Shown here piece after piece: positions 1-64,000 of a stretch of DNA of 64,000 nt (within the stretch, counting starts at the first letter, position 1; the number at the start of each line of letters is the position of its first letter). The notes under the pieces are model-generated. The model searched no databases. It was not told the origin of the DNA and saw only the letters and a list, made by a program, of their open reading frames with translations. The stretch comes from Abyssibacter profundi (GTDB lineage Bacteria; Pseudomonadota; Gammaproteobacteria; Nevskiales; OUC007). A program made the position numbers and the translations under genes. The DNA lies in assembly GCF_003151135.1 (NCBI RefSeq), contig NZ_QEQK01000012.1, positions 62,001 to 126,000 on the forward strand, in the 5' to 3' direction.

Positions 1-229
1 GCGCCGCCTCCGACAGGACGACCCGCGCCTGCGCGATGATCCGCTCGCCAATCGGCGTGGGCCGCGCCTCACCGCGATGGCGCTCGAACAGCGTGACCCC
101 CAGCTCGTCTTCCAACTTGCGTAGCGCCACGGATAAGGTCGGCTGGCTTACGAAGGATCGGTCGGCCGCCCGACCGAAGTGACGTTCGCCGTCCAGCGCC
201 ACCAGATACTTGAGTTCAGTCAGCGTCAT
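1..229 (-). CDS. LysR-family regulator, OxyR-like, N-terminal part (cut by window edge)
   Basis: Reading the minus strand from an ATG at 229 gives MTLTELKYLVALDGERHFGR, continuing through a LysR winged helix-turn-helix (SQPTLSVALRKLEDELGV) and LFERHR before the window ends. The motif YLVAL-x3-RHF-x-RAAD-x4-SQPTLS is the signature of the OxyR subgroup of LysR regulators, which sense peroxide through a cysteine pair in the C-terminal domain. That domain lies outside the window, so the cysteines cannot be checked. An ahpC-ahpF peroxide-detoxification operon lies about 31 kb away and is a natural target. About 76 codons are visible. Family assignment is firm; identity as OxyR itself is an inference from the HTH. 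Confidence 0.8.
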   Translation of the reverse strand, partial: MTLTELKYLVALDGERHFGRAADRSFVSQPTLSVALRKLEDELGVTLFERHRGEARPTPIGERIIAQARVVLSEAA

Positions 230-277
230 GGCACAAGTCTGGCCCGCTGATGGCGCCTTGGCAACGCGTTAGTGACG

Positions 278-317
278 CACGCAGGCGGTGCACGTTGATG
301 CGAGCACCGCCTGCGTG
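278..317 (-). terminator. Strong hairpin between the S8 peptidase and the LysR gene
   Basis: Perfect 14-bp inverted repeat: CACGCAGGCGGTGC at 278-291 pairs with GCACCGCCTGCGTG at 304-317 around a 12-nt loop. It lies 10 bp after the stop of the minus-strand peptidase gene and before the start of the LysR gene. There is no T-tract on either side, so it may be a Rho-assisted terminator or an mRNA 3'-end stabiliser, not a canonical intrinsic terminator. Confidence 0.6.
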
Positions 318-327
318 GCCATGACGG

Positions 328-3300
328 TCAGAGTTGGCGACGCAGTCGCAGCACGCCAAGCCCCAAGCCAAACATCAGCCAAGCCCACCCCAGGGCACCG
401 CCGCTGCCCGTTGGACTCACAATGTCGTCTTCGCCCGGGTCTGACCCTTCTTCTGGATCGGTGGGCGGATCGAGCGGATCAGGCGACTGGCACTGGTCGT
501 TGCCCACCAGGGTGTAGTCGAGATTGGTGCCTGCCGAATCCACAGTCAGGCCGACGCCGTTCACGGTGTTGGTTGTCTGCCGTACGCTGACGGCAAGACC
601 CGAGAGGGTTGTGCCCGCCGCCATGCCCAAGGTCGCCTTGTCCATAACCAGCGTGATGGTGCCATCGGGATCAAAGCCGCTGGCTTCATCAATCGCACCC
701 AGCGTCGTAAAGGTCCCCACACCAGCCGCCGGCGTGTCGATCGCCGTAGCGGTACCGTACTCGAACGCCGGTGTCAGCGTATCGGTGGTCATGGCCACCC
801 AGTAACGCGTGTCGTCCTCCGGCAGATTGAAGTAGACGTACCAGCGGTGTGCCGGCAGTGGCGTGCCTTCCAGATTGTCGACTTTGATCGTGAAAACGAT
901 CTTGCCGGGCATGTCGGTCGGCTCCGCGATCCAGGCCTGCCGGAAGTCTTCCTGCCCGGTGCCCGACTCGGCCAAACCGGTGGTACCGGCCGGCGCGGTG
1001 ATCCGGGTCAGTCCGGGCAGCTCACAGCTCTTCTCATCCGACGGCGGGAGCACGCCGGGGTCGAGCTGCGTGGTGAAGGCACGGCCGAACATGGTCTCTG
1101 TCGCCATCGTGCTGCCCAACGGACTGGGTGCGATGTCGAGCACGCCCGAATCACCGTCCACGAACACACGAATGTTGTGGATCGGTTCACCGACAGCCGG
1201 AATACCCATCTGCACGTAAGGGACGAATGCGTTGATGACATTGCCGTCGAGCGTTGCGGCGCTCGCAACGGCGGTATTGCCATCACCCGCCTCCGGTATG
1301 CCCACGCCTTCGGCACCCAGCGTCACCGTGGTGGTGAACGGCTGACCGTCCACATTACGCTCGATGCGGTAGGCAATCGTCGTCTCACCCGCGAGATCCG
1401 TGGCGTCCGCCAGCTCCAAGCTGTGCAGGATTCCAGTCACACCATCGCGAGTCTGGTCCTGCATGCTGAGTTTCACGACATCGGTGGCATCTCCGCTTTC
1501 GAGGTCACCATCGAGAATTACAAAGGCCTCGCCTGCAGGCGGCAGGCCGGTGGACGACACACCTAGAGCATCGAGAATGTTGGGGACATCGATCAGGCCC
1601 GCGCCGTATCCGAAGTTGGTGGTGCCACCAGGATTCTGCGGATCGTCATCGTAGTCCGTGCCCACCTTGACGGCCGTGTCTTGGATGATGTCTTCGATCT
1701 CGGCAGGCGTCAGATCGGGTCGGGCCTGGGTCATCAATCCGATGACCCCGGTGACATGCGGCGCTGCCATGGACGTGCCTGAGATGGTTCCATACCAGGG
1801 GAACCAGGCATCCTCGATCACGCCACCGGCACCCCCGGTGCAAATGGCCTGACTCGGCTGCGATTGCAGACAGGTCGAGGTGATCAGCGAACCCGGTGCG
1901 GCGATATCCGGATAGTTGGCCGGATCGCCCTTCAGGCCACGACTAGACGAACCCGCCAGGGGCGCATTGCGATCACCGGTTCCGCGGTCATCGTAGTTCG
2001 CTACGCAGATCACGCCCGGCGTCGGGTCTTTACAGGCGCTGGAGGTCGAGTCGACGCTGCCGTCGCCACCATCGTTACCGGCGGCAAACACCATCACGAC
2101 ACCGGCCTCGACGATATCCTTGACCAGACAGGCCGCGAGCGAACCCGGGTCGTAGGGCGTGCCGCCTGCATTGCCATAGGAGTTGTTCACCGCGCGTAGC
2201 GGCGGGTCGAACGTATCGAGATTATCCAGCAGGTGCACATAGGCCGAGGCGGTGGACAACACCAGTAAGCCCGCGCCGTTGCCCCAATGAATCAACTGCG
2301 TGCCCGGAGCGGCACCGGCGTAGGTGCCCTGGATAAACGGAGCGACTTCTGGAACCGGATAGCCGCCATCGGACTGCTGTCCACGGCCACCCACGGTGCC
2401 TGTGACATGCGTGCCGTGACCACCCACCTGGCTTTCCGAATCGGCTGCACCGATGTCCAGATACCGTGGCGTTCCGGTCGGGATACCGGTGACCTCATCC
2501 GCCGGATTGATGAGCTTGAAGTTGTGTAGCAGGTTTTCTGAGAAGTCCGGGTGCAGACCGAACAGACCGCTATCGATGACACCCAGGGTTGTCCCGCTAC
2601 CATCGATGATATTGCCATCAGCGTCGAAGTACGGACCGCCGGAGACAAACTCATGAGCGACGCGTGCACGTGTGGCCCACGGCTGGGTCGCCCCAAAGTA
2701 TTGCAGGGGCGCGTTGTATTCCAAACGCCGAACCGCCGGTACCGCGCTAAGCGACTGCAGTGCAGCCACCGGCCCGGTCACGTAGACCGCCGGCACATAG
2801 CGGCGGAAATCCTTCACAACCGACAGGCCTAGCGTGGACAGCAGGGTGTCCTGCCACTTGGGCGAGCCTTGATTGAAATGCACGATGACCCCGTAGAGGG
2901 CGGTCGAGCCCAATGCGGTGAAATCCATGAGCACTTCGGGGTCGACCTGGGCCTGACCACCGTTATCTTCCCCTGAGACGACACAGGGATCGCCTCCGAT
3001 CGGCCCGGCGCCACCCGCATCGGTACCCAGCGTCATGGTCAGCGTGGCGGTGGCACCTGTGACCGCAAATGGAACGATCACGATGCGTGCAGTGCTGGGA
3101 ATCCGATCGATGTCGACCGCCACAGATTCTTCAGGGTTGCTGGTCGCGCTCTGACCGATCACGGTGCCCGCATCATCGTAGACAAACAGGTCGAGGTCGT
3201 CGCCATTGTCCCAGGTCAATTCGACGTTGATCGCCGCATCGGGATTGGCGTCCCGAAACGACTGCGGCAGGTCCAGCGTGAGCGTGTATTCGTCACAACT

Positions 3301-3501
3301 GTCCGGAACGTCGCAGACGGGTGTGCCCGTCACCGTCAGAGTTGGATTGGATACGACATACGGCCCGCCCGTGGCGGTCTGCTGCGTGGTGGTCATGTCG
3401 ATCGTGCCGGCAGCCGGGTCGGTCGCCATGGCATGGCCGGTGACCATGAACAGCGGGACACAGCTACACAAGCGCAACGCCGCTCTCAGGAAGGAAGGCA
3501 T
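328..3501 (-). CDS. Secreted subtilisin-like S8 serine peptidase with GlyGly-CTERM-like tail
   Basis: 1057-residue exported protease. The start at 3501 was chosen because GGAG precedes it and a clean signal peptide follows (MPSFLRAALRLCSCVPLFMV, then cleavage near GHAMA-TDP). A prepeptidase-like beta domain (residues about 60-160) and an I9-like propeptide stretch (YGVIVHFNQGSPKW) come before the S8 catalytic domain. The triad is visible: Asp310 in GVIDSG, His362 in GGHGTHVTG and Ser577 in GTSMAAPHVTG. The last 26 residues are GSGGALG, a hydrophobic stretch and an RLRRQL end, matching the tripartite GlyGly-CTERM signal processed by rhombosortase in gammaproteobacteria. Likely exported by Sec, then surface-anchored or released. 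Extra C-terminal beta-rich regions of unknown function fill residues about 640-1010. Confidence 0.93.
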   Translation of the reverse strand: MPSFLRAALRLCSCVPLFMVTGHAMATDPAAGTIDMTTTQQTATGGPYVVSNPTLTVTGTPVCDVPDSCDEYTLTLDLPQSFRDANPDAAINVELTWDNGDDLDLFVYDDAGTVIGQSATSNPEESVAVDIDRIPSTARIVIVPFAVTGATATLTMTLGTDAGGAGPIGGDPCVVSGEDNGGQAQVDPEVLMDFTALGSTALYGVIVHFNQGSPKWQDTLLSTLGLSVVKDFRRYVPAVYVTGPVAALQSLSAVPAVRRLEYNAPLQYFGATQPWATRARVAHEFVSGGPYFDADGNIIDGSGTTLGVIDSGLFGLHPDFSENLLHNFKLINPADEVTGIPTGTPRYLDIGAADSESQVGGHGTHVTGTVGGRGQQSDGGYPVPEVAPFIQGTYAGAAPGTQLIHWGNGAGLLVLSTASAYVHLLDNLDTFDPPLRAVNNSYGNAGGTPYDPGSLAACLVKDIVEAGVVMVFAAGNDGGDGSVDSTSSACKDPTPGVICVANYDDRGTGDRNAPLAGSSSRGLKGDPANYPDIAAPGSLITSTCLQSQPSQAICTGGAGGVIEDAWFPWYGTISGTSMAAPHVTGVIGLMTQARPDLTPAEIEDIIQDTAVKVGTDYDDDPQNPGGTTNFGYGAGLIDVPNILDALGVSSTGLPPAGEAFVILDGDLESGDATDVVKLSMQDQTRDGVTGILHSLELADATDLAGETTIAYRIERNVDGQPFTTTVTLGAEGVGIPEAGDGNTAVASAATLDGNVINAFVPYVQMGIPAVGEPIHNIRVFVDGDSGVLDIAPSPLGSTMATETMFGRAFTTQLDPGVLPPSDEKSCELPGLTRITAPAGTTGLAESGTGQEDFRQAWIAEPTDMPGKIVFTIKVDNLEGTPLPAHRWYVYFNLPEDDTRYWVAMTTDTLTPAFEYGTATAIDTPAAGVGTFTTLGAIDEASGFDPDGTITLVMDKATLGMAAGTTLSGLAVSVRQTTNTVNGVGLTVDSAGTNLDYTLVGNDQCQSPDPLDPPTDPEEGSDPGEDDIVSPTGSGGALGWAWLMFGLGLGVLRLRRQL

Positions 3502-3669
3502 CCTGTTTTCTCCATAGGTTTTGAGTGTCATTCCGTGTCGCGACCCGTTCCGTGACCGGGCGTGCGAGACGAGGGGCTTCCCTCGGTGGCCACCCGTCAA
3601 CGGGTGAAATGTCTCAGCAGAGCCGCTTCCTGCGACCGGACGTTTGGAATGTCTGTGGTGTTCTTAACC

Positions 3670-3686
3670 CACCCCTCCACGGGGTG
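3670..3686 (-). terminator. Short hairpin downstream of hemF (weak terminator candidate)
   Basis: CACCCC (3670-3675) pairs with GGGGTG (3681-3686) around 5 nt, 37 bp beyond the hemF stop on the minus strand, followed there by GGGTTAAG and not a real T-tract. A second small hairpin (CACCCG TCAA CGGGTG, 3591-3606) lies in the same 221-bp gap, in the likely leader of the S8 peptidase. Nothing else was recognised between 3502 and 3722. Confidence 0.35.
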
Positions 3687-3722
3687 CAAATCGGATGACG
3701 GGTTGTACAGATGAGTGGTGGG

Positions 3723-4640
3723 TCAGAGCCAGTCGCGCGGCAGCAAGAACCGTTCCGTCAACGCCGCCTCGGGAGAACCGGGTTCCGGCTCATAGCGGTA
3801 GCGCCAACCCGTTGCCGGGGGCATGGACATCAGGATGGATTCCGTCCGACCGCCTGACTGCAACCCGAATAAGGTGCCGCGATCATGCACCAGGTTGAAT
3901 TCGACATATCGGCCGCGGCGATACAGCTGGAAATCGCGCTCCCGTTCGCCGTAGGGCATGTCGCAGCGCCGCTGCAGTATCGGCATCAGCGCATCGACGT
4001 AGCCACGCCCCACGGCCTGCTGAAATGCGAAGCTACGCTCGAAACCCCAGTCATTGAGGTCGTCAAAGAACAACCCACCAATACCGCGGGGCTCCTGGCG
4101 ATGTGGCAGGTAGAAATACGCGTCGCAGGCCGCCTTGTAGGTCGGATACACCTGGTCGCCAAATGGCGCGCAAAGGGCCTGGGCGGTCGCGTGCCAGTGC
4201 CGGCAATCGTCTTCGAAGCCGTAGATTGGCGTCAGATCAAAACCGCCACCAAACCACCAGATGGGCTCGGCATCCGGCGCCTCGGCCACCAGGAAGCGCA
4301 CATTCATATGCGAGGTGGGCGCATAGGGGTTACGGGGATGGACGACCACCGAGACACCCATCGCCCGAAAGCCCCGCCCGGCCAGCTCAGGATTTCGGGC
4401 GCTGGCTGCCGGCGGCAAGCGTCGGCCCTGGATGACCGACAGGGCAACCCCGGCACGCTCCAACGCCTGGCCACCTTCCAGGACCCGGGTGTTGCCGCCG
4501 CCCCCTTCGTCACGCTGCCAATGGTCCTCACCAAAACGCGCTTCCGGTTCCAACGATTCCAGCGCCGTGCAGATATCGGCCTGCAAACCGCGCAGGAATG
4601 CCTCGACGGCGGCGGCATCCGGCTGATCAAGTTCGCTCAT
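3723..4640 (-). CDS. hemF: Aerobic (oxygen-dependent) coproporphyrinogen III oxidase
   Basis: 305 residues, the usual HemF length. It oxidatively decarboxylates coproporphyrinogen III to protoporphyrinogen IX in the cytoplasm, a late step of haem synthesis. Family motifs are clear: NTRVLEGG, the [15 protein letters not shown] block, [18 protein letters not shown] with the conserved FGGG-DLTP and acidic residues, [17 protein letters not shown], and [31 protein letters not shown]. The start at 4640 is preceded by GGAGG seven bases upstream; the open frame continues further upstream but without family similarity. The ATG overlaps the tsaC stop (ATGA), so the two are translationally coupled. Confidence 0.97.
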
Positions 4641-5185
4641 GCCCGACCTCCTCGCGTCCATTCGCCCGTGCCCAGCACCCGAATGGGCGTGGGTCCACGC
4701 AGGCCGCCACAGGCGCCGGCCAACAGATAGTCCGCCTCGGCGCGTAGGCGCGGATGCAACTGGGTGATACGCCGGGGCGCCGGTCGCCCTCCCGGATTGG
4801 CACTGGTCGACACCACCGCCCCGCCAAACGCATCGCATAGCGAAGCAGCGACGGGATGCGTGGTGAGCCGAACGGCGATGGTCCGACGCCCGCCGGTCAG
4901 CCAGGGCAAGCAATGCGCCGTGGCCGGCACGACCCAGGTGGTGGGTGTTTCGGTCTCCGGGATGGCATCGGGGTCAGAGACAAACGGCGCCAGCTGTGCG
5001 CGCTGTCGGGCGATCAGGATCAACCCCTTGGACAACGGCCGTGACTTGAGTGTGAGTATCGCCTCGACGGCGCCGGGATTCAGCGGGTCGCAACCCAAAC
5101 CCCACACGCCTTCCGTGGGGTATAGCACCAGCCCGCCGGCACGCAGCGTCCGGGCGGCCTGGCGAAGCTGGAACCCGGTGGTCAC
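4637..5185 (-). CDS. tsaC: L-threonylcarbamoyladenylate synthase (YrdC/Sua5 family)
   Basis: 182-residue single YrdC-domain protein. It makes threonylcarbamoyl-AMP from threonine, bicarbonate and ATP, the first step of t6A37 modification of ANN-decoding tRNAs. Diagnostic motifs are [14 protein letters not shown] near the N-terminus, [22 protein letters not shown] and [12 protein letters not shown]. There is no Sua5 C-terminal domain, so this is the short TsaC form. The start is GTG at 5185, overlapping the topA stop in a GTGA junction; the stop overlaps hemF. The order topA-tsaC-hemF on one strand with 4-bp overlaps indicates one transcript. Confidence 0.96.
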
Positions 5186-7545
5186 GCCTTCTTCTTGGCC
5201 TTGCTCGTGGACTTGGTCGTCGACTTGCTGGCCGCCTTGGTCGTTGTCTTGCGGCCGCCGCGCTTTTTACGTTCAGGGGCAGCGGCAATCAGCTCCTGAC
5301 ACTGTTCCAGCGTCAGTGACTTAGGATCGGTGTCCTTGGGAATCTTCGCGTTCTTCTTGCCATCGGTGATGTACGGCCCGTAGCGGCCGTTGAGCACCTT
5401 GATGCCCTCGTCTTCCCAGACGTGAATCTCGCGCTCGGCGTCGAGCTTCTTCTTGGCCGCCACCAGCTCCAGGCACCGTTCACGTGACACGGTGTAAGGG
5501 TCGTCGTCCTTGCCCAGCGAGGCGAATTTCTTGCCGTAGCGCACGTAGGGCCCGAAGCGACCGACGGCAACCTGCATCTCCTCGCCTTCTGGTGTCTCGC
5601 CCATGTCGCGGGGCAGCTGAAACAGCGCCAGCGCCTCGTCCAGCGTGATCTTGTCCAGGCGCTGCCCGGGCCGCAGGCTGGCGAACTTGGGCTTGTCTTC
5701 ATCGTCCTTGGAGCCGATCTGCGCAAACGGGCCGTAACGGCCGATGCGTACGATGACCGGCTTGCCCGACTTGGGATCGGTGCCCAGTTCACGGGCCTGT
5801 GCCACCTCGGCACGGGAGATGTCCTGCTTGGATTCCACCGTCTCCGAGAAAGGCTCCCAGAAGCCTTCCAGCAACGGCTTCCAGTCCTTTTCCCCACGGG
5901 AGACCGCATCGAGCTCATCTTCGAGCCGCGCCGTGAAGTCGTAGTCCACGTACTGGGTGAAGTGCTCGGTGAGAAAACGGGTGACGATGCGACCGATATC
6001 GGTGGGGTAGAAGCGCTTGCTCTCCAGCTCGACATATTCACGCGACAGCAGCGTCGAAATGATGCTGGCGTAGGTCGAGGGCCGGCCGATGTCGTACTCC
6101 TCCAGGGTCTTGACCAGGCTGGCTTCCGTATAGCGGGGCGGCGGCTCGGTGAAATGCTGGTCGGTCTTGACCTCCAGCAGCTCCAGCACATCACCCTGCT
6201 CGACGGGCGGCAAGGTCTTGTCGTCGTCGTCGGCCTTGCTGTCGTCGCGACCTTCCTGGTAGACGGCGATGAAGCCGGGTTCGACCAACGTCGATCCCGT
6301 AGCCCGGAAGCTGTGACCGTCGCCGGCGGTCAGCGTCAGCGACACGGTGTCATACAACGCCGGCTGCATCTGGCTGGCCATCGCACGCTTCCAGATCAGC
6401 TCGTAGAGCTTGGCCTGATCGCTATTCAGGTACTTGCGCATCTCGGACGGATGCCGCGTGGCAGACGTCGGGCGCACGGCCTCGTGGGCCTCCTGCGCAT
6501 TCTTCGACTTGGTCTTGAACTGCCGGGGTTTGTCGGGCAATGCCTTGTTGCCATACCGATCGGCGATGACCTCACGCATTTCAGCCAACGCGTCGTTGGC
6601 CAGCGATACCGAGTCGGTTCGCATGTAGGTAATCAGGCCGATGGACGAGCCATCGATTTCGATGCCCTCATACAGCTGCTGGGCCGTCCGCATGGTGCGG
6701 GTGGTCGTGAATCCCAGCTTGCGCGACGCCTCCTGCTGCAAGGTCGAGGTGGTAAACGGCGGTGCCGGGTTGCGGCGGCGTTGTTTCTTCTCGACTGTCT
6801 CGGCCGTGAGCTGGCCGCCGGCGGCCGCGGTGAGCGCGTCGCGCGCGGCGTGGGCATCGACTTCATTGGTAAACGTGAACTGCTCGACCTTGTCGCCGGC
6901 GTAGGTCCACAGCTTGGACCCGAAGGCCTGGCCATCCTTCTGGACCTGGGCCTCCATGGACCAGTATTCGCGCGGCACGAACTGGTCGATCTCGTCCTCG
7001 CGCTCGACGATCAACCGCAGTGCAGGACTTTGCACACGGCCGGCCGACAGGCCGCGCTGGACCTTCCGCCACAGTAGCGGCGACAGGTTGAAGCCGACCA
7101 GATAATCCAGCGCCCGTCGTGCCTGCTGGGCGTCGACCAGATCGTCAGAAACGGTGCGCGGGTGGCTTAGCGCATCCTGAATCGCGCGCTCGGTGATCTC
7201 GTGGAACACAACGCGCTGGACGGTCTTGTCGTCCAGCAGCCCCTTCTCCTTGAGGATCTCCAGCAGATGCCAGGCAATGGCCTCGCCTTCGCGATCGGGG
7301 TCAGTGGCCAGCAACAAGGCATCGGCCTTCTTCAGCGCGTCGACGATGGTCTTGACGTGCTTTTCGTTGCGGTCGATGACCTGATAGCGCATCGCAAAGT
7401 CGGCGCTAGGATCAACGGCACCCTCCTTGGGTACCAGATCACGCACATGGCCGTAGGAAGCCAACACCCGGAAGTCCTTACCGAGGTACTTCTCGATGGT
7501 CTTAGCCTTGGCAGGCGATTCGACGATGACCAGATTCTGCGCCAT
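5182..7545 (-). CDS. topA: DNA topoisomerase I (type IA)
   Basis: 787 residues from the ATG at 7545 (MAQNLVIVESPAKAKTIEKY). The alternative upstream in-frame starts would add up to 24 residues with no family similarity. It relaxes negatively supercoiled DNA. The Toprim domain occupies the first ~140 residues (VESPAKAKTI, ATDPDREGEAIAWH), and the catalytic tyrosine is Tyr307 in LITYMRTDS. The C-terminus has three topoisomerase C-terminal repeats (GRYGPFAQIG, GRFGPYVRYG, GRYGPYITDG) in place of the E. coli C4 zinc ribbons, and ends in a Lys/Ser/Thr-rich tail (KKRGGRKTTTKAASKSTTKS and on). The start lacks a good Shine-Dalgarno. It heads the topA-tsaC-hemF set. Confidence 0.97.
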   Translation of the reverse strand: MAQNLVIVESPAKAKTIEKYLGKDFRVLASYGHVRDLVPKEGAVDPSADFAMRYQVIDRNEKHVKTIVDALKKADALLLATDPDREGEAIAWHLLEILKEKGLLDDKTVQRVVFHEITERAIQDALSHPRTVSDDLVDAQQARRALDYLVGFNLSPLLWRKVQRGLSAGRVQSPALRLIVEREDEIDQFVPREYWSMEAQVQKDGQAFGSKLWTYAGDKVEQFTFTNEVDAHAARDALTAAAGGQLTAETVEKKQRRRNPAPPFTTSTLQQEASRKLGFTTTRTMRTAQQLYEGIEIDGSSIGLITYMRTDSVSLANDALAEMREVIADRYGNKALPDKPRQFKTKSKNAQEAHEAVRPTSATRHPSEMRKYLNSDQAKLYELIWKRAMASQMQPALYDTVSLTLTAGDGHSFRATGSTLVEPGFIAVYQEGRDDSKADDDDKTLPPVEQGDVLELLEVKTDQHFTEPPPRYTEASLVKTLEEYDIGRPSTYASIISTLLSREYVELESKRFYPTDIGRIVTRFLTEHFTQYVDYDFTARLEDELDAVSRGEKDWKPLLEGFWEPFSETVESKQDISRAEVAQARELGTDPKSGKPVIVRIGRYGPFAQIGSKDDEDKPKFASLRPGQRLDKITLDEALALFQLPRDMGETPEGEEMQVAVGRFGPYVRYGKKFASLGKDDDPYTVSRERCLELVAAKKKLDAEREIHVWEDEGIKVLNGRYGPYITDGKKNAKIPKDTDPKSLTLEQCQELIAAAPERKKRGGRKTTTKAASKSTTKSTSKAKKKA

Positions 7546-7656
7546 GGGGGGCGGAAACTCGTTGCTGAATAGGGATTCGGGGGGCGCGAGCATGGCCGCG
7601 CCTCGAAAGAGTTGCAAGTTGCAGCCGCTGTCGGCATCCCGTGTTCAACGGATGCG

Positions 7657-7676
7657 GCCGGGCGGCAAAGCCCGGC
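7657..7676. other. Inverted repeat in the smg-topA gap
   Basis: GCCGGGC (7657-7663) and GCCCGGC (7670-7676) form a 7-bp GC hairpin with a 6-nt loop in the 251-bp gap between smg and topA. On the minus strand it lies after smg and before topA, so it could attenuate read-through. No T-tract follows. Nothing else was recognised between 7546 and 7796. Confidence 0.35.
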
Positions 7677-7796
7677 ATGCCGGTCAGAGACGGTGTTGGG
7701 TTATCGGACGGTCGTCGCGATGACTTGAGCGTCCCCGATGGCCGGATGTCCACCGAAGAGCGCCGCCGTCCGATCCACCCCAGCCAAGCGCAGGGG

Positions 7797-8270
7797 CTAG
7801 TGCACGGCCTCGGCATAGCTCTGGAACACGAGGTCTTCCATGCGCGCGTAGGCTTCCTCGTGCTCGGGCTGATTGAACAGCGCCAGCAACACCACCCAGC
7901 GAACATGGTCTTCCTCGACCGCATCATCATCCAGCGCCATGAGGCGCTCGATCACCAGTTCGCGACCATCGGGGGTCAGGATGCCGAGATTCTCCAGATG
8001 CATCAGCAGACCGCGGCAGCCGGTGGACAGCCGTGCCATCTCCTCGGCTGCGTACACACGGTAGGCGGTGGTCGGCATGACCGTGTCACCCGAGCGCTTG
8101 CGCGCCTCCAGCCCTTCCAGCCATTCGAAGGCGTGCGTGACCGCCTCGGCAGGAAACCCGGCCGCTTCCAATTCTTCACGGAGTGGGCAGCCCTCGTAGC
8201 GGGCTTCGATCTCTTCTTCGAGATAGTTCTCAAACAGGTACAGCAGGACGTCGAGCACGTTTTCCTTCAT
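7797..8270 (-). CDS. smg: Smg family protein (DUF494)
   Basis: 157-residue protein of the Smg/DUF494 family (MKENVLDVLLYLFENYLEEE...). Members sit beside dprA (smf) in many gammaproteobacteria, as here. Acidic, all-helical and cytoplasmic, with no known catalytic motif; the biochemical role of Smg is not established. The 171-bp gap to dprA (8271-8441) holds no recognisable gene or signal. Assignment rests on the typical N-terminus, the length and the neighbour. Confidence 0.9.
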   Translation of the reverse strand: MKENVLDVLLYLFENYLEEEIEARYEGCPLREELEAAGFPAEAVTHAFEWLEGLEARKRSGDTVMPTTAYRVYAAEEMARLSTGCRGLLMHLENLGILTPDGRELVIERLMALDDDAVEEDHVRWVVLLALFNQPEHEEAYARMEDLVFQSYAEAVH

Positions 8271-8441
8271 GTCGCTTGCCCCTGGTTTGGGCCTGTCGGT
8301 GCAGGCAAGTTCCCGATCTTCAGATGTCTTGCAAGACCTGGACCGACTCGGTCAACGGCCGGCAGAGCGCCGCCGGTGCGTCAGTCGATCCGTTGGCAAC
8401 ACCCACCCTTGCCGTGGTCTCACAGCGCGGTGCTTCACGAT

Positions 8442-9554
8442 TCAATGTGCTGATGACAATCGCATGAACAGTCCGCCGGAGCTGGGTGCGATCACACCGT
8501 CCAACTCCAGGACCAGCAGCATGGAAGAAACCGCTTCGACGGTCAATCCGGTGCGATCCACCAGCTGATCCAGACTGGCGGGCGCATCACCCAGCGCGGC
8601 GAGTAGCTGTTGATAATCGGCATCATAGCCATCGGGGGAGGGGCTGGGCTCAGGCGCTGGAGTCGCCGCACCGGGGGTCCAGTTCAGCTGCCCGGACAAG
8701 GGTGCCAACACATCTTCTGCGGTTTCCACCAGGGTGGCCCCTTCGCGTATCAGGCGATGACAGCCACGCGCCAGCACGTTGTGGATGGACCCGGGAATCG
8801 CGAACACCTCCCGGTTCTGCTCCATAGCGTCGCGCGCCGTGATCAGCGATCCGGACTCGGTGGCCGCCTCGACGACCAGCACCCCCAGCGACAGGCCACT
8901 GATGATGCGATTGCGTCGCGGGAAATGCTCCGCCTTGGGTGGCGTGCCCGGTGGCCACTCGGACAGCAACACGCCCTCTTCAGCAATGGCATGCGCCAGG
9001 TCCCGGTGCGCGGCGGGATACACCCGGTCCAGCCCCGTGCCGCAAACCGCCACCGTGAGCCCGCCGGCCGCCAACGCGCCACGGTGCGCCTGCCCATCAA
9101 CGCCCAAGGCCAATCCGCTGGTCACGGTCAGACCGCGTGCGGCCAGGGATCGACCGAATCCGAACGCATGCTCCGCCCCCTGCGGCGTGGGGCTGCGACT
9201 GCCCACGATGGCAATCTGCGGCAGTGACAGCACCTCGGGATCCCCGAGTGCGAACAGCACGGGGGGCGGGTTGGGAATCTCGCGCAGACGCGGCGGGTAG
9301 CGCGGGTCCTCGCGGGTGATCAAATGGCGGTTGGCCGCGGCATCCAGCCACTCGATATCGGCGGTGATGGCATCGTGTGGCTGGTCCAGCGCCGTGGCAA
9401 CCGACCGCGGCAGCCCCACCTGCTCACGATCGGCCACCGAAGCCTCTAGCGCGCGCTGCGGCGTGCCGAAAGCCTCCAGCAGGCGGGACATGCGAACTGG
9501 CCCCAACCCCGGGGTGCGCAAGAGCTGCAGCCAGGCGCGCCTCGGGTCCGTCAA
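8442..9554 (-). CDS. dprA: DNA-processing protein DprA/Smf
   Basis: 370 residues. DprA loads RecA on incoming single-stranded DNA during natural transformation. An N-terminal SAM-like helical region is followed by a Rossmann-like core with IAIVGSRSPTPQGAEHAFGF, TVTSGLALGVDGQAHRGAL, GTGLDRVYPAAH, LLSEWPPGTPP, FPRRNRIISGLSLGVLVVEA and SGSLITARDAMEQNREVFAIPG, all hallmark DprA blocks. A short winged-helix domain fills the last ~60 residues (LDQLVDRTGLTVEAVSSML-ELDGVI). It lies 8 bp downstream of tsaP and is probably cotranscribed. DprA next to a type IV pilus accessory protein is compatible with natural competence. Confidence 0.97.
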   Translation of the reverse strand: MTDPRRAWLQLLRTPGLGPVRMSRLLEAFGTPQRALEASVADREQVGLPRSVATALDQPHDAITADIEWLDAAANRHLITREDPRYPPRLREIPNPPPVLFALGDPEVLSLPQIAIVGSRSPTPQGAEHAFGFGRSLAARGLTVTSGLALGVDGQAHRGALAAGGLTVAVCGTGLDRVYPAAHRDLAHAIAEEGVLLSEWPPGTPPKAEHFPRRNRIISGLSLGVLVVEAATESGSLITARDAMEQNREVFAIPGSIHNVLARGCHRLIREGATLVETAEDVLAPLSGQLNWTPGAATPAPEPSPSPDGYDADYQQLLAALGDAPASLDQLVDRTGLTVEAVSSMLLVLELDGVIAPSSGGLFMRLSSAH

Positions 9555-9562
9555 GGCTGCGC

Positions 9563-10681
9563 CTAGCTGTTCGGTTGCGGGTTCTTGACCTTGTCCAACA
9601 CGTGCACCGGCCGGAAGGCTTCCATGACCAACCCGTAGGAGAAGCGATCGTAGGTCTTGAAGACCAGCAGATTGCCCGCCAGCGTGTCGGGCAGTTGCAC
9701 CTTGCCGTAGCCACTGCGATAGGGGTCCGACACCTTGCGTCCTGACTGATAAATGCTCAGAACGTGACCCGGGGTCAGTCCGTGCATCTGCCCACGGTTC
9801 AACGCGACGATGGCGTACTGGCCGATCTGGGACACGCCCTCATAGACATTGATGATGCGCCCTTCGATTTCGTTGCCCGGCGCATGCGGGAAGAAATTGG
9901 CGCTGAAGACCTCAGCCTCGGAGGGCAGCAGGTAGTCGCCAATCAGAATCTCTCGCACGCTGTCCAACACGCGGGTCACCGCGGGCGTGCCGTACTGCAC
10001 GACCTCGACCTCGCCGATGGGCAAGGCTTCGACCCCGAGGACCCGATTGTCGTCAGGGTCCCGGTAGGTCTCGCCACGACGCACGATCTGGTACGTGGTG
10101 ATGTCTTCCTCGGGCAGGCGCATGACGTAGATCGACATGCCCTCGGCCCCGATCAAATGCTCCCCGACGAATTCCAGCACGTAGGGCGCTTCATCCAGCG
10201 CATCGGCTTCGATGAGACGCGGCCCACGCAAGAAATTGCGAATGGCGTCGATGGGAATCGTCGGAATCGCTGCATCCAGCGGCAGATTGCGCACGCGCGG
10301 CGACAGGCGTTCGACACCCAGCCCGCCGCGCCGGATCTGCGGGCGACCATTGACCCAGACCAGCAGCAACTCGTCACCCGGATAGATCAGGTGCGGATTG
10401 GAAACCTGCGGATTGACGTACCAGACCTCGGGCCACAGCCAGGGGTCGCGCAGAAAATAGGTCGCAATGTCCCAGAGCGTGTCGCCTTTCTTGACGACAT
10501 ACTTCAGCGGCGCATCGTCTGCGACTTCCACCAACGGCGGCGGCGGTGTCTGCGAACGCACCACAGGCGGTGGCGACGCGGGCTCGGCAACCGGACTCGG
10601 TGTCGGCGCAGGATCGCTGGCACAGCCAATGAGCAAGGCGCCCCCGGCAAGCGAACACAGCAACGGTCTATACTTCGTCAT
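9563..10681 (-). CDS. tsaP: LysM-domain lipoprotein, TsaP-like (type IV pilus secretin-associated)
   Basis: 372 residues from the ATG at 10681; the open frame extends 31 codons upstream without a signal peptide. A lipoprotein signal ends LLIGC-ASD. A Pro-rich linker is followed by a LysM peptidoglycan-binding domain at about residues 60-115 (KYVVKKGDTLWDIATYFLRD, then YPGDELLLV), then a larger C-terminal domain. Size, LysM position and location directly between dprA and def match the Pseudomonas PA0020 locus, whose product TsaP anchors the PilQ secretin to peptidoglycan. The locus match is the main argument for TsaP over a generic LysM protein. It is divergent from def across a 113-bp gap that must hold both promoters. 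Confidence 0.82.
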   Translation of the reverse strand: MTKYRPLLCSLAGGALLIGCASDPAPTPSPVAEPASPPPVVRSQTPPPPLVEVADDAPLKYVVKKGDTLWDIATYFLRDPWLWPEVWYVNPQVSNPHLIYPGDELLLVWVNGRPQIRRGGLGVERLSPRVRNLPLDAAIPTIPIDAIRNFLRGPRLIEADALDEAPYVLEFVGEHLIGAEGMSIYVMRLPEEDITTYQIVRRGETYRDPDDNRVLGVEALPIGEVEVVQYGTPAVTRVLDSVREILIGDYLLPSEAEVFSANFFPHAPGNEIEGRIINVYEGVSQIGQYAIVALNRGQMHGLTPGHVLSIYQSGRKVSDPYRSGYGKVQLPDTLAGNLLVFKTYDRFSYGLVMEAFRPVHVLDKVKNPQPNS

Positions 10682-10794
10682 TCGCGTCCCCACTCCCAAC
10701 ATCGCGGCTGACAGGACGAGCGACATGGGGGAAACCACGAATGGGACAAACGTGTTTTCCTTGAGCCGCATCAAGTTGTTGCGAGCAATTTAGC

Positions 10795-11301
10795 ATGGCA
10801 ATCCTGAAAATTCTTCACCATCCAGATCCGCGTCTCCGCAATATCGGCAAGCCGGTCGAACAGTTCGACGACGACTTGCAGACATTGATCGACGACATGT
10901 TCGAGACCATGTACGACGCCCCGGGCGTTGGACTGGCAGCCACCCAGGTCGGTATCGCGCTGCGACTCGCCGTCATGGACTGCTCGGCCGAGAAAGATTC
11001 TCCGATTGTGATGATCAATCCCGAGATCATTGCCACCGAGGCCCCCGAGCTGATCGAGGAGGGCTGCCTGTCGGTGCCTGGGCATTACGACAAGGTCCAG
11101 CGGCACGGCAAGACCACCGTCAAGGCGCTGGACCGAGAAGGCAAGCCCTTCGAGCTCACCGGCGAGGGGCTGCTGTCGCAGTGTATCCAGCACGAGATCG
11201 ACCATCTCGACGGCAAGCTGTACATCGATTATCTCTCCCAGCTCAAGCGCAATCGCATCCGCCGCAAGCTGGAAAAACAGCAACGACTCGGCAGCGACTG
11301 A
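10795..11301 (+). CDS. def: Peptide deformylase
   Basis: 168 residues. It removes the N-formyl group from nascent proteins at the ribosome exit using a metal ion. All three signature motifs are present: [11 protein letters not shown] (motif I), EGCLSVPG with the metal-ligand Cys (motif II) and QHEIDHLDG (motif III, HExxH ligands). It starts the def-fmt-rsmB run, which continues toward trkA, and is divergent from tsaP. Confidence 0.98.
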
Positions 11302-11324
11302 GTCCTCATCAACCCAGGTCCGCC

Positions 11325-12266
11325 ATGAAAGTCGTCTACGCGGGAACACCCGATTTCGCGGTGCCGCCCCTGCATGCACTGGTTCAGGCCGGCCACGACG
11401 TTTGCCGCGTCTACACCCAGCCGGACCGACCCGCAGGCCGTGGCCGCAAGACCGCGCCCAGCCCGGTCAAAAAGGCGGCGGAGTCGCTCGGCTTACCGCT
11501 GCGTCAGCCCGCCTCGCTACGCGACGATGAAACCCAGTCCTCGCTGCGCAGCCTCGATGCCGATGTGATGGTCGTCGTGGCCTACGGGCTGATTCTGCCG
11601 CCTGCCGTGCTGGATATCCCGCGGATGGGTTGCATCAACATCCATGCCTCGCTGCTGCCGCGCTGGCGCGGCGCCGCCCCCATCCAGCGCGCCATTCTGG
11701 CCGGTGACTCGCAAACCGGCGTCAGCCTGATGCGCATGGATACCGGCCTGGACACCGGCCCCGTCTTGACCACCGCCACGTTATCGCTGCACGGCGACGA
11801 GACCGCCCAGACGGTGCACGATGCGCTGGCGAAACTGGGCGCGGAAGCGCTGCCGGACTGCCTGACCGGCCTGGCGGATGGTTCCCTGCGTGCCGAGCCA
11901 CAACCTGCGGAGGGCAGCACCTACGCACCCAAGCTGGACAAGCAGGAGGCCCGGATCGACTGGACGCAGGAAGCGGCGACCATCCACCGGGCCATCCGCG
12001 CCTTCAACCCCTGGCCGGTTGCGCATTCTCCACTGGACGGCGAGGTCACCCGCATCTGGAGCGCCCGACTCGGGCCGGCCAAGCTGCATCATGGAGCGCC
12101 CGGCGAGATCATCGCAGCCACCGATGAAGGGCTGATCGTGGCCTGTGGAAATGGCGCCCTGACCATCACCGAGCTGCAATTTCCCGGCAAACGACGCATG
12201 GCTGCCGGCGAGGCGGCCCGCGGTCGCGCGCTGGCCGGCAAACGGTTCTCCTCTCTTGAAGCCTGA
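11325..12266 (+). CDS. fmt: Methionyl-tRNA formyltransferase
   Basis: 313 residues from the ATG at 11325 (MKVVYAGTPDFAVPPLHALV). The open frame extends upstream over the end of def, but only from this ATG does the family sequence begin. It formylates initiator Met-tRNA with 10-formyl-THF. Motifs: PAGRGRK, the catalytic block GCINIHASLLPRWRGAAPIQ with Asn-His, then SLMRMDTGLDTGPV with the catalytic Asp, and a C-terminal tRNA-binding domain (YAPKLDKQEARIDW, IRAFNPWPVA). It lies 23 bp after def and overlaps rsmB by 11 bp. Confidence 0.97.
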   Translation: MKVVYAGTPDFAVPPLHALVQAGHDVCRVYTQPDRPAGRGRKTAPSPVKKAAESLGLPLRQPASLRDDETQSSLRSLDADVMVVVAYGLILPPAVLDIPRMGCINIHASLLPRWRGAAPIQRAILAGDSQTGVSLMRMDTGLDTGPVLTTATLSLHGDETAQTVHDALAKLGAEALPDCLTGLADGSLRAEPQPAEGSTYAPKLDKQEARIDWTQEAATIHRAIRAFNPWPVAHSPLDGEVTRIWSARLGPAKLHHGAPGEIIAATDEGLIVACGNGALTITELQFPGKRRMAAGEAARGRALAGKRFSSLEA

Positions 12267-13521
12267 CGCTCGGGCCGAGGCGGCCCGCGTCGTCGCCGCC
12301 GTCTTCGCGGGCCGCGCGCTGGACGATGCCCTGTCCAGCATGGCGACCTTGCAGGATCCGCGGGATCGAGGCTTTGTCCGAGTGCTGGCCAGTGCCGTGC
12401 TGCGCGACTGGCGCGCATTGGATGCCCTGATCACCCGCATGACGCAGCGCCCCCCCGCCCCGCCGGTACGCGCCCTGCTCGCCGTCGGGCTGGCGCAGCT
12501 TCGCAGCCTGGATACGCCCGAACACGCCGCCGTATCGGCCACGGTCAATGCCACACGGGCCCTCGGTCAGCCAAAATCCAGGGGCTTGGTCAACGCCATC
12601 CTGCGGCGCTATCTGCGTGAACGTAAGGCGCTGGACGCCACCCTGCCCCGGGTCTGGCTCCCGCCCTGGCTGGCCGACCGGATCCGCCAGGATTGGGGGA
12701 CCCAAGCCGACGCGGTGATGGCGCAGTCTCGAGTCCCTGGCCCGATGACGCTGCGCATACACCGTGGCCGCATGACGCTGGACGCAGCCATCAAAGCCCT
12801 CGAAAGCGCCGGCCATACGGTCCGCCCGATCCAGGGCATGCCCGATGCGTTGGTGCTGGCGCAGCCGGTCGATCTTGCCGGGCTGCCCGGCTTCGAGGAC
12901 GGCTGGCTGTCGGTGCAGGATGCATCGGCCCAGCGCGCTGCCGACCTGATCGCACCCCGCGATGGTGAACGCATCCTCGATGCCTGTGCGGCCCCCGGCG
13001 GCAAGACCGCGCATCTGCTGGAGCGGGCAGCCGCCCAGGTCACGGCCATTGATTGCGTGGCCGAACGCCTGGAGCGCGTGGGGGACACGCTCGTCCGGTT
13101 GGGCCTGCAGGCGACGACCCTGGCGGAAGATGCCACGACCCCCAAGGACTGGTGGGACGGCCAAGCCTTTGACGCCATCCTCATCGATGCCCCCTGTTCC
13201 GGCACCGGCGTCATCCGGCGCCATCCCGATATTCCCTGGCTGCGACGACCGGCCGACATCGACCGACTGGTGGCGCTGCAGCGCAAGCTGCTGGACCGGC
13301 TGTGGCCGCTGCTGCGACCGGGCGGACGACTGGTCTACGCCACCTGCTCGGTGCTGTCGGCGGAAAATGCCCTGCAGGTCGAATCCTGGCTGGCGGACAC
13401 GCCGGATGCCCGTCCTCGCCAACTGCCGAACTGGGGCGAAACCGTTGGTCCGGGCCAGCGCATCCAACCCGGCGGTGATTTCGATGGTTTCTATTACAGC
13501 GTCATCGAGAAATCGGATTGA
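12256..13521 (+). CDS. rsmB: 16S rRNA (cytosine-967-C5)-methyltransferase
   Basis: 421 residues starting from TTG at 12256 inside the end of fmt. The N-terminal NusB-like RNA-binding domain (residues 1-~140) is followed by a SAM methyltransferase domain with ILDACAAPGGKTAHLLE (SAM loop). Two catalytic cysteines are visible: Cys314 in DAPCSGTGVIRRHPDI and Cys364 in LVYATCSVL, the order expected of RNA m5C enzymes. It modifies C967 of 16S rRNA. The TTG start and 11-bp overlap suggest coupling to fmt. A 133-bp gap without recognised features follows. Confidence 0.96.
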   Translation: MKPDARAEAARVVAAVFAGRALDDALSSMATLQDPRDRGFVRVLASAVLRDWRALDALITRMTQRPPAPPVRALLAVGLAQLRSLDTPEHAAVSATVNATRALGQPKSRGLVNAILRRYLRERKALDATLPRVWLPPWLADRIRQDWGTQADAVMAQSRVPGPMTLRIHRGRMTLDAAIKALESAGHTVRPIQGMPDALVLAQPVDLAGLPGFEDGWLSVQDASAQRAADLIAPRDGERILDACAAPGGKTAHLLERAAAQVTAIDCVAERLERVGDTLVRLGLQATTLAEDATTPKDWWDGQAFDAILIDAPCSGTGVIRRHPDIPWLRRPADIDRLVALQRKLLDRLWPLLRPGGRLVYATCSVLSAENALQVESWLADTPDARPRQLPNWGETVGPGQRIQPGGDFDGFYYSVIEKSD

Positions 13522-13654
13522 CTTGTCAGTCAGTCAGGCCAGTCGTAAGGTGCGCAGCCAATGAGACTCGTAGCTCGCGCATGCAGCATGTGATGTCGGT
13601 GTTCCGCAAGAAGGCGGTCCGCGCCCACATGCGTCCCGCACCCGGAATGACGGC

Positions 13655-15028
13655 GTGAAGATCATCATTCTGGGTGCCGGTCAGGTGGGCTCCACGCTGG
13701 CCGAAAACCTCGCCGACGAAGCCAACGATGTCACCGTCATCGACACCGATGCCGGTTTGCTACAAGACCTGGCCGACCGCCTGGATATCCGCACCGTCCA
13801 CGGCTCGGCGTCCTACCCCAATATTCTGCGACAGGCCGGCGCCGACGACGCCGACATGATCATCGCGGTCACCGACTCTGACGAGATCAACATGATCGCC
13901 TGTCAGATCGCCTACACGCTGTTCCACACGCCCACCAAGATCGCGCGCGTCCGGGCCGCGGAATACCTAAACGAGAAGAACCTGTTCAATCAGGAAGCGC
14001 TGCCGGTGGACATGCACATCAGCCCGGAGCAGCTGGTTACGGATTACATCCGGCGCCTGATCAAGTATCCCGGCGCTTTGCAGGTGGTGGACTTTGCCGA
14101 CGGCCGCGTCCGCCTCGTGGGTGTGCGGGCGTACTACGGCGGCCCGCTGGTCGGTCAGGAGCTGCGGGAATTGGCCCAGCATATTCCTGGCGTCGAAACC
14201 CGGGTTGCTGCGATTTACCGGCGTGGCAAGCCGATCATCCCCGAGGGCGATACCGTCATCGAGGCCGAAGACGAGGTCTTCTTTGTCGCTGACCAGCGCG
14301 ATATCTCCAAGGTGATCTCGGAGCTGCGCAAAACCGACAAGGAGGTCAAGCGCGTCATCCTGGCCGGCGGGGGCAACATCGGCCTGCGCCTGGCGCGGGC
14401 GCTGGAAGGTCATTGCCAGGTCAAGCTGATCGAACGCTCGCGGGAGCGCGCGCGTCATCTCGCCGAGCAACTCAATCACACGGTGGTGCTGGTGGGCGAT
14501 GCCGCCAGCGAGAACCTGTTGTTGGAAGAACACATCGAATCGGCCGACGTGTTCTGCGCGGTTACGAACGATGACGAGGCGAACATCCTGTCAGCGATGC
14601 TGGCCAAGCAGCTGGGGGCACGCAAGGCCATGGCCCTGATCAACCGCCTGGCCTATGTGGACCTGGTCGAAGGCGGTGCGGTCGATATCGCCATTTCGCC
14701 GCAGCAGTCGACTGTTTCGGCGCTATTGGCGCATGTTCGGCGCGGGGATGTCGTTCGCGTGCACAACCTGCGACGCGGGGCGGCGGAAGCGATCGAGGCT
14801 GTGGCCCATGGCGATCCCAAGTCATCCAAGGTCGTGGGGCGCACGGTGGAGGAAATCGCCTTGCCCAAGGGCACGACCATCGGTGCCATTGTGCGGGGCG
14901 ATCAGGTCCTCATGGCACACCATGACACCGTGATCGAACCGGAAGACCACGTCATCATGTTCATTGTGGACAAGGCGCTGACGCCCAAGGTGGAGCGCCT
15001 GTTCCAGGTTGGGGTGACCTTTATTTAG
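13655..15028 (+). CDS. trkA: Trk potassium uptake system, NAD-binding subunit TrkA
   Basis: 457 residues from a GTG start ([20 protein letters not shown]). TrkA is the cytoplasmic gating ring of the Trk K+ importer. It contains two tandem RCK modules, each with a TrkA-N Rossmann domain (GAGQVG near residue 8; [17 protein letters not shown] near residue 235) and a TrkA-C domain. An acidic residue closes each nucleotide site (VIDTD, LIERS). It is followed 131 bp later by the membrane subunit trkH. The rsmB-trkA-trkH order is typical of Pseudomonas-like gammaproteobacteria. Confidence 0.97.
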
Positions 15029-15159
15029 GGAGGCCGGCAACCGGTGGCAAGACCATCGCCTGCGGCCTGGGGAGGACCGATTGACCGCAATGCCATGTCC
15101 GCACGGCGCCTGCTGCCCGGCCTCGTCCGCCGGCTCGACGACGGCTGCACGCTAGCGCC

Positions 15160-16617
15160 ATGCTGAACGACTTCAGTCCGGTTCAGCGTATCGTCGGCCA
15201 GCTGCTGATGATGTTCTCCATCAGCATGCTGCCGCCGGCCGCCGTCGGGCTTTATTTCGGCGACGGCGGCGTCGCGGCCTTTGTGGCGGCGTTTTTCATC
15301 ACGCTGATCACGGGTGCCGCCGTGTGGTACCCGGCCCGCGACCGACGCCGGGAGCTGAAAATCCGCGACGGCATGCTGGTCGTGGTGCTGTTCTGGGTGG
15401 TGCTGTCCTTGTTCGGCGCCATCCCTTTGTATCTGTTCGAGCGCCCGTTTCTATCGGTCACCGACGCCGTGTTCGAGTCGGTGTCGGGGCTCACCACGAC
15501 CGGCGCGACGATTCTGGTCGGTATCGATTCGCTCCCGCACTCGGTGCTCTGGTATCGCCAGCAACTGCACTTTCTCGGCGGCATGGGGATCATCGTGCTG
15601 GCCGTGGCCATTCTGCCGCTGCTGGGTGTCGGTGGCATGCAGCTGTACCGCGCCGAGACGCCGGGGCCGATGAAGGACGCCAAGCTTACGCCGCGGATCA
15701 CCGAAACCGCCAAGACGCTGTGGCTGATCTATCTGGGCCTGACGGTGGTCTGTGCCGTGGCGTTCTGGCTGGCCGGCATGACCTGGTTCGACGCCATTTC
15801 CCACAGCATGTCGACCGTCGCGACCGGCGGCTTCTCCACACATGACCAGAGCATCGGCTATTACAACAGCGCGCTGATCGAATCGATTGCCGTGGTGTTC
15901 ATGATTCTCGGCTCACTGAATTTCGGCCTGCACTACCTCGCCTGGCGCTCGGCCTCGGTCAAGGGTTACGTCAAGGACACCGAGACCCGCATCTTTTTCC
16001 TGGCCATGCTGACGGTCACGCTGGTCGGGACCGCCTACCTGTATCTGGAAGGGACCTACGCCCGGCTGCCCGAGTCGTTCATGGCCTCGCTGTTCCAGGT
16101 GGTGTCCATCGGAACCACCACCGGCTTCACCACGGCTGAATACACGCTATGGCCAAGCTTTCTGCCCATGTTGCTGCTGCTCGGCTCCTTCGTCGGGGGC
16201 TGTGCCGGTGGCACCACCGGCGGCATGAAGGTGATCCGCTTCTCGCTCATCGTGCGTCAGGGCCGCCGCGAGATCATGCAGCTGCTGCACCCCAGCGCCG
16301 AGCTGCCGATTAAGGTCGGTGCCAAACGCGTGCCCGACCGGGTCATCAACGCGGTCTGGGGGTTTTTTGCCGCCTATGTGCTGATCTTCGTCGCCATGCT
16401 GCTGGCACTCATGGGTTTCGGCCTGGATGAGGTGACCGCTTGGTCGGCCGTGGCGGCCTGCCTCAACAACCTGGGCCCGGGCCTGGGCGAGGTGGCGTCA
16501 AATATGGCGTCGCTGGGAGACCCCGAGAAATGGATTCTGGTGCTGGCCATGTTCTTCGGCCGGCTGGAGATCTTCACCCTGCTGGCCATTTTCACCCCGG
16601 CGTTCTGGCGGCGATGA
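15160..16617 (+). CDS. trkH: Trk potassium uptake system, membrane channel TrkH/TrkI
   Basis: 485 residues, inner membrane. Four M1-P-M2-like repeats carry selectivity-filter segments such as SVSGLTTTGATI, STVATGGFSTHD, SIGTTTGFTTAEY and ACLNNLGPGLG. Ten or more hydrophobic helices are visible. It imports K+ with TrkA as the regulatory partner. There is no obvious Shine-Dalgarno before the ATG at 15160. The 131-bp gap after trkA contains no recognised feature. The stop overlaps the next small gene (ATGA). Confidence 0.95.
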   Translation: MLNDFSPVQRIVGQLLMMFSISMLPPAAVGLYFGDGGVAAFVAAFFITLITGAAVWYPARDRRRELKIRDGMLVVVLFWVVLSLFGAIPLYLFERPFLSVTDAVFESVSGLTTTGATILVGIDSLPHSVLWYRQQLHFLGGMGIIVLAVAILPLLGVGGMQLYRAETPGPMKDAKLTPRITETAKTLWLIYLGLTVVCAVAFWLAGMTWFDAISHSMSTVATGGFSTHDQSIGYYNSALIESIAVVFMILGSLNFGLHYLAWRSASVKGYVKDTETRIFFLAMLTVTLVGTAYLYLEGTYARLPESFMASLFQVVSIGTTTGFTTAEYTLWPSFLPMLLLLGSFVGGCAGGTTGGMKVIRFSLIVRQGRREIMQLLHPSAELPIKVGAKRVPDRVINAVWGFFAAYVLIFVAMLLALMGFGLDEVTAWSAVAACLNNLGPGLGEVASNMASLGDPEKWILVLAMFFGRLEIFTLLAIFTPAFWRR

Positions 16618-16940
16618 CCCTGCGCGACCGACTCGAGGCCGCGCTGGCCGCCGGACAAGACTCGGCCCTGCTGCGCTTCACGCTCGGTGACCTGCTGGCC
16701 AAGTCCGGCGAGCTTGAGGCCGCCATCGAACACCTGCAGCAGGCCGTGGTGCTCGATCCGAACTATTCGGCCGCCTGGGCACTGCTGGGTCGCAGCCAGA
16801 TCAAAGCCAACCGCCCGGACGCGGCGCGGGACACGCTGACTCGCGGCCTGGCCGTGGCCCGCGAGCAAGGCGACCGACAGGCCGAGCGCAGCATGGGCGT
16901 GTTTCTGAAACGGCTCGCACCGGACTCGGCCACTCCGTGA
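16614..16940 (+). CDS. Small tetratricopeptide-repeat protein
   Basis: 108 residues from the ATG at 16614, which overlaps the trkH stop by 4 bp. About two and a half TPR units are recognisable (ALLRFTLGDLLAKSGELEAA, then HLQQAVVLDPNYSAAWALLG, then AARDTLTRGLAVAREQGD). It has no signal peptide or catalytic motif and is probably a cytoplasmic scaffold. The 4-bp overlap argues for expression with trkH, but no role in K+ transport can be claimed. Confidence 0.85.
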   Translation: MTLRDRLEAALAAGQDSALLRFTLGDLLAKSGELEAAIEHLQQAVVLDPNYSAAWALLGRSQIKANRPDAARDTLTRGLAVAREQGDRQAERSMGVFLKRLAPDSATP

Positions 16941-17031
16941 TCGCTGCGCACGGCCCTGGCTGATTGCGCACCCCGACCCCGCATGCGAGCCTTGTCCCGT
17001 CCCCTGCGCTACCCGCCTCGAGAAACTCGAC

Positions 17032-17973
17032 ATGTCCGTTTTCACCCCGGTCACCCGCCGCTCTCTAGAGCCGTTCCTGGCCCGTTACCACGTTGGTTCG
17101 CTGGTCAACTTTCATGGCATTAGCGAAGGGGTTGAGAACACCAACTACTTTGTCGACACCAGCGATGGGCAGTTCGTGCTGACGCTGTTCGAGCGGCTGA
17201 ACTACGACCAGCTGCCGTATTTTCTTGGGCTGATGGATCACCTGCATCAGCGGGGCGTGCCCACGCCCGCCCCGCGCCGCGCCCGGGATGGCGCCCTGAG
17301 CCAACCCCTGCTGGGCAAGCCGGCTGCACTGGTCGACCGTATCCCCGGCATCGGGGTGGCCGACGCCTCGGCCCGGCAATGCGCCGCGGTCGGCGAGGCG
17401 CTGGCGCGCCTGCACACCGATGGGCAGGGCTTTGACGGGCACCGCCCCCCCGATCGCAGCAGCGACTGGTGGCAGGCCACCGCCGAGGCCCTGCGCCCGC
17501 AGCTGGAAACCGATGAATGCGAACTGCTGGATGACGAACTGGCGTTTCAGGCAGGCGTCGACCGCAGTCACCTGCCCAGCGGGGTCATTCATGCCGACCT
17601 GTTTCGCGACAACGCGCTGTTTGCCGGAGAGCAGCTATCGGGACTGATCGACTGGTACTACGCCTGCAACGACCGGTTCATTTATGACCTGGCCGTGGCG
17701 GTCAACGACTGGTGCGTGGACGAACACTGGGCCCCGCGCGCCGATCATTGGACGCAACTGTTGGCGGCCTACGCCGCCGTGCGCCCCTTCACCGACGCCG
17801 AGCGTGTGGTGTGGAGCGCCGAGCTGCGCGCCAGCGCACTGCGATTCTGGCTGTCCCGACTCTACGACCGCTGCTTCCCCCGCGGCGGCGATCTGACCCT
17901 GATCAAGGATCCGACTCCACAACGCCGACGCCTGGAGCGCTGGCGTGCCGGCGAGGCACTGCCACTACCCTGA
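17032..17973 (+). CDS. thrB: Homoserine kinase, choline-kinase-fold type
   Basis: 313 residues. It phosphorylates homoserine in threonine synthesis. It belongs to the aminoglycoside/choline-kinase-like fold used by Pseudomonas-type ThrB, not the GHMP kinase of E. coli. Characteristic N-terminus GVENTNYFVDTSDGQFVLTL; catalytic loop GVIHADLFRDNALF (H-x-D-x4-N) and metal-binding LSGLIDWYYACND (the D of the DFG-like motif), with VNDWC downstream. It follows the TPR gene by 91 bp and precedes a GST gene by 18 bp. Confidence 0.93.
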   Translation: MSVFTPVTRRSLEPFLARYHVGSLVNFHGISEGVENTNYFVDTSDGQFVLTLFERLNYDQLPYFLGLMDHLHQRGVPTPAPRRARDGALSQPLLGKPAALVDRIPGIGVADASARQCAAVGEALARLHTDGQGFDGHRPPDRSSDWWQATAEALRPQLETDECELLDDELAFQAGVDRSHLPSGVIHADLFRDNALFAGEQLSGLIDWYYACNDRFIYDLAVAVNDWCVDEHWAPRADHWTQLLAAYAAVRPFTDAERVVWSAELRASALRFWLSRLYDRCFPRGGDLTLIKDPTPQRRRLERWRAGEALPLP

Positions 17974-17991
17974 CCCGGCCGGAGACCGACC

Positions 17992-18594
17992 ATGCAATTG
18001 CTTTGTACCCCGACCTCACCCTTTGCGCGCAAAGTGCGCATGTTTGCCATCGAAAAGGGGCTGAGCGACGTGCTGAAGGTCGTGCACACCAATCCGCTGG
18101 AGGATCCGGCAACCCTGCTGGCGATCAATCCGCTGGCCAAGATTCCAGCCCTGATCACCGGCGATGGGCAGCCGCTTTATGACAGCCGGGTGATCTGCGC
18201 GTTTCTGGACAGCCTGGCACCCACCCCACAGCTCATACCGGATGCTGGCGAGTTACGCTGGATCGTACAGCGGCGCGAAGCACTGGCCGACGGCCTCATG
18301 GACGCTGCGGTGAGTATCGTGTTCGAACGACGCCGACCGGCCGGGGAACAGTCTGCACGGTGGCTGGCGCGCTGGCAGGAGAAAATCGAGCGGGCACTGG
18401 CCACGATGGACAAGGAGCATCGGTCGGTGCCGCTGCTCGCCGCCCGCCTCGATGGGGTGGCCTGTGCGGCCGCGCTGGGTTATCTCGCGTTTCGCCTGCC
18501 GGACATCGAGTGGACGGCGAGCCACCCCGCACTCGCGCGCTGGTGGGCCGAAGTAGCCCAACGACCGGCCGTCGCCCAGACGGCGGCGCTTTGA
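17992..18594 (+). CDS. Glutathione S-transferase family protein
   Basis: 200 residues. An N-terminal thioredoxin-fold GST domain (LLCTPTSPFARKVRMFAIEK, NPLAKIPALI, YDSRVICAFLDSL with the glutathione-binding D/ESR element) is followed by an all-helical C-terminal domain. The SPFARKVR motif, with Ser as the likely activating residue, resembles the YibF/beta-like bacterial GSTs. Substrate unknown. It lies 18 bp after thrB and is convergent with a TonB receptor 24 bp away. Confidence 0.92.
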   Translation: MQLLCTPTSPFARKVRMFAIEKGLSDVLKVVHTNPLEDPATLLAINPLAKIPALITGDGQPLYDSRVICAFLDSLAPTPQLIPDAGELRWIVQRREALADGLMDAAVSIVFERRRPAGEQSARWLARWQEKIERALATMDKEHRSVPLLAARLDGVACAAALGYLAFRLPDIEWTASHPALARWWAEVAQRPAVAQTAAL

Positions 18595-18618
18595 GCCCGC
18601 ATCGACCATGACGCCGAG

Positions 18619-21048
18619 CTAGAACTGCAGGTTCAAGGCCCCGAACAACTGACGACCGCTGGCCAGCTGGGCCTGATACGTCCCGGGAAAGAACGGCGTG
18701 TCGGTCACCTGATTCAGCACGCGCTCATCGGTCAGGTTGGTTCCGCCCAATGTGAGCGACCAGCGCTCGCTCTGCGAACCCAGGGTGAATCGACCCGCAT
18801 AGCGCGTGGTCGCGGGCACGTAGGTATTCGGGTCCAGGTCGGTATCGACAAACTGGTCGCCCTGATACAGCAGGTCCACGGCGGCGGTTAGCACCAAGCC
18901 CCCCAATGGGAAGCTCAGCGTCGGCGTCAGCGTCGCGGTGGCTCGTGGCGCGAAGGCGATGCGCTGGTCGGTCAGGTCCTGTTCCGCATCGATACCTTGC
19001 TGGATGGGCGCGGGTGCGTCGCGGTATGCCTCATACCGGGCGTCCAGCCAGCCGTATGCGCCGGCGATTTGCAGCGGCGCCCAAGGCGTCAGCCAAACGA
19101 AGTCGGCCTCCAGGCCCCGCGAGTAGGCCGTGGCAGCATTACTGACATCAAAGAACGTCCCGTTGAAAGCCAGCACCTGCAGATTGTCGAACCGCGTCTG
19201 GTAGAGCGTGATGTTCAGCGACAGCGTGCGCTGGAAGAACCGCCCCTTGAAACCCAGCTCGACGGTTTCCGCCTCCTCGGCCGCGTACTCCAGATCCTCA
19301 CCGTTGAAGGACAATGCATTGAATCCCCCACTCTTAAACCCCTGGGCCCAGGAGGCGTAGTAGTTCACCGAATGATCGCTGAAGTACTGGAGCGCCAGCT
19401 TCGGGGAGAGATCCGATTCACTGCGTCGTAGGTTGTCGCGATCGTAGTCGTTGGCCTCGAGCAGCAAACCCATAATGCAGGGCACGACCGCAGCCGGTGT
19501 GCGCTCACAAAAGGCCGTGCCGGCGGTGTCCACGCGCTTGTCCTCACGGTTGTACCGCAGTCCCGGCGTGAGGGCCCAGCGATCGGAGAGGTACCAGGTC
19601 ATCTGACCAAACAGTGCGGCCGAGCGGATGTCCTGGTTGTAGTCGAACTGGTAGTAGTCGTTCTCCAGCAGGGGGACCAGCGCCGGCCCAAGCCCCTGCA
19701 GCAACACCAAGGGACTGCTGCTCGACCCGTCGCCGGTGATCAGCTGAAAGGCATCATCCGTAAAGGCGTAGGTGCTGAGATCCTCACCGGCCAACACGCG
19801 GGCCAGCAGGGTGTAACTAGAATCGAACCAGAAAGCGCCGGCGACAAACTCCACCCGCTCCCCCCAGCCGAACGGGGCTGCCCCGCGGCCGGTTAAGCGC
19901 AACTCGGCGGACAGCTGATCATGGTCTTCGTGGTTATCGAGCCGGCTGATGTTGGCCGGCGAGATATCCAGCTCGTTGAGCTGGTCGATGTAGAACCGCG
20001 ATCCGCCCAGCACCAGCGTGGTCTCCAGGTCCTCCAGATCGCCCATCGGCCCCGGCGCCCAACTGGTCCGCCAGCTCAGCGTGCGTGAGCCCTTTTCGAT
20101 CCACCCAGGTGTCTCGGCGGAGTTGATGAAGTTCTTGGGGTCATCCTCGATATCGGGATCGAAGTCCTGCAGATACGCCCGCGTATCTGCATCCAGCCCG
20201 AACAGCTGGAAGGGCCAGAAAGCCGCTTCGGTATCGGAGATGACGGCGGTGAGCTCGCTATCGACCGTGTAGCTCGGTACGAGATTGATCTTGAGCCGGG
20301 CCGCCTGCTGCTCCAGCCGCTCTTCGTACCGCCGCAGAAAGGCATTGAACAGCTCGCCGTCCTGAGCCCGGTCGAGCACGGCCAGGCGCCCACCCAGCCA
20401 CTCGTTGGCCATGCCCCCCAGCCCTGCCTCGACCCGGTGCTCGCCATGTTCGCCGTAGAAGATCCGCCCATCGGCACCCGCGCCGGATACCGCATCCTTG
20501 GTCATCACATTGAAGACACCGGCCACCGTGTTCTTACCGAACAGCGTGCCCTGCGGACCACGCAGCACCTCAACGCTGTCGACATCAAACATGGCCTCCG
20601 TGAAATACCCGGGGCGGCCGAACACGATCTCGTCCTGCACAAAACCCACCGAGCTTTCGAAGCTGGGGTTAAAGGCATTGGTGCCAAAGCCGCGGATGAA
20701 CACCTGCGGCGACCCGAGATCATCGGCATCGACACGCACATTGGGCACGTAGAGCGATACGTCAGCCAGGTCCGCCGAACCCGTGGACTGGATGAACCCG
20801 CCGTCGATGGCGGTGACCGAAACCGGCACCTCCTGCAGGGTTTGCTCGGTTTTCTGCGCGGTCACGACCATTTCTTCCAGCTGCCGCGGCGCCTCGTCGT
20901 CAGGCGGCGGCAGAGGCTGGACTGGAATCAACTCCAGCGACGCATCCGCTGCGGTCGGTTCAGCAGGCGACTGCGCATCGCGGCTGTCCTGTGCGCGCAA
21001 TGTAGTCGACATGGCCAGCAGGGCCACGCCCAGGCAGAGGTGTTTCAT
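18619..21048 (-). CDS. TonB-dependent outer-membrane receptor
   Basis: 809 residues. Signal peptide MKHLCLGVALLAMSTTLRAQ-DS, then a Pro/Glu-rich stretch and a TonB-box-like EEMVVTAQK. The plug domain has VPVSVTAIDGGFIQ, VFIRGFGTNAFNP and VEVLRGPQGTLFGKNTVAGV, and a 22-strand-type barrel ends in LNLQF with the terminal aromatic residue for BAM insertion. It energises uptake of a ligand that the sequence does not reveal; the family style (LRGPQGTLFGKN-GVFN, long loops) resembles receptors annotated for iron complexes, vitamins or carbohydrates. The gene is monocistronic and divergent from the cytochrome c operon across 204 bp in which I recognised no operator. Confidence 0.95.
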   Translation of the reverse strand: MKHLCLGVALLAMSTTLRAQDSRDAQSPAEPTAADASLELIPVQPLPPPDDEAPRQLEEMVVTAQKTEQTLQEVPVSVTAIDGGFIQSTGSADLADVSLYVPNVRVDADDLGSPQVFIRGFGTNAFNPSFESSVGFVQDEIVFGRPGYFTEAMFDVDSVEVLRGPQGTLFGKNTVAGVFNVMTKDAVSGAGADGRIFYGEHGEHRVEAGLGGMANEWLGGRLAVLDRAQDGELFNAFLRRYEERLEQQAARLKINLVPSYTVDSELTAVISDTEAAFWPFQLFGLDADTRAYLQDFDPDIEDDPKNFINSAETPGWIEKGSRTLSWRTSWAPGPMGDLEDLETTLVLGGSRFYIDQLNELDISPANISRLDNHEDHDQLSAELRLTGRGAAPFGWGERVEFVAGAFWFDSSYTLLARVLAGEDLSTYAFTDDAFQLITGDGSSSSPLVLLQGLGPALVPLLENDYYQFDYNQDIRSAALFGQMTWYLSDRWALTPGLRYNREDKRVDTAGTAFCERTPAAVVPCIMGLLLEANDYDRDNLRRSESDLSPKLALQYFSDHSVNYYASWAQGFKSGGFNALSFNGEDLEYAAEEAETVELGFKGRFFQRTLSLNITLYQTRFDNLQVLAFNGTFFDVSNAATAYSRGLEADFVWLTPWAPLQIAGAYGWLDARYEAYRDAPAPIQQGIDAEQDLTDQRIAFAPRATATLTPTLSFPLGGLVLTAAVDLLYQGDQFVDTDLDPNTYVPATTRYAGRFTLGSQSERWSLTLGGTNLTDERVLNQVTDTPFFPGTYQAQLASGRQLFGALNLQF

Positions 21049-21252
21049 CCCTTGTTCCGGTTGATTTCCGCACCGCGCCGAGCTCTTCCCTGGCTCGTGT
21101 CATCGGTGTCTACAACCTCCGCAGCTCACAACATAGGTCAGGCCAGGCGAGACGCCCCGTCGTAAAAATGGCCTAGTCCCGCATTTCCCAGACCCATCGC
21201 TTCCCCCCTGGCACGATTACGGCTTCACTCGCAGCAGGTATCGCGCAAGGGA

Positions 21253-21621
21253 ATGCACAACTTGAACCAGTTCATCGCCCCGGCCCTGGCGGCCCTTTGT
21301 CTTGCCGGCTGCGGGGCCGGAAGCTCCAGCCTGACCCCGGCACAATCCCGCGCGCTCACACCCGCCGACCCGGATTTGGCCGCGCTGTATACGGCGAGCT
21401 GCAAGGCCTGCCATACCGTGCCCGCGAGCCGGGCGCCGATGACAGGCAGCGCCCGCGCGTGGGGCGTCCGCATGAACAAGGGCATGGACCGCCTGCTGGA
21501 GAACACCATCAGCGGTTACAAGGGCATGCCACCCATGGGGCTGTGCTCGGATTGCAGTGAATCCGACCTGCGGGACCTGATCAGCTTCATGGCCACACCG
21601 CCTCAGCCTGCCGACTCATGA
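21253..21621 (+). CDS. Cytochrome c5-like lipoprotein
   Basis: 122 residues. The lipoprotein signal ends CLAGC-GAG, so it is probably membrane-tethered in the periplasm. One CxxCH haem site (CKACH) lies near residue 55. The later segment GMPPMGLCSDCSESDLRDLI resembles the methionine-ligand/disulfide region of cytochrome c5. Its stop overlaps the start of the FAD oxidase gene (ATGA), so it is the likely electron acceptor of that enzyme. Confidence 0.9.
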   Translation: MHNLNQFIAPALAALCLAGCGAGSSSLTPAQSRALTPADPDLAALYTASCKACHTVPASRAPMTGSARAWGVRMNKGMDRLLENTISGYKGMPPMGLCSDCSESDLRDLISFMATPPQPADS

Positions 21622-23027
21622 AGCGCCGCGATTTGCTCACGGGATCAGCCGGGCTTGTACTGACGATGCCACTGGCCGGCTGCGACGACTACGGCGCAGC
21701 GAACATGCCGCAGCCACCTGCAGCCGTCGTCGGAGCTGACGGCCAGCGCCGCCTGCCCTGGCAAAACTGGTCGGGCTACCAGTCCAGCCTACCGGAGCGA
21801 CGCTTGGCACCGGCCAGCGAAGATGAACTCGCCCGGCTGCTGGCCGACAGTCGCGGCACCATTCGGCCGGTCGGCTCCGGCCATTCGTTCACGCCGCTGG
21901 TGCCAACGGACGACACCCTCATCTCGCTCCGCCACTTCAGCGGCCTGTTGCAGCACGACCCTCAGGCGCTCACGGCGACCGTGGGCGGCGGCTCGCGCCT
22001 GGGCAGCCTGGGCGAGCCACTACACGCGGCAGGTCAGGCGCTGATCAACATGCCCGACATCGACGCGCAAACGCTGGCCGGCTCGATGGCCACCGCCACG
22101 CATGGCACCGGCGCGCAGCTGGGCGCGCTGCACACTGCGGCGATTGCCCTGCGCCTGGTCACGCCGACGGGCGAGGCTCTGGACTGTTCTCCCAGCCTCC
22201 GGCCCGAATTGTTCGCCGCCGCTCAGGTGTCGCTGGGCGCGCTGGGGGTGATCACCCAGGTCACGCTGCAAAATGTGCCGACCACACGGATGAAGCGCCG
22301 GGTCTGGGTCGAGCCTTTCGATGAGCTGGTCGAGCGATTCGACAGCCTGGCGGCCGCACACCACAGCTTTGAGATGTACTGCATTCCGCATTGCGATCAC
22401 GCCGTGGGCATCACCATCGACCCGACCGACGAGCCGCTGCAGCCTCGCGGCCCGGAGCAGGACAACGACGCGGTCATGGATCTCAAGCGGCTGCGGGATC
22501 TGCTCGCCTGGTTTCCCGCCGCCCGGCGCTGGCTGATCAACATGGCGCTGCAGGATTACCAACCGGAAGTCGCCGTGGATGTCTGGCACCGAATCTTCCC
22601 GTCCAGCCGTGCGGTCCGTTTCAATGAAATGGAATACCACCTGCCGCGAGAGACCTTGCTCCCCACCCTGCGCGAGGTTCGGCAGCGACTGGAGCAGCGC
22701 CACCCCGGTGTGTTCTTCCCGATGGAAATTCGCGTCGTACGAGGCGATGACGCCTGGCTCAGTCCGTTTCAGGGACATGACACCTCGGGATCGATTGCCG
22801 TACACCGCTACTACGAAGAGGATCCGCTGCCGCTGTTTCGTGACGTGGAACCGCTTTACCAACCCATGGGCGGACGCCCGCACTGGGGCAAGATGCACAG
22901 CCTGACGCCGCAAACGCTGGCCGACCGTTACCCACGCTTCAACGATTTCGTCGCTCTGCAATCCCGGCTCGATCCGCAGGGCCGTCTACTCAACCCCTAC
23001 CTCAGGACCTTGCTCGGCCATGGCTGA
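21618..23027 (+). CDS. Exported FAD-linked sugar-lactone-oxidase-like oxidoreductase
   Basis: 469 residues. N-terminus MKRRDLLTG-LTMPLAGC combines a twin-arginine-like motif with a lipobox, suggesting export of a folded flavoprotein as a lipoprotein. The FAD-binding PCMH domain has RPVGSGHSFTPLV (the His of GSGHS is the usual covalent-FAD site in this family) and ATATHGTGAQLGAL. The C-terminal D-arabinono-1,4-lactone oxidase domain includes MEYHLPRE and the closing GGRPHWGK block, typical of gulonolactone/alditol oxidases. Likely oxidises a polyol or lactone and hands electrons to the preceding cytochrome; the actual substrate is unknown. Overlaps both neighbours (4 and 8 bp). Confidence 0.9.
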   Translation: MKRRDLLTGSAGLVLTMPLAGCDDYGAANMPQPPAAVVGADGQRRLPWQNWSGYQSSLPERRLAPASEDELARLLADSRGTIRPVGSGHSFTPLVPTDDTLISLRHFSGLLQHDPQALTATVGGGSRLGSLGEPLHAAGQALINMPDIDAQTLAGSMATATHGTGAQLGALHTAAIALRLVTPTGEALDCSPSLRPELFAAAQVSLGALGVITQVTLQNVPTTRMKRRVWVEPFDELVERFDSLAAAHHSFEMYCIPHCDHAVGITIDPTDEPLQPRGPEQDNDAVMDLKRLRDLLAWFPAARRWLINMALQDYQPEVAVDVWHRIFPSSRAVRFNEMEYHLPRETLLPTLREVRQRLEQRHPGVFFPMEIRVVRGDDAWLSPFQGHDTSGSIAVHRYYEEDPLPLFRDVEPLYQPMGGRPHWGKMHSLTPQTLADRYPRFNDFVALQSRLDPQGRLLNPYLRTLLGHG

Positions 23028-24330
23028 CTCCACCATCAACTGGCGTCGTCGGGCCCTGATTGCCGGGGGCTTGGCAGCACCCATCGCGCTCGCGGCGACC
23101 AGCAAACCGCGGGACCGCGGCCAGGGTGGTCACGATGCCTACTTTGCAGATATCCAGAACGCCCTGAAACGTGCCGGGCTGATGCACCCCACGCTGGTCA
23201 TCGACCGGGCGCGGCTGGATGCCAATATCGCGCGGCTGCAGACCCATCTGCCGCCCGAGCTGGCCTACCGGATCGTGGCCAAGTCGCTGCCCAGCGTCGA
23301 TCTGATCCGATACATTCGCCAGGCCACCGGCACGCACCGGCTGATGGTCTTTCACCAGCCCCATCTCCACACGCTATCGCGCGCACTGCCCGACAGCCAC
23401 TTGCTGCTTGGCAAGCCCATGCCGGTGGGCGCTGCACACCGGTATTTCGAGCAGTGGCAACCGGGCGCGTTTCAGCCCGATAACCAGATCGAATGGCTGG
23501 TGGATACGCAGCAGCGCATCCAAGACTACGCCGAGCTGGTCACTGGCCTGGGCCATCAGGCAGCCGGGCCCTTGCGCCTGAATCTCGAACTCGATGTCGG
23601 CCTGCACCGGGGGGGCTTTCGCAGCACACGGGCAGTGGCCGAAGCCCTCCACGCCATCCAACAGAATCCAGCCCTGCAATTTGCCGGTTTCATGGGCTAC
23701 GAGGCGCATGCCTCCAAGATCCCTGACCTGCTAGGCGGGCCCGCGGCTGCGCTAGAACAGGCCATGGCGTTCTACGCGGACTGCGTCGACGTGGCCCGGC
23801 AGGTCCTCGGCGAGCGGTTCGACCCCGCAGCACTCACGCTCAACGCAGGAGGCAGCAGCACCTACCAGCTGTACGACAGCACCGCCCCCTGCAACGAGCT
23901 CGCCATGGGGTCGGGGCTCCTGAAGCCCTCGGACTTCGACACCGCCACGCTAGACGACCACGTACCGGCCGCCTTTATTGCCACGCCGGTGCTCAAACGT
24001 CTGGAAGGCACCCGGTTGCCCAGCCTGGAGTCACTCTCCGGCCTTTTCGAGGCCTGGGACCCCAACACCGCCCAGACCTTTTTCATCTATGGCGGCCACT
24101 GGCTGGCTGACACCGTGTCGCCGCCCGGCCTGCAACGCAACGCCATCTGGGGGCACTCGACCAACCAGGACATGCTCAACGGTTCGGACGCCGTCGAACT
24201 TGAGGTGGGCGATCACCTGTTCCTGCGACCGCATCAAAGCGAAGCCGTGCTGCTGCAGTTTGGTGATCTGGCGGTGTACGACCAGGGCGAGATCGTCGCC
24301 ACCTGGCCCGTGTTCAGCCAGGGTCGCTAA
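23020..24330 (+). CDS. Exported alanine-racemase-fold PLP enzyme (DSD1/D-threonine-aldolase-like)
   Basis: 436 residues. The N-terminus NWRRRALIAGGLAAPIALAA looks like a Tat signal. The body is a fold-type III PLP enzyme: HPTLVIDRARLDANIARL, AYRIVAKSLPS (the Lys of VAKS is the expected PLP Schiff-base residue), LELDVGLHRGGF, GFMGYEAHASK and NAGGSSTYQL, then a D-serine-dehydratase-like C-terminal domain (GHSTNQDMLNG, VGDHLFLRPHQSEAVLLQFG). Homologues act on D-threonine or D-serine. An exported version coupled to a flavoprotein and a cytochrome is unusual; the reaction cannot be deduced. Its 3' end overlaps the convergent cheB-cheR gene by 17 bp. Confidence 0.87.
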   Translation: MADSTINWRRRALIAGGLAAPIALAATSKPRDRGQGGHDAYFADIQNALKRAGLMHPTLVIDRARLDANIARLQTHLPPELAYRIVAKSLPSVDLIRYIRQATGTHRLMVFHQPHLHTLSRALPDSHLLLGKPMPVGAAHRYFEQWQPGAFQPDNQIEWLVDTQQRIQDYAELVTGLGHQAAGPLRLNLELDVGLHRGGFRSTRAVAEALHAIQQNPALQFAGFMGYEAHASKIPDLLGGPAAALEQAMAFYADCVDVARQVLGERFDPAALTLNAGGSSTYQLYDSTAPCNELAMGSGLLKPSDFDTATLDDHVPAAFIATPVLKRLEGTRLPSLESLSGLFEAWDPNTAQTFFIYGGHWLADTVSPPGLQRNAIWGHSTNQDMLNGSDAVELEVGDHLFLRPHQSEAVLLQFGDLAVYDQGEIVATWPVFSQGR

Positions 24331-26845
24331 TCGATGCCCTGGCCCAACGAATACGCAACACGACTGCGCGTATGTCCGGACTGCTCCAGTCGATTGCACG
24401 CAGATCGCACTCAGCCTGCTCATCCTCAAGACGCAGGTGCAACGGCCCGTCCTCTTCGCGTTCCAGGCGCTTACGAACAGCACTGAGCATTGGCATGAAT
24501 CCCGATCGCCACGGTAGCGACCAGAATCGATCCGAGGATTGCCGCACCGCCCCTTCAGCATAAAGCCGCTCCTCCGGCCCCATGAGCAGCCGGACACGCG
24601 CCGCCGCATCCACCACGATAATGACATCGTCCACGTAGCTGCCGACGGCATCCCAGCTGGCCGTGAGCACGTCCATCTCCCCACCGCGCTGGCGCAACTC
24701 TTCGTTAACGGTGATCAGCTCTTCGTTGGACGACTGCAACTCCTCATTGGAGGTCAGCAACTGCTCATTCATCGACTGCAATTCCTCATTGGAGGACTGC
24801 AGCTCCTCGCTTTGCGATTGGAGTTCTTCGTTGGAGGTTTCCAGCTCCTCGGCCATGGACTGCATGTCCTGGCGCAGAATCTCCACGCGGCTCTCCAGCG
24901 CGCGCACGTAATCGCTGTCCATCGAATCGGGCAATGACTCCTGGACGCGCCGCTCGGCTTCGGCGCTGCGCATCTCGCGGAGCTCGAACATCAGCAACAG
25001 CGAGCGCTCGAACTCGCCGTCCAACGGAATGGCGTGGGGCGTCACGCTGCGCCACCCATCAGCCAGCTGGCAATTGACGCGGGAGCCGGTGACCGGCTTG
25101 CGTTCGCGGCGCGCCCGATAAAGCACACCGCGCAGCTCCAGGTCCAGGCCATTGGCCAGCACGTCGTGAATCCGCATGATCGCCGGGCCGGTCGGCGCGC
25201 GAATCAACGCCCGCGCCTCTGCAGAGATGAACTTGACGATGTCGTGCTCATCGACAACCACCCATCTCGGGGTGGCGTAATTGGCCAGTGCGATCTGGGC
25301 AGCGGTCTGCAGCGACTCGGGTGCCAAGGCCATGCCGGCACGCCGGGCGGGTGTCTGAGCCGCTCGAAACGGCGCATCAATCTGCGACTTGAAGCGTGAC
25401 GGGAAGCGTTCGACCGTCTGGTCTCTGCGATATATGCGGTGTGTCTCGGATATCGCAACAAATCGACCTTCGGCCGTCGAAGTCGACTCCGTGGAGCCGA
25501 GCACGAGCATCCCGCGGGGCTTAAGCGCGTAGTGCATCAGTTCAAGAATGGCGCGCTGGTAATCGTTCTTGAGGTAAATCAAGAAGTTGCGACAGCTGAC
25601 AAAATCCAACTTGGAAAACGGTGGATCGCTGATCAGATTATGTACGGAGAAGACCGTGATCTGCCTGACCCGACTGCGCACCCGGTAGCCATCGCCGGAC
25701 TGGGCGAGAAACCGATCCCGATAGCCGGCCGGCAAGTTGGCGAGGGAATCACTGGTGTAGATACCGGTACGCGCAATCTCGACGGCATGTTCTGCCAGGT
25801 CGGTCGCGAAGATCGTGATGCTGGGCGGGCTGTCCATGCTCTGCGTCAGGTCCAGCAGGATCATGGCCAGGGTGTAGGCTTCCTCACCCGTCGCGCAGGC
25901 CGGCACCCAGGCCCTGAACGGCTGGCCTGTCGGATGTGCAGCCAGCTGTTTCTTCAGCTCCTCCCGAACGGCCAGCCAGACCTCCTTGTCACGAAAAAAC
26001 GCCGTGACCGAGATCAGGATGCTATTGGCCAGCGCACGCGCCTCGTCCGGGTCCTGTTGCAAACGCTCGATGTAGGGCGCCAGATCCTGATCCGCGTTCA
26101 GCGAGCAGCGCCGCGCAATACGCCGATAAAGCGTACTGGGCTTGGTGTAACTGAAATCCACACCCCGAACCGCCTTCAAGCAGTCGATGATCTGCCTGAG
26201 TTGGCGCTCCCGCTGCGAGCCGGCTGGAAGCTGCGGTTCGATCGGCGAGCTCACCACCGACGTGATCACCTCGGCGAGTTTGGCGGCATCGGCGACCAAG
26301 TCCACGCAATCGGTGCCGACGGCGGCGAGCGGCATACCATCGTAAGTCGCTGTTTCCGGGTCCTGCACAATCGTCACGCCGCCGGCCAGCTTCAGTGCAC
26401 GGACTCCAGCCGCGCCATCCGAACCTGTGCCGGATAGCACCACGCCAATGGCGTACTCGGCGTGGGACGCCGCCAGCGAACGGAACAGCAGGTCCACGGA
26501 GGGTTTGGGGTATGGCCCCTTGGCCGCGGGTGAGGTCACGAACGCGCCGTCGACAATCTCCACGTTCCGATTCGGCGGCACCACATACACCCAGCCCGGC
26601 TGCAGGACATCGCCATTGCGGACGGTGTCGACCTGGAGTTGCACGTCGTGCTCCAGAATGTTGGCCAGTCTGGACTCGTGGTGGGGCGACAGATGCAGGG
26701 CCACAACCACCGCTGCCGGAAACGAGGCATCCAGCCCGGCCACAATCTGGGTGATCGGCTCCAAACCACCTGCAGAGGCCCCGATGGCCACAACGGGGAC
26801 CTTGGTGTCAGCTCCGGTCTTCGCCGGCTTCTTCGACTCTGGCAT
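24314..26845 (-). CDS. CheB-CheR fusion protein with coiled coil and PAS-like end
   Basis: 843 residues. CheB methylesterase domain at about 15-200: Ser in IGASAGG, His in ALHLSPHH, Asp in LSGTGSDGAAG. CheR methyltransferase at about 215-480: RRIARRC in CheR-N, WVPACATGEEAYTLAMI as SAM site, FATDL, FVSCRNFLIYL. A long Glu/Leu heptad coil follows (EELQSSNEELQSMNEQLLTS, about residues 640-725), then a degenerate PAS-like stretch (VIIVVDAAARVRLLMGPEE). No receiver, kinase or GGDEF domain. Such fusions modify methyl-accepting or phosphorelay partners, but no chemotaxis genes are nearby. The start has no clear Shine-Dalgarno. Confidence 0.92.
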   Translation of the reverse strand: MPESKKPAKTGADTKVPVVAIGASAGGLEPITQIVAGLDASFPAAVVVALHLSPHHESRLANILEHDVQLQVDTVRNGDVLQPGWVYVVPPNRNVEIVDGAFVTSPAAKGPYPKPSVDLLFRSLAASHAEYAIGVVLSGTGSDGAAGVRALKLAGGVTIVQDPETATYDGMPLAAVGTDCVDLVADAAKLAEVITSVVSSPIEPQLPAGSQRERQLRQIIDCLKAVRGVDFSYTKPSTLYRRIARRCSLNADQDLAPYIERLQQDPDEARALANSILISVTAFFRDKEVWLAVREELKKQLAAHPTGQPFRAWVPACATGEEAYTLAMILLDLTQSMDSPPSITIFATDLAEHAVEIARTGIYTSDSLANLPAGYRDRFLAQSGDGYRVRSRVRQITVFSVHNLISDPPFSKLDFVSCRNFLIYLKNDYQRAILELMHYALKPRGMLVLGSTESTSTAEGRFVAISETHRIYRRDQTVERFPSRFKSQIDAPFRAAQTPARRAGMALAPESLQTAAQIALANYATPRWVVVDEHDIVKFISAEARALIRAPTGPAIMRIHDVLANGLDLELRGVLYRARRERKPVTGSRVNCQLADGWRSVTPHAIPLDGEFERSLLLMFELREMRSAEAERRVQESLPDSMDSDYVRALESRVEILRQDMQSMAEELETSNEELQSQSEELQSSNEELQSMNEQLLTSNEELQSSNEELITVNEELRQRGGEMDVLTASWDAVGSYVDDVIIVVDAAARVRLLMGPEERLYAEGAVRQSSDRFWSLPWRSGFMPMLSAVRKRLEREEDGPLHLRLEDEQAECDLRAIDWSSPDIRAVVLRIRWARASISDPG

Positions 26846-26969
26846 GGTGGGTCTAAGCTCTGTGCATGCTCCCGGCGGATGTGCTCGGAAAGCAAGAGAT
26901 CGCCGACCACTATACCCGACCCGCAGCGATGGCCTGACCGTTTAGCGATTCAGCACGGATGCATTCCGT

Positions 26970-27218
26970 TCAGATTCCAACAGACACCTCGGCCCGCTCG
27001 TCGCGCATCTCGGCCGCCACCAGCTCGGCCCCGAACCCGGTGACGTGCAAACCGCCGAACTGACGAAGAAAGGCATCGACAATCAGCCTCGGCACCGGTT
27101 GACCGTTGAACATGGGCGTTAGCCGGCGGGCCTGGTCGATGCGATCAAAAGCAGCCGGCGTACGTTCGACCACCACCACTCGATTATCGCCATCGCGATA
27201 CATATAGGCGTGTTGCAT
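26970..27218 (-). CDS. Hypothetical protein, 82 residues
   Basis: The start at 27218 (MQHAYMYRDGDNRVVVVERT) was chosen because AGGAG lies 8 bases upstream; an ATG two codons earlier is too close to it. No family recognised. The protein is soluble, with a beta-like N-terminus (RVVVVERTPAAF) and a helical LIVDAFLRQFGGL, and codons show the strong G/C third-position bias of the neighbours. It is separated by about 125 bp of featureless sequence from cheB-cheR upstream of it in coordinates. Divergent from the next small gene. Confidence 0.6.
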   Translation of the reverse strand: MQHAYMYRDGDNRVVVVERTPAAFDRIDQARRLTPMFNGQPVPRLIVDAFLRQFGGLHVTGFGAELVAAEMRDERAEVSVGI

Positions 27219-27443
27219 ATCCATTGCTCCTGGGGTGAGTAGGACGGCGCAGCCCGGCATGTTTCCGGCCTGCGCCCCTCCCAAGACGGCATGCCGACCG
27301 AAAACCGGACATCGCCCGATTTTTGCCGTCATTGCAAGGCCTGAACATCCCCCAGCTGGGTGATTCACCGTTCGGAATTGGCCGCGCGACAACCTACGCT
27401 TACCGCGTGTTTCAAGCGCGCCAGCCGCGTGGACTCGAAGGCC

Positions 27444-27632
27444 ATGACCGACCCACGGAAACCCTCAACCCGCGACGAAGACCAGACCCAAGGCATCGAC
27501 CAGATGCACCACCAGCTCAGCGATCTGCTGCGGACCAGCCTGTTCTACGACCTCATGGCCTCCGAACGCGAATGGCACTCACGTGACGAGGAAGATCGCC
27601 AGCGCCGGCGCAAGCAAGCACGCAAACGCTAA
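27444..27632 (+). CDS. Hypothetical small charged protein, 62 residues
   Basis: MTDPRKPSTRDEDQTQGIDQ and on: acidic/polar N-terminus, one predicted helix (LSDLLRTSLFYDLMASER), and a very basic C-terminus (DRQRRRKQARKR) that might bind nucleic acid. AAGG lies just upstream of the ATG. No family recognised. Located 96 bp before the helicase gene but ahead of that gene's candidate promoter. The 225-bp stretch before it (27219-27443) shows no recognisable element. Confidence 0.5.
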   Translation: MTDPRKPSTRDEDQTQGIDQMHHQLSDLLRTSLFYDLMASEREWHSRDEEDRQRRRKQARKR

Positions 27633-27655
27633 CGAGGGCCGCCTGTCTGAGCGAC

Positions 27656-27698
27656 TTGCCCCTGCGGGGGGCTATCTGGTTTTATCATCAGTACTGAT
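27656..27698 (+). promoter_or_regulatory. Candidate promoter and palindromic operator of the helicase gene
   Basis: TTGCCC (27656-27661), an 18-bp spacer and TTTTAT (27680-27685) form a plausible sigma-70 promoter. A perfect 12-bp palindrome, ATCAGTACTGAT (27687-27698), sits where transcription should start, 31 bp before the helicase ATG. The position suits a repressor operator. It does not match the CTGT-N8-ACAG LexA consensus. Confidence 0.4.
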
Positions 27699-27728
27699 CG
27701 TCACTCGCCCTTTGGTGGTCCAGCCCCC

Positions 27729-29834
27729 ATGCAAGCCAGCCTCACGGCCGATTCGCCGACTGCCACACCGCCTTCGCCACTGAATCCGGCGCAGCAAGCC
27801 GCCGCCGCCCACGGTGAAACACTGGCGGAAGGCGGCGTCCGCGCCGGCCCACTGCTCATCATCGCCGGTGCCGGCACGGGTAAGACCCAGACCCTGTCGC
27901 ATCGAGCCGCCCACCTGGTACTCAACGGCGTCGACCCGGCCCGCCTGCTGCTACTGACGTTCAGCCGCCGTGCAGCAGAGGAGATGACCCGCCGTGCGCA
28001 GTCCATCATCACGGCCACGCTGCGCGAACGCGGTGAGACCGCCCCCCAACTGCGCCTGCCCTGGTCCGGCACCTTCCACGGGATCGGCAATCGCCTGCTG
28101 CGCGAATACCACGCCAATCTGGGCCTGGATGCGCAGTTCTCGATTCTCGACCGGGGCGATGCGGCCGACCTGATGGACCTTTGCCGCCGGGCGCTGGACC
28201 TGCCGACCGGCCAACGCCGATTTCCGCGGAAGGACACCTGCCTGGGCATTTACAGCCGCACAGTCAACACCCGCCTGCCGCTGGCCGACGTGCTGTCTCG
28301 CCACTATCCGTGGTGTGCCGAGTGGGCGGATACGCTGAAGTCGCTGTTTGCAGCCTATGTGGCCCACAAGCAGCGCACGGCCTCGCTGGATTACGACGAT
28401 TTGCTGCTGTACTGGTGCCATGCAATGCAGGTCCCGGAGCTGGCCGCCGATATGAGCCAGCGTTTTGACCATGTGCTGGTCGACGAGTACCAGGACACCA
28501 ATGTTGTCCAGGCAGACATCCTGCGCGGCCTGCGCCCCGATGGGGCCGGCCTGACTGTCGTGGGTGACGATGCCCAGTCGATTTACAGCTTCCGTGCGGC
28601 CAGCGTTGAGAACATCCTCAACTTCCCCGAGCAGTTCGACCCACCGGCGCGCGTCGTGACGCTGGAACAGAACTATCGCTCCACCCAACCGGTACTGGAT
28701 GCGGCCAACGCCATCATCGCCCAGGCCAGCCGCGGCTATGACAAACACCTGGTGTCGGCCTGTGGTCAGGGGCCACGCCCGCGTTTTGTCACGCTGGAAG
28801 ACGATCAGAGCCAGGCGCTGTACACCGTGGAAACCGTGCTCGACAACCGCGAGGCCGGGCAGCGCCTCCGCGATCAGGCGGTGTTATTCCGGGCCAGTCA
28901 TCATGCCGATGGACTGGAGGTGGAGTTGGTCCGTCGCAATATCCCCTACCGGAAATTCGGGGGCCTGAAGTTTCTGGAAGCGGCCCATGTCAAGGATCTG
29001 CTGTCGATCTTGCGCTGGGCGGATAATCCGAAGAATCAAATCGCTGCGTTTCGCTGCTGCCAATTGGTGCCGGGGCTGGGACCCAAGGCGGCGGAAGCCG
29101 CTATGCAGTGGCTGACTGCACATAACCACGACCTGACGCAGCTGGCGCGGTTCAAACCCAGGGCACGCGCCGCTGACCTGGATTGCTGGCGGGCACTTGG
29201 TGAACTGCTGGGCCGATTATCCGACCCCAGCTGCGACTGGAACGGGCAAATCCAGGTCGCCCGACAATGGTATGAACCCCTGTTGCCATTACGGTACGAG
29301 GCGGCCGACGTCCGCGCAGCCGACCTCGCCCAACTGGAACAAATCAGCCTGCGCTTTAGCGATCGCGGCAGCTTTTTGACCGAACTGGCACTGGACCCAC
29401 CGGCGGCCACCGGAGACGAGGCTGGCGATCCGCTGCTGGACGAGGATTTTCTCATCCTCAGCACGATCCACAGCGCCAAGGGCCAGGAATGGGACAGCGT
29501 CTTTGTACTCAACGTGGCCGACGGCAATCTCCCCTCCGAATTCGGCACCGGCCAGCAGGAAACCATCGAGGAGGAGCGGCGGCTGACTTATGTCGCCATG
29601 ACCCGCGCCCGCACCCAGTTGCACCTGCTGGCGCCGCTGAAGTACTACGTGCCGGAGCAACCGCGGTACGGCAACCGCCATGTCTACGGTGCCCGGTCTC
29701 GGTTTTTCCCGGATGCCGTCATGCCGCATTTCGAATCGGTCACCTACCCCCAGGCGGATCCGGCCACGGCGCCGAACTCGCGCTGCACCGCACAGGTCGA
29801 TGTCGCCGCTGCCATGCGGGATATGTGGAGCTAG
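27729..29834 (+). CDS. UvrD/Rep-family ATP-dependent DNA helicase (SF1A)
   Basis: 701 residues, a 3'-5' superfamily 1 helicase. All motifs are visible: Walker A GAGTGKTQTL, the LTFSRRAAEEM motif Ia, VDEYQDTN (Walker B), GDDAQSIYSFRAA (motif III), LEQNYRST (motif IV), STIHSAKGQEWDSVFVLNVADG (motif V, in two parts) and YVAMTRARTQL (motif VI). Divergence in the 2B region suggests an accessory paralogue and not the housekeeping UvrD or Rep. The stop codon TAG at 29832-29834 uses the first two bases of the adjacent inverted-repeat element, so the present C-terminus (AAAMRDMWS) may have been set by that insertion. Confidence 0.93.
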   Translation: MQASLTADSPTATPPSPLNPAQQAAAAHGETLAEGGVRAGPLLIIAGAGTGKTQTLSHRAAHLVLNGVDPARLLLLTFSRRAAEEMTRRAQSIITATLRERGETAPQLRLPWSGTFHGIGNRLLREYHANLGLDAQFSILDRGDAADLMDLCRRALDLPTGQRRFPRKDTCLGIYSRTVNTRLPLADVLSRHYPWCAEWADTLKSLFAAYVAHKQRTASLDYDDLLLYWCHAMQVPELAADMSQRFDHVLVDEYQDTNVVQADILRGLRPDGAGLTVVGDDAQSIYSFRAASVENILNFPEQFDPPARVVTLEQNYRSTQPVLDAANAIIAQASRGYDKHLVSACGQGPRPRFVTLEDDQSQALYTVETVLDNREAGQRLRDQAVLFRASHHADGLEVELVRRNIPYRKFGGLKFLEAAHVKDLLSILRWADNPKNQIAAFRCCQLVPGLGPKAAEAAMQWLTAHNHDLTQLARFKPRARAADLDCWRALGELLGRLSDPSCDWNGQIQVARQWYEPLLPLRYEAADVRAADLAQLEQISLRFSDRGSFLTELALDPPAATGDEAGDPLLDEDFLILSTIHSAKGQEWDSVFVLNVADGNLPSEFGTGQQETIEEERRLTYVAMTRARTQLHLLAPLKYYVPEQPRYGNRHVYGARSRFFPDAVMPHFESVTYPQADPATAPNSRCTAQVDVAAAMRDMWS

Positions 29835-30172
29835 GGAAGCACTAATCTATTCGCGCCACCAAGACGGAGCCGGTTTTCGTGCGAGCCCAGGCGGAGTGAG
29901 TGCCGCTTGGTTATTCCAAGTCAGCGAACGACACGAATGCGTACGGAACGCATTCGGACGGCCGTAGGCCGGCCCGAAGGGCGAAGCGCATGGACGCGCT
30001 TCGCAACGCAGGATCGCGGGAAAACCGACCCGTTCCATCTGGATTGCGCCTGCAAACAGGCCAGACTGCGTTGCTCGTCGTTCATTTGGAATGACCAAAC
30101 TTCACTCCTCGCGCCTTGCCTGGCCTGTTTGCAGGCAGCAACTCGGCGGTGCGAATAGATCAGTGCTTCCCT
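29833..30172 (+). repeat. Cloverleaf inverted-repeat element, copy 1 (340 bp)
   Basis: Non-coding element delimited by imperfect 31-bp terminal inverted repeats beginning AGGGAAGCACT and ending AGTGCTTCCCT (27 of 31 match). Inside are two long hairpins in opposite orientation. Arm I has a perfect 17-bp stem (GCCTGCAAACAGGCCAG and its complement). Arm II has a bulged stem built on GCCGGTTTTC. Both loops contain the shared motif TTGGTYATTCCAA followed by GAACGAC and CAACGCAG. Same element as 47744-48011 in reverse, plus a 72-bp insertion. It sits exactly between the helicase stop and the stop of the convergent oxidoreductase (30178). TGGAG occurs at 29826-29830 and 30172-30176, a possible target duplication. 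No transposase is encoded. Confidence 0.88.
29933..30004 (+). repeat. 72-bp hairpin cassette present only in copy 1
   Basis: Aligning the two elements shows copy 2 running directly from GAACGAC to AACGCAGG, while copy 1 carries 72 extra bases between them. The insert is almost all hairpins: CGAATGCG/CGCATTCG (29934-29956), GGCCGTAGGCC, GCCCGAAGGGC, and GCGAAGCGC/GCGCTTCGC (29981-30004). Could be an independent REP-like unit inserted into the larger element, or ancestral sequence lost from copy 2. Confidence 0.7.
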
Positions 30173-30177
30173 GGAGA

Positions 30178-30744
30178 TCACGCGGCCAGCTGATCCACCG
30201 TGCGCAGCCATCGCTGCCGCGTGGCCAGATCGGACTTGATGACCGGGCCGAAGTAACGGGTGCGACGATTGCGAATGCCGACGAACCCGAGCACCGTCCG
30301 CTGTAGCTGGGTGTGGATCGGCCGGCCCTGCGCCCAGCGATACCACCAGGCCGGGGTGTCCAGGGTCACGATGAGTTCCGAGCTGCGGCCCCGCAGCAAC
30401 TGCTCAGGCCAGGTCTTGCCCGCGTCGTAACGAAAGGCGAAGTCGGGCAGCAAGGTTCGGTCAAGCAGCCCCTTGAAGCGAGCCGGTACCCCGCCCCACC
30501 AAACCGGGGTCACGATCACCAGATGCTCCATCCACTGCAGCTGGACCTGAAACGCCTGCAGATCGGGCTCCAACGACGAATCGCTGTCGTACCCCTGCGC
30601 CAGATTCGGCTCGAAATCGAGATCGCTGAGGTGTAGCAGCTGGACTTCATGCCGGGCGGCGGCTGCCGCTGCATAGCGCTCGGCCATGGCGCGACACAGA
30701 CTCTGCGGTTTGGGATTGGCGTTGAGCACCAGCGTTCGGGTCAT
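30178..30744 (-). CDS. NAD(P)H oxidoreductase, flavodoxin-like fold (NQO/KefF type)
   Basis: 188 residues from the ATG at 30744. Flavodoxin-like FMN/FAD-binding quinone-reductase family: TLVLNANPKPQSLCRAMAER (phosphate loop), HLSDLDFEPN, and the diagnostic TPVWWGGVPARFKGLLDRTLLPDFAFRY block. Likely reduces quinones or other electrophiles by two electrons. The start lacks a Shine-Dalgarno. A near-perfect MerR-type operator sits 39 bp upstream, followed by the merR gene, so it is almost certainly the regulated target. Its stop lies 5 bp from the cloverleaf element. Confidence 0.92.
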   Translation of the reverse strand: MTRTLVLNANPKPQSLCRAMAERYAAAAAARHEVQLLHLSDLDFEPNLAQGYDSDSSLEPDLQAFQVQLQWMEHLVIVTPVWWGGVPARFKGLLDRTLLPDFAFRYDAGKTWPEQLLRGRSSELIVTLDTPAWWYRWAQGRPIHTQLQRTVLGFVGIRNRRTRYFGPVIKSDLATRQRWLRTVDQLAA

Positions 30745-30782
30745 GGCAGTCGGACAAAAAAGCATGTTGCACCAGTCTGCAC

Positions 30783-30806
30783 CTTGACCCTGGGGGCAGA
30801 GTCAAG
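30783..30806. promoter_or_regulatory. MerR-type operator in front of the oxidoreductase gene
   Basis: Arms CTTGACCCTG (30783-30792) and CAGAGTCAAG (30797-30806) are complementary at 9 of 10 positions around a 4-bp centre. Read on the minus strand, TTGACT inside the dyad is a near-consensus -35, and a weak -10 (CAGACT) follows at 20 bp. A dyad lying in an overlong spacer is the arrangement MerR-family activators untwist. It lies between merR and the oxidoreductase gene. Confidence 0.75.
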
Positions 30807-30820
30807 CCGGCTGCGCGGCC

Positions 30821-31192
30821 CTACCCCAGCGGTTCGCAGCGGGCCAGGTCCCGTGCGACACAATCGGCAATGACCTGTCGGTAGCGGGTAATCAGTGCCG
30901 CCTGCGCCTGTTTGTCCGCGATGTCCTGTTGCAGCTGTCCATGCTTGCGCTGCAGCAGCCCATCCAGGGCCGACCAGTCCAGATCGTTGCCATCGCGCCG
31001 CAGCGTCTGCAGCTCGGCCAGGGTCACGCCGACCGTCTGGGCATGCTTGATCAGCTGGATGAACTCGACATGCGTGGCGTCATAGACCCGATAGCGACCC
31101 CGACGCGGCACCACCAGCAACCCCAACGACTCATACAGGCGAATGGCGCGGGCCGTTGCACCCGTACGCTTTGCGACCTCTCCGATGTACAT
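30821..31192 (-). CDS. MerR-family transcriptional regulator
   Basis: 123 residues. N-terminal MerR winged helix (MYIGEVAKRTGATARAIRLYESLGLL, then RYRVYDATHVEFIQLIKHAQTVGVTLAEL), a dimerisation helix (about residues 75-110) and a short end. Two Cys near the C-terminus (ADCVARDLARCEPLG) could bind metal or sense redox, but the spacing is not that of SoxR (no CxxCxC) or the metal-binding loop of MerR/CueR. It lies upstream of the oxidoreductase gene on the same strand with its operator in the 76-bp gap between them. Confidence 0.92.
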   Translation of the reverse strand: MYIGEVAKRTGATARAIRLYESLGLLVVPRRGRYRVYDATHVEFIQLIKHAQTVGVTLAELQTLRRDGNDLDWSALDGLLQRKHGQLQQDIADKQAQAALITRYRQVIADCVARDLARCEPLG

Positions 31193-31266
31193 GCCTGCTC
31201 CGTCTACCCCCGATTCACCGCATCCGCTCTGCGGACCACAGACAGCATGCCGGCTGCCGCGAACAC

Positions 31267-31314
31267 AAAAAAGCCCCGCACCGTGCCAGAGAGGAGGAGA
31301 CGCACGGGCGGGGC
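31267..31314 (-). terminator. Intrinsic terminator of ahpCF
   Basis: On the minus strand a GC-rich stem (GCCCCGCCCGTGC with GCACGGTGCGGGGC, one bulge) with a 15-nt loop is followed directly by six T residues. It lies 37 bp after the ahpF stop and 75 bp before the merR start. A classical Rho-independent terminator. Confidence 0.92.
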
Positions 31315-31350
31315 GGGTCGTACTGCAAGAACCCGGGGGGGGGAGTGGTT

Positions 31351-32928
31351 CTATGCAGCTTCCTGCTGCGCGTCCGGGGCAGAACTGCGCATCAGATGGT
31401 CAAACGCGCTGAGTGCGGCTGTGGAGCCCTGACCCATTGCGATGATGATTTGCTTGTAAGGGGTGGTGGTCACATCACCGGCGGCGAACACGCCGGGCAT
31501 GGACGTGCGGGCGCGGTCGTCGACCACGATCTCGCCGCGATCGCTCAGCTCCAACGTGCCCTTCAGCCATTCGCTGTTCGGCAGCAGGCCGATCTGAACG
31601 AAGATGCCTTCGAGCTCGATGTCGTGCACATCACCCGTGGTGCGGTCCTTGTACTGCAGGCCCTGAACCTTGTTGCCATCACCCAGCACCTCGGTGGTCT
31701 GCGCCGAGGTCAGCACCTTGACGTTTGGCAGGCTTAGCAGCTTGCGCTGGAGCACGGCATCGGCGCGCATGGCCTTGTCGAATTCCAGCAAGGTCACGTG
31801 CTCGACAATGCCAGCCAGATCGATGGCTGCCTCGACACCGGAGTTGCCGCCGCCGATGACCGCCACACGCTTGCCCTTGTAGAGCGGGCCGTCGCAGTGC
31901 GGGCAGTAGGCCACGCCCTTGTTGCGATACTCCTGCTCGCCGGGCACACCCATCTGGCGCCAGCGAGCGCCGGTGGCCAGCACCAGGCTCTTGGCCTTGA
32001 GGGCCGCACCGCTGTCCAAATGGACTTCGAGGTACTCGTCGCCCTGAACCAGCTTGGCCGCGGTCTGGAGCTTCATCACGTCCACGTCGTACTCCATGAC
32101 GTGCTGTTCCATCGCCGTGGCCATCTTGGGCCCTTCGGTTTCGGGCACGGAGATGAAGTTCTCGATGGCCATGGTGTCGAGGACCTGTCCGCCGAAGCGC
32201 TCGGACACCACACCGGTGCGAATGCCCTTGCGCGCCGAATAAATGGCCGCGGCTGCACCGGCAGGGCCACCGCCGACGATGAGCATGTCGAAGGGGTCCT
32301 TGGCCTTGAGCTTCTCGGCCTCACGCTCGGAGGCACCGGTGTCCAGCTTGGCGATGATCTCCTCGATGCCCATGCGACCCGAGGCGAAATGCTCGCCATT
32401 GAGGAACACCGACGGCACCGACATGACCTCGCGTGACTCGACCTCGTCCTGGAAGAAGGCACCATCAATGGCCACGTGCTCGATGTTCGGATTGAGCACG
32501 GCCAGCAAATTCAGCGCCTGCACGACATCCGGGCAGTTCTGGCAGGACAGCGAGAAAAAGGTCTCGAACTTGTGCGTGCCATCAATGCTGCGGATCTGCT
32601 CGATCGTGTCCTCGGTCAGCTTGGGCGCCACGCCCCCAACCTGTAGCAGCGCCAGGACCAACGACGAGAACTCGTGGCCCAGCGGAATGCCGGCGAATTC
32701 GAGATGAATGTCGGCATCCGGCGTGCCCAGCCCAAAGCTGGGGATGCGTTTGCTGGCATCGCTGCCCTGGGTCACCGAGATTTTGTTCGAGGCGCTCTTC
32801 AGCTCGCCCAGAAAGGTCAGCATTTCCTTGGAGCGGTCGCCGTCGTCGGTGTAGGCAGTAATTTCGACCGACCGCGACAGGCGCTCGAGATACTGCTTGA
32901 GTTGAGCTCGTAGATTGTCATCCAACAT
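31351..32928 (-). CDS. ahpF: Alkyl hydroperoxide reductase subunit F
   Basis: 525 residues from the ATG at 32928, with AAGGA eight bases upstream; the longer open frame has no family similarity. AhpF is the NADH-dependent flavoprotein disulfide reductase that recycles AhpC. The N-terminal double thioredoxin-like domain has the redox pair in SCQNCPDV (near residue 130). The FAD domain has [18 protein letters not shown], the second active-site pair is in YCPHCDG, the NADH domain has [17 protein letters not shown], and the C-terminal FAD motif is [16 protein letters not shown]. It lies 118 bp downstream of ahpC. Confidence 0.98.
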
Positions 32929-33046
32929 GTCGTCGGTCCTTTTCGTTACTTGGATCGCGCCTGGCCTGGGCCGGCAGCGATCACGGAATTCTTGGGGATG
33001 GCGGACCGGCACCTAGGCCGGCCCGCCGGATCTGCAGCGAGGCTGC

Positions 33047-33610
33047 TTAGATCTTGCCAACCAGGTCCAGGGACGGAGTCAGCGTTTTCTCGCCTTCCTT
33101 CCACTTGGCCGGGCAGACTTCGCCAGGATGCGAGGCCACGTACTGGGCGGCCTTGACCTTGCGCAGCAGCTCGGAAGCGTTGCGGCCGATGCCGTTGTCA
33201 TGGACTTCGCAGAGCTTGATTTCGCCTTCCGGGTTGATCAGGAAGGTGCCGCGCAGGGCGATGCCTTCTTCCTCGATCATGACCTGGAACGCACGGGCCA
33301 GACGACCGGTGGGATCGCCGATCAGCGGGTACTTGACCTTGCCGATGGCTTCCGAGGTGTCATGCCAAGCCTTGTGGGCAAAGTGGGTGTCACAGGACAC
33401 GCCGTAGATTTCCACGCCGATCTGCTTGAACTCGTCGTACAGGTCGGCGAGGTCTTCCAGCTCCGTCGGGCAGACGAAGGTGAAGTCGGCCGGGTAGAAC
33501 ACGATGGCGGACCACTGACCCTTGAAGGTCTCTTCGCTGACTTCGATGAACTCGCCAGCCTGGAAGGCGGTGGCCTTAAACGGCTGAACCTGGGTATTGA
33601 TCAGGGACAT
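33047..33610 (-). CDS. ahpC: Alkyl hydroperoxide reductase subunit C (peroxiredoxin)
   Basis: 187 residues, a typical 2-Cys peroxiredoxin that reduces H2O2 and organic peroxides. Peroxidatic Cys47 lies in DFTFVCPTE; the resolving Cys is in HPGEVCPAKW near residue 166. The GGAGAGAGGA stretch just before the ATG is a strong ribosome-binding site, as expected for an abundant protein. ahpF follows on the same strand. A candidate OxyR box lies 65 bp upstream of the ATG. Confidence 0.98.
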   Translation of the reverse strand: MSLINTQVQPFKATAFQAGEFIEVSEETFKGQWSAIVFYPADFTFVCPTELEDLADLYDEFKQIGVEIYGVSCDTHFAHKAWHDTSEAIGKVKYPLIGDPTGRLARAFQVMIEEEGIALRGTFLINPEGEIKLCEVHDNGIGRNASELLRKVKAAQYVASHPGEVCPAKWKEGEKTLTPSLDLVGKI

Positions 33611-33674
33611 TCCTCTCTCCTAAAACGATGTGGGTGTACCAAATGCGGGAGTGCACGCTACAAAGCGCCCCGCC

Positions 33675-33711
33675 ATAGATCAAGACAATCGTTTTAATGG
33701 AACTTATAAAG
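33675..33711 (-). promoter_or_regulatory. Candidate OxyR-binding site upstream of ahpC
   Basis: Read on the plus strand, ATAG-N7-CAAT-N7-ATGG-N7-AAAG has the four-tetranucleotide, 11-bp-step layout of the OxyR consensus (ATAG-N7-CTAT-N7-ATAG-N7-CTAT). The first three boxes match at 4/4, 3/4 and 3/4; the last is poor. It is AT-rich against a GC-rich background and lies 65-101 bp before the ahpC ATG. The rest of the 303-bp divergent gap (33611-33913) shows nothing else I can name. Confidence 0.45.
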
Positions 33712-33913
33712 TTTCCATATCGACGAAAACACCTTGTCCTGACAGGGTTTTCCGGCATGGCCGGCTCCCATCCGGCCTGTTCATGGTGGGGCCGGCCAGC
33801 GGAAGCACAAGGCGTGCGTGCGCGCAGATGATGGCCGGCCTGCCACAAGCGTCCTGACACTTTGGGTGACTGCAACGTCTATGTAGACAAGCTCAACACA
33901 CCAGGACCTGTCC

Positions 33914-35644
33914 ATGACCCGTTTCCCCCGTTTTCACCTCTGGCTTGGCGCGGCTGTGATCACCGGCCTCGCGGCCTGCGCGGCCGAACCGCCTACGCAG
34001 CCTCAACCTGTGGCCACACCCGCCCTGCATCCCGCCGAGACAACACCGGCCTATTCCGACGCGCAGGCCGAACTGCGGCAATCCCGCGCTGCCGATCAAG
34101 CCATCCAGCAACAGGGCAAACTGCAGGCTCAGCGACTCATGGCTGCACCGGCCATTACCCCCAGGCCGCCGCGGCCCAGCCAGCACTTCAATCGCGAGGG
34201 GTACGAGGCCATCACCGAACATCGATTCCACGATCCGCGGGTCACGCCGCTCTCCACCTTCGGGTTGGATGTCGACACCGCGTCGTACGCCAATGTCCGC
34301 CGCCTGCTCAACGCCGGGCGGATGCCCCCTGTGGATGCCGTGCGTGTTGAAGAGCTGATCAACTATTTCGACTACAGCCCGCTGCCGGTTAGCGGCGAGC
34401 ATCCGATCCGCCTGCGTAGCGAGCTGACCCAGGCGCCCTGGGCGCCCGGCCACCTGCTCGCCATGGTGCAGGTCGCCGCCGAGGTGCCGACCCCGGCCGA
34501 ACGCGGACCCAACCGTCTCGTTTTCCTGATCGACACCTCGGGCTCGATGCAGGCCGCCGACAAGCTGCCGATGTTGCAGCGGGCCTACCGCCAGCTGATC
34601 GAACAGCTCGATGCGAACGATTCGGTCGCCATCGTCACCTATGCCGGACAGGCGGGCCTGGCCCTGCCGGCCACCTCGGGTGAGCAAAAGACCGCACTGC
34701 TGCAGGCCATTAATCAACTGCGTGCCGGCGGCTCCACCGCCGGGGCCCAGGGCATCGAACTGGCCTACCGCATCGCCCGCGAGCAATTCGACCCGCAGGC
34801 CAATAACCGTGTGATTCTGGCCACCGATGGTGATTTCAACGTCGGTGCCTCCAGTCAGGGCGAGCTGGTCCGCCTCATCGAAAAGCACCGGGATCAGGGC
34901 ATTTTCCTCACCGTGCTCGGACTGGGCACCGGCAACTACCAAGACGGGCGCATGCACCGGCTGGCCGACCACGGCGACGGCAACTATTACTACATCGACT
35001 CGGACCTCGAAGCCCGACGCGTGCTGGTCGACAAGCTTCAGGGCACGCTGGTCACGGTGGCCAAGGACGTGAAACTGCAGGTGGAGTTCAACCCAGAGGC
35101 GGTCGCAAGCTACCGACTGCTGGGCTACGAGAGCCGCGCATTGGCGGCGGAAGACTTCACCGATGACCGCAAAGACGCCGGAGACGTGGGCGCCGGCCAA
35201 CGGGTTACGGCGCTGTACGAAATCGTGCCGAAAGCCGGCCACGGCAGCACCGCCCCGTCATTGCGCTACCAATCCCGAGCCTCCCGCCCGACGGCCCGCC
35301 ACAGCGGCGAGTGGATGCTGGTCAAGGCCCGCTACAAGCAGCCGGCCGGGGGCGCCAGCCAGCCGCTGCGTCATGTGGTCGCCAGCCAACCACGCCCCAT
35401 GGACGACGCCAGCGACGACCTGCAGTGGGCGGCCTCGGTGGCAGAGTTCGGCCTGATCCTGCGGTCGTCGGACCATGCGGGCCAAGCCAGCCTGACCGCT
35501 GTGCTGCAACGCGCCGAGCGTCTGGCCGCCGGCCATCAGCCCTTGCGTCGCGAGTTCGTGGGGCTGGTTCGCCAGGCCAGCGCGCTGGCGCTCACACAGC
35601 CCGGGCGGCCCGTCCCCCCGCTCGCAGCCCATCACCGGCAGTAA
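33914..35644 (+). CDS. VWA-domain lipoprotein, YfbK-like
   Basis: 576 residues. Lipoprotein signal ends LAAC-AAE. An N-terminal YfbK-type domain (STFGLDVDTASYANVRRLLN, PPVDAVRVEELINYFDY) is followed by a von Willebrand A domain at about residues 195-370 with an intact MIDAS (FLIDTSGSM, then TYAG and ATDGDFN). A DUF3520-like C-terminal region follows (DVKLQVEFNPEAVASYRLLG, LRYQS, DLQWAASVAEFGLILR). It binds a divalent cation and probably a protein ligand in the periplasm. It is the first gene of an operon with a membrane protein and an ECF sigma factor (gaps 9 bp and -4 bp). Confidence 0.93.
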   Translation: MTRFPRFHLWLGAAVITGLAACAAEPPTQPQPVATPALHPAETTPAYSDAQAELRQSRAADQAIQQQGKLQAQRLMAAPAITPRPPRPSQHFNREGYEAITEHRFHDPRVTPLSTFGLDVDTASYANVRRLLNAGRMPPVDAVRVEELINYFDYSPLPVSGEHPIRLRSELTQAPWAPGHLLAMVQVAAEVPTPAERGPNRLVFLIDTSGSMQAADKLPMLQRAYRQLIEQLDANDSVAIVTYAGQAGLALPATSGEQKTALLQAINQLRAGGSTAGAQGIELAYRIAREQFDPQANNRVILATDGDFNVGASSQGELVRLIEKHRDQGIFLTVLGLGTGNYQDGRMHRLADHGDGNYYYIDSDLEARRVLVDKLQGTLVTVAKDVKLQVEFNPEAVASYRLLGYESRALAAEDFTDDRKDAGDVGAGQRVTALYEIVPKAGHGSTAPSLRYQSRASRPTARHSGEWMLVKARYKQPAGGASQPLRHVVASQPRPMDDASDDLQWAASVAEFGLILRSSDHAGQASLTAVLQRAERLAAGHQPLRREFVGLVRQASALALTQPGRPVPPLAAHHRQ

Positions 35645-35653
35645 GCTATCGCG

Positions 35654-36496
35654 ATGAAGGACGACATCGACGACTGGCTGGACGGCCTCGCGGGGCGGCG
35701 CGCCGCGGACGATCCCATGGACCGTGCACTGGCCCGGCTGCTCCGTGACGCCAGCCAGTCCCCGGTCGATGAGCTGGGCCGGCAACGCTTGTTCCGGCGA
35801 CTGGAGCAGGAGGGCCTGCTGACCACCGCCACGGCACCGACGCGGCGACGCGGCGTTCCAAGCTGGATGGGTGTGGCCGCCAGCCTGATGCTCGGCGTAT
35901 CGCTGAGTTGGTGGTTGTGGCCAGACCGGCCCCGCATGGAATCCGCGCCGCCACCCGCCCAGCCGCTCCGGTCCGACCCGCGTGCAAACCAGATGGCGGC
36001 AGAAGTGACGGCACGGGCCAAGCGGCAGGATGAACAACGAGCCGAGGCCGCCCGGCCGTCCGCGCCCCAGGCCGACACCGCCCCGGCTGCTCGCGCGCTC
36101 ACAGCGCCCGACGCCGACCCGGCAGACGCACAGGCGCGCGGTCAGCATCATCCGGAAGCAGCAAGCGGCCCACCACCCCCGCAAGCCGCGCGGCCGCCAG
36201 CCCAGCAGGCATCCAAACCACTGGCCAGGCCACAGGCATTCGCCCCACCGCCGCTGCGCATCCGGTTGCCCGCGAACACTGGCTTGAGCCTGGAGACCGT
36301 AGAGCTGCGCCTGCTCGATGTGGACGGGCTGACCGTCCACCGCACAGCGCATGCTCCGGTCCTGCGTATTCGCTGGAGCACGCCCGAAGCCAGGCAGCAG
36401 ATGATCGAGCGCCTGCCCACGACCATCGACTGGCCCAGGCTGCCAGACCAGGGCGTGCTGGCACTCGTCGCTGAAACGCAGGAGGTCGCGCCATGA
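35654..36496 (+). CDS. Single-pass membrane protein, putative anti-sigma factor
   Basis: 280 residues, no named family recognised. The N-terminal cytoplasmic part (~70 residues, acidic helix DDIDDWLDGLAG, then RRLEQEGLL) precedes one transmembrane segment (WMGVAASLMLGVSLSWWLWP). A long Pro/Ala-rich periplasmic linker (rich in PP and QA) leads to a compact C-terminal domain (LRIRLPANTGLSLETVELRL...LPTTIDWPRLPDQGVLALVA). The topology, and the 4-bp overlap with a downstream ECF sigma gene, are those of a transmembrane anti-sigma factor; the function is inferred only from context. No zinc-binding HxxxCxxC motif. Confidence 0.65.
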   Translation: MKDDIDDWLDGLAGRRAADDPMDRALARLLRDASQSPVDELGRQRLFRRLEQEGLLTTATAPTRRRGVPSWMGVAASLMLGVSLSWWLWPDRPRMESAPPPAQPLRSDPRANQMAAEVTARAKRQDEQRAEAARPSAPQADTAPAARALTAPDADPADAQARGQHHPEAASGPPPPQAARPPAQQASKPLARPQAFAPPPLRIRLPANTGLSLETVELRLLDVDGLTVHRTAHAPVLRIRWSTPEARQQMIERLPTTIDWPRLPDQGVLALVAETQEVAP

Positions 36497-37056
36497 GCGA
36501 ACGCCAGTGGCTGAACGCCATTGCCCAGGGTGGCGATGCGCGACGCGAAGCCTTGTCCGCGTTGTACGCCGACTATGCGCCCCGGTACCGCGCCTACTTT
36601 CTGCGACGGGGCGCCAGCACCGCCGACGCCGATGAGTGCTGTCAGGACGCCTTTGTACGACTGGTTCGGGCCCTGGACCAGGGGACGACCGTGGATGAGC
36701 CCCGCGCCTGGCTATGGCAGGTGGCGCGTTCGCAGTGGCTGGATTTCTGTCGGCGCCCCGCGCAGCGTCACACCGATCTGGCGCAGTGGCGTGAACCGGT
36801 CGACGAGGCGGCCGAGCACACCGACCAACAGGATCTGGACGACTGTGTGCGCCAGCAGTTCGCGCGGTTTGCCGCAGCCCACCCGGAGGGCGCGCAGGCG
36901 CTGGTCTGGGCCAGCGTGGAGCAATTCACCGCGCCGGAAATCGGGCGCCTGCTGGACCGAAGTCCCGGTGCCACCCGACAGTGGCTCAGCGAGCTGCGCA
37001 AACGTGTTCGCGACTACCTATCGATTTGTCGGCCCTGGGCGGAACCCGCCAGCTGA
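36493..37056 (+). CDS. ECF-type RNA polymerase sigma factor
   Basis: 187 residues. Sigma region 2 (YADYAPRYRAYFLRRGASTA, DADECCQDAFVRLVRAL, WLWQVARSQWLDFCRR) and region 4 (FTAPEIGRLLDRSPGATRQWLSELRKRVRDYL) are recognisable; no region 3, as in the ECF group. Starts 4 bp inside the putative anti-sigma gene. The three-gene order VWA lipoprotein, membrane protein, sigma factor suggests envelope signalling. Its 3' end overlaps the convergent cheB-cheR-GGDEF-EAL gene by 43 bp, so the two mRNAs share complementary ends. Confidence 0.88.
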   Translation: MSERQWLNAIAQGGDARREALSALYADYAPRYRAYFLRRGASTADADECCQDAFVRLVRALDQGTTVDEPRAWLWQVARSQWLDFCRRPAQRHTDLAQWREPVDEAAEHTDQQDLDDCVRQQFARFAAAHPEGAQALVWASVEQFTAPEIGRLLDRSPGATRQWLSELRKRVRDYLSICRPWAEPAS

Positions 37057-40000
37057 TCCAAGGCCGAGTCGAGATCCGGGGCCAGCGGAAAACGTGCGCC
37101 CTGTCGATAATCGATGCCCAGGCGGCAAACCTCTTGGTCGATTTGCTCGGTCTCAACAAACTCGGCCACGGTGCGCACCCCCAGCAATTTGGCAATGCCA
37201 TCGATGGCTGTCACCAGATCGAGGCTGGCGCGGTCGTTCAGCATGTCACGCACAAAAGCACCATCAATCTTGACCAGATCGCAGGGCAGCGACTTCAGGT
37301 AGTGAAACGATGCCAACCCACTGCCGAAGTCATCGATGGCCACCCGGCAACCACGGCTGCGCAGCTGACGGACGAATTCGATGGCCCGCTCCAGATTCGA
37401 GATCGTCGCGGTTTCGGTGATCTCGAAGCACAGCTTGCTGGCCGGGACCCGGGACTGCGCGATCAACTCAAGAATGCGCTCGGCGAATCCGCTTCGCCCC
37501 AGACTCTGACCCGAGAGATTGATCGAAATGAATTCCAGGTCCGACAGCTGCGGCAGCCGCGCCGCCAGTTGCTGCAAGGCCAGTTCTGTCACATGCAGGT
37601 CCACCTCCGTCGCCAGGCCATACACCTCGGCGGCCGAGATCAGGGCCTGTGTATCCGGATGCACAACCCCATGCTCGTCACGCAGGCGCAGCAGCAGCTC
37701 GAACCCGACCACACGGTCGGTTCCGGTCGCCACAATCGGCTGGCAGGCTAGGTGAATACGGCCTTGCGCGATGGCATCACGAATTTCACCGCCCCAGTGC
37801 ATTTCGGCACGTCGCTGCTGACTGTCCTGATCCGCCTCGTCGAACTCGGCAACCGTGCCCGGACCCTTGGTGCGCGCGGCGTGACCGGCCACGTCCACCC
37901 GCCGCATCACCTCGGCCGGGCCCAGCGACTCATCGTCGATGCCGACCAAAGCGAAATAGGCGTCCAGCTGGTACCGATGCGCGTCCACCTCGAAGACTTG
38001 CTCGGCCAGTGCGGAGCGAAGCGTGTCCACGATTCGGCGCGCTTCGGCCACCGGGCAGTACTCCATGATGATGCCGAACTCGTCCCCACCGAGGCGCGCC
38101 ACGATGTCCCGCCCCCGCGTCAGCTCCCGCAGCAGGCCACCGAACTGCCGCAGAATCGAATCACCGACCTCGGTCCCCGCCGTGTCGTTAATAAGCCTGA
38201 AATTGCTGAGATCGACCCGCAGCACCGTGTGGCGGGTATGCGCGCCCCGCGTGCTGCGCAGAATGCGTCGCAGCACCGCGTCGAACTCGCGCCGGTTCAG
38301 CAAGCCAGTCAGGGCATCGTGGGTGGCGTGAAACTCCAGCTGATCGCTCAGCCGCTTCTCGGTGGTCAGGTCCTGGCACAGCACGAAGAGCGTGGGCTGG
38401 TCACCCACATCCACCGCACGGGCGATACAACGGGCCCACAGCAACGCGTCATTCGGACCGGACAGCCGGGCATCCCAGCGTTGCTCCTGCTCACTGGTCT
38501 CGAACGCCTTGCGTAGCAGACGCTCGGTGCGGCCGGCATCAACCGTGAGTTCGGCAAAGGCCTGACCGCGCAGGTCCTCGGGCTCGGCCCCCAGCTGCTC
38601 CGCGCCATAACGGTTAACCGATGCGATGGTCAGCGCCTCGGTCAGGGTAAAGAACATGGTCGGCGTGTGGTCGTACAGGGTCCGGTAGCGCGCCTCGCTG
38701 GCCCTTAGCCGCGCCTGGGCGGTCTTGAGTGGGGTGACCTCGGCGTAGGTCACGACCACGCCGGCGATGGCTTGATCCGCCGTGCGATACGGCATGATGC
38801 GCCGGATATACCAGGCGTCATCGACGTCCTGCACCTCATCCTCCACCGGCTCGGCGCCCTCGGAAATCGCACGCACATCGTCCAGCAGCGAATCGCCACC
38901 GCGGATCCGGTTGGCGATATCGTCAATCGGCCGACCGATGTCGGTGGGAATCAGATTGAACAGGCGCCGCGCCGACGGCGTGAAGCGGCGGATCAGGCCC
39001 TGCGTATCGAGGAACAGCGTGGCGAACTCGGTACTGGCCAGCAGATTGCCCAGATCGTTATTGGTCTTCTCAAGCTCGTCGAGCTTCTCCTGCAACTCGG
39101 TATTCACGGTCGAGAGTTCTTCGTTGAGCGATTGCAGCTCTTCCTTCGAGGTTTCCAGTTCCTCGTTGGCCGACTGCAATTCCTCATTCATGCTCATGGC
39201 CTCCTCATGGGAGGTCTTGAGCTCCTCGTTCGAGGTTTCCAGTTCCTCGATCGTCCCCTGCAATTCTTCGCGGGTGGATTTGAGCTCGTTTTCCAACTGG
39301 GCAACCACGCCCTCATCTTCGCTGCCAATGGCGACGTCAGAACGCTCGTCGCTCTCGGGCACGGTGGCCGGCTGAAAGCTGACCAGGAACAGATTTTCGG
39401 CGACCCGCGGGTGGTCCAACGGGCTCGCACTCACCCATACCTGCGGCACCGGGCCGCCGGGCACGCGGGCCATCACCGACACCGTGCTGTGATCCACACC
39501 GGCCTGGCGAATGATCTGCCGCAGTTTCATGCGCAGACCCCGCCGCGACAGCTGCAGCAAATCATTGCTGGGAGGGCCGTTGGGCAGTTGCAGATAATCG
39601 CCTGTGGCACCGAACAGTTGAACAATCTCATGGTGGTCGGTGACCACGACCGACGCCGGCACAAAACGCTCCAGCAGCACACCCTGAACGTAAGGCCCCA
39701 ACAGCTCGGTGCCCATCGGCGAGTCGACCGGTTCCAGGTCCAGTTCGGGCGGATCGCTGGGCGTCACCGTCCGCGCCGGGAAACTCTGCCGTTCGAACAG
39801 CGATGCGCCCTGCACGCGCTGGAAGATGCGAGCACGTTTGTCCAGCGGACGAAACAGCTTGTCTGCGCGGCCGATAGTTTCTGAACTCCCGAGGAACAGG
39901 AAGCCCTCGTCGTTCAGCGCAAAGCTGAACAACGACAGGATGCGATGCTGCAGGTCGCCTTCCAGGTAGATCAGCAAATTACGGCAGGACACCAGATCCA

Positions 40001-41249
40001 GGCGGGAGAACGGGGGGTCGTTAATCAAATCCTGCCGGGCAAACACCACGCATTCGCGCACCGGCTTGCTGACCCGGTAGCAATGGTCTTCGCCGGTAAA
40101 GTAGCGCCGCAACCGGTCCTCGGACATATCGCCAGCAATGCTTTCGGGGTAGACCGCCGTGCGCCCAACGGCCAGCGCCCGCTCGTCCACATCGGTGGCG
40201 AAGATCTGCAGATTCAGCGGCCGACCCACTCGCGAGGCACCGTCCATAATGGCGATGGCGATGCTGTAAGCCTCCTCGCCTGTGGCGCAGCCGGGCACCC
40301 ACACGCGGATCGGCTGGTCATCAGGCTTCTCCAGCAGCCGCTCGATCACCTGCTGTTCCAGGGCCTCCAAGTAGTCCGGCTCGCGGAAGAACTGGGTGAC
40401 CCCGATCAACAAATCGTCAAATAGCTGCGACACCTCGGTGGCATCACGCCGCAGCAGCGTCAGGTAATCGCTCATGCGGTGCATCTGGCGCAGCCCCATA
40501 CGCCGCTGCACACGGCGCAGCACCGTCCCGCGCTTGTAACGCCGGAAATCGTGCCGGGTCCGCGCCCGGATGATCGACAGCACGGCCTCGATGTCCTGCT
40601 CACGCGTGCCCGTTTGAGGCACGGCCACATCGGCAGCACGCACGTACTGATGCTGGACATACTGGCGTAGGACTTCGGGCATACCCGCCGGCGGCAGCAC
40701 GAAATCGACCACGCCGCTGCGAATTGCCGATCGCGGCATCCCGTCGTGCTGGGCGCTGCCCGGCTCCTGAACCATGGCCATGCCGCCATTGCCCTTGACG
40801 GCTTTCAGCCCCTGGGTGCCATCGGTTCCGGTACCGGACAAAATAATCGCCACGGCCCGCTCGCGGGCACTCTCGGCCAGCGAACGGAACGAGAAATCAA
40901 TCGCCATCCGCAGCCCGCGTGGCTCCTTGGGCTGGTGCAGGCGCAGCACGCCATCGGCGATGGACAGGTAACGGTCCGGCGGAATGATGTAAACGTGATC
41001 CGGTTTGACCGCCTGGCCATCCACCGCCTGGGCCACCGGCATGGCGGTGTACTTGGACACCAGATCCACCATCAGACTGTGCCGCCGCGGATCCAGGTGG
41101 GGGACCAGGACGAATGCCATGCCCATGCGGCTGGGTGCGGCCTTGAAGAACGCCTCGTAGGCCGCCAGCCCTCCAGCGGACGCGCCGATGGCAACGATGG
41201 GCGGGGCGCCAGGAGCCGAGTTCGCGCTGTCGTCCTGTCGTTTCGCCAT
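37014..41249 (-). CDS. Giant CheB-CheR-PAS-PAS-GGDEF-EAL signalling protein
   Basis: 1411 residues from the ATG at 41249, preceded by AAGGAG. Order: CheB methylesterase (about 15-200; IGASAGG, LVPHLDPRR, LSGTGTDG), CheR methyltransferase (about 215-485; WVPGCATGEEAYSIAI, LVSCRNLLIYL), a long Glu-rich coiled coil (about 640-730), two PAS domains (FATLFLDTQGLIRRF; SEARYRTLYDHTPTMFF), diguanylate cyclase with intact GGDEF (ARLGGDEFGII) and an EAL phosphodiesterase domain whose signature reads ELL (GFELLLRL). The second half of EAL keeps EITET, AIDDFGSGLAS and DLVKIDG. No transmembrane segment, so cytoplasmic. The coil resembles the shorter CheB-CheR protein at 24.3 kb. Confidence 0.95.
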   Translation of the reverse strand: MAKRQDDSANSAPGAPPIVAIGASAGGLAAYEAFFKAAPSRMGMAFVLVPHLDPRRHSLMVDLVSKYTAMPVAQAVDGQAVKPDHVYIIPPDRYLSIADGVLRLHQPKEPRGLRMAIDFSFRSLAESARERAVAIILSGTGTDGTQGLKAVKGNGGMAMVQEPGSAQHDGMPRSAIRSGVVDFVLPPAGMPEVLRQYVQHQYVRAADVAVPQTGTREQDIEAVLSIIRARTRHDFRRYKRGTVLRRVQRRMGLRQMHRMSDYLTLLRRDATEVSQLFDDLLIGVTQFFREPDYLEALEQQVIERLLEKPDDQPIRVWVPGCATGEEAYSIAIAIMDGASRVGRPLNLQIFATDVDERALAVGRTAVYPESIAGDMSEDRLRRYFTGEDHCYRVSKPVRECVVFARQDLINDPPFSRLDLVSCRNLLIYLEGDLQHRILSLFSFALNDEGFLFLGSSETIGRADKLFRPLDKRARIFQRVQGASLFERQSFPARTVTPSDPPELDLEPVDSPMGTELLGPYVQGVLLERFVPASVVVTDHHEIVQLFGATGDYLQLPNGPPSNDLLQLSRRGLRMKLRQIIRQAGVDHSTVSVMARVPGGPVPQVWVSASPLDHPRVAENLFLVSFQPATVPESDERSDVAIGSEDEGVVAQLENELKSTREELQGTIEELETSNEELKTSHEEAMSMNEELQSANEELETSKEELQSLNEELSTVNTELQEKLDELEKTNNDLGNLLASTEFATLFLDTQGLIRRFTPSARRLFNLIPTDIGRPIDDIANRIRGGDSLLDDVRAISEGAEPVEDEVQDVDDAWYIRRIMPYRTADQAIAGVVVTYAEVTPLKTAQARLRASEARYRTLYDHTPTMFFTLTEALTIASVNRYGAEQLGAEPEDLRGQAFAELTVDAGRTERLLRKAFETSEQEQRWDARLSGPNDALLWARCIARAVDVGDQPTLFVLCQDLTTEKRLSDQLEFHATHDALTGLLNRREFDAVLRRILRSTRGAHTRHTVLRVDLSNFRLINDTAGTEVGDSILRQFGGLLRELTRGRDIVARLGGDEFGIIMEYCPVAEARRIVDTLRSALAEQVFEVDAHRYQLDAYFALVGIDDESLGPAEVMRRVDVAGHAARTKGPGTVAEFDEADQDSQQRRAEMHWGGEIRDAIAQGRIHLACQPIVATGTDRVVGFELLLRLRDEHGVVHPDTQALISAAEVYGLATEVDLHVTELALQQLAARLPQLSDLEFISINLSGQSLGRSGFAERILELIAQSRVPASKLCFEITETATISNLERAIEFVRQLRSRGCRVAIDDFGSGLASFHYLKSLPCDLVKIDGAFVRDMLNDRASLDLVTAIDGIAKLLGVRTVAEFVETEQIDQEVCRLGIDYRQGARFPLAPDLDSALDQLAGSAQGRQIDR

Positions 41250-41458
41250 CACCACTCCTTGATCAAAGCATGGCCTGAATCCAGACGAGGCAGACAATGA
41301 CGCTGCGGCCGACGAGCGTGGGCGTGAAAGCAGGCCGATCGCTCGCCCTGTGTCTGGGTGACCATGGACGCGCGGCATGATCGCATACTCCGCCAGACCG
41401 AACGGCGTGACGAGCGGGCGGGTCGCTCTCGGCCACCAAGGCGGGTGGCGAGCCGGGT

Positions 41459-43390
41459 TTACATCTCCTGGTTAGCCGGTCGCGCATGTTCACCGATGGC
41501 GACCACGCTGCGATGCGCCGGCGTATCGGTGACCAGGCGATCACCCAACTTGAAGTCACGCCGTAGCTCGGCCAACTCATCCGGGGGCACGGCGGGAGAG
41601 AACAAAAAGCCCTGCACGTGTCCGCAACCTGCCGATCGCACGTAGGCGAGGTGCTCCAGCGTTTCCACACCCTCGGCAACGACATCCATGTCAAAACTCT
41701 CTGCCAGCCGCAGAATCGCCTCGACAATGGGTTCGCCGTCACCGGGCAGGCGCGAAACGAAGCTCTTGTCGATCTTCAGCTCCTGCACCGGGAAGGCCGG
41801 CAGGTACGCCAGCGACGAATAGCCCGTACCGAAGTCATCCACGGAGAGCCGAACCCCGAGAGCGCGGATATGTGAGAGCCGCGCCGACACCGCGTCGAAG
41901 GACTCGGCCAGCACGCTTTCGGTGATCTCCAGCTTGAGACGGCTGGGCTGCAGCCCGCTGATCGTCAGGGTATGACGCAAATGGCCCAGGAACTCGGGTT
42001 CCAGCAAATGCGCCATCGAGATGTTGACGGCCATGTTGACCGGCGCCTCACCCGCTGCCTGCCAGGCCATCGCCTGTTCGCAGGCCGCCTCCAAAGTCCA
42101 GCGACCGATTTCGGCAATCAGTCCGCAGCTCTCAGCCAGTGGAATAAACACGCCGGGCGACACCCAGCCGCGCCCCGGATGCTGCCAGCGCAGCAGGGCT
42201 TCCACGCCGTCGATGCGACCGCTCTGGAGATTGATCACCGGCTGGTAGAACAAGGTCAGCTCTTTGGCCGCCACGGCATCGCGCAGCTCCCGCGTCAGCA
42301 CCAGCCGTTCCTGGTAGGCCTGCTCGATCGCGGGGTGATAAAGACAGAAATCGTTCTTGCCGCGACGCTTGATCTCGTACATCGCGGTATCAGCCTTGCG
42401 GAATAGCTCCTCGGGCTCGGTCCCGTCCATCGGTGCCGTACAGGCGCCGATACTCGCGGCCACCTGGAACTGGTGCTGGTCGACCGTCAGTGGCGGAGTG
42501 AGCACGCGACGGATGTCCCGCAGAATCTGGGTTGGCGAATCGCGATGTGCCGACAACGCGGCGATGACCCCAAACTCATCGCCCCCCAAACGAAAAACGC
42601 GTACGCCGGAACTGCGCACCGTATCGCCCGCCAGACGCGCGCCCAAGGTCTGGAGCATCTTGTCGCCCACGGCATGACCGAACCCGTCGTTCACATCCTT
42701 GAAGTTGTCGAGATCGATGATGGCGATTAGCGTCCGGCTGCCATCCTGAGCCAAGCGCTCGGATAGCACCTGGTTGAAAGCGCGCCGGTTGGGCAAGCCC
42801 GTGACCACATCGACACGCGCCAGATGTTCCAGACGGCGACTGGCATGGTCGACGGCCCCGGCCAGCCGGCGGGCGATGACCGCCAAGGTGAACCAGGCGG
42901 CCAGGCAGGCCACCAGCGTCAGTGTCGCGAACGTGCCGAGCTGCATCCACACGGACGCGGTGGAATATTGAACCCAGGTGGTCCCGACCACAGCCCCATC
43001 CGCACGTACGGGCGCCCGCGCAATCACGTGATCGGGTGCGCGAACAACCTGCGCCTGCGAACCCGACCTCGAGCGGATTTGCTGGCTGCGCGTGATCTGC
43101 CCCACCTGGGCCAGGACTCCCTGCGGGGTCGCCAGCGTGGCGCCCATGACCTCGGGCGTGCGCTGCAGGCTTTCCAGCAATGCCTGGGCGTCGGTTTCGT
43201 CCTCGAACACCACGGCTGCAGCAGCATTGTCGGCCACCAGTTCGGCCTGCGTCAGGACCATATGGGCCAGATCACGCATCAGCAGTTCGTATAACGCCAC
43301 CAGCTGCACAACGCCCAGGACGGCCAGGGCAATGGCGGTGTAGCGCAGGGTGCTGCGGACGCGCGCACTGGCCGGTGTGCTGGGATTCAC
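41459..43390 (-). CDS. Membrane GGDEF-EAL protein with CHASE8-like sensor
   Basis: 643 residues from a GTG start overlapping the yfiR-like stop (GTGA). Two transmembrane helices (about 15-36 and 165-185) flank a periplasmic domain containing AELVADNAAAAVVFEDETDA, the CHASE8 pattern also found in YfiN. A short HAMP-like linker leads to GGDEF (intact: FRLGGDEFGVI; also DVVTGLPNRRAF and an RxxD-like stretch) and EAL (intact: DGVEALLRWQHP, MAVNIS, LEITES, VDDFGTGYSSL, ELKIDKSF, VVAEGVET). It could both make and degrade c-di-GMP. The overlap with the yfiR-like gene implies control by that periplasmic protein. The 209-bp gap before the next gene shows nothing distinctive. Confidence 0.94.
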   Translation of the reverse strand: MNPSTPASARVRSTLRYTAIALAVLGVVQLVALYELLMRDLAHMVLTQAELVADNAAAAVVFEDETDAQALLESLQRTPEVMGATLATPQGVLAQVGQITRSQQIRSRSGSQAQVVRAPDHVIARAPVRADGAVVGTTWVQYSTASVWMQLGTFATLTLVACLAAWFTLAVIARRLAGAVDHASRRLEHLARVDVVTGLPNRRAFNQVLSERLAQDGSRTLIAIIDLDNFKDVNDGFGHAVGDKMLQTLGARLAGDTVRSSGVRVFRLGGDEFGVIAALSAHRDSPTQILRDIRRVLTPPLTVDQHQFQVAASIGACTAPMDGTEPEELFRKADTAMYEIKRRGKNDFCLYHPAIEQAYQERLVLTRELRDAVAAKELTLFYQPVINLQSGRIDGVEALLRWQHPGRGWVSPGVFIPLAESCGLIAEIGRWTLEAACEQAMAWQAAGEAPVNMAVNISMAHLLEPEFLGHLRHTLTISGLQPSRLKLEITESVLAESFDAVSARLSHIRALGVRLSVDDFGTGYSSLAYLPAFPVQELKIDKSFVSRLPGDGEPIVEAILRLAESFDMDVVAEGVETLEHLAYVRSAGCGHVQGFLFSPAVPPDELAELRRDFKLGDRLVTDTPAHRSVVAIGEHARPANQEM

Positions 43391-43899
43391 CCCTTAACCT
43401 CCTGCGCCAGGCGCAACAGCGTGGCACTGAACTCTAGGCCAAAGGCATGCGCCGTGTCGCGATCCACCCGGAAGCCAATCTTCTTGGGCTGAGCCACAAG
43501 TTCGATCATGCACTGGCGAACCGGCTGATCCAGCGTGGCGATCGTGAGCAGGCCGGGGGCGTTGGGGCATTGCAGCAATGTCGGTGCCGCAATGACCAGC
43601 GCATGGCAGTTTGTCACGCGTGCCGCGGCGTAGCTGCGGACATCCACCGGCGCACCCTGCACCGGCCGCCCGTCCAGCGCTCGAAAGGCATGCAGCGCCT
43701 GCTGATCCCCGTCAATGCAAACCACCAGCGGTTGTTTCTCCTGCACGGCGAATCCGGTGGTGAAACGGAGAATGTTGTAGACGTACGCCACTTCAAGATC
43801 GCGCTTGGGCGCGTAACGGGCGGCAGCCGGCCATGCGGCCGCCAACGCAGCGATCAGGCAGAGCCAGCGCAATCCTTGATAAGGGTAGAGAGACTGCAT
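43387..43899 (-). CDS. YfiR-like periplasmic regulator (DUF4154)
   Basis: 170 residues from the ATG at 43899, which shares its A with the receptor stop (TAATG). Signal peptide ends AAAWPAAA-RYA. The family motif is VAYVYNILRFTTGF. Four mature cysteines (61, 98, 111, 130) match the two-disulfide pattern of Pseudomonas YfiR, a redox-sensitive periplasmic repressor of the diguanylate cyclase YfiN. It lies between a TonB receptor and a CHASE8 GGDEF-EAL gene with both junctions overlapping, so the three form one operon. Confidence 0.85.
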   Translation of the reverse strand: MQSLYPYQGLRWLCLIAALAAAWPAAARYAPKRDLEVAYVYNILRFTTGFAVQEKQPLVVCIDGDQQALHAFRALDGRPVQGAPVDVRSYAAARVTNCHALVIAAPTLLQCPNAPGLLTIATLDQPVRQCMIELVAQPKKIGFRVDRDTAHAFGLEFSATLLRLAQEVKG

Positions 43900-45908
43900 T
43901 ACCAATCCATGCGCAGGCCGAAGAGCAAGCTGCGACCATCCTGCGGCAGCGTGGTCTGCAGATGCTCGGGGCCACCGACATAGCCGTAATCGGTATCGAG
44001 CAGGTTGGCAATTCGCAGGCTCGCCTCCAGGCCGAACGGTAGATTCGGCGCGCGCAGATTCAGGTGAACAAGACCGAAGGCGTCGGACTCGCCTCGCCAT
44101 CCCTGGATCGGTGCCATATACCGGCCTTCGACACCTGCAATCACCCGATGATCAAGTAGCGGCACCGTGAGGTTGGTATTGATCGCCGATAGCGTCACCG
44201 TCTCGGTCTCCACCAGTTCGTGGTGCATGTGATAGCCGGTATAGGCCAGCCCGACCCGCAGGGTGGCGCCGGAGTCGAAGGACGCGGTGGCGTCGCTCGT
44301 CAGGCCGGTGACATGCACATTGCCTCCGTTGACGAAGATCAGCTCGCCCGTCGTCGGAATCGGCACCTGCACCAGCAGGTCGGACAAGGTGGCGTGGTAC
44401 CCGTAGAAGCGGTACTGAAAGCGGCCGGCCGGGCGCAGGTTCAGACTGAACTCGCTGGTGCGGATCCGTTCGGACTTCAGCGTTGGATTGGCCCGCGAGC
44501 CCCCCTCGCCCGGCACCTCGTAGTACAGCTCATAGGCATTGGGCGGTCGATATGCCTGGGCCAGGCCCAGCTTGGCCGTGACCGCATCGTTAAAGCGGAC
44601 GGACACACCCAGTCGCGGGCTGAACTGTGACCCGGAGATCGAGTCGTCATCCAGCCGCAAACCCAGGTGGCTCGTCACCCGCTCCGTCGGCTGCCACTCG
44701 CCCGCCACATAAAGCCCCGCGTGCTCCCGCTGGTCGTTGCGATTCAGGAAGAACTCACGTGTCGACGGGGTCAAGTTCTGCTGCAGCAGCTCGGTGTCGC
44801 GCTGCCAGTCCAGACCCGCCAGCAAGCGTAGTTGCGCGGACACTTCGTGACGGATCCGACCCGCCAGCCGCACGCTCAGGGACTTGGCCACATCCACGCT
44901 GAGGTCATCTTCGCTCGCACCATAGACATAGTGGCCCGTGTACCGGTAACGGTTGAGCGAGGCCTCGACACCCAGGTCCGTGGCTGACCCGAGCTGCCGG
45001 TCGTGCTTCAGGCTGAGCAGCAGGCTTTGATCCTGCGTCCAGGACCCGGGCTGGTTGAATGCCTGCTCGTACGACGCCGTAGAAACATCCCGGTGGCGAT
45101 CAGAGTAGGCCAGCTGCAGCTGCGTGCCGCCCTGTGCGAGCCGCAGGTAGATGTTCTCGTCCGTCTCGCCGTCGAGGCCGGTCGCCACACCCCGGTTCTG
45201 GTCCGGTGTATCGAATTCCGGATAGTAAACATCATCGCCGCTGCGCTTGTAGCGGCTGCCGCTGACGCTGATCTGTGCCCGCCCCAGGTGCTCATGCATG
45301 GACGCATAGCCGCGTGCCACGCCGAGGCTGCCGACCTGGAAGCCGGCCTCGCCCCCATCGCGACCGGACACCGTCACCACATTAATGGTGCCGTAGTACG
45401 CGTTGCCGCCGTGCAGGGACGAACCGGGGCCTGCGATGTATTCGATGCGTTCCACCGACTCCAGGCCGATGAGCGCCGTGTGCCCGGTCAACGCCTGGTT
45501 GTAGATGCCATCGGTTGCCCGTACGCCATCAATGAGCAACAGGTACCGGCTGTTGTAGTCACCCGACAGCGGCGTGCCCAGATAGTCGTAGTTCCGGTCA
45601 TTGCGTGCGAACAAGCCGGCCAGACTGCCCAGCGCATCGCTTAGCGTCAGCCAGCCGAAGTCTCGGATGTTCTCGCGCGTGATGACCGTGACATTGACCG
45701 GGGCGTCCCAGGGGGCCTGCTCGAACCCCGAGGCCTCAGAGACCATGATCTCGGTGAGCTGGTCGAAGTCCAGGTTGAGCAAGTCGTTGGAGGGCGCATG
45801 GGCGAAGGTCGCGGCACTGATGCCGGCCAAACAGGCCGGCAGGCCCCGACGCACCCACGTCGAGGCAGTCGCGCCTGCCTTCGCCAAGGGCCGAACACTA
45901 TCCAACAT
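43899..45908 (-). CDS. TonB-dependent receptor linked to c-di-GMP signalling genes
   Basis: 669 residues from the ATG at 45908 (GGAG eight bases upstream; a GTG one codon earlier is possible). Signal sequence, then a TonB-box-like DQLTEIMVSEASGFEQAPWD. Plug: VNVTVITRENIRDFG, LLLIDGVRATDG, VERIEYIAGPGSSLHGGNAYYGTINV. Beta-barrel ending in LLFGLRMDW with terminal Trp. The plug style (APVNVTVITRE, DGV) resembles small receptors for cobalamin-like ligands or colicins, but the ligand is not evident. First gene of the receptor/YfiR/GGDEF-EAL operon; a ligand could be sensed and passed to c-di-GMP turnover. Confidence 0.92.
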   Translation of the reverse strand: MLDSVRPLAKAGATASTWVRRGLPACLAGISAATFAHAPSNDLLNLDFDQLTEIMVSEASGFEQAPWDAPVNVTVITRENIRDFGWLTLSDALGSLAGLFARNDRNYDYLGTPLSGDYNSRYLLLIDGVRATDGIYNQALTGHTALIGLESVERIEYIAGPGSSLHGGNAYYGTINVVTVSGRDGGEAGFQVGSLGVARGYASMHEHLGRAQISVSGSRYKRSGDDVYYPEFDTPDQNRGVATGLDGETDENIYLRLAQGGTQLQLAYSDRHRDVSTASYEQAFNQPGSWTQDQSLLLSLKHDRQLGSATDLGVEASLNRYRYTGHYVYGASEDDLSVDVAKSLSVRLAGRIRHEVSAQLRLLAGLDWQRDTELLQQNLTPSTREFFLNRNDQREHAGLYVAGEWQPTERVTSHLGLRLDDDSISGSQFSPRLGVSVRFNDAVTAKLGLAQAYRPPNAYELYYEVPGEGGSRANPTLKSERIRTSEFSLNLRPAGRFQYRFYGYHATLSDLLVQVPIPTTGELIFVNGGNVHVTGLTSDATASFDSGATLRVGLAYTGYHMHHELVETETVTLSAINTNLTVPLLDHRVIAGVEGRYMAPIQGWRGESDAFGLVHLNLRAPNLPFGLEASLRIANLLDTDYGYVGGPEHLQTTLPQDGRSLLFGLRMDW

Positions 45909-45993
45909 CACAAAGTCTCCAAACGCACGATCACGCAGGTAGCGACCAACGACTCGACTTTTCTAGGTCTTGTGCCGCTAAACGGTCGAAATT

Positions 45994-46009
45994 ATCGACA
46001 AGCGTCGAT
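45994..46009. promoter_or_regulatory. Palindrome in the receptor-trhO divergent gap
   Basis: ATCGAC and GTCGAT form a perfect 6-bp dyad around AAGC, in the 199-bp gap between the divergent receptor and trhO genes and in an AT-richer patch. It could be an operator for either gene. A second, longer-loop dyad (AGCCGC with GCGGCT) follows at about 46022-46046. No factor can be assigned. Confidence 0.3.
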
Positions 46010-46107
46010 GTTCAAAATGTAAAGCCGCTGCAACATCCGCCGCGGCTGTGATAGCTAACGGCCGCAGTCGATTAAACTGGTGGGCCTTCTGTCCAGCCGA
46101 TCCACGC

Positions 46108-46992
46108 ATGTCTCAAGTCGTGATCGCGGCGCTGTACCACTTCGCGCCGCTCCCCGAGTTCGAATCCCTGCAGGTGCCCCTGCGTGAGGTCTGTCAGCAG
46201 GCCGGCGTGCTGGGCACCTTGCTGCTGGCCGGTGAAGGCATTAACGGCACACTGGCGGGGACGCGATCGGGGATTGATACCGTGCTCACCCATCTGCGCA
46301 CCGACCCTCGGTTCCGTGAGCTGGACGAGAAGCGCTCGTATGCCGAACGCAATCCGTTTTCGCGTCTGCGCATCAAACTCAAGCGGGAGATCGTGACGCT
46401 GGGCGTGCCCGGCGTGAATCCACGCGAGCATGTCGGTACCTATGTCGACCCCAACCAGTGGAACGCCCTGCTGGAGGATCCCGATGTACTGGTCATCGAC
46501 ACCCGGAATGACTACGAGGTCAAGCTCGGCAGCTTCGAGCATGCACAGTCACCCGGCACGGAGAATTTTCGCGAGTTTCCCGACTACGTGGCCCGCGAGC
46601 TCAAGGGTCAGGAGCAGCGCCCCATTGCCATGTTCTGCACCGGCGGCATTCGCTGCGAAAAGGCCACGTCCTATCTGCAGGACCAGGGCTTTGAGCAGGT
46701 CTACCACCTGCGCGGCGGCATCCTGAAATACCTGGAGACCGTTCCGGAGCAGGAGAGTCTCTGGCGCGGCGAGTGCTATGTGTTCGACGAGCGGGTTTCG
46801 GTGGACCATCAGCTACGGCCCGGCCATGCCGTGCAATGTGAGGCCTGCGGCGAGCCGTTGACCCGCGAGGAACAGGCTTCCGAGGCCTTCGAGGCGGACA
46901 TCAGCTGCCCGCACTGCATCGACAGCCTGACGCCCCAGCGCCGGGCCGCGCTGGAGATGCGGCGCGACCAACGGCGGGCCGCTCGTGGTTAA
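46108..46992 (+). CDS. trhO: tRNA uridine(34) hydroxylase (YceA-type rhodanese)
   Basis: 294 residues from the ATG at 46108; the 20 codons upstream in frame do not match the family. TrhO/YceA makes 5-hydroxyuridine at the tRNA wobble position using O2. N-terminal acylphosphatase-like domain (LLLAGEGINGTLAGT, RIKLKREIVTLG), then rhodanese domain with DTRNDYEVKLGSFEHA and the essential Cys177 in MFCTGGIRCEKA. A C-terminal extension contains two CxxC pairs (CEACGEPL, CPHC) that may bind zinc. Overlaps the next GST gene by 8 bp. Confidence 0.95.
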   Translation: MSQVVIAALYHFAPLPEFESLQVPLREVCQQAGVLGTLLLAGEGINGTLAGTRSGIDTVLTHLRTDPRFRELDEKRSYAERNPFSRLRIKLKREIVTLGVPGVNPREHVGTYVDPNQWNALLEDPDVLVIDTRNDYEVKLGSFEHAQSPGTENFREFPDYVARELKGQEQRPIAMFCTGGIRCEKATSYLQDQGFEQVYHLRGGILKYLETVPEQESLWRGECYVFDERVSVDHQLRPGHAVQCEACGEPLTREEQASEAFEADISCPHCIDSLTPQRRAALEMRRDQRRAARG

Positions 46993-47644
46993 GCCCCACC
47001 CCACGCTGTATTCCTTTCGTCGCTGCCCCTATGCAATCAGGGCGCGGATGGCCTTGTCGGTGGCCAACATCACGGTCGAACACCGTGAGGTGCTGCTCAA
47101 GCAAAAACCCGACGCCATGCTCCAGGCCTCAGCCAAGGCGACCGTACCGGTGCTGGTGCTGGCTGACGGCACCGTGATCGAGGAAAGCATCGCGGTCATG
47201 CGCTGGGCGCTGGCGCAGCAGGACCCCGAAGCGTGGCTGGCCGGCGACGAGGCCCAGACGCAGGCGCTCATCGACCAGAACGACGGCCCGTTCAAGCACT
47301 GGCTGGATCGCTACAAGTATCACGTGCGTCACCCCGAGGCCTCGCAGCAGCATTACCGTGAACAGGCGGAGCAGCGACTCGCCGACTGGGAGGCCCGCCT
47401 GCAGGCGCACGGCGGAGGGCTCGTCAGTCCGAAGGCCAGCCTCGCGGATGTCGCCCTGTTTCCCTTCGTCCGTCAGTTTGCGGGTGTGGAACCCCAATGG
47501 TGGGATAGCCGCCCCTACCCGGCGCTACACGCCTGGCTAACGCGATGGGTCGGCAGCGCCCGATTTCAGGCCATCATGCGGAAGTTTGCGCCGTGGGAGC
47601 CGGACCAGCCCCCCGTGCTCTGGACGCTGGGCGCGGTGCCCTGA
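46985..47644 (+). CDS. Glutathione S-transferase-like protein with CPYA motif
   Basis: 219 residues from a GTG at 46985 inside the end of trhO. N-terminal thioredoxin fold with YSFRRCPYAIRARMAL, a glutaredoxin-like CPYA active site, then VPVLVLADGTVIEESIAVMRW (glutathione-binding ES), and a helical C-terminal GST domain. Probably a glutathione-dependent thiol transferase, not a detoxifying GST. The overlap with trhO suggests co-expression. Convergent with the remnant of an isomerase-like gene 11 bp away. Confidence 0.9.
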   Translation: MVKPHPTLYSFRRCPYAIRARMALSVANITVEHREVLLKQKPDAMLQASAKATVPVLVLADGTVIEESIAVMRWALAQQDPEAWLAGDEAQTQALIDQNDGPFKHWLDRYKYHVRHPEASQQHYREQAEQRLADWEARLQAHGGGLVSPKASLADVALFPFVRQFAGVEPQWWDSRPYPALHAWLTRWVGSARFQAIMRKFAPWEPDQPPVLWTLGAVP

Positions 47645-47655
47645 ATACGGCCACG

Positions 47656-47742
47656 CTACCCCGGTTGACGGAGGCATTTCCACGCGATGACGGCCGACAA
47701 GACCATGACCAGCACCACGCCGACATAAAACAGAAAAAACGC
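47656..47742 (-). pseudogene. Detached 3' fragment of the isomerase-like gene (fourth membrane helix)
   Basis: On the minus strand directly after the cloverleaf element, one frame reads AFFLFYVGVVLVMVLSAVIA, then WKCLRQPG and a TAG stop. It is a hydrophobic helix plus a basic tail with no start codon of its own. It has exactly the character of the missing fourth helix of the gene cut at 48011. The ancestral junction cannot be rebuilt without an uninterrupted homologue, and a few codons may have been lost. Confidence 0.65.
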
Positions 47743-47743
47743 T

Positions 47744-48011
47744 AGGGAAGCACTGATCTATTCGCACCGCCAAGTTGCTGCCTGCAAACAGGCCAGGCAA
47801 GGCGCGAGGAGTGAAGTTTGGTCATTCCAAATGAACGACGAGCAACGCAGTCTGGCCTGTTTGCAGGCGCAATCCAGACGGAACGGGCCGGTTTTCCCGC
47901 GATCCTGCGTTGTCGTTCACTGACTTGGAATAACCAAGCGGCACTCACTCCGCCTGGGCTCGCGCGAAAACCGGCTCCGTCTTGGCGGTGCGAATAGATC
48001 AGTGCTTCCCT
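47744..48011 (-). repeat. Cloverleaf inverted-repeat element, copy 2 (268 bp)
   Basis: Reverse-oriented relative to copy 1. Terminal inverted repeats are perfect over 31 bp (starting AGGGAAGCACTGATC). Arm I: perfect 17-bp stem, 47780-47796 with 47852-47868, loop motif at 47808-47850. Arm II: stem of GACGGA plus GCCGGTTTTC with a 4-base bulge, loop motif at 47905-47951 on the other strand. Both loops share GGAGTGA, TTGGTYATTCCAA, GAACGAC and CAACGCAG. The element lies between the two pieces of an isomerase-like gene, and its last base forms part of the TAA stop of the upstream piece. No obvious target duplication and no coding capacity. Confidence 0.9.
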
Positions 48012-48403
48012 TACTGGTTGCTCAGCGGACCACCGAACGCAAGCCCACGGCTCTCCGGGAACAGCGGGTCCAGTGCCGAGGCGATGACAATGGTCCAGGC
48101 CACGATGATCAGGCCCAACGCGATGCGGGCAGCACCCTTGACGGTAAATGGCATCACCGGCAACAGCGCCGCAGCCACCCAGAGCACCAGGCCGTTCACG
48201 ATGCCTTCCATATGCGCCATACGCCAAGCGTCGTAGGTGCCGGGCAGCTGCCAGTCCAGGGTCCACGGAATCGGCCACAGCGCGACCTCACCAATCAGGA
48301 AGAACAAAAAGCCAAAGCCGATCACGCCACCGACGAATAACAGTAATGCGCCATGACCAACCAGCCGGCGCTGCGCCGGCAGCAACGCGGTTTCATGCGA
48401 CAT
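48011..48403 (-). pseudogene. Styrene-oxide-isomerase-like membrane protein, 3' end removed by repeat element
   Basis: 130 codons, with three hydrophobic helices (about 17-40, 67-87 and 93-111) and a TAA stop formed at the junction with the cloverleaf element. N-terminal RRLVGHG, then WRMAHMEGIVNGLV, in which His64-x5-Asn70-Gly copies the haem-ligand His and active-site Asn spacing of styrene oxide isomerase (StyC). The helix-3 exit ESRGLAFGG resembles NRGLTFG of StyC. The StyC active-site Tyr is not evident, so substrate and activity are open. Family members have four helices; the fourth survives beyond the element. Divergence and function are unproven, and the truncated protein may still be made. 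TetR gene upstream on the same strand. Confidence 0.7.
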
Positions 48404-48497
48404 CTCCGCCCCCCGTCAGCCGGTGTCCGGTCATTGCGAATTCCCGATGCTGTGATGCTTGTTGCGGTTCCACCCCGTCACCTCCAACTGCTTGCGT

Positions 48498-49148
48498 TCA
48501 CGGGCCGCCCGGTCGGGCGCCGACCTCGCGGTCGGCATCTCGCTCGATTCCGCGCATCAACGCTTGAATCATCGTAGGTACAAGCGCTTCGGCCGACCGG
48601 CCCATGACGAACTGACCGGCGATTTGCAACGAAACAATGCCGTGCGCGCCCGCCCACAGCAGATGGCTGGCCGTCAGCGGATCACAGTCCAGCACCACCT
48701 CACCGGCCGCCTCGCCTTGGGCAATCACCTGGGTGCAAACATCCAGGGAATCGCGCTTGGCGGCCACCAGTTCCAGCGACCGTTGCGCCAGATCCGAGTC
48801 CGGTAACTCGAAGAACATCAGTGCATAGCGCTGGGGGTGTGAGAGCGCGGCGTCAATAAAGGCGCGGGACAGCGCCGCCAGCCGCGCGCGAAAGCCGGTG
48901 ACACCGGCCAGGGCCTCCAGCATGGCCTGCTCCATCCAACGAAATGCCCGCGCGCGCAAGGCGGTGAGCAGCTCATCTTTGCTGGCGAAATAGCGATAAG
49001 GCGCCGAATAGCTGCAGCCCAGATGCGCGGCCACGCGACGAAAACTCACCGCCTCCAGCCCATCGGCCTCGAAGACGGCCATCGTGGCATCGAGTATTTG
49101 TTCGCGCCGGGCTTGAACCTGCGCTTCTGTCATTGCCTGTCGGGCCAT
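48498..49148 (-). CDS. TetR/AcrR-family transcriptional regulator
   Basis: 216 residues from the ATG at 49148 (a TTG one codon earlier, or an ATG at 49133, are alternatives; none has a good ribosome-binding site). N-terminal HTH: ARREQILDATMAVFEADGLE, AVSFRRVAAHLGCSYSAPYR, YFASKDELLTAL. The C-terminal ligand domain resembles the WHG-type TetR group (YALMFFELPDSDL, LLWAGAHGIVSLQIAGQF). A perfect palindrome lies 10 bp upstream and is a probable autoregulatory operator. It precedes the isomerase-like gene by 94 bp on the same strand. Confidence 0.92.
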   Translation of the reverse strand: MARQAMTEAQVQARREQILDATMAVFEADGLEAVSFRRVAAHLGCSYSAPYRYFASKDELLTALRARAFRWMEQAMLEALAGVTGFRARLAALSRAFIDAALSHPQRYALMFFELPDSDLAQRSLELVAAKRDSLDVCTQVIAQGEAAGEVVLDCDPLTASHLLWAGAHGIVSLQIAGQFVMGRSAEALVPTMIQALMRGIERDADREVGARPGGP

Positions 49149-49157
49149 CAATAAAGA

Positions 49158-49170
49158 TTAACGACGTTAA
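49158..49170. promoter_or_regulatory. Palindromic operator candidate upstream of tetR gene
   Basis: TTAACGACGTTAA is a perfect 6-bp dyad with a single central base in an AT-rich patch, 10 bp upstream of the tetR ATG and 92 bp before a plus-strand small ORF. Size, symmetry and place suit a TetR dimer. Confidence 0.55.
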
Positions 49171-49262
49171 ATTAATGCCGTCAACCCGATGGTTGATCAA
49201 AGGCTGTCCGCTCTCTTGCGCAGATCGCGTTACAGCAAAACAGGCCTTGCCGAGACAGCCCC

Positions 49263-49487
49263 ATGCAATCCGTACATCTTTACGCGAGTCCCAGCGGGCG
49301 TGTGCTGGCGGTCGATGATTGCGACGCCGCCCGACGCCACCTGCCGGCCGTGGCCATGCCGCCCGCCATGTTCTTTGGCCAGAGCGTGCCACCGACGGTG
49401 GCCGAACAGTGTCTGCGCGAATGCGGCGGCGTCTGGCTCCGGGCCGAGGGCCTGCAGCGCTTTCCTAGCGGGCAAGGGTCTCCATAA
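49263..49487 (+). CDS. Hypothetical protein, 74 residues
   Basis: MQSVHLYASPSGRVLAVDDC and on. No family recognised. Two Cys in the second half (EQCLRECGG) and no membrane segment. Third codon positions are strongly G/C, like real genes here. It lies divergently from tetR next to the candidate operator, so TetR could control it. Its last 23 bp overlap the convergent hydrolase gene. No strong ribosome-binding site, hence moderate confidence. Confidence 0.45.
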   Translation: MQSVHLYASPSGRVLAVDDCDAARRHLPAVAMPPAMFFGQSVPPTVAEQCLRECGGVWLRAEGLQRFPSGQGSP

Positions 49488-50370
49488 AGAATGCGGTCTG
49501 ATCCGCCACCACGGTCTCGAACATCGGTGGAACGTAGATCTCGAAATGCCCGGCTGCATAACGTTTGACCCGCACCTTATCGGGCGCCCGCCGTGCCCCG
49601 TCTTCCATGGCTGCGGGCGGCACAACCGCGTCATCTGTCGCAATACAAAACAAAGCTGGGCACGGCAGTCGCGGTGTCAGCAGATTGGGGCGGTAAGTCG
49701 CCAGCGTCACCGCCCAGCTGGTGGAGATTTCATTGCGCCAGGCCGGTGACGTGATGCGCGTGTACCCGGGTTTGCTATCCGGCGTGGTGAGCACCCCGGG
49801 TTCGCCCGGATCGGCCACCACCGGCAGCATGGCCCGGGGCAGACCCAGGGCCCCGCGCAGGGCATCACTTAATCCTTTTTGTGTCAGCTTCAGGCCATGC
49901 AGCAGGCCTTGCTTGCGAATCACGTTTTGCAGCGCGGCCAATCCATCCATCATGGCCCCCTGCGAACTCACGGCGGCAATGCGTCCGTCACGCACGGCCG
50001 CGGTGACCGCGTGGGCACCGGAGAACGAACTACCCCAGGTGGCAATGCGCGCGGGGTCCACACCGTCCAAGGTGCGGGCAAAGGCGATGGCCGCTGCCCA
50101 GTCCTCCAGCTGCATTTTGACGCTGACCACCTGGCGCGGCTGGCCATCGCTGCTGCCAAACCCACGGTAGTCGAAACACAGAACGTGAAGACCGGCGGCC
50201 GCAAAGGCCTCGGCAAACGGTTCCAGGCCGGCCGCCCGCGTGCCGCCCAGGCCATGGGCCATGACGACACAGGGTGTGCCGGCAGCGCCCGTCAATGGTG
50301 AATCTGCCGGTTGAAAATGGCCGGCGCGCAGCGTGGTGCCCTGGCTGGTAAACGTGACTTCTTCGGTCAT
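49465..50370 (-). CDS. Alpha/beta hydrolase (dienelactone-hydrolase/acyl-peptidase style)
   Basis: 301 residues from the ATG at 50370, with AGGGAGGG upstream. N-terminal beta domain (VTFTSQGTTLRAGHFQP), oxyanion region VVMAHGLGGTRAAGLEPFAE, VLCFDYRGFGSSDG, nucleophile elbow ATWGSSFSGAHAV (Ser of GSSFSG), acid in CIATDDAVVPP and His in RYAAGHFEIYVPP. The fold matches cytoplasmic S15/S9-like or YcjY-type hydrolases. No signal peptide. Substrate unknown. Lies 71 bp downstream of the DUF1501 gene on the same strand. Confidence 0.92.
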   Translation of the reverse strand: MTEEVTFTSQGTTLRAGHFQPADSPLTGAAGTPCVVMAHGLGGTRAAGLEPFAEAFAAAGLHVLCFDYRGFGSSDGQPRQVVSVKMQLEDWAAAIAFARTLDGVDPARIATWGSSFSGAHAVTAAVRDGRIAAVSSQGAMMDGLAALQNVIRKQGLLHGLKLTQKGLSDALRGALGLPRAMLPVVADPGEPGVLTTPDSKPGYTRITSPAWRNEISTSWAVTLATYRPNLLTPRLPCPALFCIATDDAVVPPAAMEDGARRAPDKVRVKRYAAGHFEIYVPPMFETVVADQTAFFMETLAR

Positions 50371-50441
50371 GGGTGCGTCCCTCCCTGGTCGAGGCAGGGA
50401 CGTTAGCGCCTGTGGTGATGGCGCGCCAACCACCCGTTGGG

Positions 50442-51602
50442 TCAGGTCATGCAGCCAAGCCAGTTCGGACGAGTCGCATAACCACCCGGCAGCACACGTT
50501 CCAGCGTGTCGTCATCTGCCTGGCTGTGCCGACCCCAGACCTCTCCCAGAACGCTGCGAAAATCCGTTGTCGGCATCAAATCCTCGTTCTGGAACAACTG
50601 CGCCTGGGCGAGACCAGGCCACTGCCCCAGCACCTGCCCCCCGCGAACACGCCCGCCCATCAGCAGCATGCTGAAGGCGGTGCCGTGATCGGTCCCGCTG
50701 AAGTTCTCGATGGCCTTACGACCGAACTCGGTGAGCGTCACCAGCGTGACATCAGCCATGCGCTCGCCCAGATCATCGTGAAAACTACGCAACGCAGCGG
50801 CGAAATTCGGTAGCGCGGCCTCGTGCCGTGACAACTGATTGACGTGGGTGTCCCAGTCGTCGTCAGAGGTCACCGTGATCACCCGGGGTGCCAGCCCGTG
50901 CCGAATCGCCTCGGCCGCCGTCCGCAGGCCACGGCCCAGGTTGGTGTTGGGGTAATCGAGTGCGGTGGGCGCAGGGGGCTCTGCCTGAATGGCCTGCATG
51001 GAGGCCGACAGGTTGCGCAGCGCCTGACCGCGCTCACCCGCCACCGCGGCCAGCGATTCGATCAGCGCTGTTGCCCCGACACCGGCCACCGAGCCGTGAT
51101 CGTAGGTCGAAAAATCCTGCAGGGCGATGGTGCCGTTATAGCCCTCCAGACTGACCGGCGCACTGGACTCCGCGGCCAAACCGGCCCAGAGGTTGCTCTG
51201 GGGGCCCAGCGCGTTCATCCCGCGCCCCAGCCAGCCACCGTCCACCCCCGTGGCACCGCCGGCCTCAGCCAATTGCTGCGCCTGGAAGTGCGACCGGTCG
51301 CGTAGCGATTCGGGTAACCAGCCGGTTGCGGTCACAAAGCCCAGGCTGCCCGCCTGATACAACGGCTGCAGGGGCGACAGCGCGGGATGCAGACCGAAAT
51401 AACCGTCCAGCGGCAAGGGATTGTCGATACGCACATTGCTGCGCAGGCGCGCGTAGTCCGGGTCGCCCGCCGGCACGAGCAGGTTGATCCAGTCGGCGGC
51501 GAAGCGCTGGAAGACCACCACCACCGTGCCGGTGGCAGCGGCGGCCTGGGTCGCATGGCTCGGCAAGCCGAGCAGGTCACGTCGTGTGGTCAGCGTCGTC
51601 AT
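50442..51602 (-). CDS. DUF1501 family protein
   Basis: 386 residues. N-terminus MTTLTTRRDLLGLP carries a twin-arginine-like motif, typical of exported DUF1501 proteins. Body: VVVVFQRFAADWINLLVPAG, DGYFGLHPALSPLQPLYQAG, SHFQAQQLAE, WLGRGMNAL, VTLTEFGRKAIENFSGTDHG, MLLMGGRVRGGQVLGQWPGL: an alkaline-phosphatase/sulfatase-like superfamily fold of unknown activity. Always found with DUF1800 genes, as here (4-bp overlap). Likely periplasmic. Confidence 0.93.
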   Translation of the reverse strand: MTTLTTRRDLLGLPSHATQAAAATGTVVVVFQRFAADWINLLVPAGDPDYARLRSNVRIDNPLPLDGYFGLHPALSPLQPLYQAGSLGFVTATGWLPESLRDRSHFQAQQLAEAGGATGVDGGWLGRGMNALGPQSNLWAGLAAESSAPVSLEGYNGTIALQDFSTYDHGSVAGVGATALIESLAAVAGERGQALRNLSASMQAIQAEPPAPTALDYPNTNLGRGLRTAAEAIRHGLAPRVITVTSDDDWDTHVNQLSRHEAALPNFAAALRSFHDDLGERMADVTLVTLTEFGRKAIENFSGTDHGTAFSMLLMGGRVRGGQVLGQWPGLAQAQLFQNEDLMPTTDFRSVLGEVWGRHSQADDDTLERVLPGGYATRPNWLGCMT

Positions 51603-53293
51603 TTGTCGAGGAACCAGGGTGAGGACAACAGTGCAAGCACCAACCCCTGTATGCGCTGGGTCAGCTCATTGCGGCTGCGCGGCGCATCGGGGTCGCCGCC
51701 ATCCGCCATGTAGTCGATGGCCAGGGCCACGGCATCGACCGGCACCGGACCGAGCAGCAGGTTGGCGATGGCGTAGCTAACCGCCTGGCGTGCCGTGGTG
51801 GCGTAGGCAACATCGTCGGCCACGGTCAGGCCTTGCTCCCGCGCAGCCAACGGGTCGGACAGCAGGTGGCTATACGAGCGCGACGCCGCCAGCCGAACAA
51901 TCAGTTTTTGCTGGTACAGCAAGGTGTTGGTATTGGCCCAATACACCCGGGTATCCGGGAAGCCATCGGGTGGCGTCCAAGAGAACGGCGCCTGCCCGGC
52001 TTGCTCCAGATGCTGTAGCAGCTGGCCTGGGTTGTGTGCCACGCCGTAAAGCCCGTAGTTGAGCGTGTGATCCAGCCGATCCACGCCCACGGCCCGCACG
52101 GCGCCGATCAAGGCATGGATCGGCCGTTTGAGCTTTTGTCCGGCACTGCTGCGAAAGTCATCTGATCGCAGCACGCGACGCAGCATGGCGGGAATATCCC
52201 CGTCGGTGTCCCGGTATCGCTGGGCGACCGTCGCGACCAGTGCTTCGGACGGTTCATCGGCGACCAGACGACGACAAAGCTTGCGCGCCACATGCCAAGC
52301 CGTTCCCGGGTGATCCAGGATGATGCTGAGCGCGCGATCCAGTTCTTCGGCGCCACCCCCGGCGGGAAAGTACTCGCCGAGAAAGGTCTTGGGTTCGGCG
52401 TCGTGGCCGGCCGCGTCAAAGATCGCCTGGCCATATTCCAAGGCATCGGTGGGTCGCCAGACATTGGCCGGCGACCGTACATAGGTCCAGCCGCTCAGAA
52501 TCCGCGCCAAGGCCTTGAGGTCGGCCTCGCCATAACCGCCATCGCGTCCGAGACTGTGCAGTTCCAACAATTCGCGTGCGTAGTTTTCGTTGATCGCCTC
52601 CGCACGGTTCAGGTAGTTGTCCAGGTAATGCAGCATCTCGCCATGGAAAACCGTGGCACGCAGCAAGTCCTTGTAATTACCGAGCGCGTTGGGACGAATC
52701 ACCGTCCGGTCGAAGTCCAGTTTCAGCGGGACCGGATTTTTATAGAGGTAGGTGTTGAAGTGGTCGTTCCACAAATCGACCATCACCTCGAAGAGTTGGG
52801 CGCGCGAGTGAGCAGCCCGGTATAGCATGGCGTTCTGGTACTGGCGGGTGTGAAGCCAGTACGGCTGGCCGCCAATGACGGTGGTCGCGTAGATGGTTTG
52901 CGATGGGCTTTGCGTCAGCGGGTATCGCGTCTGCACATCCAGCTCCACCGCGTGGTCACGCAGTGTCAGCTGCTCCTCGACGTAGGCGGTCTGCCCCATG
53001 GCCTTGAGTCGCTCGAGGCTCTCCGGCGTGGGGCCGAAGCTGATACGCCGCAGCAGGTGGAGATGCGACTCGTCGACTGACCGAATGTGACCACCGCTGT
53101 CATCCGTGGTCAGCAGCCCATCGACTTGCGAGACCACGTCTGCAGCGCCCGGCAGTGCCTCGCCCTGTAATCCGCCCCCGTCGGTGCAACCCACCACGGC
53201 GCCCGCGGCAAGTCCCTGCACCACGGAGCGGCGCGACACCATGCGCGCTGCCAACGCACGGCAGCTCGTCCCCAGATTCGTGTCCAACGGCAT
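51599..53293 (-). CDS. DUF1800 family protein
   Basis: About 564 residues. Start uncertain: TTG at 53308 follows AAGGA closely, ATG at 53293 is used here, and ATG at 53242 would begin at MVSRRSVVQGLAAG-VVGC, a Tat motif plus lipobox. DUF1800 hallmarks: HLLRRISFGPTPESLERLK, LWNDHFN, NENYARELLELHSLG, LKALARILSGWTYV, HPGTAWHVARKLCRRLVADEPS, PPDGFPDTRVYWANTN. Function unknown; partner of DUF1501, often in surface-protein or cell-envelope loci. Confidence 0.92.
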   Translation of the reverse strand: MPLDTNLGTSCRALAARMVSRRSVVQGLAAGAVVGCTDGGGLQGEALPGAADVVSQVDGLLTTDDSGGHIRSVDESHLHLLRRISFGPTPESLERLKAMGQTAYVEEQLTLRDHAVELDVQTRYPLTQSPSQTIYATTVIGGQPYWLHTRQYQNAMLYRAAHSRAQLFEVMVDLWNDHFNTYLYKNPVPLKLDFDRTVIRPNALGNYKDLLRATVFHGEMLHYLDNYLNRAEAINENYARELLELHSLGRDGGYGEADLKALARILSGWTYVRSPANVWRPTDALEYGQAIFDAAGHDAEPKTFLGEYFPAGGGAEELDRALSIILDHPGTAWHVARKLCRRLVADEPSEALVATVAQRYRDTDGDIPAMLRRVLRSDDFRSSAGQKLKRPIHALIGAVRAVGVDRLDHTLNYGLYGVAHNPGQLLQHLEQAGQAPFSWTPPDGFPDTRVYWANTNTLLYQQKLIVRLAASRSYSHLLSDPLAAREQGLTVADDVAYATTARQAVSYAIANLLLGPVPVDAVALAIDYMADGGDPDAPRSRNELTQRIQGLVLALLSSPWFLDK

Positions 53294-53373
53294 CCCCAGT
53301 GCTGCCAAGAGTCCTTATCGTACGCCCAGCACATTTCAGGCCAACGACAGGCCACCGTCGGACCAGGTTCTGG

Positions 53374-54072
53374 CTAGTAACCGTCGCGAACAATCAGTTC
53401 GTAATCCTCGCCGGGGTGCAGCAAACGCGCCCAGGTCACCGGCTCGCCCCGCCACCACGTTCGCCGCTTCAGGACGAACACCGGGGCGCCCGGCGCGATC
53501 TGCAGCCTGGCGGCTTCGGGTGGACGGGCGGCCGCCGCCTGGATTCGATGTTCCGCTTCGCTCAGGGGCTTGGCCCGCATGAGCCACTCCCCCGGGGGCT
53601 GGTCAGCATAATCCTGCGCCGCCGCCTCGGGCACCGCCGACAGGCTGATCCACCGGGTTTCCAGCTGGAATGGCCGACCATTGGCCAGGTGCAGACAACG
53701 CAGCGCTCGCAGCGGGCTGCCCTGGGGAACCGCTAGCCGCCGCGCCAGTCCCGCACCCGCGTTCAGCTTGCGCTGGCTGAGACAACGATAGCCATAGTGC
53801 CGGCCCTGTGACTCCACCTGCTGGCGAGCCTGATGCAGGGTGAGCCGAGCCTGGCGGGCCCGGTCGCCCAGCACTTCGGTCCCGCGTCGCCGCCGCCGAA
53901 GCACAATGCCCTCATCCGCCAGCTCCTGAATGGCGCGGTTGACCGTCACCCGGGCACAACCGAACTCCTTTGCCAGCTGCACCTCGCCCGGCATCAGGGT
54001 GCCTGCCGGCCACTCCCCGGCGCGCAGCCGGGCCAGCAGTGCCTGCTTGACCTCGCGGTAGCCGGTCCTCAT
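53374..54072 (-). CDS. hutC: Histidine utilisation repressor (GntR/HutC family)
   Basis: 232 residues. N-terminal GntR winged helix (YREVKQALLARLRAGEWPAG, MPGEVQLAKEFGCARVTVNR, AIQELADEGIVLRRRRRGTEVL), then UTRA ligand-binding domain (FQLETRWISLSAVPEA, LSEAEHRIQA, RRTWWRGEPVTWARLLHPGEDYEL). HutC binds urocanate and releases hut operators. Overlaps hutF by 4 bp; operator candidate lies between hutF and hutI. The identity is confirmed by the surrounding hut genes. Confidence 0.96.
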   Translation of the reverse strand: MRTGYREVKQALLARLRAGEWPAGTLMPGEVQLAKEFGCARVTVNRAIQELADEGIVLRRRRRGTEVLGDRARQARLTLHQARQQVESQGRHYGYRCLSQRKLNAGAGLARRLAVPQGSPLRALRCLHLANGRPFQLETRWISLSAVPEAAAQDYADQPPGEWLMRAKPLSEAEHRIQAAAARPPEAARLQIAPGAPVFVLKRRTWWRGEPVTWARLLHPGEDYELIVRDGY

Positions 54073-55445
54073 GTGGTCAGCCGTTGCAGGGTTTGACGAT
54101 ACGCCGCCGTGAGGGCGTCACGGCGGCGATGCCGACCGGCCACCACCGCGGGCCGGCCCGCCGACCAGACCTCGGCAACCACGGGCCTGGCCGCGCCGAA
54201 CAGCCAGGCGTCCAACCAGCCGTCTCCCTTCGTGGCGCAAAGATCGATGGATCCGGTATCCAGCGTGACGAGATCGGCCCATTGACCAACGGCCAGACGC
54301 CCACAATCGCGCCCCAGGGCTGCGGCCCCACCGGCGCAGGCCTGATCAAACAGCCAGCGACCGGTCGAGCGCCGGGCATCGGCCAATACGCAGCGCCTGC
54401 GCTCGATCAGTCGCTGACCATATTCCAGGGTGCGCAGCTCACCCGGTAGGTCGATCCGAACGTTTGAATCACTGCCTACGCCCCAGCGTTGCCCCCTGTT
54501 CGCCGCCTCTGCGGCGCGAAACAAGCCGTCCCCCAGGTTCGCCTCTGTGATCGGCGCCAATCCCACCGTGGCACCGCTGCGCGCCAGGCCGGCCAGCTCG
54601 GCATCATCCAGATGTGTGGCGTGAACCAGACACCAACCTGCATCCACCTCGGCCCGGTCCAGCAAATAGGCAACCGGCCGCTGGCCCGTGGCGGCCTGCA
54701 CGGCCTCGACCTCGGCCGTCTGCTCGGCGATGTGCAGGTGGACCGGTGCGCCGGGGAGTAGCCCGGCGGCCAGTGTCAGGCCGTTCGCGTCCACGGCGCG
54801 CAGGCTGTGTGGGGCGACGCCCAGCACGGCGTCGGCCGGTGCCTCGCGCCAGCGAGATTGCAGCTGCCCGATCAGTGCGGCATAGCCGTCCAGCGAACTG
54901 CGGAATCGGCGTTGCCCGCCGGTGACTGGCTCGTCCGCCAAACCGCCGCGCTGGTACAGCACCGGCAGGTGGGTGAGACCGATGCCTGCCTCGCTGGCCG
55001 CCGCGATGATGGCGGCGGACATGCAGCCCGGGTCGTCATAGGGCCGGCCCTCAGGGCCATGGTGCAGATAGTGGAACTCGGCGACTGCAGCAAAGCCGGT
55101 TTCCAGCATTTCCATGTAGGCGTAAGCGGCAATGGCCTGCAAATCCTCAGGCGTCATGCGCTCGACAAAACGGTACATCTGCGAGCGCCAGCTCCAGAAA
55201 CTATCGCGCTGTGCATGGCGTTGCTCGGTGCGACCCGCCATGGCCCGCTGGAATGCGTGGCTGTGCAGGTTGGCAGCTGCGGGCAGCAGTACGCGCTGGG
55301 TCAGGCGCTGATCGTCCGGCTGCGCCGGGCTATCGCAATCGACCGATGCAATCCGCCCGGCCGCATCGATACCCACCCGGACCCGTGACCGCCAGACACC
55401 CTCGACCAGGGCGTGCTCCGCATGCAGATACTCAACTGTGGACAC
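54069..55445 (-). CDS. hutF: Formimidoylglutamate deiminase
   Basis: 458 residues starting at a GTG (55445), with GGAG seven bases upstream; the frame stays open 13 more codons through the operator region, which is unlikely to be translated. Amidohydrolase that converts N-formimino-L-glutamate to N-formyl-L-glutamate and ammonia. Metal site: PAAANLHSHAFQRAMAG (HxH), VHLHIAEQ, LVHATHLDD, GVGSDSNVRIDL. The presence of HutF together with HutG defines the five-step Pseudomonas-type pathway. Confidence 0.95.
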   Translation of the reverse strand: MSTVEYLHAEHALVEGVWRSRVRVGIDAAGRIASVDCDSPAQPDDQRLTQRVLLPAAANLHSHAFQRAMAGRTEQRHAQRDSFWSWRSQMYRFVERMTPEDLQAIAAYAYMEMLETGFAAVAEFHYLHHGPEGRPYDDPGCMSAAIIAAASEAGIGLTHLPVLYQRGGLADEPVTGGQRRFRSSLDGYAALIGQLQSRWREAPADAVLGVAPHSLRAVDANGLTLAAGLLPGAPVHLHIAEQTAEVEAVQAATGQRPVAYLLDRAEVDAGWCLVHATHLDDAELAGLARSGATVGLAPITEANLGDGLFRAAEAANRGQRWGVGSDSNVRIDLPGELRTLEYGQRLIERRRCVLADARRSTGRWLFDQACAGGAAALGRDCGRLAVGQWADLVTLDTGSIDLCATKGDGWLDAWLFGAARPVVAEVWSAGRPAVVAGRHRRRDALTAAYRQTLQRLTT

Positions 55446-55475
55446 GCAATGGCTCCGGCGGCACGAGACAATATG

Positions 55476-55485
55476 TATGTACATA
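55476..55485. promoter_or_regulatory. HutC operator candidate between hutF and hutI
   Basis: TATGTACATA is a perfect 10-bp palindrome inside ATATGTATGTACATAAG, centred in the 70-bp divergent region. It resembles the TGTATGTACA-type core of HutC operators described in pseudomonads. Placed to repress both hut transcripts. Confidence 0.7.
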
Positions 55486-55515
55486 AGTTACGCCGGAGAG
55501 GCATAATCTGTCGAG

Positions 55516-56709
55516 ATGACTGCACAGCTACTCACCTGCGCCCGGGCCGTTCTGCCGGATGACACCGTACTGGCCAACGCCTGCGTGGCGCTGGCTGGCG
55601 ACCGCATTGAATGGGTGGGGCCCGGCGATGCACTGCCCGCCCGCTATGCCAACTGGCCGCGCCAGGATCTGGCTGGTGACCTGCTGACCCCTGCCCTGAT
55701 CGACTGTCATACGCATCTGGTCCACGGCGGTCACCGCGCACGCGAGTTCGAGCAACGCCTCCAGGGCGCCAGCTACGCAGATATCGCCCAGGCGGGAGGC
55801 GGCATCCTCGGCACGGTCAATGCCACCCGCGCTGCATCCGTTGATGCCCTGGTCGAGGCCGCGTTGCCCCGGCTCGATGCGCTGATGGCGGAGGGTGTTG
55901 CCGTGGTTGAGATCAAGTCCGGCTATGGCCTGGACCGCGACACCGAACTGAACATGCTCCGTGCGGCCACCCGTCTGGCCGAGCATCGACCGGTGCAGGT
56001 GGTGCGGACGTTTCTCGGCGCCCACGCCATCCCACCGGAGTACGCCGGTCGGGCCGATGACTACCTGGACGAAGTCTGTCTGCCCACGCTCAACGCCGCC
56101 CATGATGAGGGGCTGGTCGACATGGTGGACGGGTTTTGCGAGCACATTGCATTTTCGGTCGCGCAGATCGAACGCCTGTTTGATCGCGCCCAGTCGCTGG
56201 GACTGCCGATCAAGCTGCACGCCGAGCAGCTGTCGGCCTTGGGCGGCGCGAGCATGGCGGCGCTGCGGGGCGCCCGTTCGGTGGACCATCTGGAATATCT
56301 CGACCCTGCGCAGGCCCAGGTGCTGGCCAGGCAAGGCACGGTCGCGGTGTTGCTCCCCGGCGCGTTTTACACCCTGCGCGAAACCCGCAAGCCACCCATT
56401 GCCGCCCTGCGCGAAGCCGGTGTCGACATGGCGATTTCCACCGATTGCAATCCCGGATCATCGCCGCTCAGCTCGCTACTGCTGACCATGAACATGGCCT
56501 GCACCCTGTTCGGGTTGACGCCCGCAGAGGCGCTGGCCGGTGTCACCCGGCATGCCGCCCGTGCGCTGGGACTGGATGCCGAACGTGGCGCCATTGCGCC
56601 CGGCCAGCATGCCGATTTACTGCGCTGGTCGGTGCAGTCACCCGCCGAGCTGAGCTATCGGCTGGGCTTCAACCCCCTGATCGAACGGATCCAAGGAACG
56701 CCGGCATGA
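55516..56709 (+). CDS. hutI: Imidazolonepropionase
   Basis: 397 residues. Amidohydrolase that opens 4-imidazolone-5-propanoate to N-formimino-L-glutamate. Metal-site and family blocks: [91 protein letters not shown] and [12 protein letters not shown]. First gene of the hutI-hutH-hutG-hutU operon, all joined by 4-bp overlaps. Confidence 0.97.
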
Positions 56710-58235
56710 CCGTGACCCTGACACCCGGCGCGGTGACGCTCGATCAGCTGCGCCGCATCGCCGACCAGCCGACGCCCGTGCAGCTGGACCGGAGCCTACG
56801 GCCGGCGATCGAGGCCAGCGCGGCAAGAGTCCGCGCCGTGGCCATGGGGTCTGAGGCCGTTTACGGCATCAACACCGGGTTCGGCAAATTGGCCAGCGTG
56901 CGCATCGGCGCCGGTGATACCGCCCAGCTGCAACGCAATCTCATCCTGTCGCACTGCGCCGGGGTGGGTGAGCCGCTGGCAGCCCCCGTTGTCCGCCTGA
57001 TTGCCGTCCTGAAACTGGCATCCCTGGGACGTGGCGCATCCGGCGTGCGCTGGGCGGTCATCGAGCAATTGGAGGCCCTGCTACGGGCCGATATCGTCCC
57101 GATCATCCCGGCCCAGGGTTCCGTTGGAGCATCCGGCGACCTGGCGCCGCTGGCCCACCTGACCGCCGTGATGATTGGCGAAGGCGAGGCTGTTTATCAG
57201 GGTCGGCGGATGACCGGCGCCGACGCACTGGCCGCAGCCGGACTCAGCCCCATCGCGCTGGGGCCCAAGGAAGGCCTGGCGATGATTAACGGCACCCAGG
57301 TGTCGACGGCGCTGGCGCTCACCGGCTGGATGCGGGCCTGGAATCTGGCCGCGACCGCACTGGTGACCGGTGCACTCTCCACCGATGCCGCCATGGGGTC
57401 GTCGGCCCCGTTTCGTCCGGAAATCCACAGCCTGCGGGGCCATCCCGGGCAGATTGATGCCGCCACGGCCCTGCGCCAGCTCATGGCCGATTCAGGGATT
57501 CGCGACAGCCACGTGGCCAATGACGAGCGCGTACAAGACCCCTACTGCCTGCGCTGCCAGCCCCAGGTCATGGGTGCAATCATCGACCTGCTGCGGCAAT
57601 GCGCCCGGACCCTGGTCATCGAAGCCAATGCGGCCACCGACAATCCACTGGTGCTGGACGACGGCTCCATTGTCTCGGGGGGCAATTTCCACGCCGAGCC
57701 GGTGGCCTTTGCCGCCGACCAGATCGCCCTGGCGTTGGCCGAAACCGGTTCCATCGCCCAGCGCCGGATCGCCCTGCTGGTCGACCCGGCGCTCAGCTTC
57801 GGCCTGCCGCCGTTTCTGACACCCAAGCCGGGCCTGAACTCCGGACTGATGATCGCCGAGGTGACCTCTGCCGCGCTGATGTCGGAGAACAAGCAGCTGG
57901 CAGCTCCCGCCTCGGTGGATTCCACGCCCACCTCCGCCAACCAGGAAGACCACGTCTCCATGGCCTGTCATGGTGCCCGACGCCTGCTGCGCATGGCCGA
58001 CAATCTGGCCGGCATTCTCGGGGTTGAAGCCGTTTGTGCGGCCCAGGGTGTGGAACTGCGCGCCCCGCTCACGACCAGCCCCGTGCTGCAGCAGGTCATC
58101 GCCGGTATCCGGCAGACCGTGGCGCCGCTTGCCGAAGACCGGCACCTGTCCGAAGACCTGGAGCAAGCCGCCGAGCTGGTGCGTACCGGCACCCTGGTGG
58201 AGGCCACCGGCCTGGGGGAGGTCCTGCACCCATGA
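56706..58235 (+). CDS. hutH: Histidine ammonia-lyase
   Basis: 509 residues from the ATG at 56706 (ATGA overlap with hutI). Deaminates L-histidine to urocanate without a cofactor other than the autocatalytic MIO group. The MIO tripeptide Ala142-Ser143-Gly144 lies in [14 protein letters not shown], the same numbering as P. putida HutH. Other conserved parts: [11 protein letters not shown] with catalytic Tyr, [31 protein letters not shown] and [10 protein letters not shown]. Confidence 0.98.
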
Positions 58236-59038
58236 CCGCGCCCGTGGTCGAGATCGTCGAGGGCGACAGCCCGATCATCCTCGCGGCCCCCCATGCCGGC
58301 ACCTGGGTGCCTGAGCCCATTCGCGCCCGGCTGAGCCCCGTCGGCCAGGCCTTGACCGACACCGACTGGCACGTGGACCGGCTTTATCGCGACCTGCTGC
58401 CCGGCGCCACCACCGTGACGGCGCGGTTTCATCGCTACGTGATCGACGCCAACCGCGACCCCGGCGGTCAGAGCCTTTATCCGGGCCAGAACACCACCGG
58501 CCTGGTTCCCGAGGTCGACTTCGACAATCAGCCCATCTGGCGCGCCGGAGAGGCGCCCGATGCAGATGAGATTCAGGCACGCGTCGATCGCTTCCATGCG
58601 CCATATCACGCCGCGCTGGCCGCTCAGATCGAACGGGTTCGTGCCCGCCACGGTCTGGCCCTGCTCTACGACTGCCACTCCATCCGATCTCAGGTGCCGT
58701 TTTTATTCGACGGCTTGCTGCCCGTGTTCAACATCGGCACCGACGACGGCCGGACCTGCGCGCCCGCGATCCAGTCAGCGGCGACCGACATCTGCGAGCA
58801 CGCCGCGGGTTTTTCGATGGTGGTCAACGGCCGTTTCCGTGGTGGCTGGACAACCCGTCACTACGGCCGACCAGATGCCGGTGTGCATGCGATTCAGATG
58901 GAGCTGGCGCAGCGCGCTTACCTGACGTCAGAACGCCCACCATTTGCCTTCGACCCGACCGTCGCGGCGCCACTGCAAACCGTATTGCGCGATCTGCTGC
59001 GCGCACTCGAAGCCGCCGCCCAGGAGCTCAAACCATGA
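58232..59038 (+). CDS. hutG: N-formylglutamate deformylase
   Basis: 268 residues from the ATG at 58232. Hydrolyses N-formyl-L-glutamate to glutamate and formate, the last step of the HutF route. Motifs: [79 protein letters not shown] and [12 protein letters not shown]. Overlaps hutH and hutU by 4 bp each. Confidence 0.96.
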
Positions 59039-60699
59039 CCGGACCCCGCCCCATTCGCGCCCCCCGAGGCACCGAGCGCAGTGCGAAAAGCTGGCTGACC
59101 GAGGCCCCGCTGCGCATGTTGATGAACAACCTGGACCCGGAGGTCGCCGAGCAGCCGGATGCCCTGGTCGTCTACGGCGGCATCGGCAAGGCGGCACGAA
59201 CCTGGGCCGACTTCGATCGCATCGTCGACACCCTGCGGCGGCTGGAGGACGACGAGACCCTGCTCGTCCAGTCGGGCAAGCCGGTGGGCGTGTTCCGTAC
59301 GCACGCAGATGCCCCCCGGGTGCTGATTGCCAACTCGAACCTCGTGCCCCACTGGGCTAACTGGCAACACTTCAACGCGCTCGATCGCAAAGGCCTGATG
59401 ATGTACGGCCAGATGACGGCCGGCTCGTGGATCTACATCGGCTCGCAGGGCATCGTGCAGGGCACCTACGAAACCTTTGTCGAAGCCGGGCGCCAGCACT
59501 ACGACGGCGACTGGACCGGGCGCTGGATTCTCACGGCGGGTCTGGGCGGCATGGGTGGAGCCCAACCGCTGGCTGCGGTGATGGCCGGGGCCTGCTGTCT
59601 GGCCATTGAGTGCGATTCCGACCGCATCGATTTTCGGCTGCGAACGCGCTACCTGGATGAGCGCGCCGAAACGCTGGACGAAGCGCTGGCCATGATTGAT
59701 CGCTGGACGGCCGCCGGCGAGGCCAAGTCGGTTGGCCTGCTCGGCAATGCCGCCGACTTGGTGCCCGCGCTGCTCCAGCGCGGCATTCGCCCGGATCTGG
59801 TCACCGACCAGACCTCGGCGCATGACCCGGTCAACGGCTATTTGCCCCAGGGCTGGACCATGGAACAGTGGACCACGCAGCGGCAGGAGAACCCCGCCGC
59901 GGTCGAGGCCGCCGCCCGTGCGTCCATGCGTGTCCATGTGGAGGCCATGGCCGGCTTTGCCAAGGCCGGCGTACCGACCGTGGACTACGGCAACAACATC
60001 CGGCAGGTTGCCCTGGACCAGGGCTTTGACGACGCGTTCTGCTTTCCCGGATTTGTTCCGGCCTACATCCGGCCGCTGTTCTGTCGAGGCATTGGACCAT
60101 TCCGCTGGGCGGCGCTCTCGGGCGATCCCGAAGACATCGCCAAAACAGACGCCAAAGTGCGCGAACTGCTACCGGACGACACGCACCTGCATCGCTGGCT
60201 GGACATGGCGGCCGAACGCATCGCGTTTCAAGGCCTGCCCGCCCGGATCTGCTGGGTGGGCCTGGGCGACCGGCACCGTATCGGTCTGGCCTTTAACGAA
60301 ATGGTGCGTAACGGCGAACTGAAAGCACCGGTCGTCATCGGCCGTGACCACCTGGACTCGGGCTCGGTGGCCAGCCCGAATCGCGAAACCGAAGGCATGG
60401 CCGATGGTTCGGACGCCGTGTCCGATTGGCCGCTGCTCAACGCCTTGCTCAACACCGCGTCCGGTGCCACCTGGGTCAGCCTGCATCATGGGGGCGGCGT
60501 TGGTATGGGCTTTTCGCAGCATTCCGGCGTCGTCATCTGTTGTGACGGCACCGAAGCCGCCGACCGGCGCATTGACCGCGTGTTGTGGAACGACCCCGCC
60601 ACGGGCGTGATGCGACACGCCGATGCCGGCTACGACATCGCCCGTGAATGCGCCCGAACGCAGGGGCTGGACCTTCCGAGTCTGGACCAACCGGGCTAA
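59035..60699 (+). CDS. hutU: Urocanate hydratase
   Basis: 554 residues. Uses tightly bound NAD+ as electrophile to hydrate urocanate to imidazolonepropionate. Conserved: [66 protein letters not shown] (NAD-binding), [29 protein letters not shown] and the [17 protein letters not shown] region, [13 protein letters not shown]. Last gene of the hut operon. Its stop overlaps the stop of the convergent histidine kinase by 4 bp. Confidence 0.98.
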
Positions 60700-61817
60700 A
60701 CGCTCGGGTCCACCGTTGGCAATGTAAAACCAATGGTTGTGCCCTGATCTTCGTTCGGTCGTATCCAGATCTTTCCGCCGGCCTGTTCGACCACCTTTTT
60801 GCAGATGGCCAGCCCGATGCCGGAGCCCTCGATCTCTTCCCCATGCAATCGCTCGAAGGGTCGAAAGACACGCTCGGCATGCCGTGGCTCGATACCAAGT
60901 CCGTTGTCGGAAATCTGGAACTCGGCTTCGTTCAGCGCCTCGCGGCAGGTGATTTCGATGCGCAGCGGACGCGCCGGGTCTCGGAATTTGATGGCGTTGG
61001 TCAACACGTTTTGCATCAGCTGACGAACGCCGGTTCGATGACTCCAGATGTCACTCAGTGAGGACGTATCGACGTCAATGCGGGCGCTGGCGTCCTCCAG
61101 CGTCGGCTGGAGCTCCGCCAACAGCGTGCCGACAATCGCCTGCATGCTCACCGGCTCCAGATCCTTGGCTTCACTGATGCGTGCCAGGGCGAGCAGGTCA
61201 TCCACCATCCTGCCCGCTCGCTCCACGCTTAAATCGATCATGTCCAGGTAGTCCGACTCTTCGCGCGGGAGGTCATCGCCGAGCTTGAGCCGCAGTAACT
61301 GGGCGAAGCCCCGCACCCCTCGCAGCGGGGCTTTGAGGTCATGCGAGACAATGGCGGCGAACTCCTCCAGTTCCTGGTTCTTGCGCTCCAGCGCGGCCTG
61401 GTCCGCCTTGGACTTGGAGATGTCCTCGATCTGCGAGACGAAATGCACGGGCTGGCCGTCCAGACCGCGAACCAGCGACACACTCAACAGCACCCAGACC
61501 AGCCGACCGGTCTTGTGAAAGTACCGCTTCTCCATCCGGTAGGACGGAATGTCCCCGTCCAGCAGTTGGTGCAGCAAGCTGAGGTCGGTGTCCAGGTCTT
61601 CGGGATGGGTGATGGTCTGGAAGTCCGTGGCAAGCAGCTCTTCGCGCTCGTAGCCCACGATCTCGCACAATGACGCATTCACATCCAGCCAGTGCCCCTC
61701 CAACGACACCAGCGCCATGCCGATGGCCGCTGTCTCGAAGGCACCGCGAAACCGCGCCTCGCTCTCACGCAGCTGCGCGATGAGTTCGTCCTGCGGGCTG
61801 GCGGTATCTCTTGGCAT
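60696..61817 (-). CDS. PAS-domain sensor histidine kinase, soluble
   Basis: 373 residues. PAS/PAC sensor (residues about 17-140: [20 protein letters not shown]...[20 protein letters not shown]), then HisKA with the phosphorylatable His in [21 protein letters not shown]-box [11 protein letters not shown]1 [10 protein letters not shown] and G2 [20 protein letters not shown] of the HATPase. No membrane segment and no neighbouring response regulator, so the partner is elsewhere. The DLKAPLRG-H-box resembles phytochrome-like kinases. 67 bp of featureless DNA separates it from the OPT gene. Confidence 0.93.
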
Positions 61818-61884
61818 GGGTCAATCAAACCCCCTTCGGTCGTTGGTTACAAGTCGGCGACCAGTCGAAAAGCTTGAACCCTGT

Positions 61885-63645
61885 TCAGCCCGCCGCGCCT
61901 GCCAAACGCATGAAGGCAACCAGCACGCCCACCAATGATTCACCGGCGACCAGCCCAGCCGCCAGCACGATGACGAACCGTGCCGACCAGGCTGGCGCGA
62001 TGGCTGTCGCCACTGCGGCGGCCATCGAACCCAGAAACAAGCTGATCGAGTTCGACGCCGGAATCACGAACGCCAAACCCGCCGCAGGCGCGCTCGGCGC
62101 CAGGCGACTCAGCACCGCTGGGCCCATCGCCCGCATGATCGCCAGCAGCACGCCCAGCGCTGCCGCCAGGCCCATGGCTGGCAGGGCGCCATCCGGTACG
62201 GCTGACAAACCGCCGGACAAGACCTCGGCCACGGCCTTCCAGGTCACCACAGCGGGTGCTGGCCACTCGGCCGTGATCAGCATGGCCTTCGGGTCCGGTA
62301 TAAGCGCCAGGTAGGCCAGCGAACCCACCACGCTACCGGTCAGAATACCGAACAGCTGGGCCGTGACCTGAAGGCGCGGTGTGGCGCCAACCAGATGACC
62401 CGTCTTGAGATCATTCAGCAGGTCAGCGCACTGACCCGCCGCGCCACCCGCCACATTGGCCGTCATCAGGTTGGCCGTCAGATTGGCCGGCGCCAATACG
62501 CCAAAGCTCAGTTGGGACACCTTGCCCAGGGCGCCGATGGGCGGGATGCCGGTTTCGCCCACGACGCGCGCGGCCACCACGGCCAGGGCGTAGGCCAGCA
62601 ACACCGCCAACACGGCCACCCAGATGGCGATATCGAACAAGGCCACCTGGGCGACCACTGCCAGCAGCAGCGTCGCGGCGAACGCCAGCCAGAACGCCTG
62701 CCGGGAGATGGGCTGATCGACCGCTGACCGTGACGCGGCGGTCTGGTTGGGTGTCCGGCGGCGCGACCAGATGGCCAGCCCGAACGCCGTGAGCGACGCC
62801 GAAACCATCAACGCCACACCCGGCCAGAGCAGCCACTCCACCAGTGCCGGATACCAGAACGCCGCGTCTTGCGCCGGCAGGACCACGGCCTGGCGTGCCA
62901 GCAGCACGGGCGCGATGACCGCCCAAGCCAGCACCGCGCCGATCAATAACGACAGGCCGGCTCGCAAGCCGATGATGGCGCCAAACCCCACCAGGAGCAG
63001 CGACGGGTCCAGCGCGAAACCTAGCTGGCCACCGCCCAGAGTCCGGCCCGCCATGGCGCCGCTGCCCGAGAGTTGAAACGGCAGCGGCCAGGCACGAATC
63101 CAGCCGCTGAATGTCTCCACCAGCTTCACCGCTCCGGACACCATCAAAGCGGCGACCAGCATGCGCACCCTGGCTGCCGCCTCGGCGCCACGGGCGTAAA
63201 TTTGCTGGACGGTTTCTGCCGTGGCCACGCCAGCGGGGAAGGTCAGCTGCTCGACCACCAGCAACTGCCGGCGCATCGAGACCGCAACACTCACGCCCAG
63301 AAGACTGACCACCGCGACCCAGACGATCAGCCACTGCAACGGCAATGTCTGGCCCGTGAGTAAGGCCAGGGCGGGAATGGGGGCCACCAGCCCGCCGGAA
63401 ATGATCGACGCCGCGGATGAGGCCGTGGTCTGATTGATGTTGTTTTCGAGCAATCCCCAGCGACGGGCCCCCAGCGGCGCCATCGCCAGATTCCAAAATC
63501 CGTACGACAGCAGCGCTGCGACGATGGACATGTTGAACGACCAACCGATCTTGAGACCGGAATAGACGTTGCACGGCGTCAGGATCGCGCCCAGCACCAT
63601 GCCGGTGAGCACGCTGCGCCGGGTGAGTTCACGTGCGGGGCTCAC
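61885..63645 (-). CDS. OPT-superfamily transporter
   Basis: 586 residues from a GTG at 63645 (MSPARELTRRSVLTGMVLGA). About 14 hydrophobic helices. OPT family features: ILTPCNVYSGLKIGWSFNMS near the N-terminus, NNINQTTASSAASIISGGLV, LTFPAGVATAETVQQI, GLRAGLSLLIGA, ARVVGETGIPPIGALGKVSQ and NLMTANVAGGAAGQCADLLNDLKTGHLVGA. Exports or imports peptides or metal chelates with H+; substrate not evident. Lies 17 bp downstream of the HIT gene and probably cotranscribed. Confidence 0.92.
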   Translation of the reverse strand: MSPARELTRRSVLTGMVLGAILTPCNVYSGLKIGWSFNMSIVAALLSYGFWNLAMAPLGARRWGLLENNINQTTASSAASIISGGLVAPIPALALLTGQTLPLQWLIVWVAVVSLLGVSVAVSMRRQLLVVEQLTFPAGVATAETVQQIYARGAEAAARVRMLVAALMVSGAVKLVETFSGWIRAWPLPFQLSGSGAMAGRTLGGGQLGFALDPSLLLVGFGAIIGLRAGLSLLIGAVLAWAVIAPVLLARQAVVLPAQDAAFWYPALVEWLLWPGVALMVSASLTAFGLAIWSRRRTPNQTAASRSAVDQPISRQAFWLAFAATLLLAVVAQVALFDIAIWVAVLAVLLAYALAVVAARVVGETGIPPIGALGKVSQLSFGVLAPANLTANLMTANVAGGAAGQCADLLNDLKTGHLVGATPRLQVTAQLFGILTGSVVGSLAYLALIPDPKAMLITAEWPAPAVVTWKAVAEVLSGGLSAVPDGALPAMGLAAALGVLLAIMRAMGPAVLSRLAPSAPAAGLAFVIPASNSISLFLGSMAAAVATAIAPAWSARFVIVLAAGLVAGESLVGVLVAFMRLAGAAG

Positions 63646-63661
63646 AGGGCGTTGCGGCCGA

Positions 63662-64000
63662 TTAGGAACGCGCCATCATCCAGCTGACGGGGAGATTGGA
63701 TCGCAGGCGATCCAGCTCGTCCCCCAGCGCCTGCCGCGAGTAGGGCCGTGCCGACCCCTGACCCCAGACTGGCCCGGGCCAGGCGCTGTCGCCATCGTTA
63801 CGGGCGATGACATGCACATGTAGCTGGGGCACGACATTCCCCAATGCACCCACATTGAGTTTGTCGGCGTGGTAGAGCCGAGTCAGTACGCGACCGGTGT
63901 CGGTCACCTCACGCCACAACAACGTCTGAGCACCCTCAGCGAGGTCATGCACCTCGACAACATCCGCCACACGCGGGATGAGGATAAGCCAGGGATAGCG
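63662..64000 (-). CDS. HIT-family nucleotide hydrolase/transferase, partial
   Basis: The reading frame runs off the right edge of the window: RYPWLILIPRVADVVEVHDL lies before any start, as in other HIT proteins (YPWLILVPR). The histidine triad reads QLHVHVIAR (HxHxH-like, first His in LHVHV), preceded by LYHADKLNVGALGNVVP. Binds and cleaves dinucleoside polyphosphates or nucleotide conjugates; exact activity unknown. About 112 residues visible; the N-terminus is missing. Confidence 0.9.
   Translation of the reverse strand, partial: RYPWLILIPRVADVVEVHDLAEGAQTLLWREVTDTGRVLTRLYHADKLNVGALGNVVPQLHVHVIARNDGDSAWPGPVWGQGSARPYSRQALGDELDRLRSNLPVSWMMARS

Follow-up and report, generated by a model that had tools for sequence, protein, structure and literature searches.

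The window analyzed here, a stretch of 64,000 nucleotides from the gammaproteobacterium Abyssibacter profundi, carries three overlapping genes that are almost certainly a member of the sphBCD family known from Pseudomonas aeruginosa, and whose products would probably oxidize sphingoid bases at C1 in the periplasm. The three open reading frames lie on one strand (21253-21621, 21618-23027 and 23020-24330) and overlap by 4 bp (ATGA) and then by 8 bp, so that coordinates and overlaps agree exactly with the initial annotation, which had described an operon of three overlapping genes here. A promoter and terminator scan gave no signal above chance. The genes considered were as follows.

18619..21048, minus strand: TonB-dependent receptor, divergent; its linkage to sphB within the clade of the window makes it a possible partner
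21253..21621, plus strand: sphB homologue, a c5-like cytochrome c lipoprotein of 122 aa with lipobox LAGC and heme motif CKACH
21618..23027, plus strand: sphC homologue, a covalent-FAD oxidoreductase of 469 aa (TIGR01679) with a Tat-type RR signal and a lipobox
23020..24330, plus strand: sphD homologue, a fold-III PLP enzyme of 436 aa with a Tat-type RR signal or anchor

Window SphB is a c-type cytochrome (PF13442) with CKACH at residues 50-54 and, as in cytochrome c5-like proteins, two further cysteines in addition to the CXXCH motif (Cys98 and Cys101). SphC scored 504 bits against TIGR01679, for which the cutoff is 292, and also matched PF04030 and PF01565, while SphD contains the Ala_racemase_N PLP domain (PF01168). 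Pairwise identity to the P. aeruginosa proteins was 53% over 95 aa for SphB, 45% for SphC and 47% for SphD. A plasmid-labelled P. aeruginosa record contains the same trio beside a gene named 'transporter' and sphR, and corresponds to PA5328-PA5326, the sphBCD operon. Searching the window's genome with P. aeruginosa SphB and SphD returned the window trio as the best match, and SphC-type and SphD-type genes are each present there in a single copy. The cytochrome c, the TIGR01679 flavoprotein and the SphD-type PLP gene thus follow one another in sphBCD order on one strand. The initial annotation had called the oxidation route to which it assigned the trio undescribed. This does not hold, because in P. 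aeruginosa these three genes are sphBCD, an already known operon of the SphR regulon that is required for the depletion of sphingosine (PMC3900636, PMC11893366).

In P. aeruginosa, sphBCD is induced by sphingosine via SphR, along with sphA and the neutral ceramidase gene cerN (PMC3900636, PMC5150637). Both sphB and sphC are needed for sphingosine depletion and for growth with sphingosine (PMC11893366), and sphBC also matter during growth with sphinganine and phytosphingosine (PMC3900636, PMC11893366, PMC6085387). sphD was dispensable under the conditions of the same depletion study, in which the sphingosine metabolite could not be identified and P. fluorescens WCS365 and C. crescentus, which also possess sphBC, displayed little or no sphingosine phenotype (PMC11893366). 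A proposal of C1 oxidation followed by aldol cleavage dates from 2014, and that idea is not original to the present analysis; we found no biochemistry for any SphC or SphD in the literature. The window and P. aeruginosa operons are alike in gene content, order, strand, protein families and the Tat-type signal of SphC. The P. aeruginosa genes are, however, separated by gaps (as annotated) whereas those of the window overlap, and SphC is a soluble Tat substrate in P. aeruginosa but a predicted Tat lipoprotein in the window. Unlike P. aeruginosa, the window has no adjacent sphA or sphR, with the divergent TonB-dependent receptor in their stead. No SphR-like gene was found near the trio, and the closest AraC protein encoded in the genome is only 31% identical; a search of the window's genome for linked SphR, TetR or SphA partners returned distant paralogues only.

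All three window proteins are predicted to be exported. SphB has the lipobox LAGC (Cys20), SphC an RR motif followed by a hydrophobic stretch and its own LAGC (Cys22; positions 21672..21683, plus strand), and SphD an RR motif followed by a hydrophobic stretch. The RR motif and hydrophobic stretch recur, for SphD as well as for SphC, in almost all close homologues that are intact. The export signals reported for all three proteins in the initial annotation were recovered as sequence predictions that are kept across homologues. SphC has a lipobox-type Cys in most of the window's clade, whereas the signal has an AxA-type end in its place in Pseudomonas-clade SphC. The Tat-type signal of SphC, seen at sequence level in the window and its homologues, has a counterpart in P. 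aeruginosa, where SphC is a demonstrated Tat substrate exported to the periplasm (PMC6085387). The RR signal of SphD was conserved in our comparison, although the Tat survey of P. aeruginosa makes no mention of SphD (PMC6085387).

Conservation of the trio across genomes, which had been suggested as a check on the annotation, was found to be extensive. SphC is encoded directly upstream of SphD in 34 of the 41 complete loci that contain a close SphD, and 26 of these 41 have all three genes. Across a sample of 229 genomes spread evenly over the class, SphD was detected in seven, SphC in six and both in six (Fisher p = 4e-11). This co-occurrence does not reflect linkage only, because some genomes (G006, G151) carry SphC and SphD genes that are unlinked. 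The SphC and SphD distance matrices were also correlated (Mantel r = 0.88, 0 of 5000) in a final test that left out the SphD row of locus L036, which was misframed in the SphD tree.

The AlphaFold model of window SphC (pLDDT 89.7) is nearest in fold to L-galactono-lactone dehydrogenase (the top Foldseek match) and alditol oxidase, and the nearest characterized relatives of SphC are alditol oxidases and aldonolactone oxidoreductases. We compared the residues of 33 SphC proteins with the published alditol-oxidase pocket (PMC10771423), which gave the following positions.

21882..21884, plus strand: SphC His89, corresponding to the alditol-oxidase FAD-linking His, invariant (33/33)
22056..22058, plus strand: SphC Asp147, at the alditol-oxidase Ser contact (Ser103 of AldOAb), invariant (33/33)
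22626..22628, plus strand: SphC Glu337, at the alditol-oxidase Gln contact (Gln295 of AldOAb), invariant (33/33)
22725..22733, plus strand: SphC Glu370-x-Arg372, the alditol-oxidase active-site pair, invariant
22803..22805, plus strand: SphC His396, the alditol-oxidase active-site His, invariant
22890..22892, plus strand: SphC Lys425, the alditol-oxidase catalytic Lys, invariant

The catalytic His(FAD)/Glu/Arg/His/Lys set of alditol oxidases is kept in all 33 proteins, and in place of the Ser and Gln polyol contacts SphC has Asp147 and Glu337, carboxylates that would suit the protonated 2-amino group of an amino-alcohol substrate. AldO (2VFR, 8OT8) is similar to SphC in fold, covalent-FAD His and the Glu/Arg/His/Lys set, at approximately 30% identity, and differs in having Ser and Gln where SphC has Asp147 and Glu337; SphC is in addition exported and paired with a cytochrome c. 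L-galactono-1,4-lactone dehydrogenase has the VAO-type fold in common with SphC and uses cytochrome c as its electron acceptor (PMC11099136), as proposed for SphC, but the substrate pocket of SphC is unlike that of the dehydrogenase. Assignment of SphC as a sugar-lactone oxidase was rejected, the likeness being one of family name only, with pocket residues and genetics indicating an amino-alcohol. An amino-polyol-type oxidation delivering electrons to cytochrome c, as put forward in the initial annotation, is in our judgement the likely chemistry of this conserved unit, with a sphingoid base (a 2-amino-1,3-diol bearing a long chain) as its likely substrate.

The flavin gatekeeper residue (position according to PMC11099136) is Pro in window SphC, and loci that carry sphB have Pro, Ala or Ser there. 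Gly is absent from this position in the 27 sphB-bearing loci, whereas all seven SphC proteins with a Gly gatekeeper are from loci without an adjacent sphB (Fisher p = 5e-5). The link between gatekeeper and cytochrome is only suggestive, because the comparison comprises only 2-4 independent pairs, the sign test was not significant and AldO, itself an oxidase, has Ala at this position. The Gly-gatekeeper pattern, with its few independent events, fits SphB as the acceptor.

The neighbouring genes point to sphingolipid breakdown. A neutral ceramidase (PF04734) is located beside or within 2 kb of sphC/sphD-type genes in L019, L040, L045 and L051, although the PLP gene of L051 is only distantly related. 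On contig C20 the window's genome encodes a ceramidase adjoining a PhoD-type phosphodiesterase, and this is the same pair that is found after sphBCD in L019. Co-occurrence with the ceramidase across genomes gave p = 3e-5 overall and p = 0.29 after one family lacking both was removed, and the argument therefore rests on physical linkage of the ceramidase. An aldehyde dehydrogenase gene adjoins the operon in Pseudomonas loci and a wax-ester synthase gene follows sphD in L027, L039 and L048, both of which are consistent with the formation of a fatty aldehyde or its derivatives. An AraC regulator is present at six loci.

In the route that we propose, the ceramidase would free sphingoid bases from ceramide, and the free bases would be oxidized in the periplasm by the sphBCD products. 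SphC would take the C1 hydride of the 2-amino-1,3-diol and would probably do so a second time, converting the alcohol to the aldehyde and then to the acid. The electrons would pass from SphC to SphB and on to the respiratory chain. Alditol oxidases remove a hydride from C1, and a second oxidation to the acid is possible in these enzymes (PMC10771423). By our own reasoning, the priorities at C2 of (2S,3R)-sphingosine are N > C3 > C1 > H and, with C1 as a carboxylate, N > C1 > C3 > H. Oxidation of C1 would therefore give a 2R (D) product with the D-allo-threonine arrangement while the geometry is unchanged, and the product of SphC would be a beta-hydroxy-amino acid of D configuration, (2R,3R)-2-amino-3-hydroxy-alk-4-enoic acid. 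At L065 (genome G006), the gene after sphBC, with which it overlaps by 4 bp, encodes not SphD but a fold-II PLP enzyme from the D-cysteine desulfhydrase/D-cysteate sulfo-lyase family, and a gene of this family also follows sphD in L025, L030 and L032. That one operon position can be taken by PLP enzymes of either of two unrelated folds, each belonging to a D-amino-acid family, supports a D-amino acid as the product of SphC, and this argument is the main point for which we found no precedent in the literature consulted. The fold-II enzyme of L065 is without an export signal, and the second step would therefore be cytoplasmic in G006.

SphD would act on the D-beta-hydroxy-amino acid. The favoured reaction is a retro-aldol cleavage to glycine and a long-chain aldehyde, which from sphingosine would be (E)-2-hexadecenal. 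The AlphaFold model of SphD (pLDDT 92.2) is nearest in fold to beta-hydroxyaspartate aldolase and D-threonine aldolase, the latter being D-specific at Calpha but only loosely selective at Cbeta (PMC4401734). Two positions in SphD are relevant to this comparison.

23281..23283, plus strand: SphD Lys88, the expected PLP lysine
24232..24243, plus strand: SphD HQSE, residues 405-408 (family consensus TQSE), at the position of the D-threonine-aldolase metal H-x-D

D-threonine aldolase and the beta-hydroxyaspartate aldolase BhcC (4V15, 6QKB) provide the best sequence and fold matches to SphD, which has the fold-III PLP scaffold and PLP lysine of these enzymes but is exported and contains extra conserved SNQ and QSE segments. 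The metal ligands of AxDTA are His347 and Asp349 (PMC4401734); the corresponding H-x-D (or H-x-C) ligands of D-threonine aldolase are T/H/Q/R-x-S/T/V in the SphD family, and the base His193 (PLP-stacking Tyr+6) is not conserved. Of the D-threonine-aldolase-like PLP enzyme named in the initial annotation, the DSD1/D-threonine-aldolase fold and the PLP lysine thus stand, while the metal ligands and base His are absent, which makes the label 'D-threonine aldolase' doubtful. Assignment of SphD as a true D-threonine aldolase was rejected on the same catalytic residues. Aldol cleavage is insecure for this reason also, and we favour it with rather less than even confidence.

The changed metal positions and variable base, in a fold that is otherwise kept, could instead mean that the sphingoid substrate is retained and SphD is not an aldolase, catalyzing a dehydration-deamination, decarboxylation or epimerization of the D-beta-hydroxy-amino acid, and the eliminase of the D-cysteine-desulfhydrase family in sphD's place at one locus would agree with such a reaction. 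We consider this unlikely, given that beta-hydroxyaspartate aldolase and D-threonine aldolases come closest to SphD in both sequence and structure, and that D-serine dehydratase, which has the same fold, uses a His/Cys metal site (PMC4401734) that is absent from SphD.

The window's SphC falls outside the P. aeruginosa SphC clade, in another supported clade of that family (SphC tree), and its SphD also belongs to a supported clade of its own (SphD tree). A shifted substrate range, with another amino-alcohol as substrate, is therefore possible. A TonB-dependent receptor is located divergently upstream of or close to the operon in the window, L014, L015, L016, L017, L035 and L053. In L016, L017, L035 and L053 a TetR gene separates operon and receptor, and a related TonB receptor is found near SphC of L068. 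The TonB receptor may serve as a lipid importer. This clade could use another amino-polyol or long-chain amino-alcohol, brought in through the receptor, with sphingosine the substrate of the Pseudomonas clade only, as the well-supported separation of both trees, the clade-specific Tat lipoprotein SphC, the TonB receptor, the TetR gene of some members and the presence of both SphC types in some genomes (G006: L065, L066) would allow. This reading has, in our view, a small chance of being correct, since both clades have the same invariant active-site residues, Asp147 and Glu337 among them, and a ceramidase is present in the window's genome. The substrates implied by the initial annotation, for a sugar-lactone or polyol oxidase together with a true periplasmic D-threonine/D-serine aldolase acting on free D-amino acids, accord with the family names (ALO, DSD1) and folds but are very improbable in view of the sphingosine-induced P. 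aeruginosa operon and sphingosine depletion by sphBC (PMC3900636, PMC11893366), the ceramidase linkage, the missing D-threonine-aldolase catalytic residues of SphD and the acids that replace the neutral alditol-oxidase substrate contacts in SphC.

Periplasmic sphingoid breakdown without phosphorylation, in which C1 oxidation is followed by an exported PLP enzyme lacking the metal site or, in some species, by a fold-II D-amino-acid eliminase, is a reading that we place just below an even chance. If true, this phosphorylation-free periplasmic route would differ from the one through sphingosine-1-phosphate lyase, and the D-threonine-aldolase-like branch of SphD would gain a physiological role. 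The comparison predicts which carbon is oxidized, which stereoisomer is formed, which residues bind the amine and why sphD is replaceable. Sphingosine acts in epithelia as an antimicrobial lipid, and the window would extend the sphBCD route to marine bacteria beyond Pseudomonas.

The sphBCD operon is flanked in the window by two minus-strand genes, and related features lie at three further loci:

18619-21048 (-), window: TonB-dependent receptor, divergent from the operon
24314-26845 (-), window: large CheB-CheR fusion protein, convergent with sphD
5422-9671, L062 (G000:C20:45000-62000, a different contig of the same genome): adjoining ceramidase and PhoD-type phosphodiesterase genes
9877-11283, L071 (one relative): glycoside hydrolase family 1, immediately 3' of sphD
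7723-10509, L065 (another locus): sphB-sphC, then a D-cysteine-desulfhydrase-family PLP gene in the sphD position

The TonB receptor cluster also adjoins sphB in Abyssibacter, Oceanococcus and Sinimarinibacterium loci. The CheB-CheR fusion gene and sphD overlap end to end by 17 bp.

The SphC proteins of three loci (L049, L051, L052) lack an export signal, carry Gly at the flavin gatekeeper position and have no adjoining sphB, and are likely a cytoplasmic variant; an SphD-type gene lies alongside each, and at L051 also a ceramidase gene.

The P. aeruginosa 'plasmid p1B17416' (L054, NZ_CP070468.1) carries sphBCD plus the core chromosomal genes spoT, rpoZ, gmk, pyrE and coaBC, and is probably a chromosomal fragment given a plasmid label. 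Contigs labelled Verrucomicrobia and Pedobacter (L021, L030), both with a gammaproteobacterial-type sphD and L021 also with sphBC, are probably mis-binned.

At locus L019 the same ceramidase/phosphodiesterase pair as in L062 follows sphBCD. The L071 glycoside hydrolase could act on glycosylated sphingolipids.

Follow-up and report, generated by a model that had tools for sequence, protein, structure and literature searches.

The repeat element found twice in the window (the whole 64,000-nucleotide stretch of Abyssibacter profundi contig NZ_QEQK01000012.1 analyzed here) is most probably a non-autonomous, MITE-type transposon: IS5-type ends enclose a body that is no remnant of an insertion sequence (IS). 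Within this body a ~100-nt module occurs twice, in inverted and diverged form, and appears to be kept for the function of the folded single strand; we give this joint reading a probability of roughly 0.72. In a broad range of bacteria, the folded shape of the arms is conserved more than their letters. This suggests that the folded strand itself has a function.

Architecture of the two window copies

Measured between its terminal inverted repeats (TIRs), copy 1 spans 29833–30172 (340 bp) and copy 2 spans 47744–48011 (268 bp), in exact agreement with the positions in the original prediction; the TIRs, put there at ~31 bp, measured about 30 bp in both copies. The body of the element is a pair of inward-facing arms of ~100 nt each, separated by a ~7-nt hinge and enclosed in the TIR stem. 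In copy 1, the left TIR (29833–29862, plus strand) precedes arm A (29864–30033, sense strand plus), a long form whose layout is borrowed from the fold of another locus (L002), which the same folding script parsed differently from copy 1 itself. Arm A carries an optional 72-bp domain of small hairpins between the motifs GAACGAC and AACGCAG (29933–30004, plus strand), and this single insertion accounts for the 72-bp difference in size between the copies. Arm B of copy 1 (30043–30142) is a short form with its sense strand on minus, facing inward, and is followed by the right TIR (30143–30172, minus strand). The TAG stop codon of the UvrD-like gene upstream of copy 1 (27729–29834) spans the insertion boundary.

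Copy 2 has two short arms. Its left TIR (47744–47773, plus strand) is followed by arm B (47774–47873, sense strand plus), which contains a G.A helix and the inner hairpin TTTGG-TCATT-CCAAA. The hinge between the arms (47874–47881, CCAGACGG) can be drawn as a mini hairpin, and arm A (47882–47981, sense strand minus) and the right TIR (47982–48011, minus strand) complete the element. This layout bears out the description of two related cassettes placed head-to-head within one terminal stem, with differing stems and common inner motifs on opposite strands. As had also been claimed, no transposase was recognized inside the element; the four mechanically called ORFs overlapping both copies (83–178 amino acids) matched no Pfam family.

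Copy number and distribution

The window's genome holds at least 28 TIR-bounded copies of 47–419 bp (20 full-size and 8 shortened). BLAST recovered 96 pieces of the element from the same genome, and a pattern search allowing up to two mismatches returned 76 TIR-like sites, compared with one for a reversed-pattern control. Beyond this genome, arms were found in 120 of 398 sampled Pseudomonadota genomes; copy 2 had no match as a query against phages and E. coli genomes. The searches of this genome and of the phylum gave both further copies and arms elsewhere. The element is short, multi-copy, bounded by TIRs and devoid of a transposase gene, as expected of a MITE.

Ends and target sites

The common ends of the element (GGGYCTGTTNAC), flanked by TA, match those of IS5-family insertion sequences, and we therefore read the element as non-autonomous and MITE-type. 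TA flanked both ends in 11 of 19 elements found by similarity in other genomes, in 8 of 20 found by their arms (after leaving out 5 of 25 with no locatable GGG) and in 5 of 15 copies from the window's own genome, neither window copy among them. The higher count of 14/15 comes from elements fetched with a pattern that contained TA and is biased for that reason. Because CTAG sites are self-complementary, a target duplication of 2 bp is indistinguishable from one of 4 bp.

Nine of the 11 IS5-type loci examined have ends starting with GG, with TA on both sides; L302 and L306 showed no convincing IS ends. Among those nine, the GGGNCTGTTGAC form occurs on at least one end in loci from Paracoccus (L095), Aeromonas (L097; its protein is DDE_Tnp_1 plus DUF4096) and Acinetobacter (ISAba31, L299). 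For example, ISAba31, an IS5-family member, resembles the element in having the TIR GGGTCTGTTGACACTT on one end and TA flanks. In Azotobacter chroococcum NCIMB 8003, the cloverleaf occurs together with an IS5-family gene that has these ends; this is the one strain in which a co-resident IS with the same ends was seen; an IS4-family gene lies between the two ends of this IS, which is thus interrupted. IS5-family ISs differ from the element in that they carry a DDE transposase, and no arms were found in seven other IS5-type loci (L094, L095, L097, L098, L100, L125 and L288). Derivation of the body from an IS by internal deletion was not seen in these seven. The original prediction was to be refuted if the element proved to be the known end of a described IS; this holds for the common TIR, which the IS5 family shares, and not for the body, which does not derive from the ISs examined. 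Moreover, the likeness to IS5 in TIR and target applies to the common TIR; the variant of the window's own genome (GGGAAGCACTGATC) had no matching IS in the searches of plasmids, where only weak matches appeared (best E 0.6), and of the genome for PF01609.

Search for a transposase partner

A profile search of the window's genome found no PF01609 or PF13340 transposase. We also listed its single TIR sites and inspected by eye the ORFs at five such loci; with no PF01609 in the profile search, an autonomous partner in this genome was rejected. Across the 398 genomes, PF13340 was rarer in cloverleaf-positive genomes (19/120) than in the rest (104/278; Fisher p 1e-5); the remaining 101 of the 120 positive genomes, the window's genome among them, lacked it, which speaks against the reading proposed here. 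Although draft assemblies can lose IS copies, PF01609 was likewise absent from five one-contig genomes (G118, G122, G279, G432 and G191). In G162, which gave 46 PF01609 matches, none of the 14 loci examined was flanked on each side by the cloverleaf TIR of that genome; five loci from G250 and G230 were compared with the TIR of G162 only. An exact-pattern search of eight other genomes for TIR pairs spaced 600–1800 bp apart returned none, and four of these genomes had no match at all. No empty sites were found on the three plasmid records searched, nor was any transposition observed.

Fold and covariation

Both window copies are predicted to fold far more stably than shuffled sequences: copy 1 as DNA (z = -9.65; 0/100 shuffles as stable) and copy 2 as DNA (z = -14.02; 0/200) and as RNA (z = -14.57; 0/200). 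The folding script gave no simple cloverleaf parse for copy 1 (L001) and three other loci (L010, L012 and L014). From 82 arms, 51 were picked to limit near-duplicates, and compensatory changes occurred at 31 of the 32 predicted pairs. Four second arms among the 82 had tied or near-tied orientation scores (L071, L083, L087 and L089); we assigned them manually to the minus strand, and a later model search agreed; 7 of the 121 matches in the first model-match set were left out (five antisense duplicates and two partial matches).

A second set came from 80 loci fetched by TIRs and spacing only (L163–L242, the listed 80 of 120 matching stretches). The 82 TIR pairs at these listed loci enclose an arm in 78 cases and both arms in 67. 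The 150 other arms from the same listed loci (147 of them distinct; four, at two Azotobacter loci, nearly identical to arms of the training set) had 94.5% of cells paired, compared with 55.4% after shuffling and 35–45% when slid, in an alignment fitted to a covariance model that assumes RNA pairs. Double-change cells numbered 1719 versus 488 in shuffles, and the covariation score was 0.945 versus 0.211. Double change at all 32 pairs is not telling alone, since shuffles reach 30.0. The geometry is equally constant: arm pairs face inward in 53/53 cases in one set and 68/68 in the TIR-found set, the gap between arms is 5–8 nt in 50/53 and 6–9 nt in 64/68, respectively, and 66 of 76 arms are 98–101 nt long. 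The element thus has a four-way fold whose stems covary in both the 51-arm and the 150-arm sets, as anticipated. Compensatory pairing and inward arms in loci fetched by their TIRs alone are evidence that the fold of the arms is under selection.

Correction of one stem half by the other is a known mutational route and would yield changes that look compensatory. A plain MITE could in this way keep its palindromes perfect by mutation alone, through template switching or gene conversion, and its fold would have no function. At two loci (L101 and L105), arms score as if inverted where they stand, which suggests that stem halves do recombine. However, such a process would not hold arms close to 100 nt and hinges close to 7 nt in length, would not maintain positions at which G.A and Watson-Crick pairs replace each other, and would not favor one strand of the arm with the TIR stem unbiased; we consider it improbable.

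G.A helix and strand bias

The motif that the original prediction placed in the loops is indeed shared by the arms; it is not an open loop, being largely a helix with G.A pairs. Columns 34–70 and 35–69 hold G.A in 32 and 28 of the 51 arms and Watson-Crick pairs in 19 and 20, in a register taken from one sequence before counting, and the swap was repeated in the 150 arms. Mismatches in the outer stem of the arms were also uneven, with G.T outnumbering A.C by 106 to 43 in the first set. In the TIR-found set, the counts were 159 G.T versus 45 A.C and 74 G.A versus 12 T.C. As a control, the TIR stem had no bias (52 G.T versus 61 A.C; 20 G.A versus 20 T.C). Mismatch tolerance is therefore shown to be strand-specific in the arms and absent from the TIR stem. 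The conserved inner region looks like a recognition site, in keeping with the earlier proposal that a protein recognizes it.

Tandem G.A pairs are stable in DNA too. The arms could serve as a folded single-stranded DNA (ssDNA) substrate, exposed at replication forks or during transfer, with a protein of the host or of the transposition machinery binding the arms or hinge. Most hinges read CCGNAGG (46 CCGAAGG, 20 CCGCAGG and 6 CCGGAGG among 110, strands collapsed), which on one strand is of the GNA triloop type, known to form unusually stable mini hairpins in DNA. The stability of copy 2 folded as DNA (z = -14.0) and the lack of orientation bias of the element relative to genes (10 versus 10 insertions in tandem gene contexts, 6 unassigned) also fit; without such bias, nothing ties the element to a transcript. 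On its other strand, however, the hinge is a UNCG-type loop, equally typical of RNA, and the optional domain is held in common with an Rfam RNA family. An ssDNA role is a real possibility, though less likely than not.

Genomic context

Each window copy sits between the ends of two convergent ORFs, as would suit an element that softens the harm of its own insertion by acting at gene ends as an RNA end-stabilizer or a transcription stop for readthrough from both sides. The strong fold and the share of convergent sites (24 of 74 classified insertions versus 46 of 251 other gaps at the same loci; 8 insertions at locus edges excluded and ORF calls crude) are consistent with such a role. Yet 15 of the 74 insertions are divergent and 35 are tandem. 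Scanning the surroundings of copy 2 for promoters and terminators gave neither, and no T-run terminator signature. We regard this explanation as rather unlikely, at about one chance in four.

Comparison with known elements

The passages available from the MITEPsy1 report (P. syringae pv. phaseolicola) also describe a non-autonomous element, marked "IS5?" by its authors and linked to ISPsy2, that inserts at CTAG or YTAA and was caught transposing (PMC3189936). MITEPsy1 differs in its length (100 nt), 18-nt TIR of other sequence and 4-nt duplication; those passages mention no conserved folded body and confine well-conserved copies to relatives of P. syringae, similar sequences being noted elsewhere (PMC3189936). 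MITEAba12 of Acinetobacter, according to the corresponding excerpts, is likewise tied to its proposed mover by TIRs only and has a body untraceable to that IS, but it is 113 bp long and AT-rich, with a 9-bp target duplication and the TIR GGCTTTGTTGCACAAA (PMC6382973). Our search of the open-licence PMC literature returned no description of the present element; ISfinder was outside its scope, so this absence is weak evidence.

The plan of paired, inverted, folded and intergenic units resembles that of REPINs, and GGAG occurs within the arm, as might be expected if the mover were a RAYT tyrosine transposase. GTAG/CGTC REPs and REPINs are indeed inverted, folded and intergenic in a published survey, but their units are 20–40 bp with a tetranucleotide tag and are RAYT-linked or have no known transposase (PMC3733652). 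The element instead has 30-bp TIRs with IS5-like ends, and in many rows of the alignment the foot of the arm reads GTTGC or GACGG rather than a GTAG-type tag. The REP/RAYT comparison drawn in the original prediction thus finds no support, and we consider a REP/REPIN-type origin very improbable.

The optional 72-bp domain is related to the structured core of RtT RNA (Rfam RF00391), and one locus (L295) reaches the gathering cut-off of that family. The RtT-like units seen here differ from the element in terminating in a tRNA 3' end and in having no such TIRs. The window itself gave no gathering match to RtT, which was not listed up to E 5 around copy 1, and the window copies matched only Rfam families below their cut-offs, even at lax thresholds. 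Nine Rfam matches with E of at most 1 came from 14 sources in other genomes, and none reached the gathering score.

Proposed mechanism and significance

For the MITE-type element with functional arms, we propose that an IS5-family transposase would act in trans to move it. Each arm would work as a folded sense strand, with slightly better than even chances as RNA from transcription entering either flank and with lesser ones as ssDNA. Owing to the two-fold design, the strand read first starts with a sense arm in either direction of insertion. A host protein or nuclease may read the conserved CAAGGC / AACG part beside the G.A helix. Tentatively, and at a little under even odds, the arms could represent an undescribed family of structured nucleic acids that spreads in Pseudomonadota as an inward pair inside IS5-type ends, swaps ends between IS5 subgroups, shares a domain with tRNA-linked RtT repeats and borrows transposases rather than being a decayed IS.

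MITEs are usually viewed as empty IS shells. Here, the body keeps its shape over several bacterial classes even where the ends and the letters differ. This implies that a folded strand is under selection. If the strand is RNA, a widespread structured RNA would have been overlooked on account of its variable sequence. Furthermore, the RtT link would tie two orphan repeat classes together.

Structure and genomic context of the cloverleaf element

The two window copies of the cloverleaf element lie at 29833–30172 (340 bp) and 47744–48011 (268 bp), and the window sequence confirms the coordinates of the original prediction. The first copy is located between genes for a UvrD-type helicase and a flavodoxin-fold protein and the second between a GST-like gene and an open reading frame (ORF) without a Pfam match; convergent ORF ends flank both. 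Elsewhere, crude ORF calls placed 74 classified insertions in convergent (24), tandem (35) or divergent (15) settings. The boundary of the insertion often falls within an ORF stop codon (29832–29834 in the window, and many other loci). Stop codons in more than one reading frame come with the terminal inverted repeat (TIR), and insertions at gene ends may be tolerated for this reason.

The predicted fold is a four-way junction in which the TIRs pair into a terminal stem (about 29 bp), with two arms (A and B) and a tiny hinge hairpin. Arm length in elements of 262–269 bp ranges from 95 to 109 nt (98–101 nt in 66 of 76). The hinge is mostly 7 nt long and mostly CC-N3-GG; CCGAAGG (46), CCGCAGG (20) and CCGGAGG (6) occur among 110 hinges with strands collapsed. 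Elements L147 and L148 have a 31-nt hinge in place of the 7 nt. A single covariance model fits both arms, and we therefore regard them as two copies of one module that have diverged; this module points inward in all the arm pairs of two sets (53/53 and 68/68). Outside these pairs, one genome, G036, has single arms whose scores indicate an inversion in place (L101:196–295 and L105:91–190), which may reflect recombination between stem halves.

The genome holding the window (3.74 Mb assembly, 47 contigs) contains at least 28 copies bounded by an identifiable pair of TIRs, of which 8 measure 268 bp, 6 measure 340 bp, 6 measure 411–419 bp and 8 are shorter (47–182 bp); additional copies extend past contig ends. 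The size classes arise because a 72-bp domain is present or absent in each arm (arm A only in 4 copies, arm B only in 2, both in 6, neither in 8). The domain occupies the same place in both arms, and its two versions share 46 of 72 positions in a gap-free alignment (score 66 vs. at most 41 in 500 shuffles). The shortest copies comprise two TIRs and little else, as expected of a palindrome losing its middle. TIR-only remnants mark further sites (L031 and L035 in the same genome, 47 bp; G016:C51:16023–16044 and similar), some of them 22-bp palindromes. One sampled genome (G014) has 198 TIR sites at no more than one mismatch.

Covariation and strand bias in the arms

Selection probably keeps the folded arm pair, and this is the reading that we favour. 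In the training set, which draws 51 arms from the order and from plasmid records, compensatory changes occur at 31 of the 32 predicted pairs. A second set came from public genomes scanned by TIRs alone at fixed spacing. The 80 stretches analysed, of at least 120, contain 82 TIR pairs; 78 enclose a model arm and 67 enclose both, and no model arm lies inside the other four (L165, L175, L180 and the TIR pair of L213). These loci yielded 150 arms, of which 145 lie within the TIR pairs; four of the 150, from two Azotobacter loci, share 95% identity or more with training arms. Pairing cells reach 94.5% (vs. 55.4% shuffled and 35–45% slid). Double-change cells number 1719 vs. 488 shuffled, and the covariation score is 0.945 vs. 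0.211. Double changes at all 32 pairs are a weaker measure, since shuffles give 30.0, as is the pair-type count, which 34 of 500 shuffles reached. All these figures lean towards the model because the alignment was fitted to it.

The original prediction described an ordered motif in the hairpin loops. The motif is shared, but its segments are largely the two strands of a helix with G.A pairs rather than an open loop. One register has column pairs that swap between G.A or A.G and Watson-Crick. Among the 51 arms, the G.A and Watson-Crick counts are 32 and 19 at columns 34–70, 28 and 20 at 35–69, 32 and 16 at 37–67, and 33 and 17 at 38–66; pair 41–63 is G.A in 40. Sliding the register by 1–2 lowers the explained fraction from 0.86 to 0.34–0.62. 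The same pattern recurs in the 150 arms (for example, 80 G.A and 51 Watson-Crick among 148 at one pair, and 102 G.A among 143 at another), with a poorer fit next to the inner hairpin, where the last four pairs leave 49, 37, 61 and 68 arms unexplained. In each arm, just one of the two strands can form tandem G.A pairs.

Mismatches in the outer stems are also biased on the sense strand. G.T outnumbers A.C by 106 to 43 in the set that gave the 53 inward pairs (loci 36 vs. 8, 17 ties) and by 159 to 45 in the TIR-selected set (loci 49 vs. 8, 20 ties), sign tests on these partly dependent loci assuming independence. In the latter set, G.A outnumbers T.C by 74 to 12. The corresponding counts for the TIR stem, to which no sense can be assigned, are 52 vs. 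61 and 20 vs. 20 across the 82 TIR-selected elements. A cytosine-deamination bias on an exposed strand could, we infer, inflate the G.T excess; the G.A excess would be unaffected by it.

Spread and putative mover

Matches at E ≤ 0.001, by approximate covariance-model E-values, occur in 120 of 398 sampled genomes and 61 of 213 genera; 55 of the 120 belong to one family, mostly as many-contig genomes. Carriers of arms include Azotobacter, Halomonas, Stutzerimonas, Pseudomonas, Thiodiazotropha, Vibrio, Variovorax and Pandoraea, MAGs labelled Mariprofundus, Kiloniellaceae and, once, Acidobacteriaceae, and all five viral contigs matched by TIR pattern.

Most elements observed outside the window's genus have GGGYCTGTTNAC-like ends. 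Ends starting with GG and with TA on both sides were found in 9 of 11 IS5-type loci examined, and the form GGGNCTGTTGAC occurs on at least one end of the loci in Paracoccus (L095), Aeromonas (L097, its protein matching Pfam DDE_Tnp_1 and DUF4096) and Acinetobacter (L299), which measure 838–858 bp. Other cloverleaf TIR types, such as GGGCGTGTCGTCATAA in L082, resemble the end GGGCGTGTCCTCATTT of the IS5-type element L300. In one Azotobacter strain the cloverleaf coexists with an IS5-family gene that has these ends and is interrupted by an IS4-family gene. TA is present on both sides of 11 of 19 similarity-found elements and of 5 of 15 copies in the window's own genome, neither window copy among them. 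Counting against an IS5-type mover, the transposase family PF13340 had no match in 101 of the 120 cloverleaf-positive genomes, the share being higher than among negatives, and neither PF01609 nor PF13340 matched in the window's genome. For this reason we can only infer the mover, which may often be absent today.

The 72-bp domain and the proposed mode of action

The optional 72-bp domain is related to the core of the RtT RNA (RF00391) repeats behind tRNA genes. An alignment of the domain (29933–30004) with the RtT core makes a common hairpin order visible. Modest matches occur in other genomes of the order: G005 (L292, E 2e-7, no tRNA found in the locus), G021 (L293, E 4e-5, behind tRNA-Ser), G009 (L294, E 7e-5, behind tRNA-Asn), G003 (L295, E 1e-3) and, weaker still, G017. 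Rfam identifies L295:1429–1564 as RtT RNA (58.7 bits vs. a cut-off of 45). By reading, two units stand in tandem behind tRNA-Ser in L293 (1460–1755); the 3′ end of this tRNA closes each unit, and the domain lies within T-loop sequence. The domain itself may be a small mobile unit. The stretch L292:1481–1600 has a similar hairpin order with two CATGGAC loops and is possibly a third kind of domain carrier.

The link to an Rfam RNA, together with a two-fold layout in which a sense arm comes first whichever direction is read, slightly favours the folded arm acting as RNA over folded single-stranded DNA, which is a live alternative. The element probably moves like a MITE and carries with it a folded arm pair under selection.
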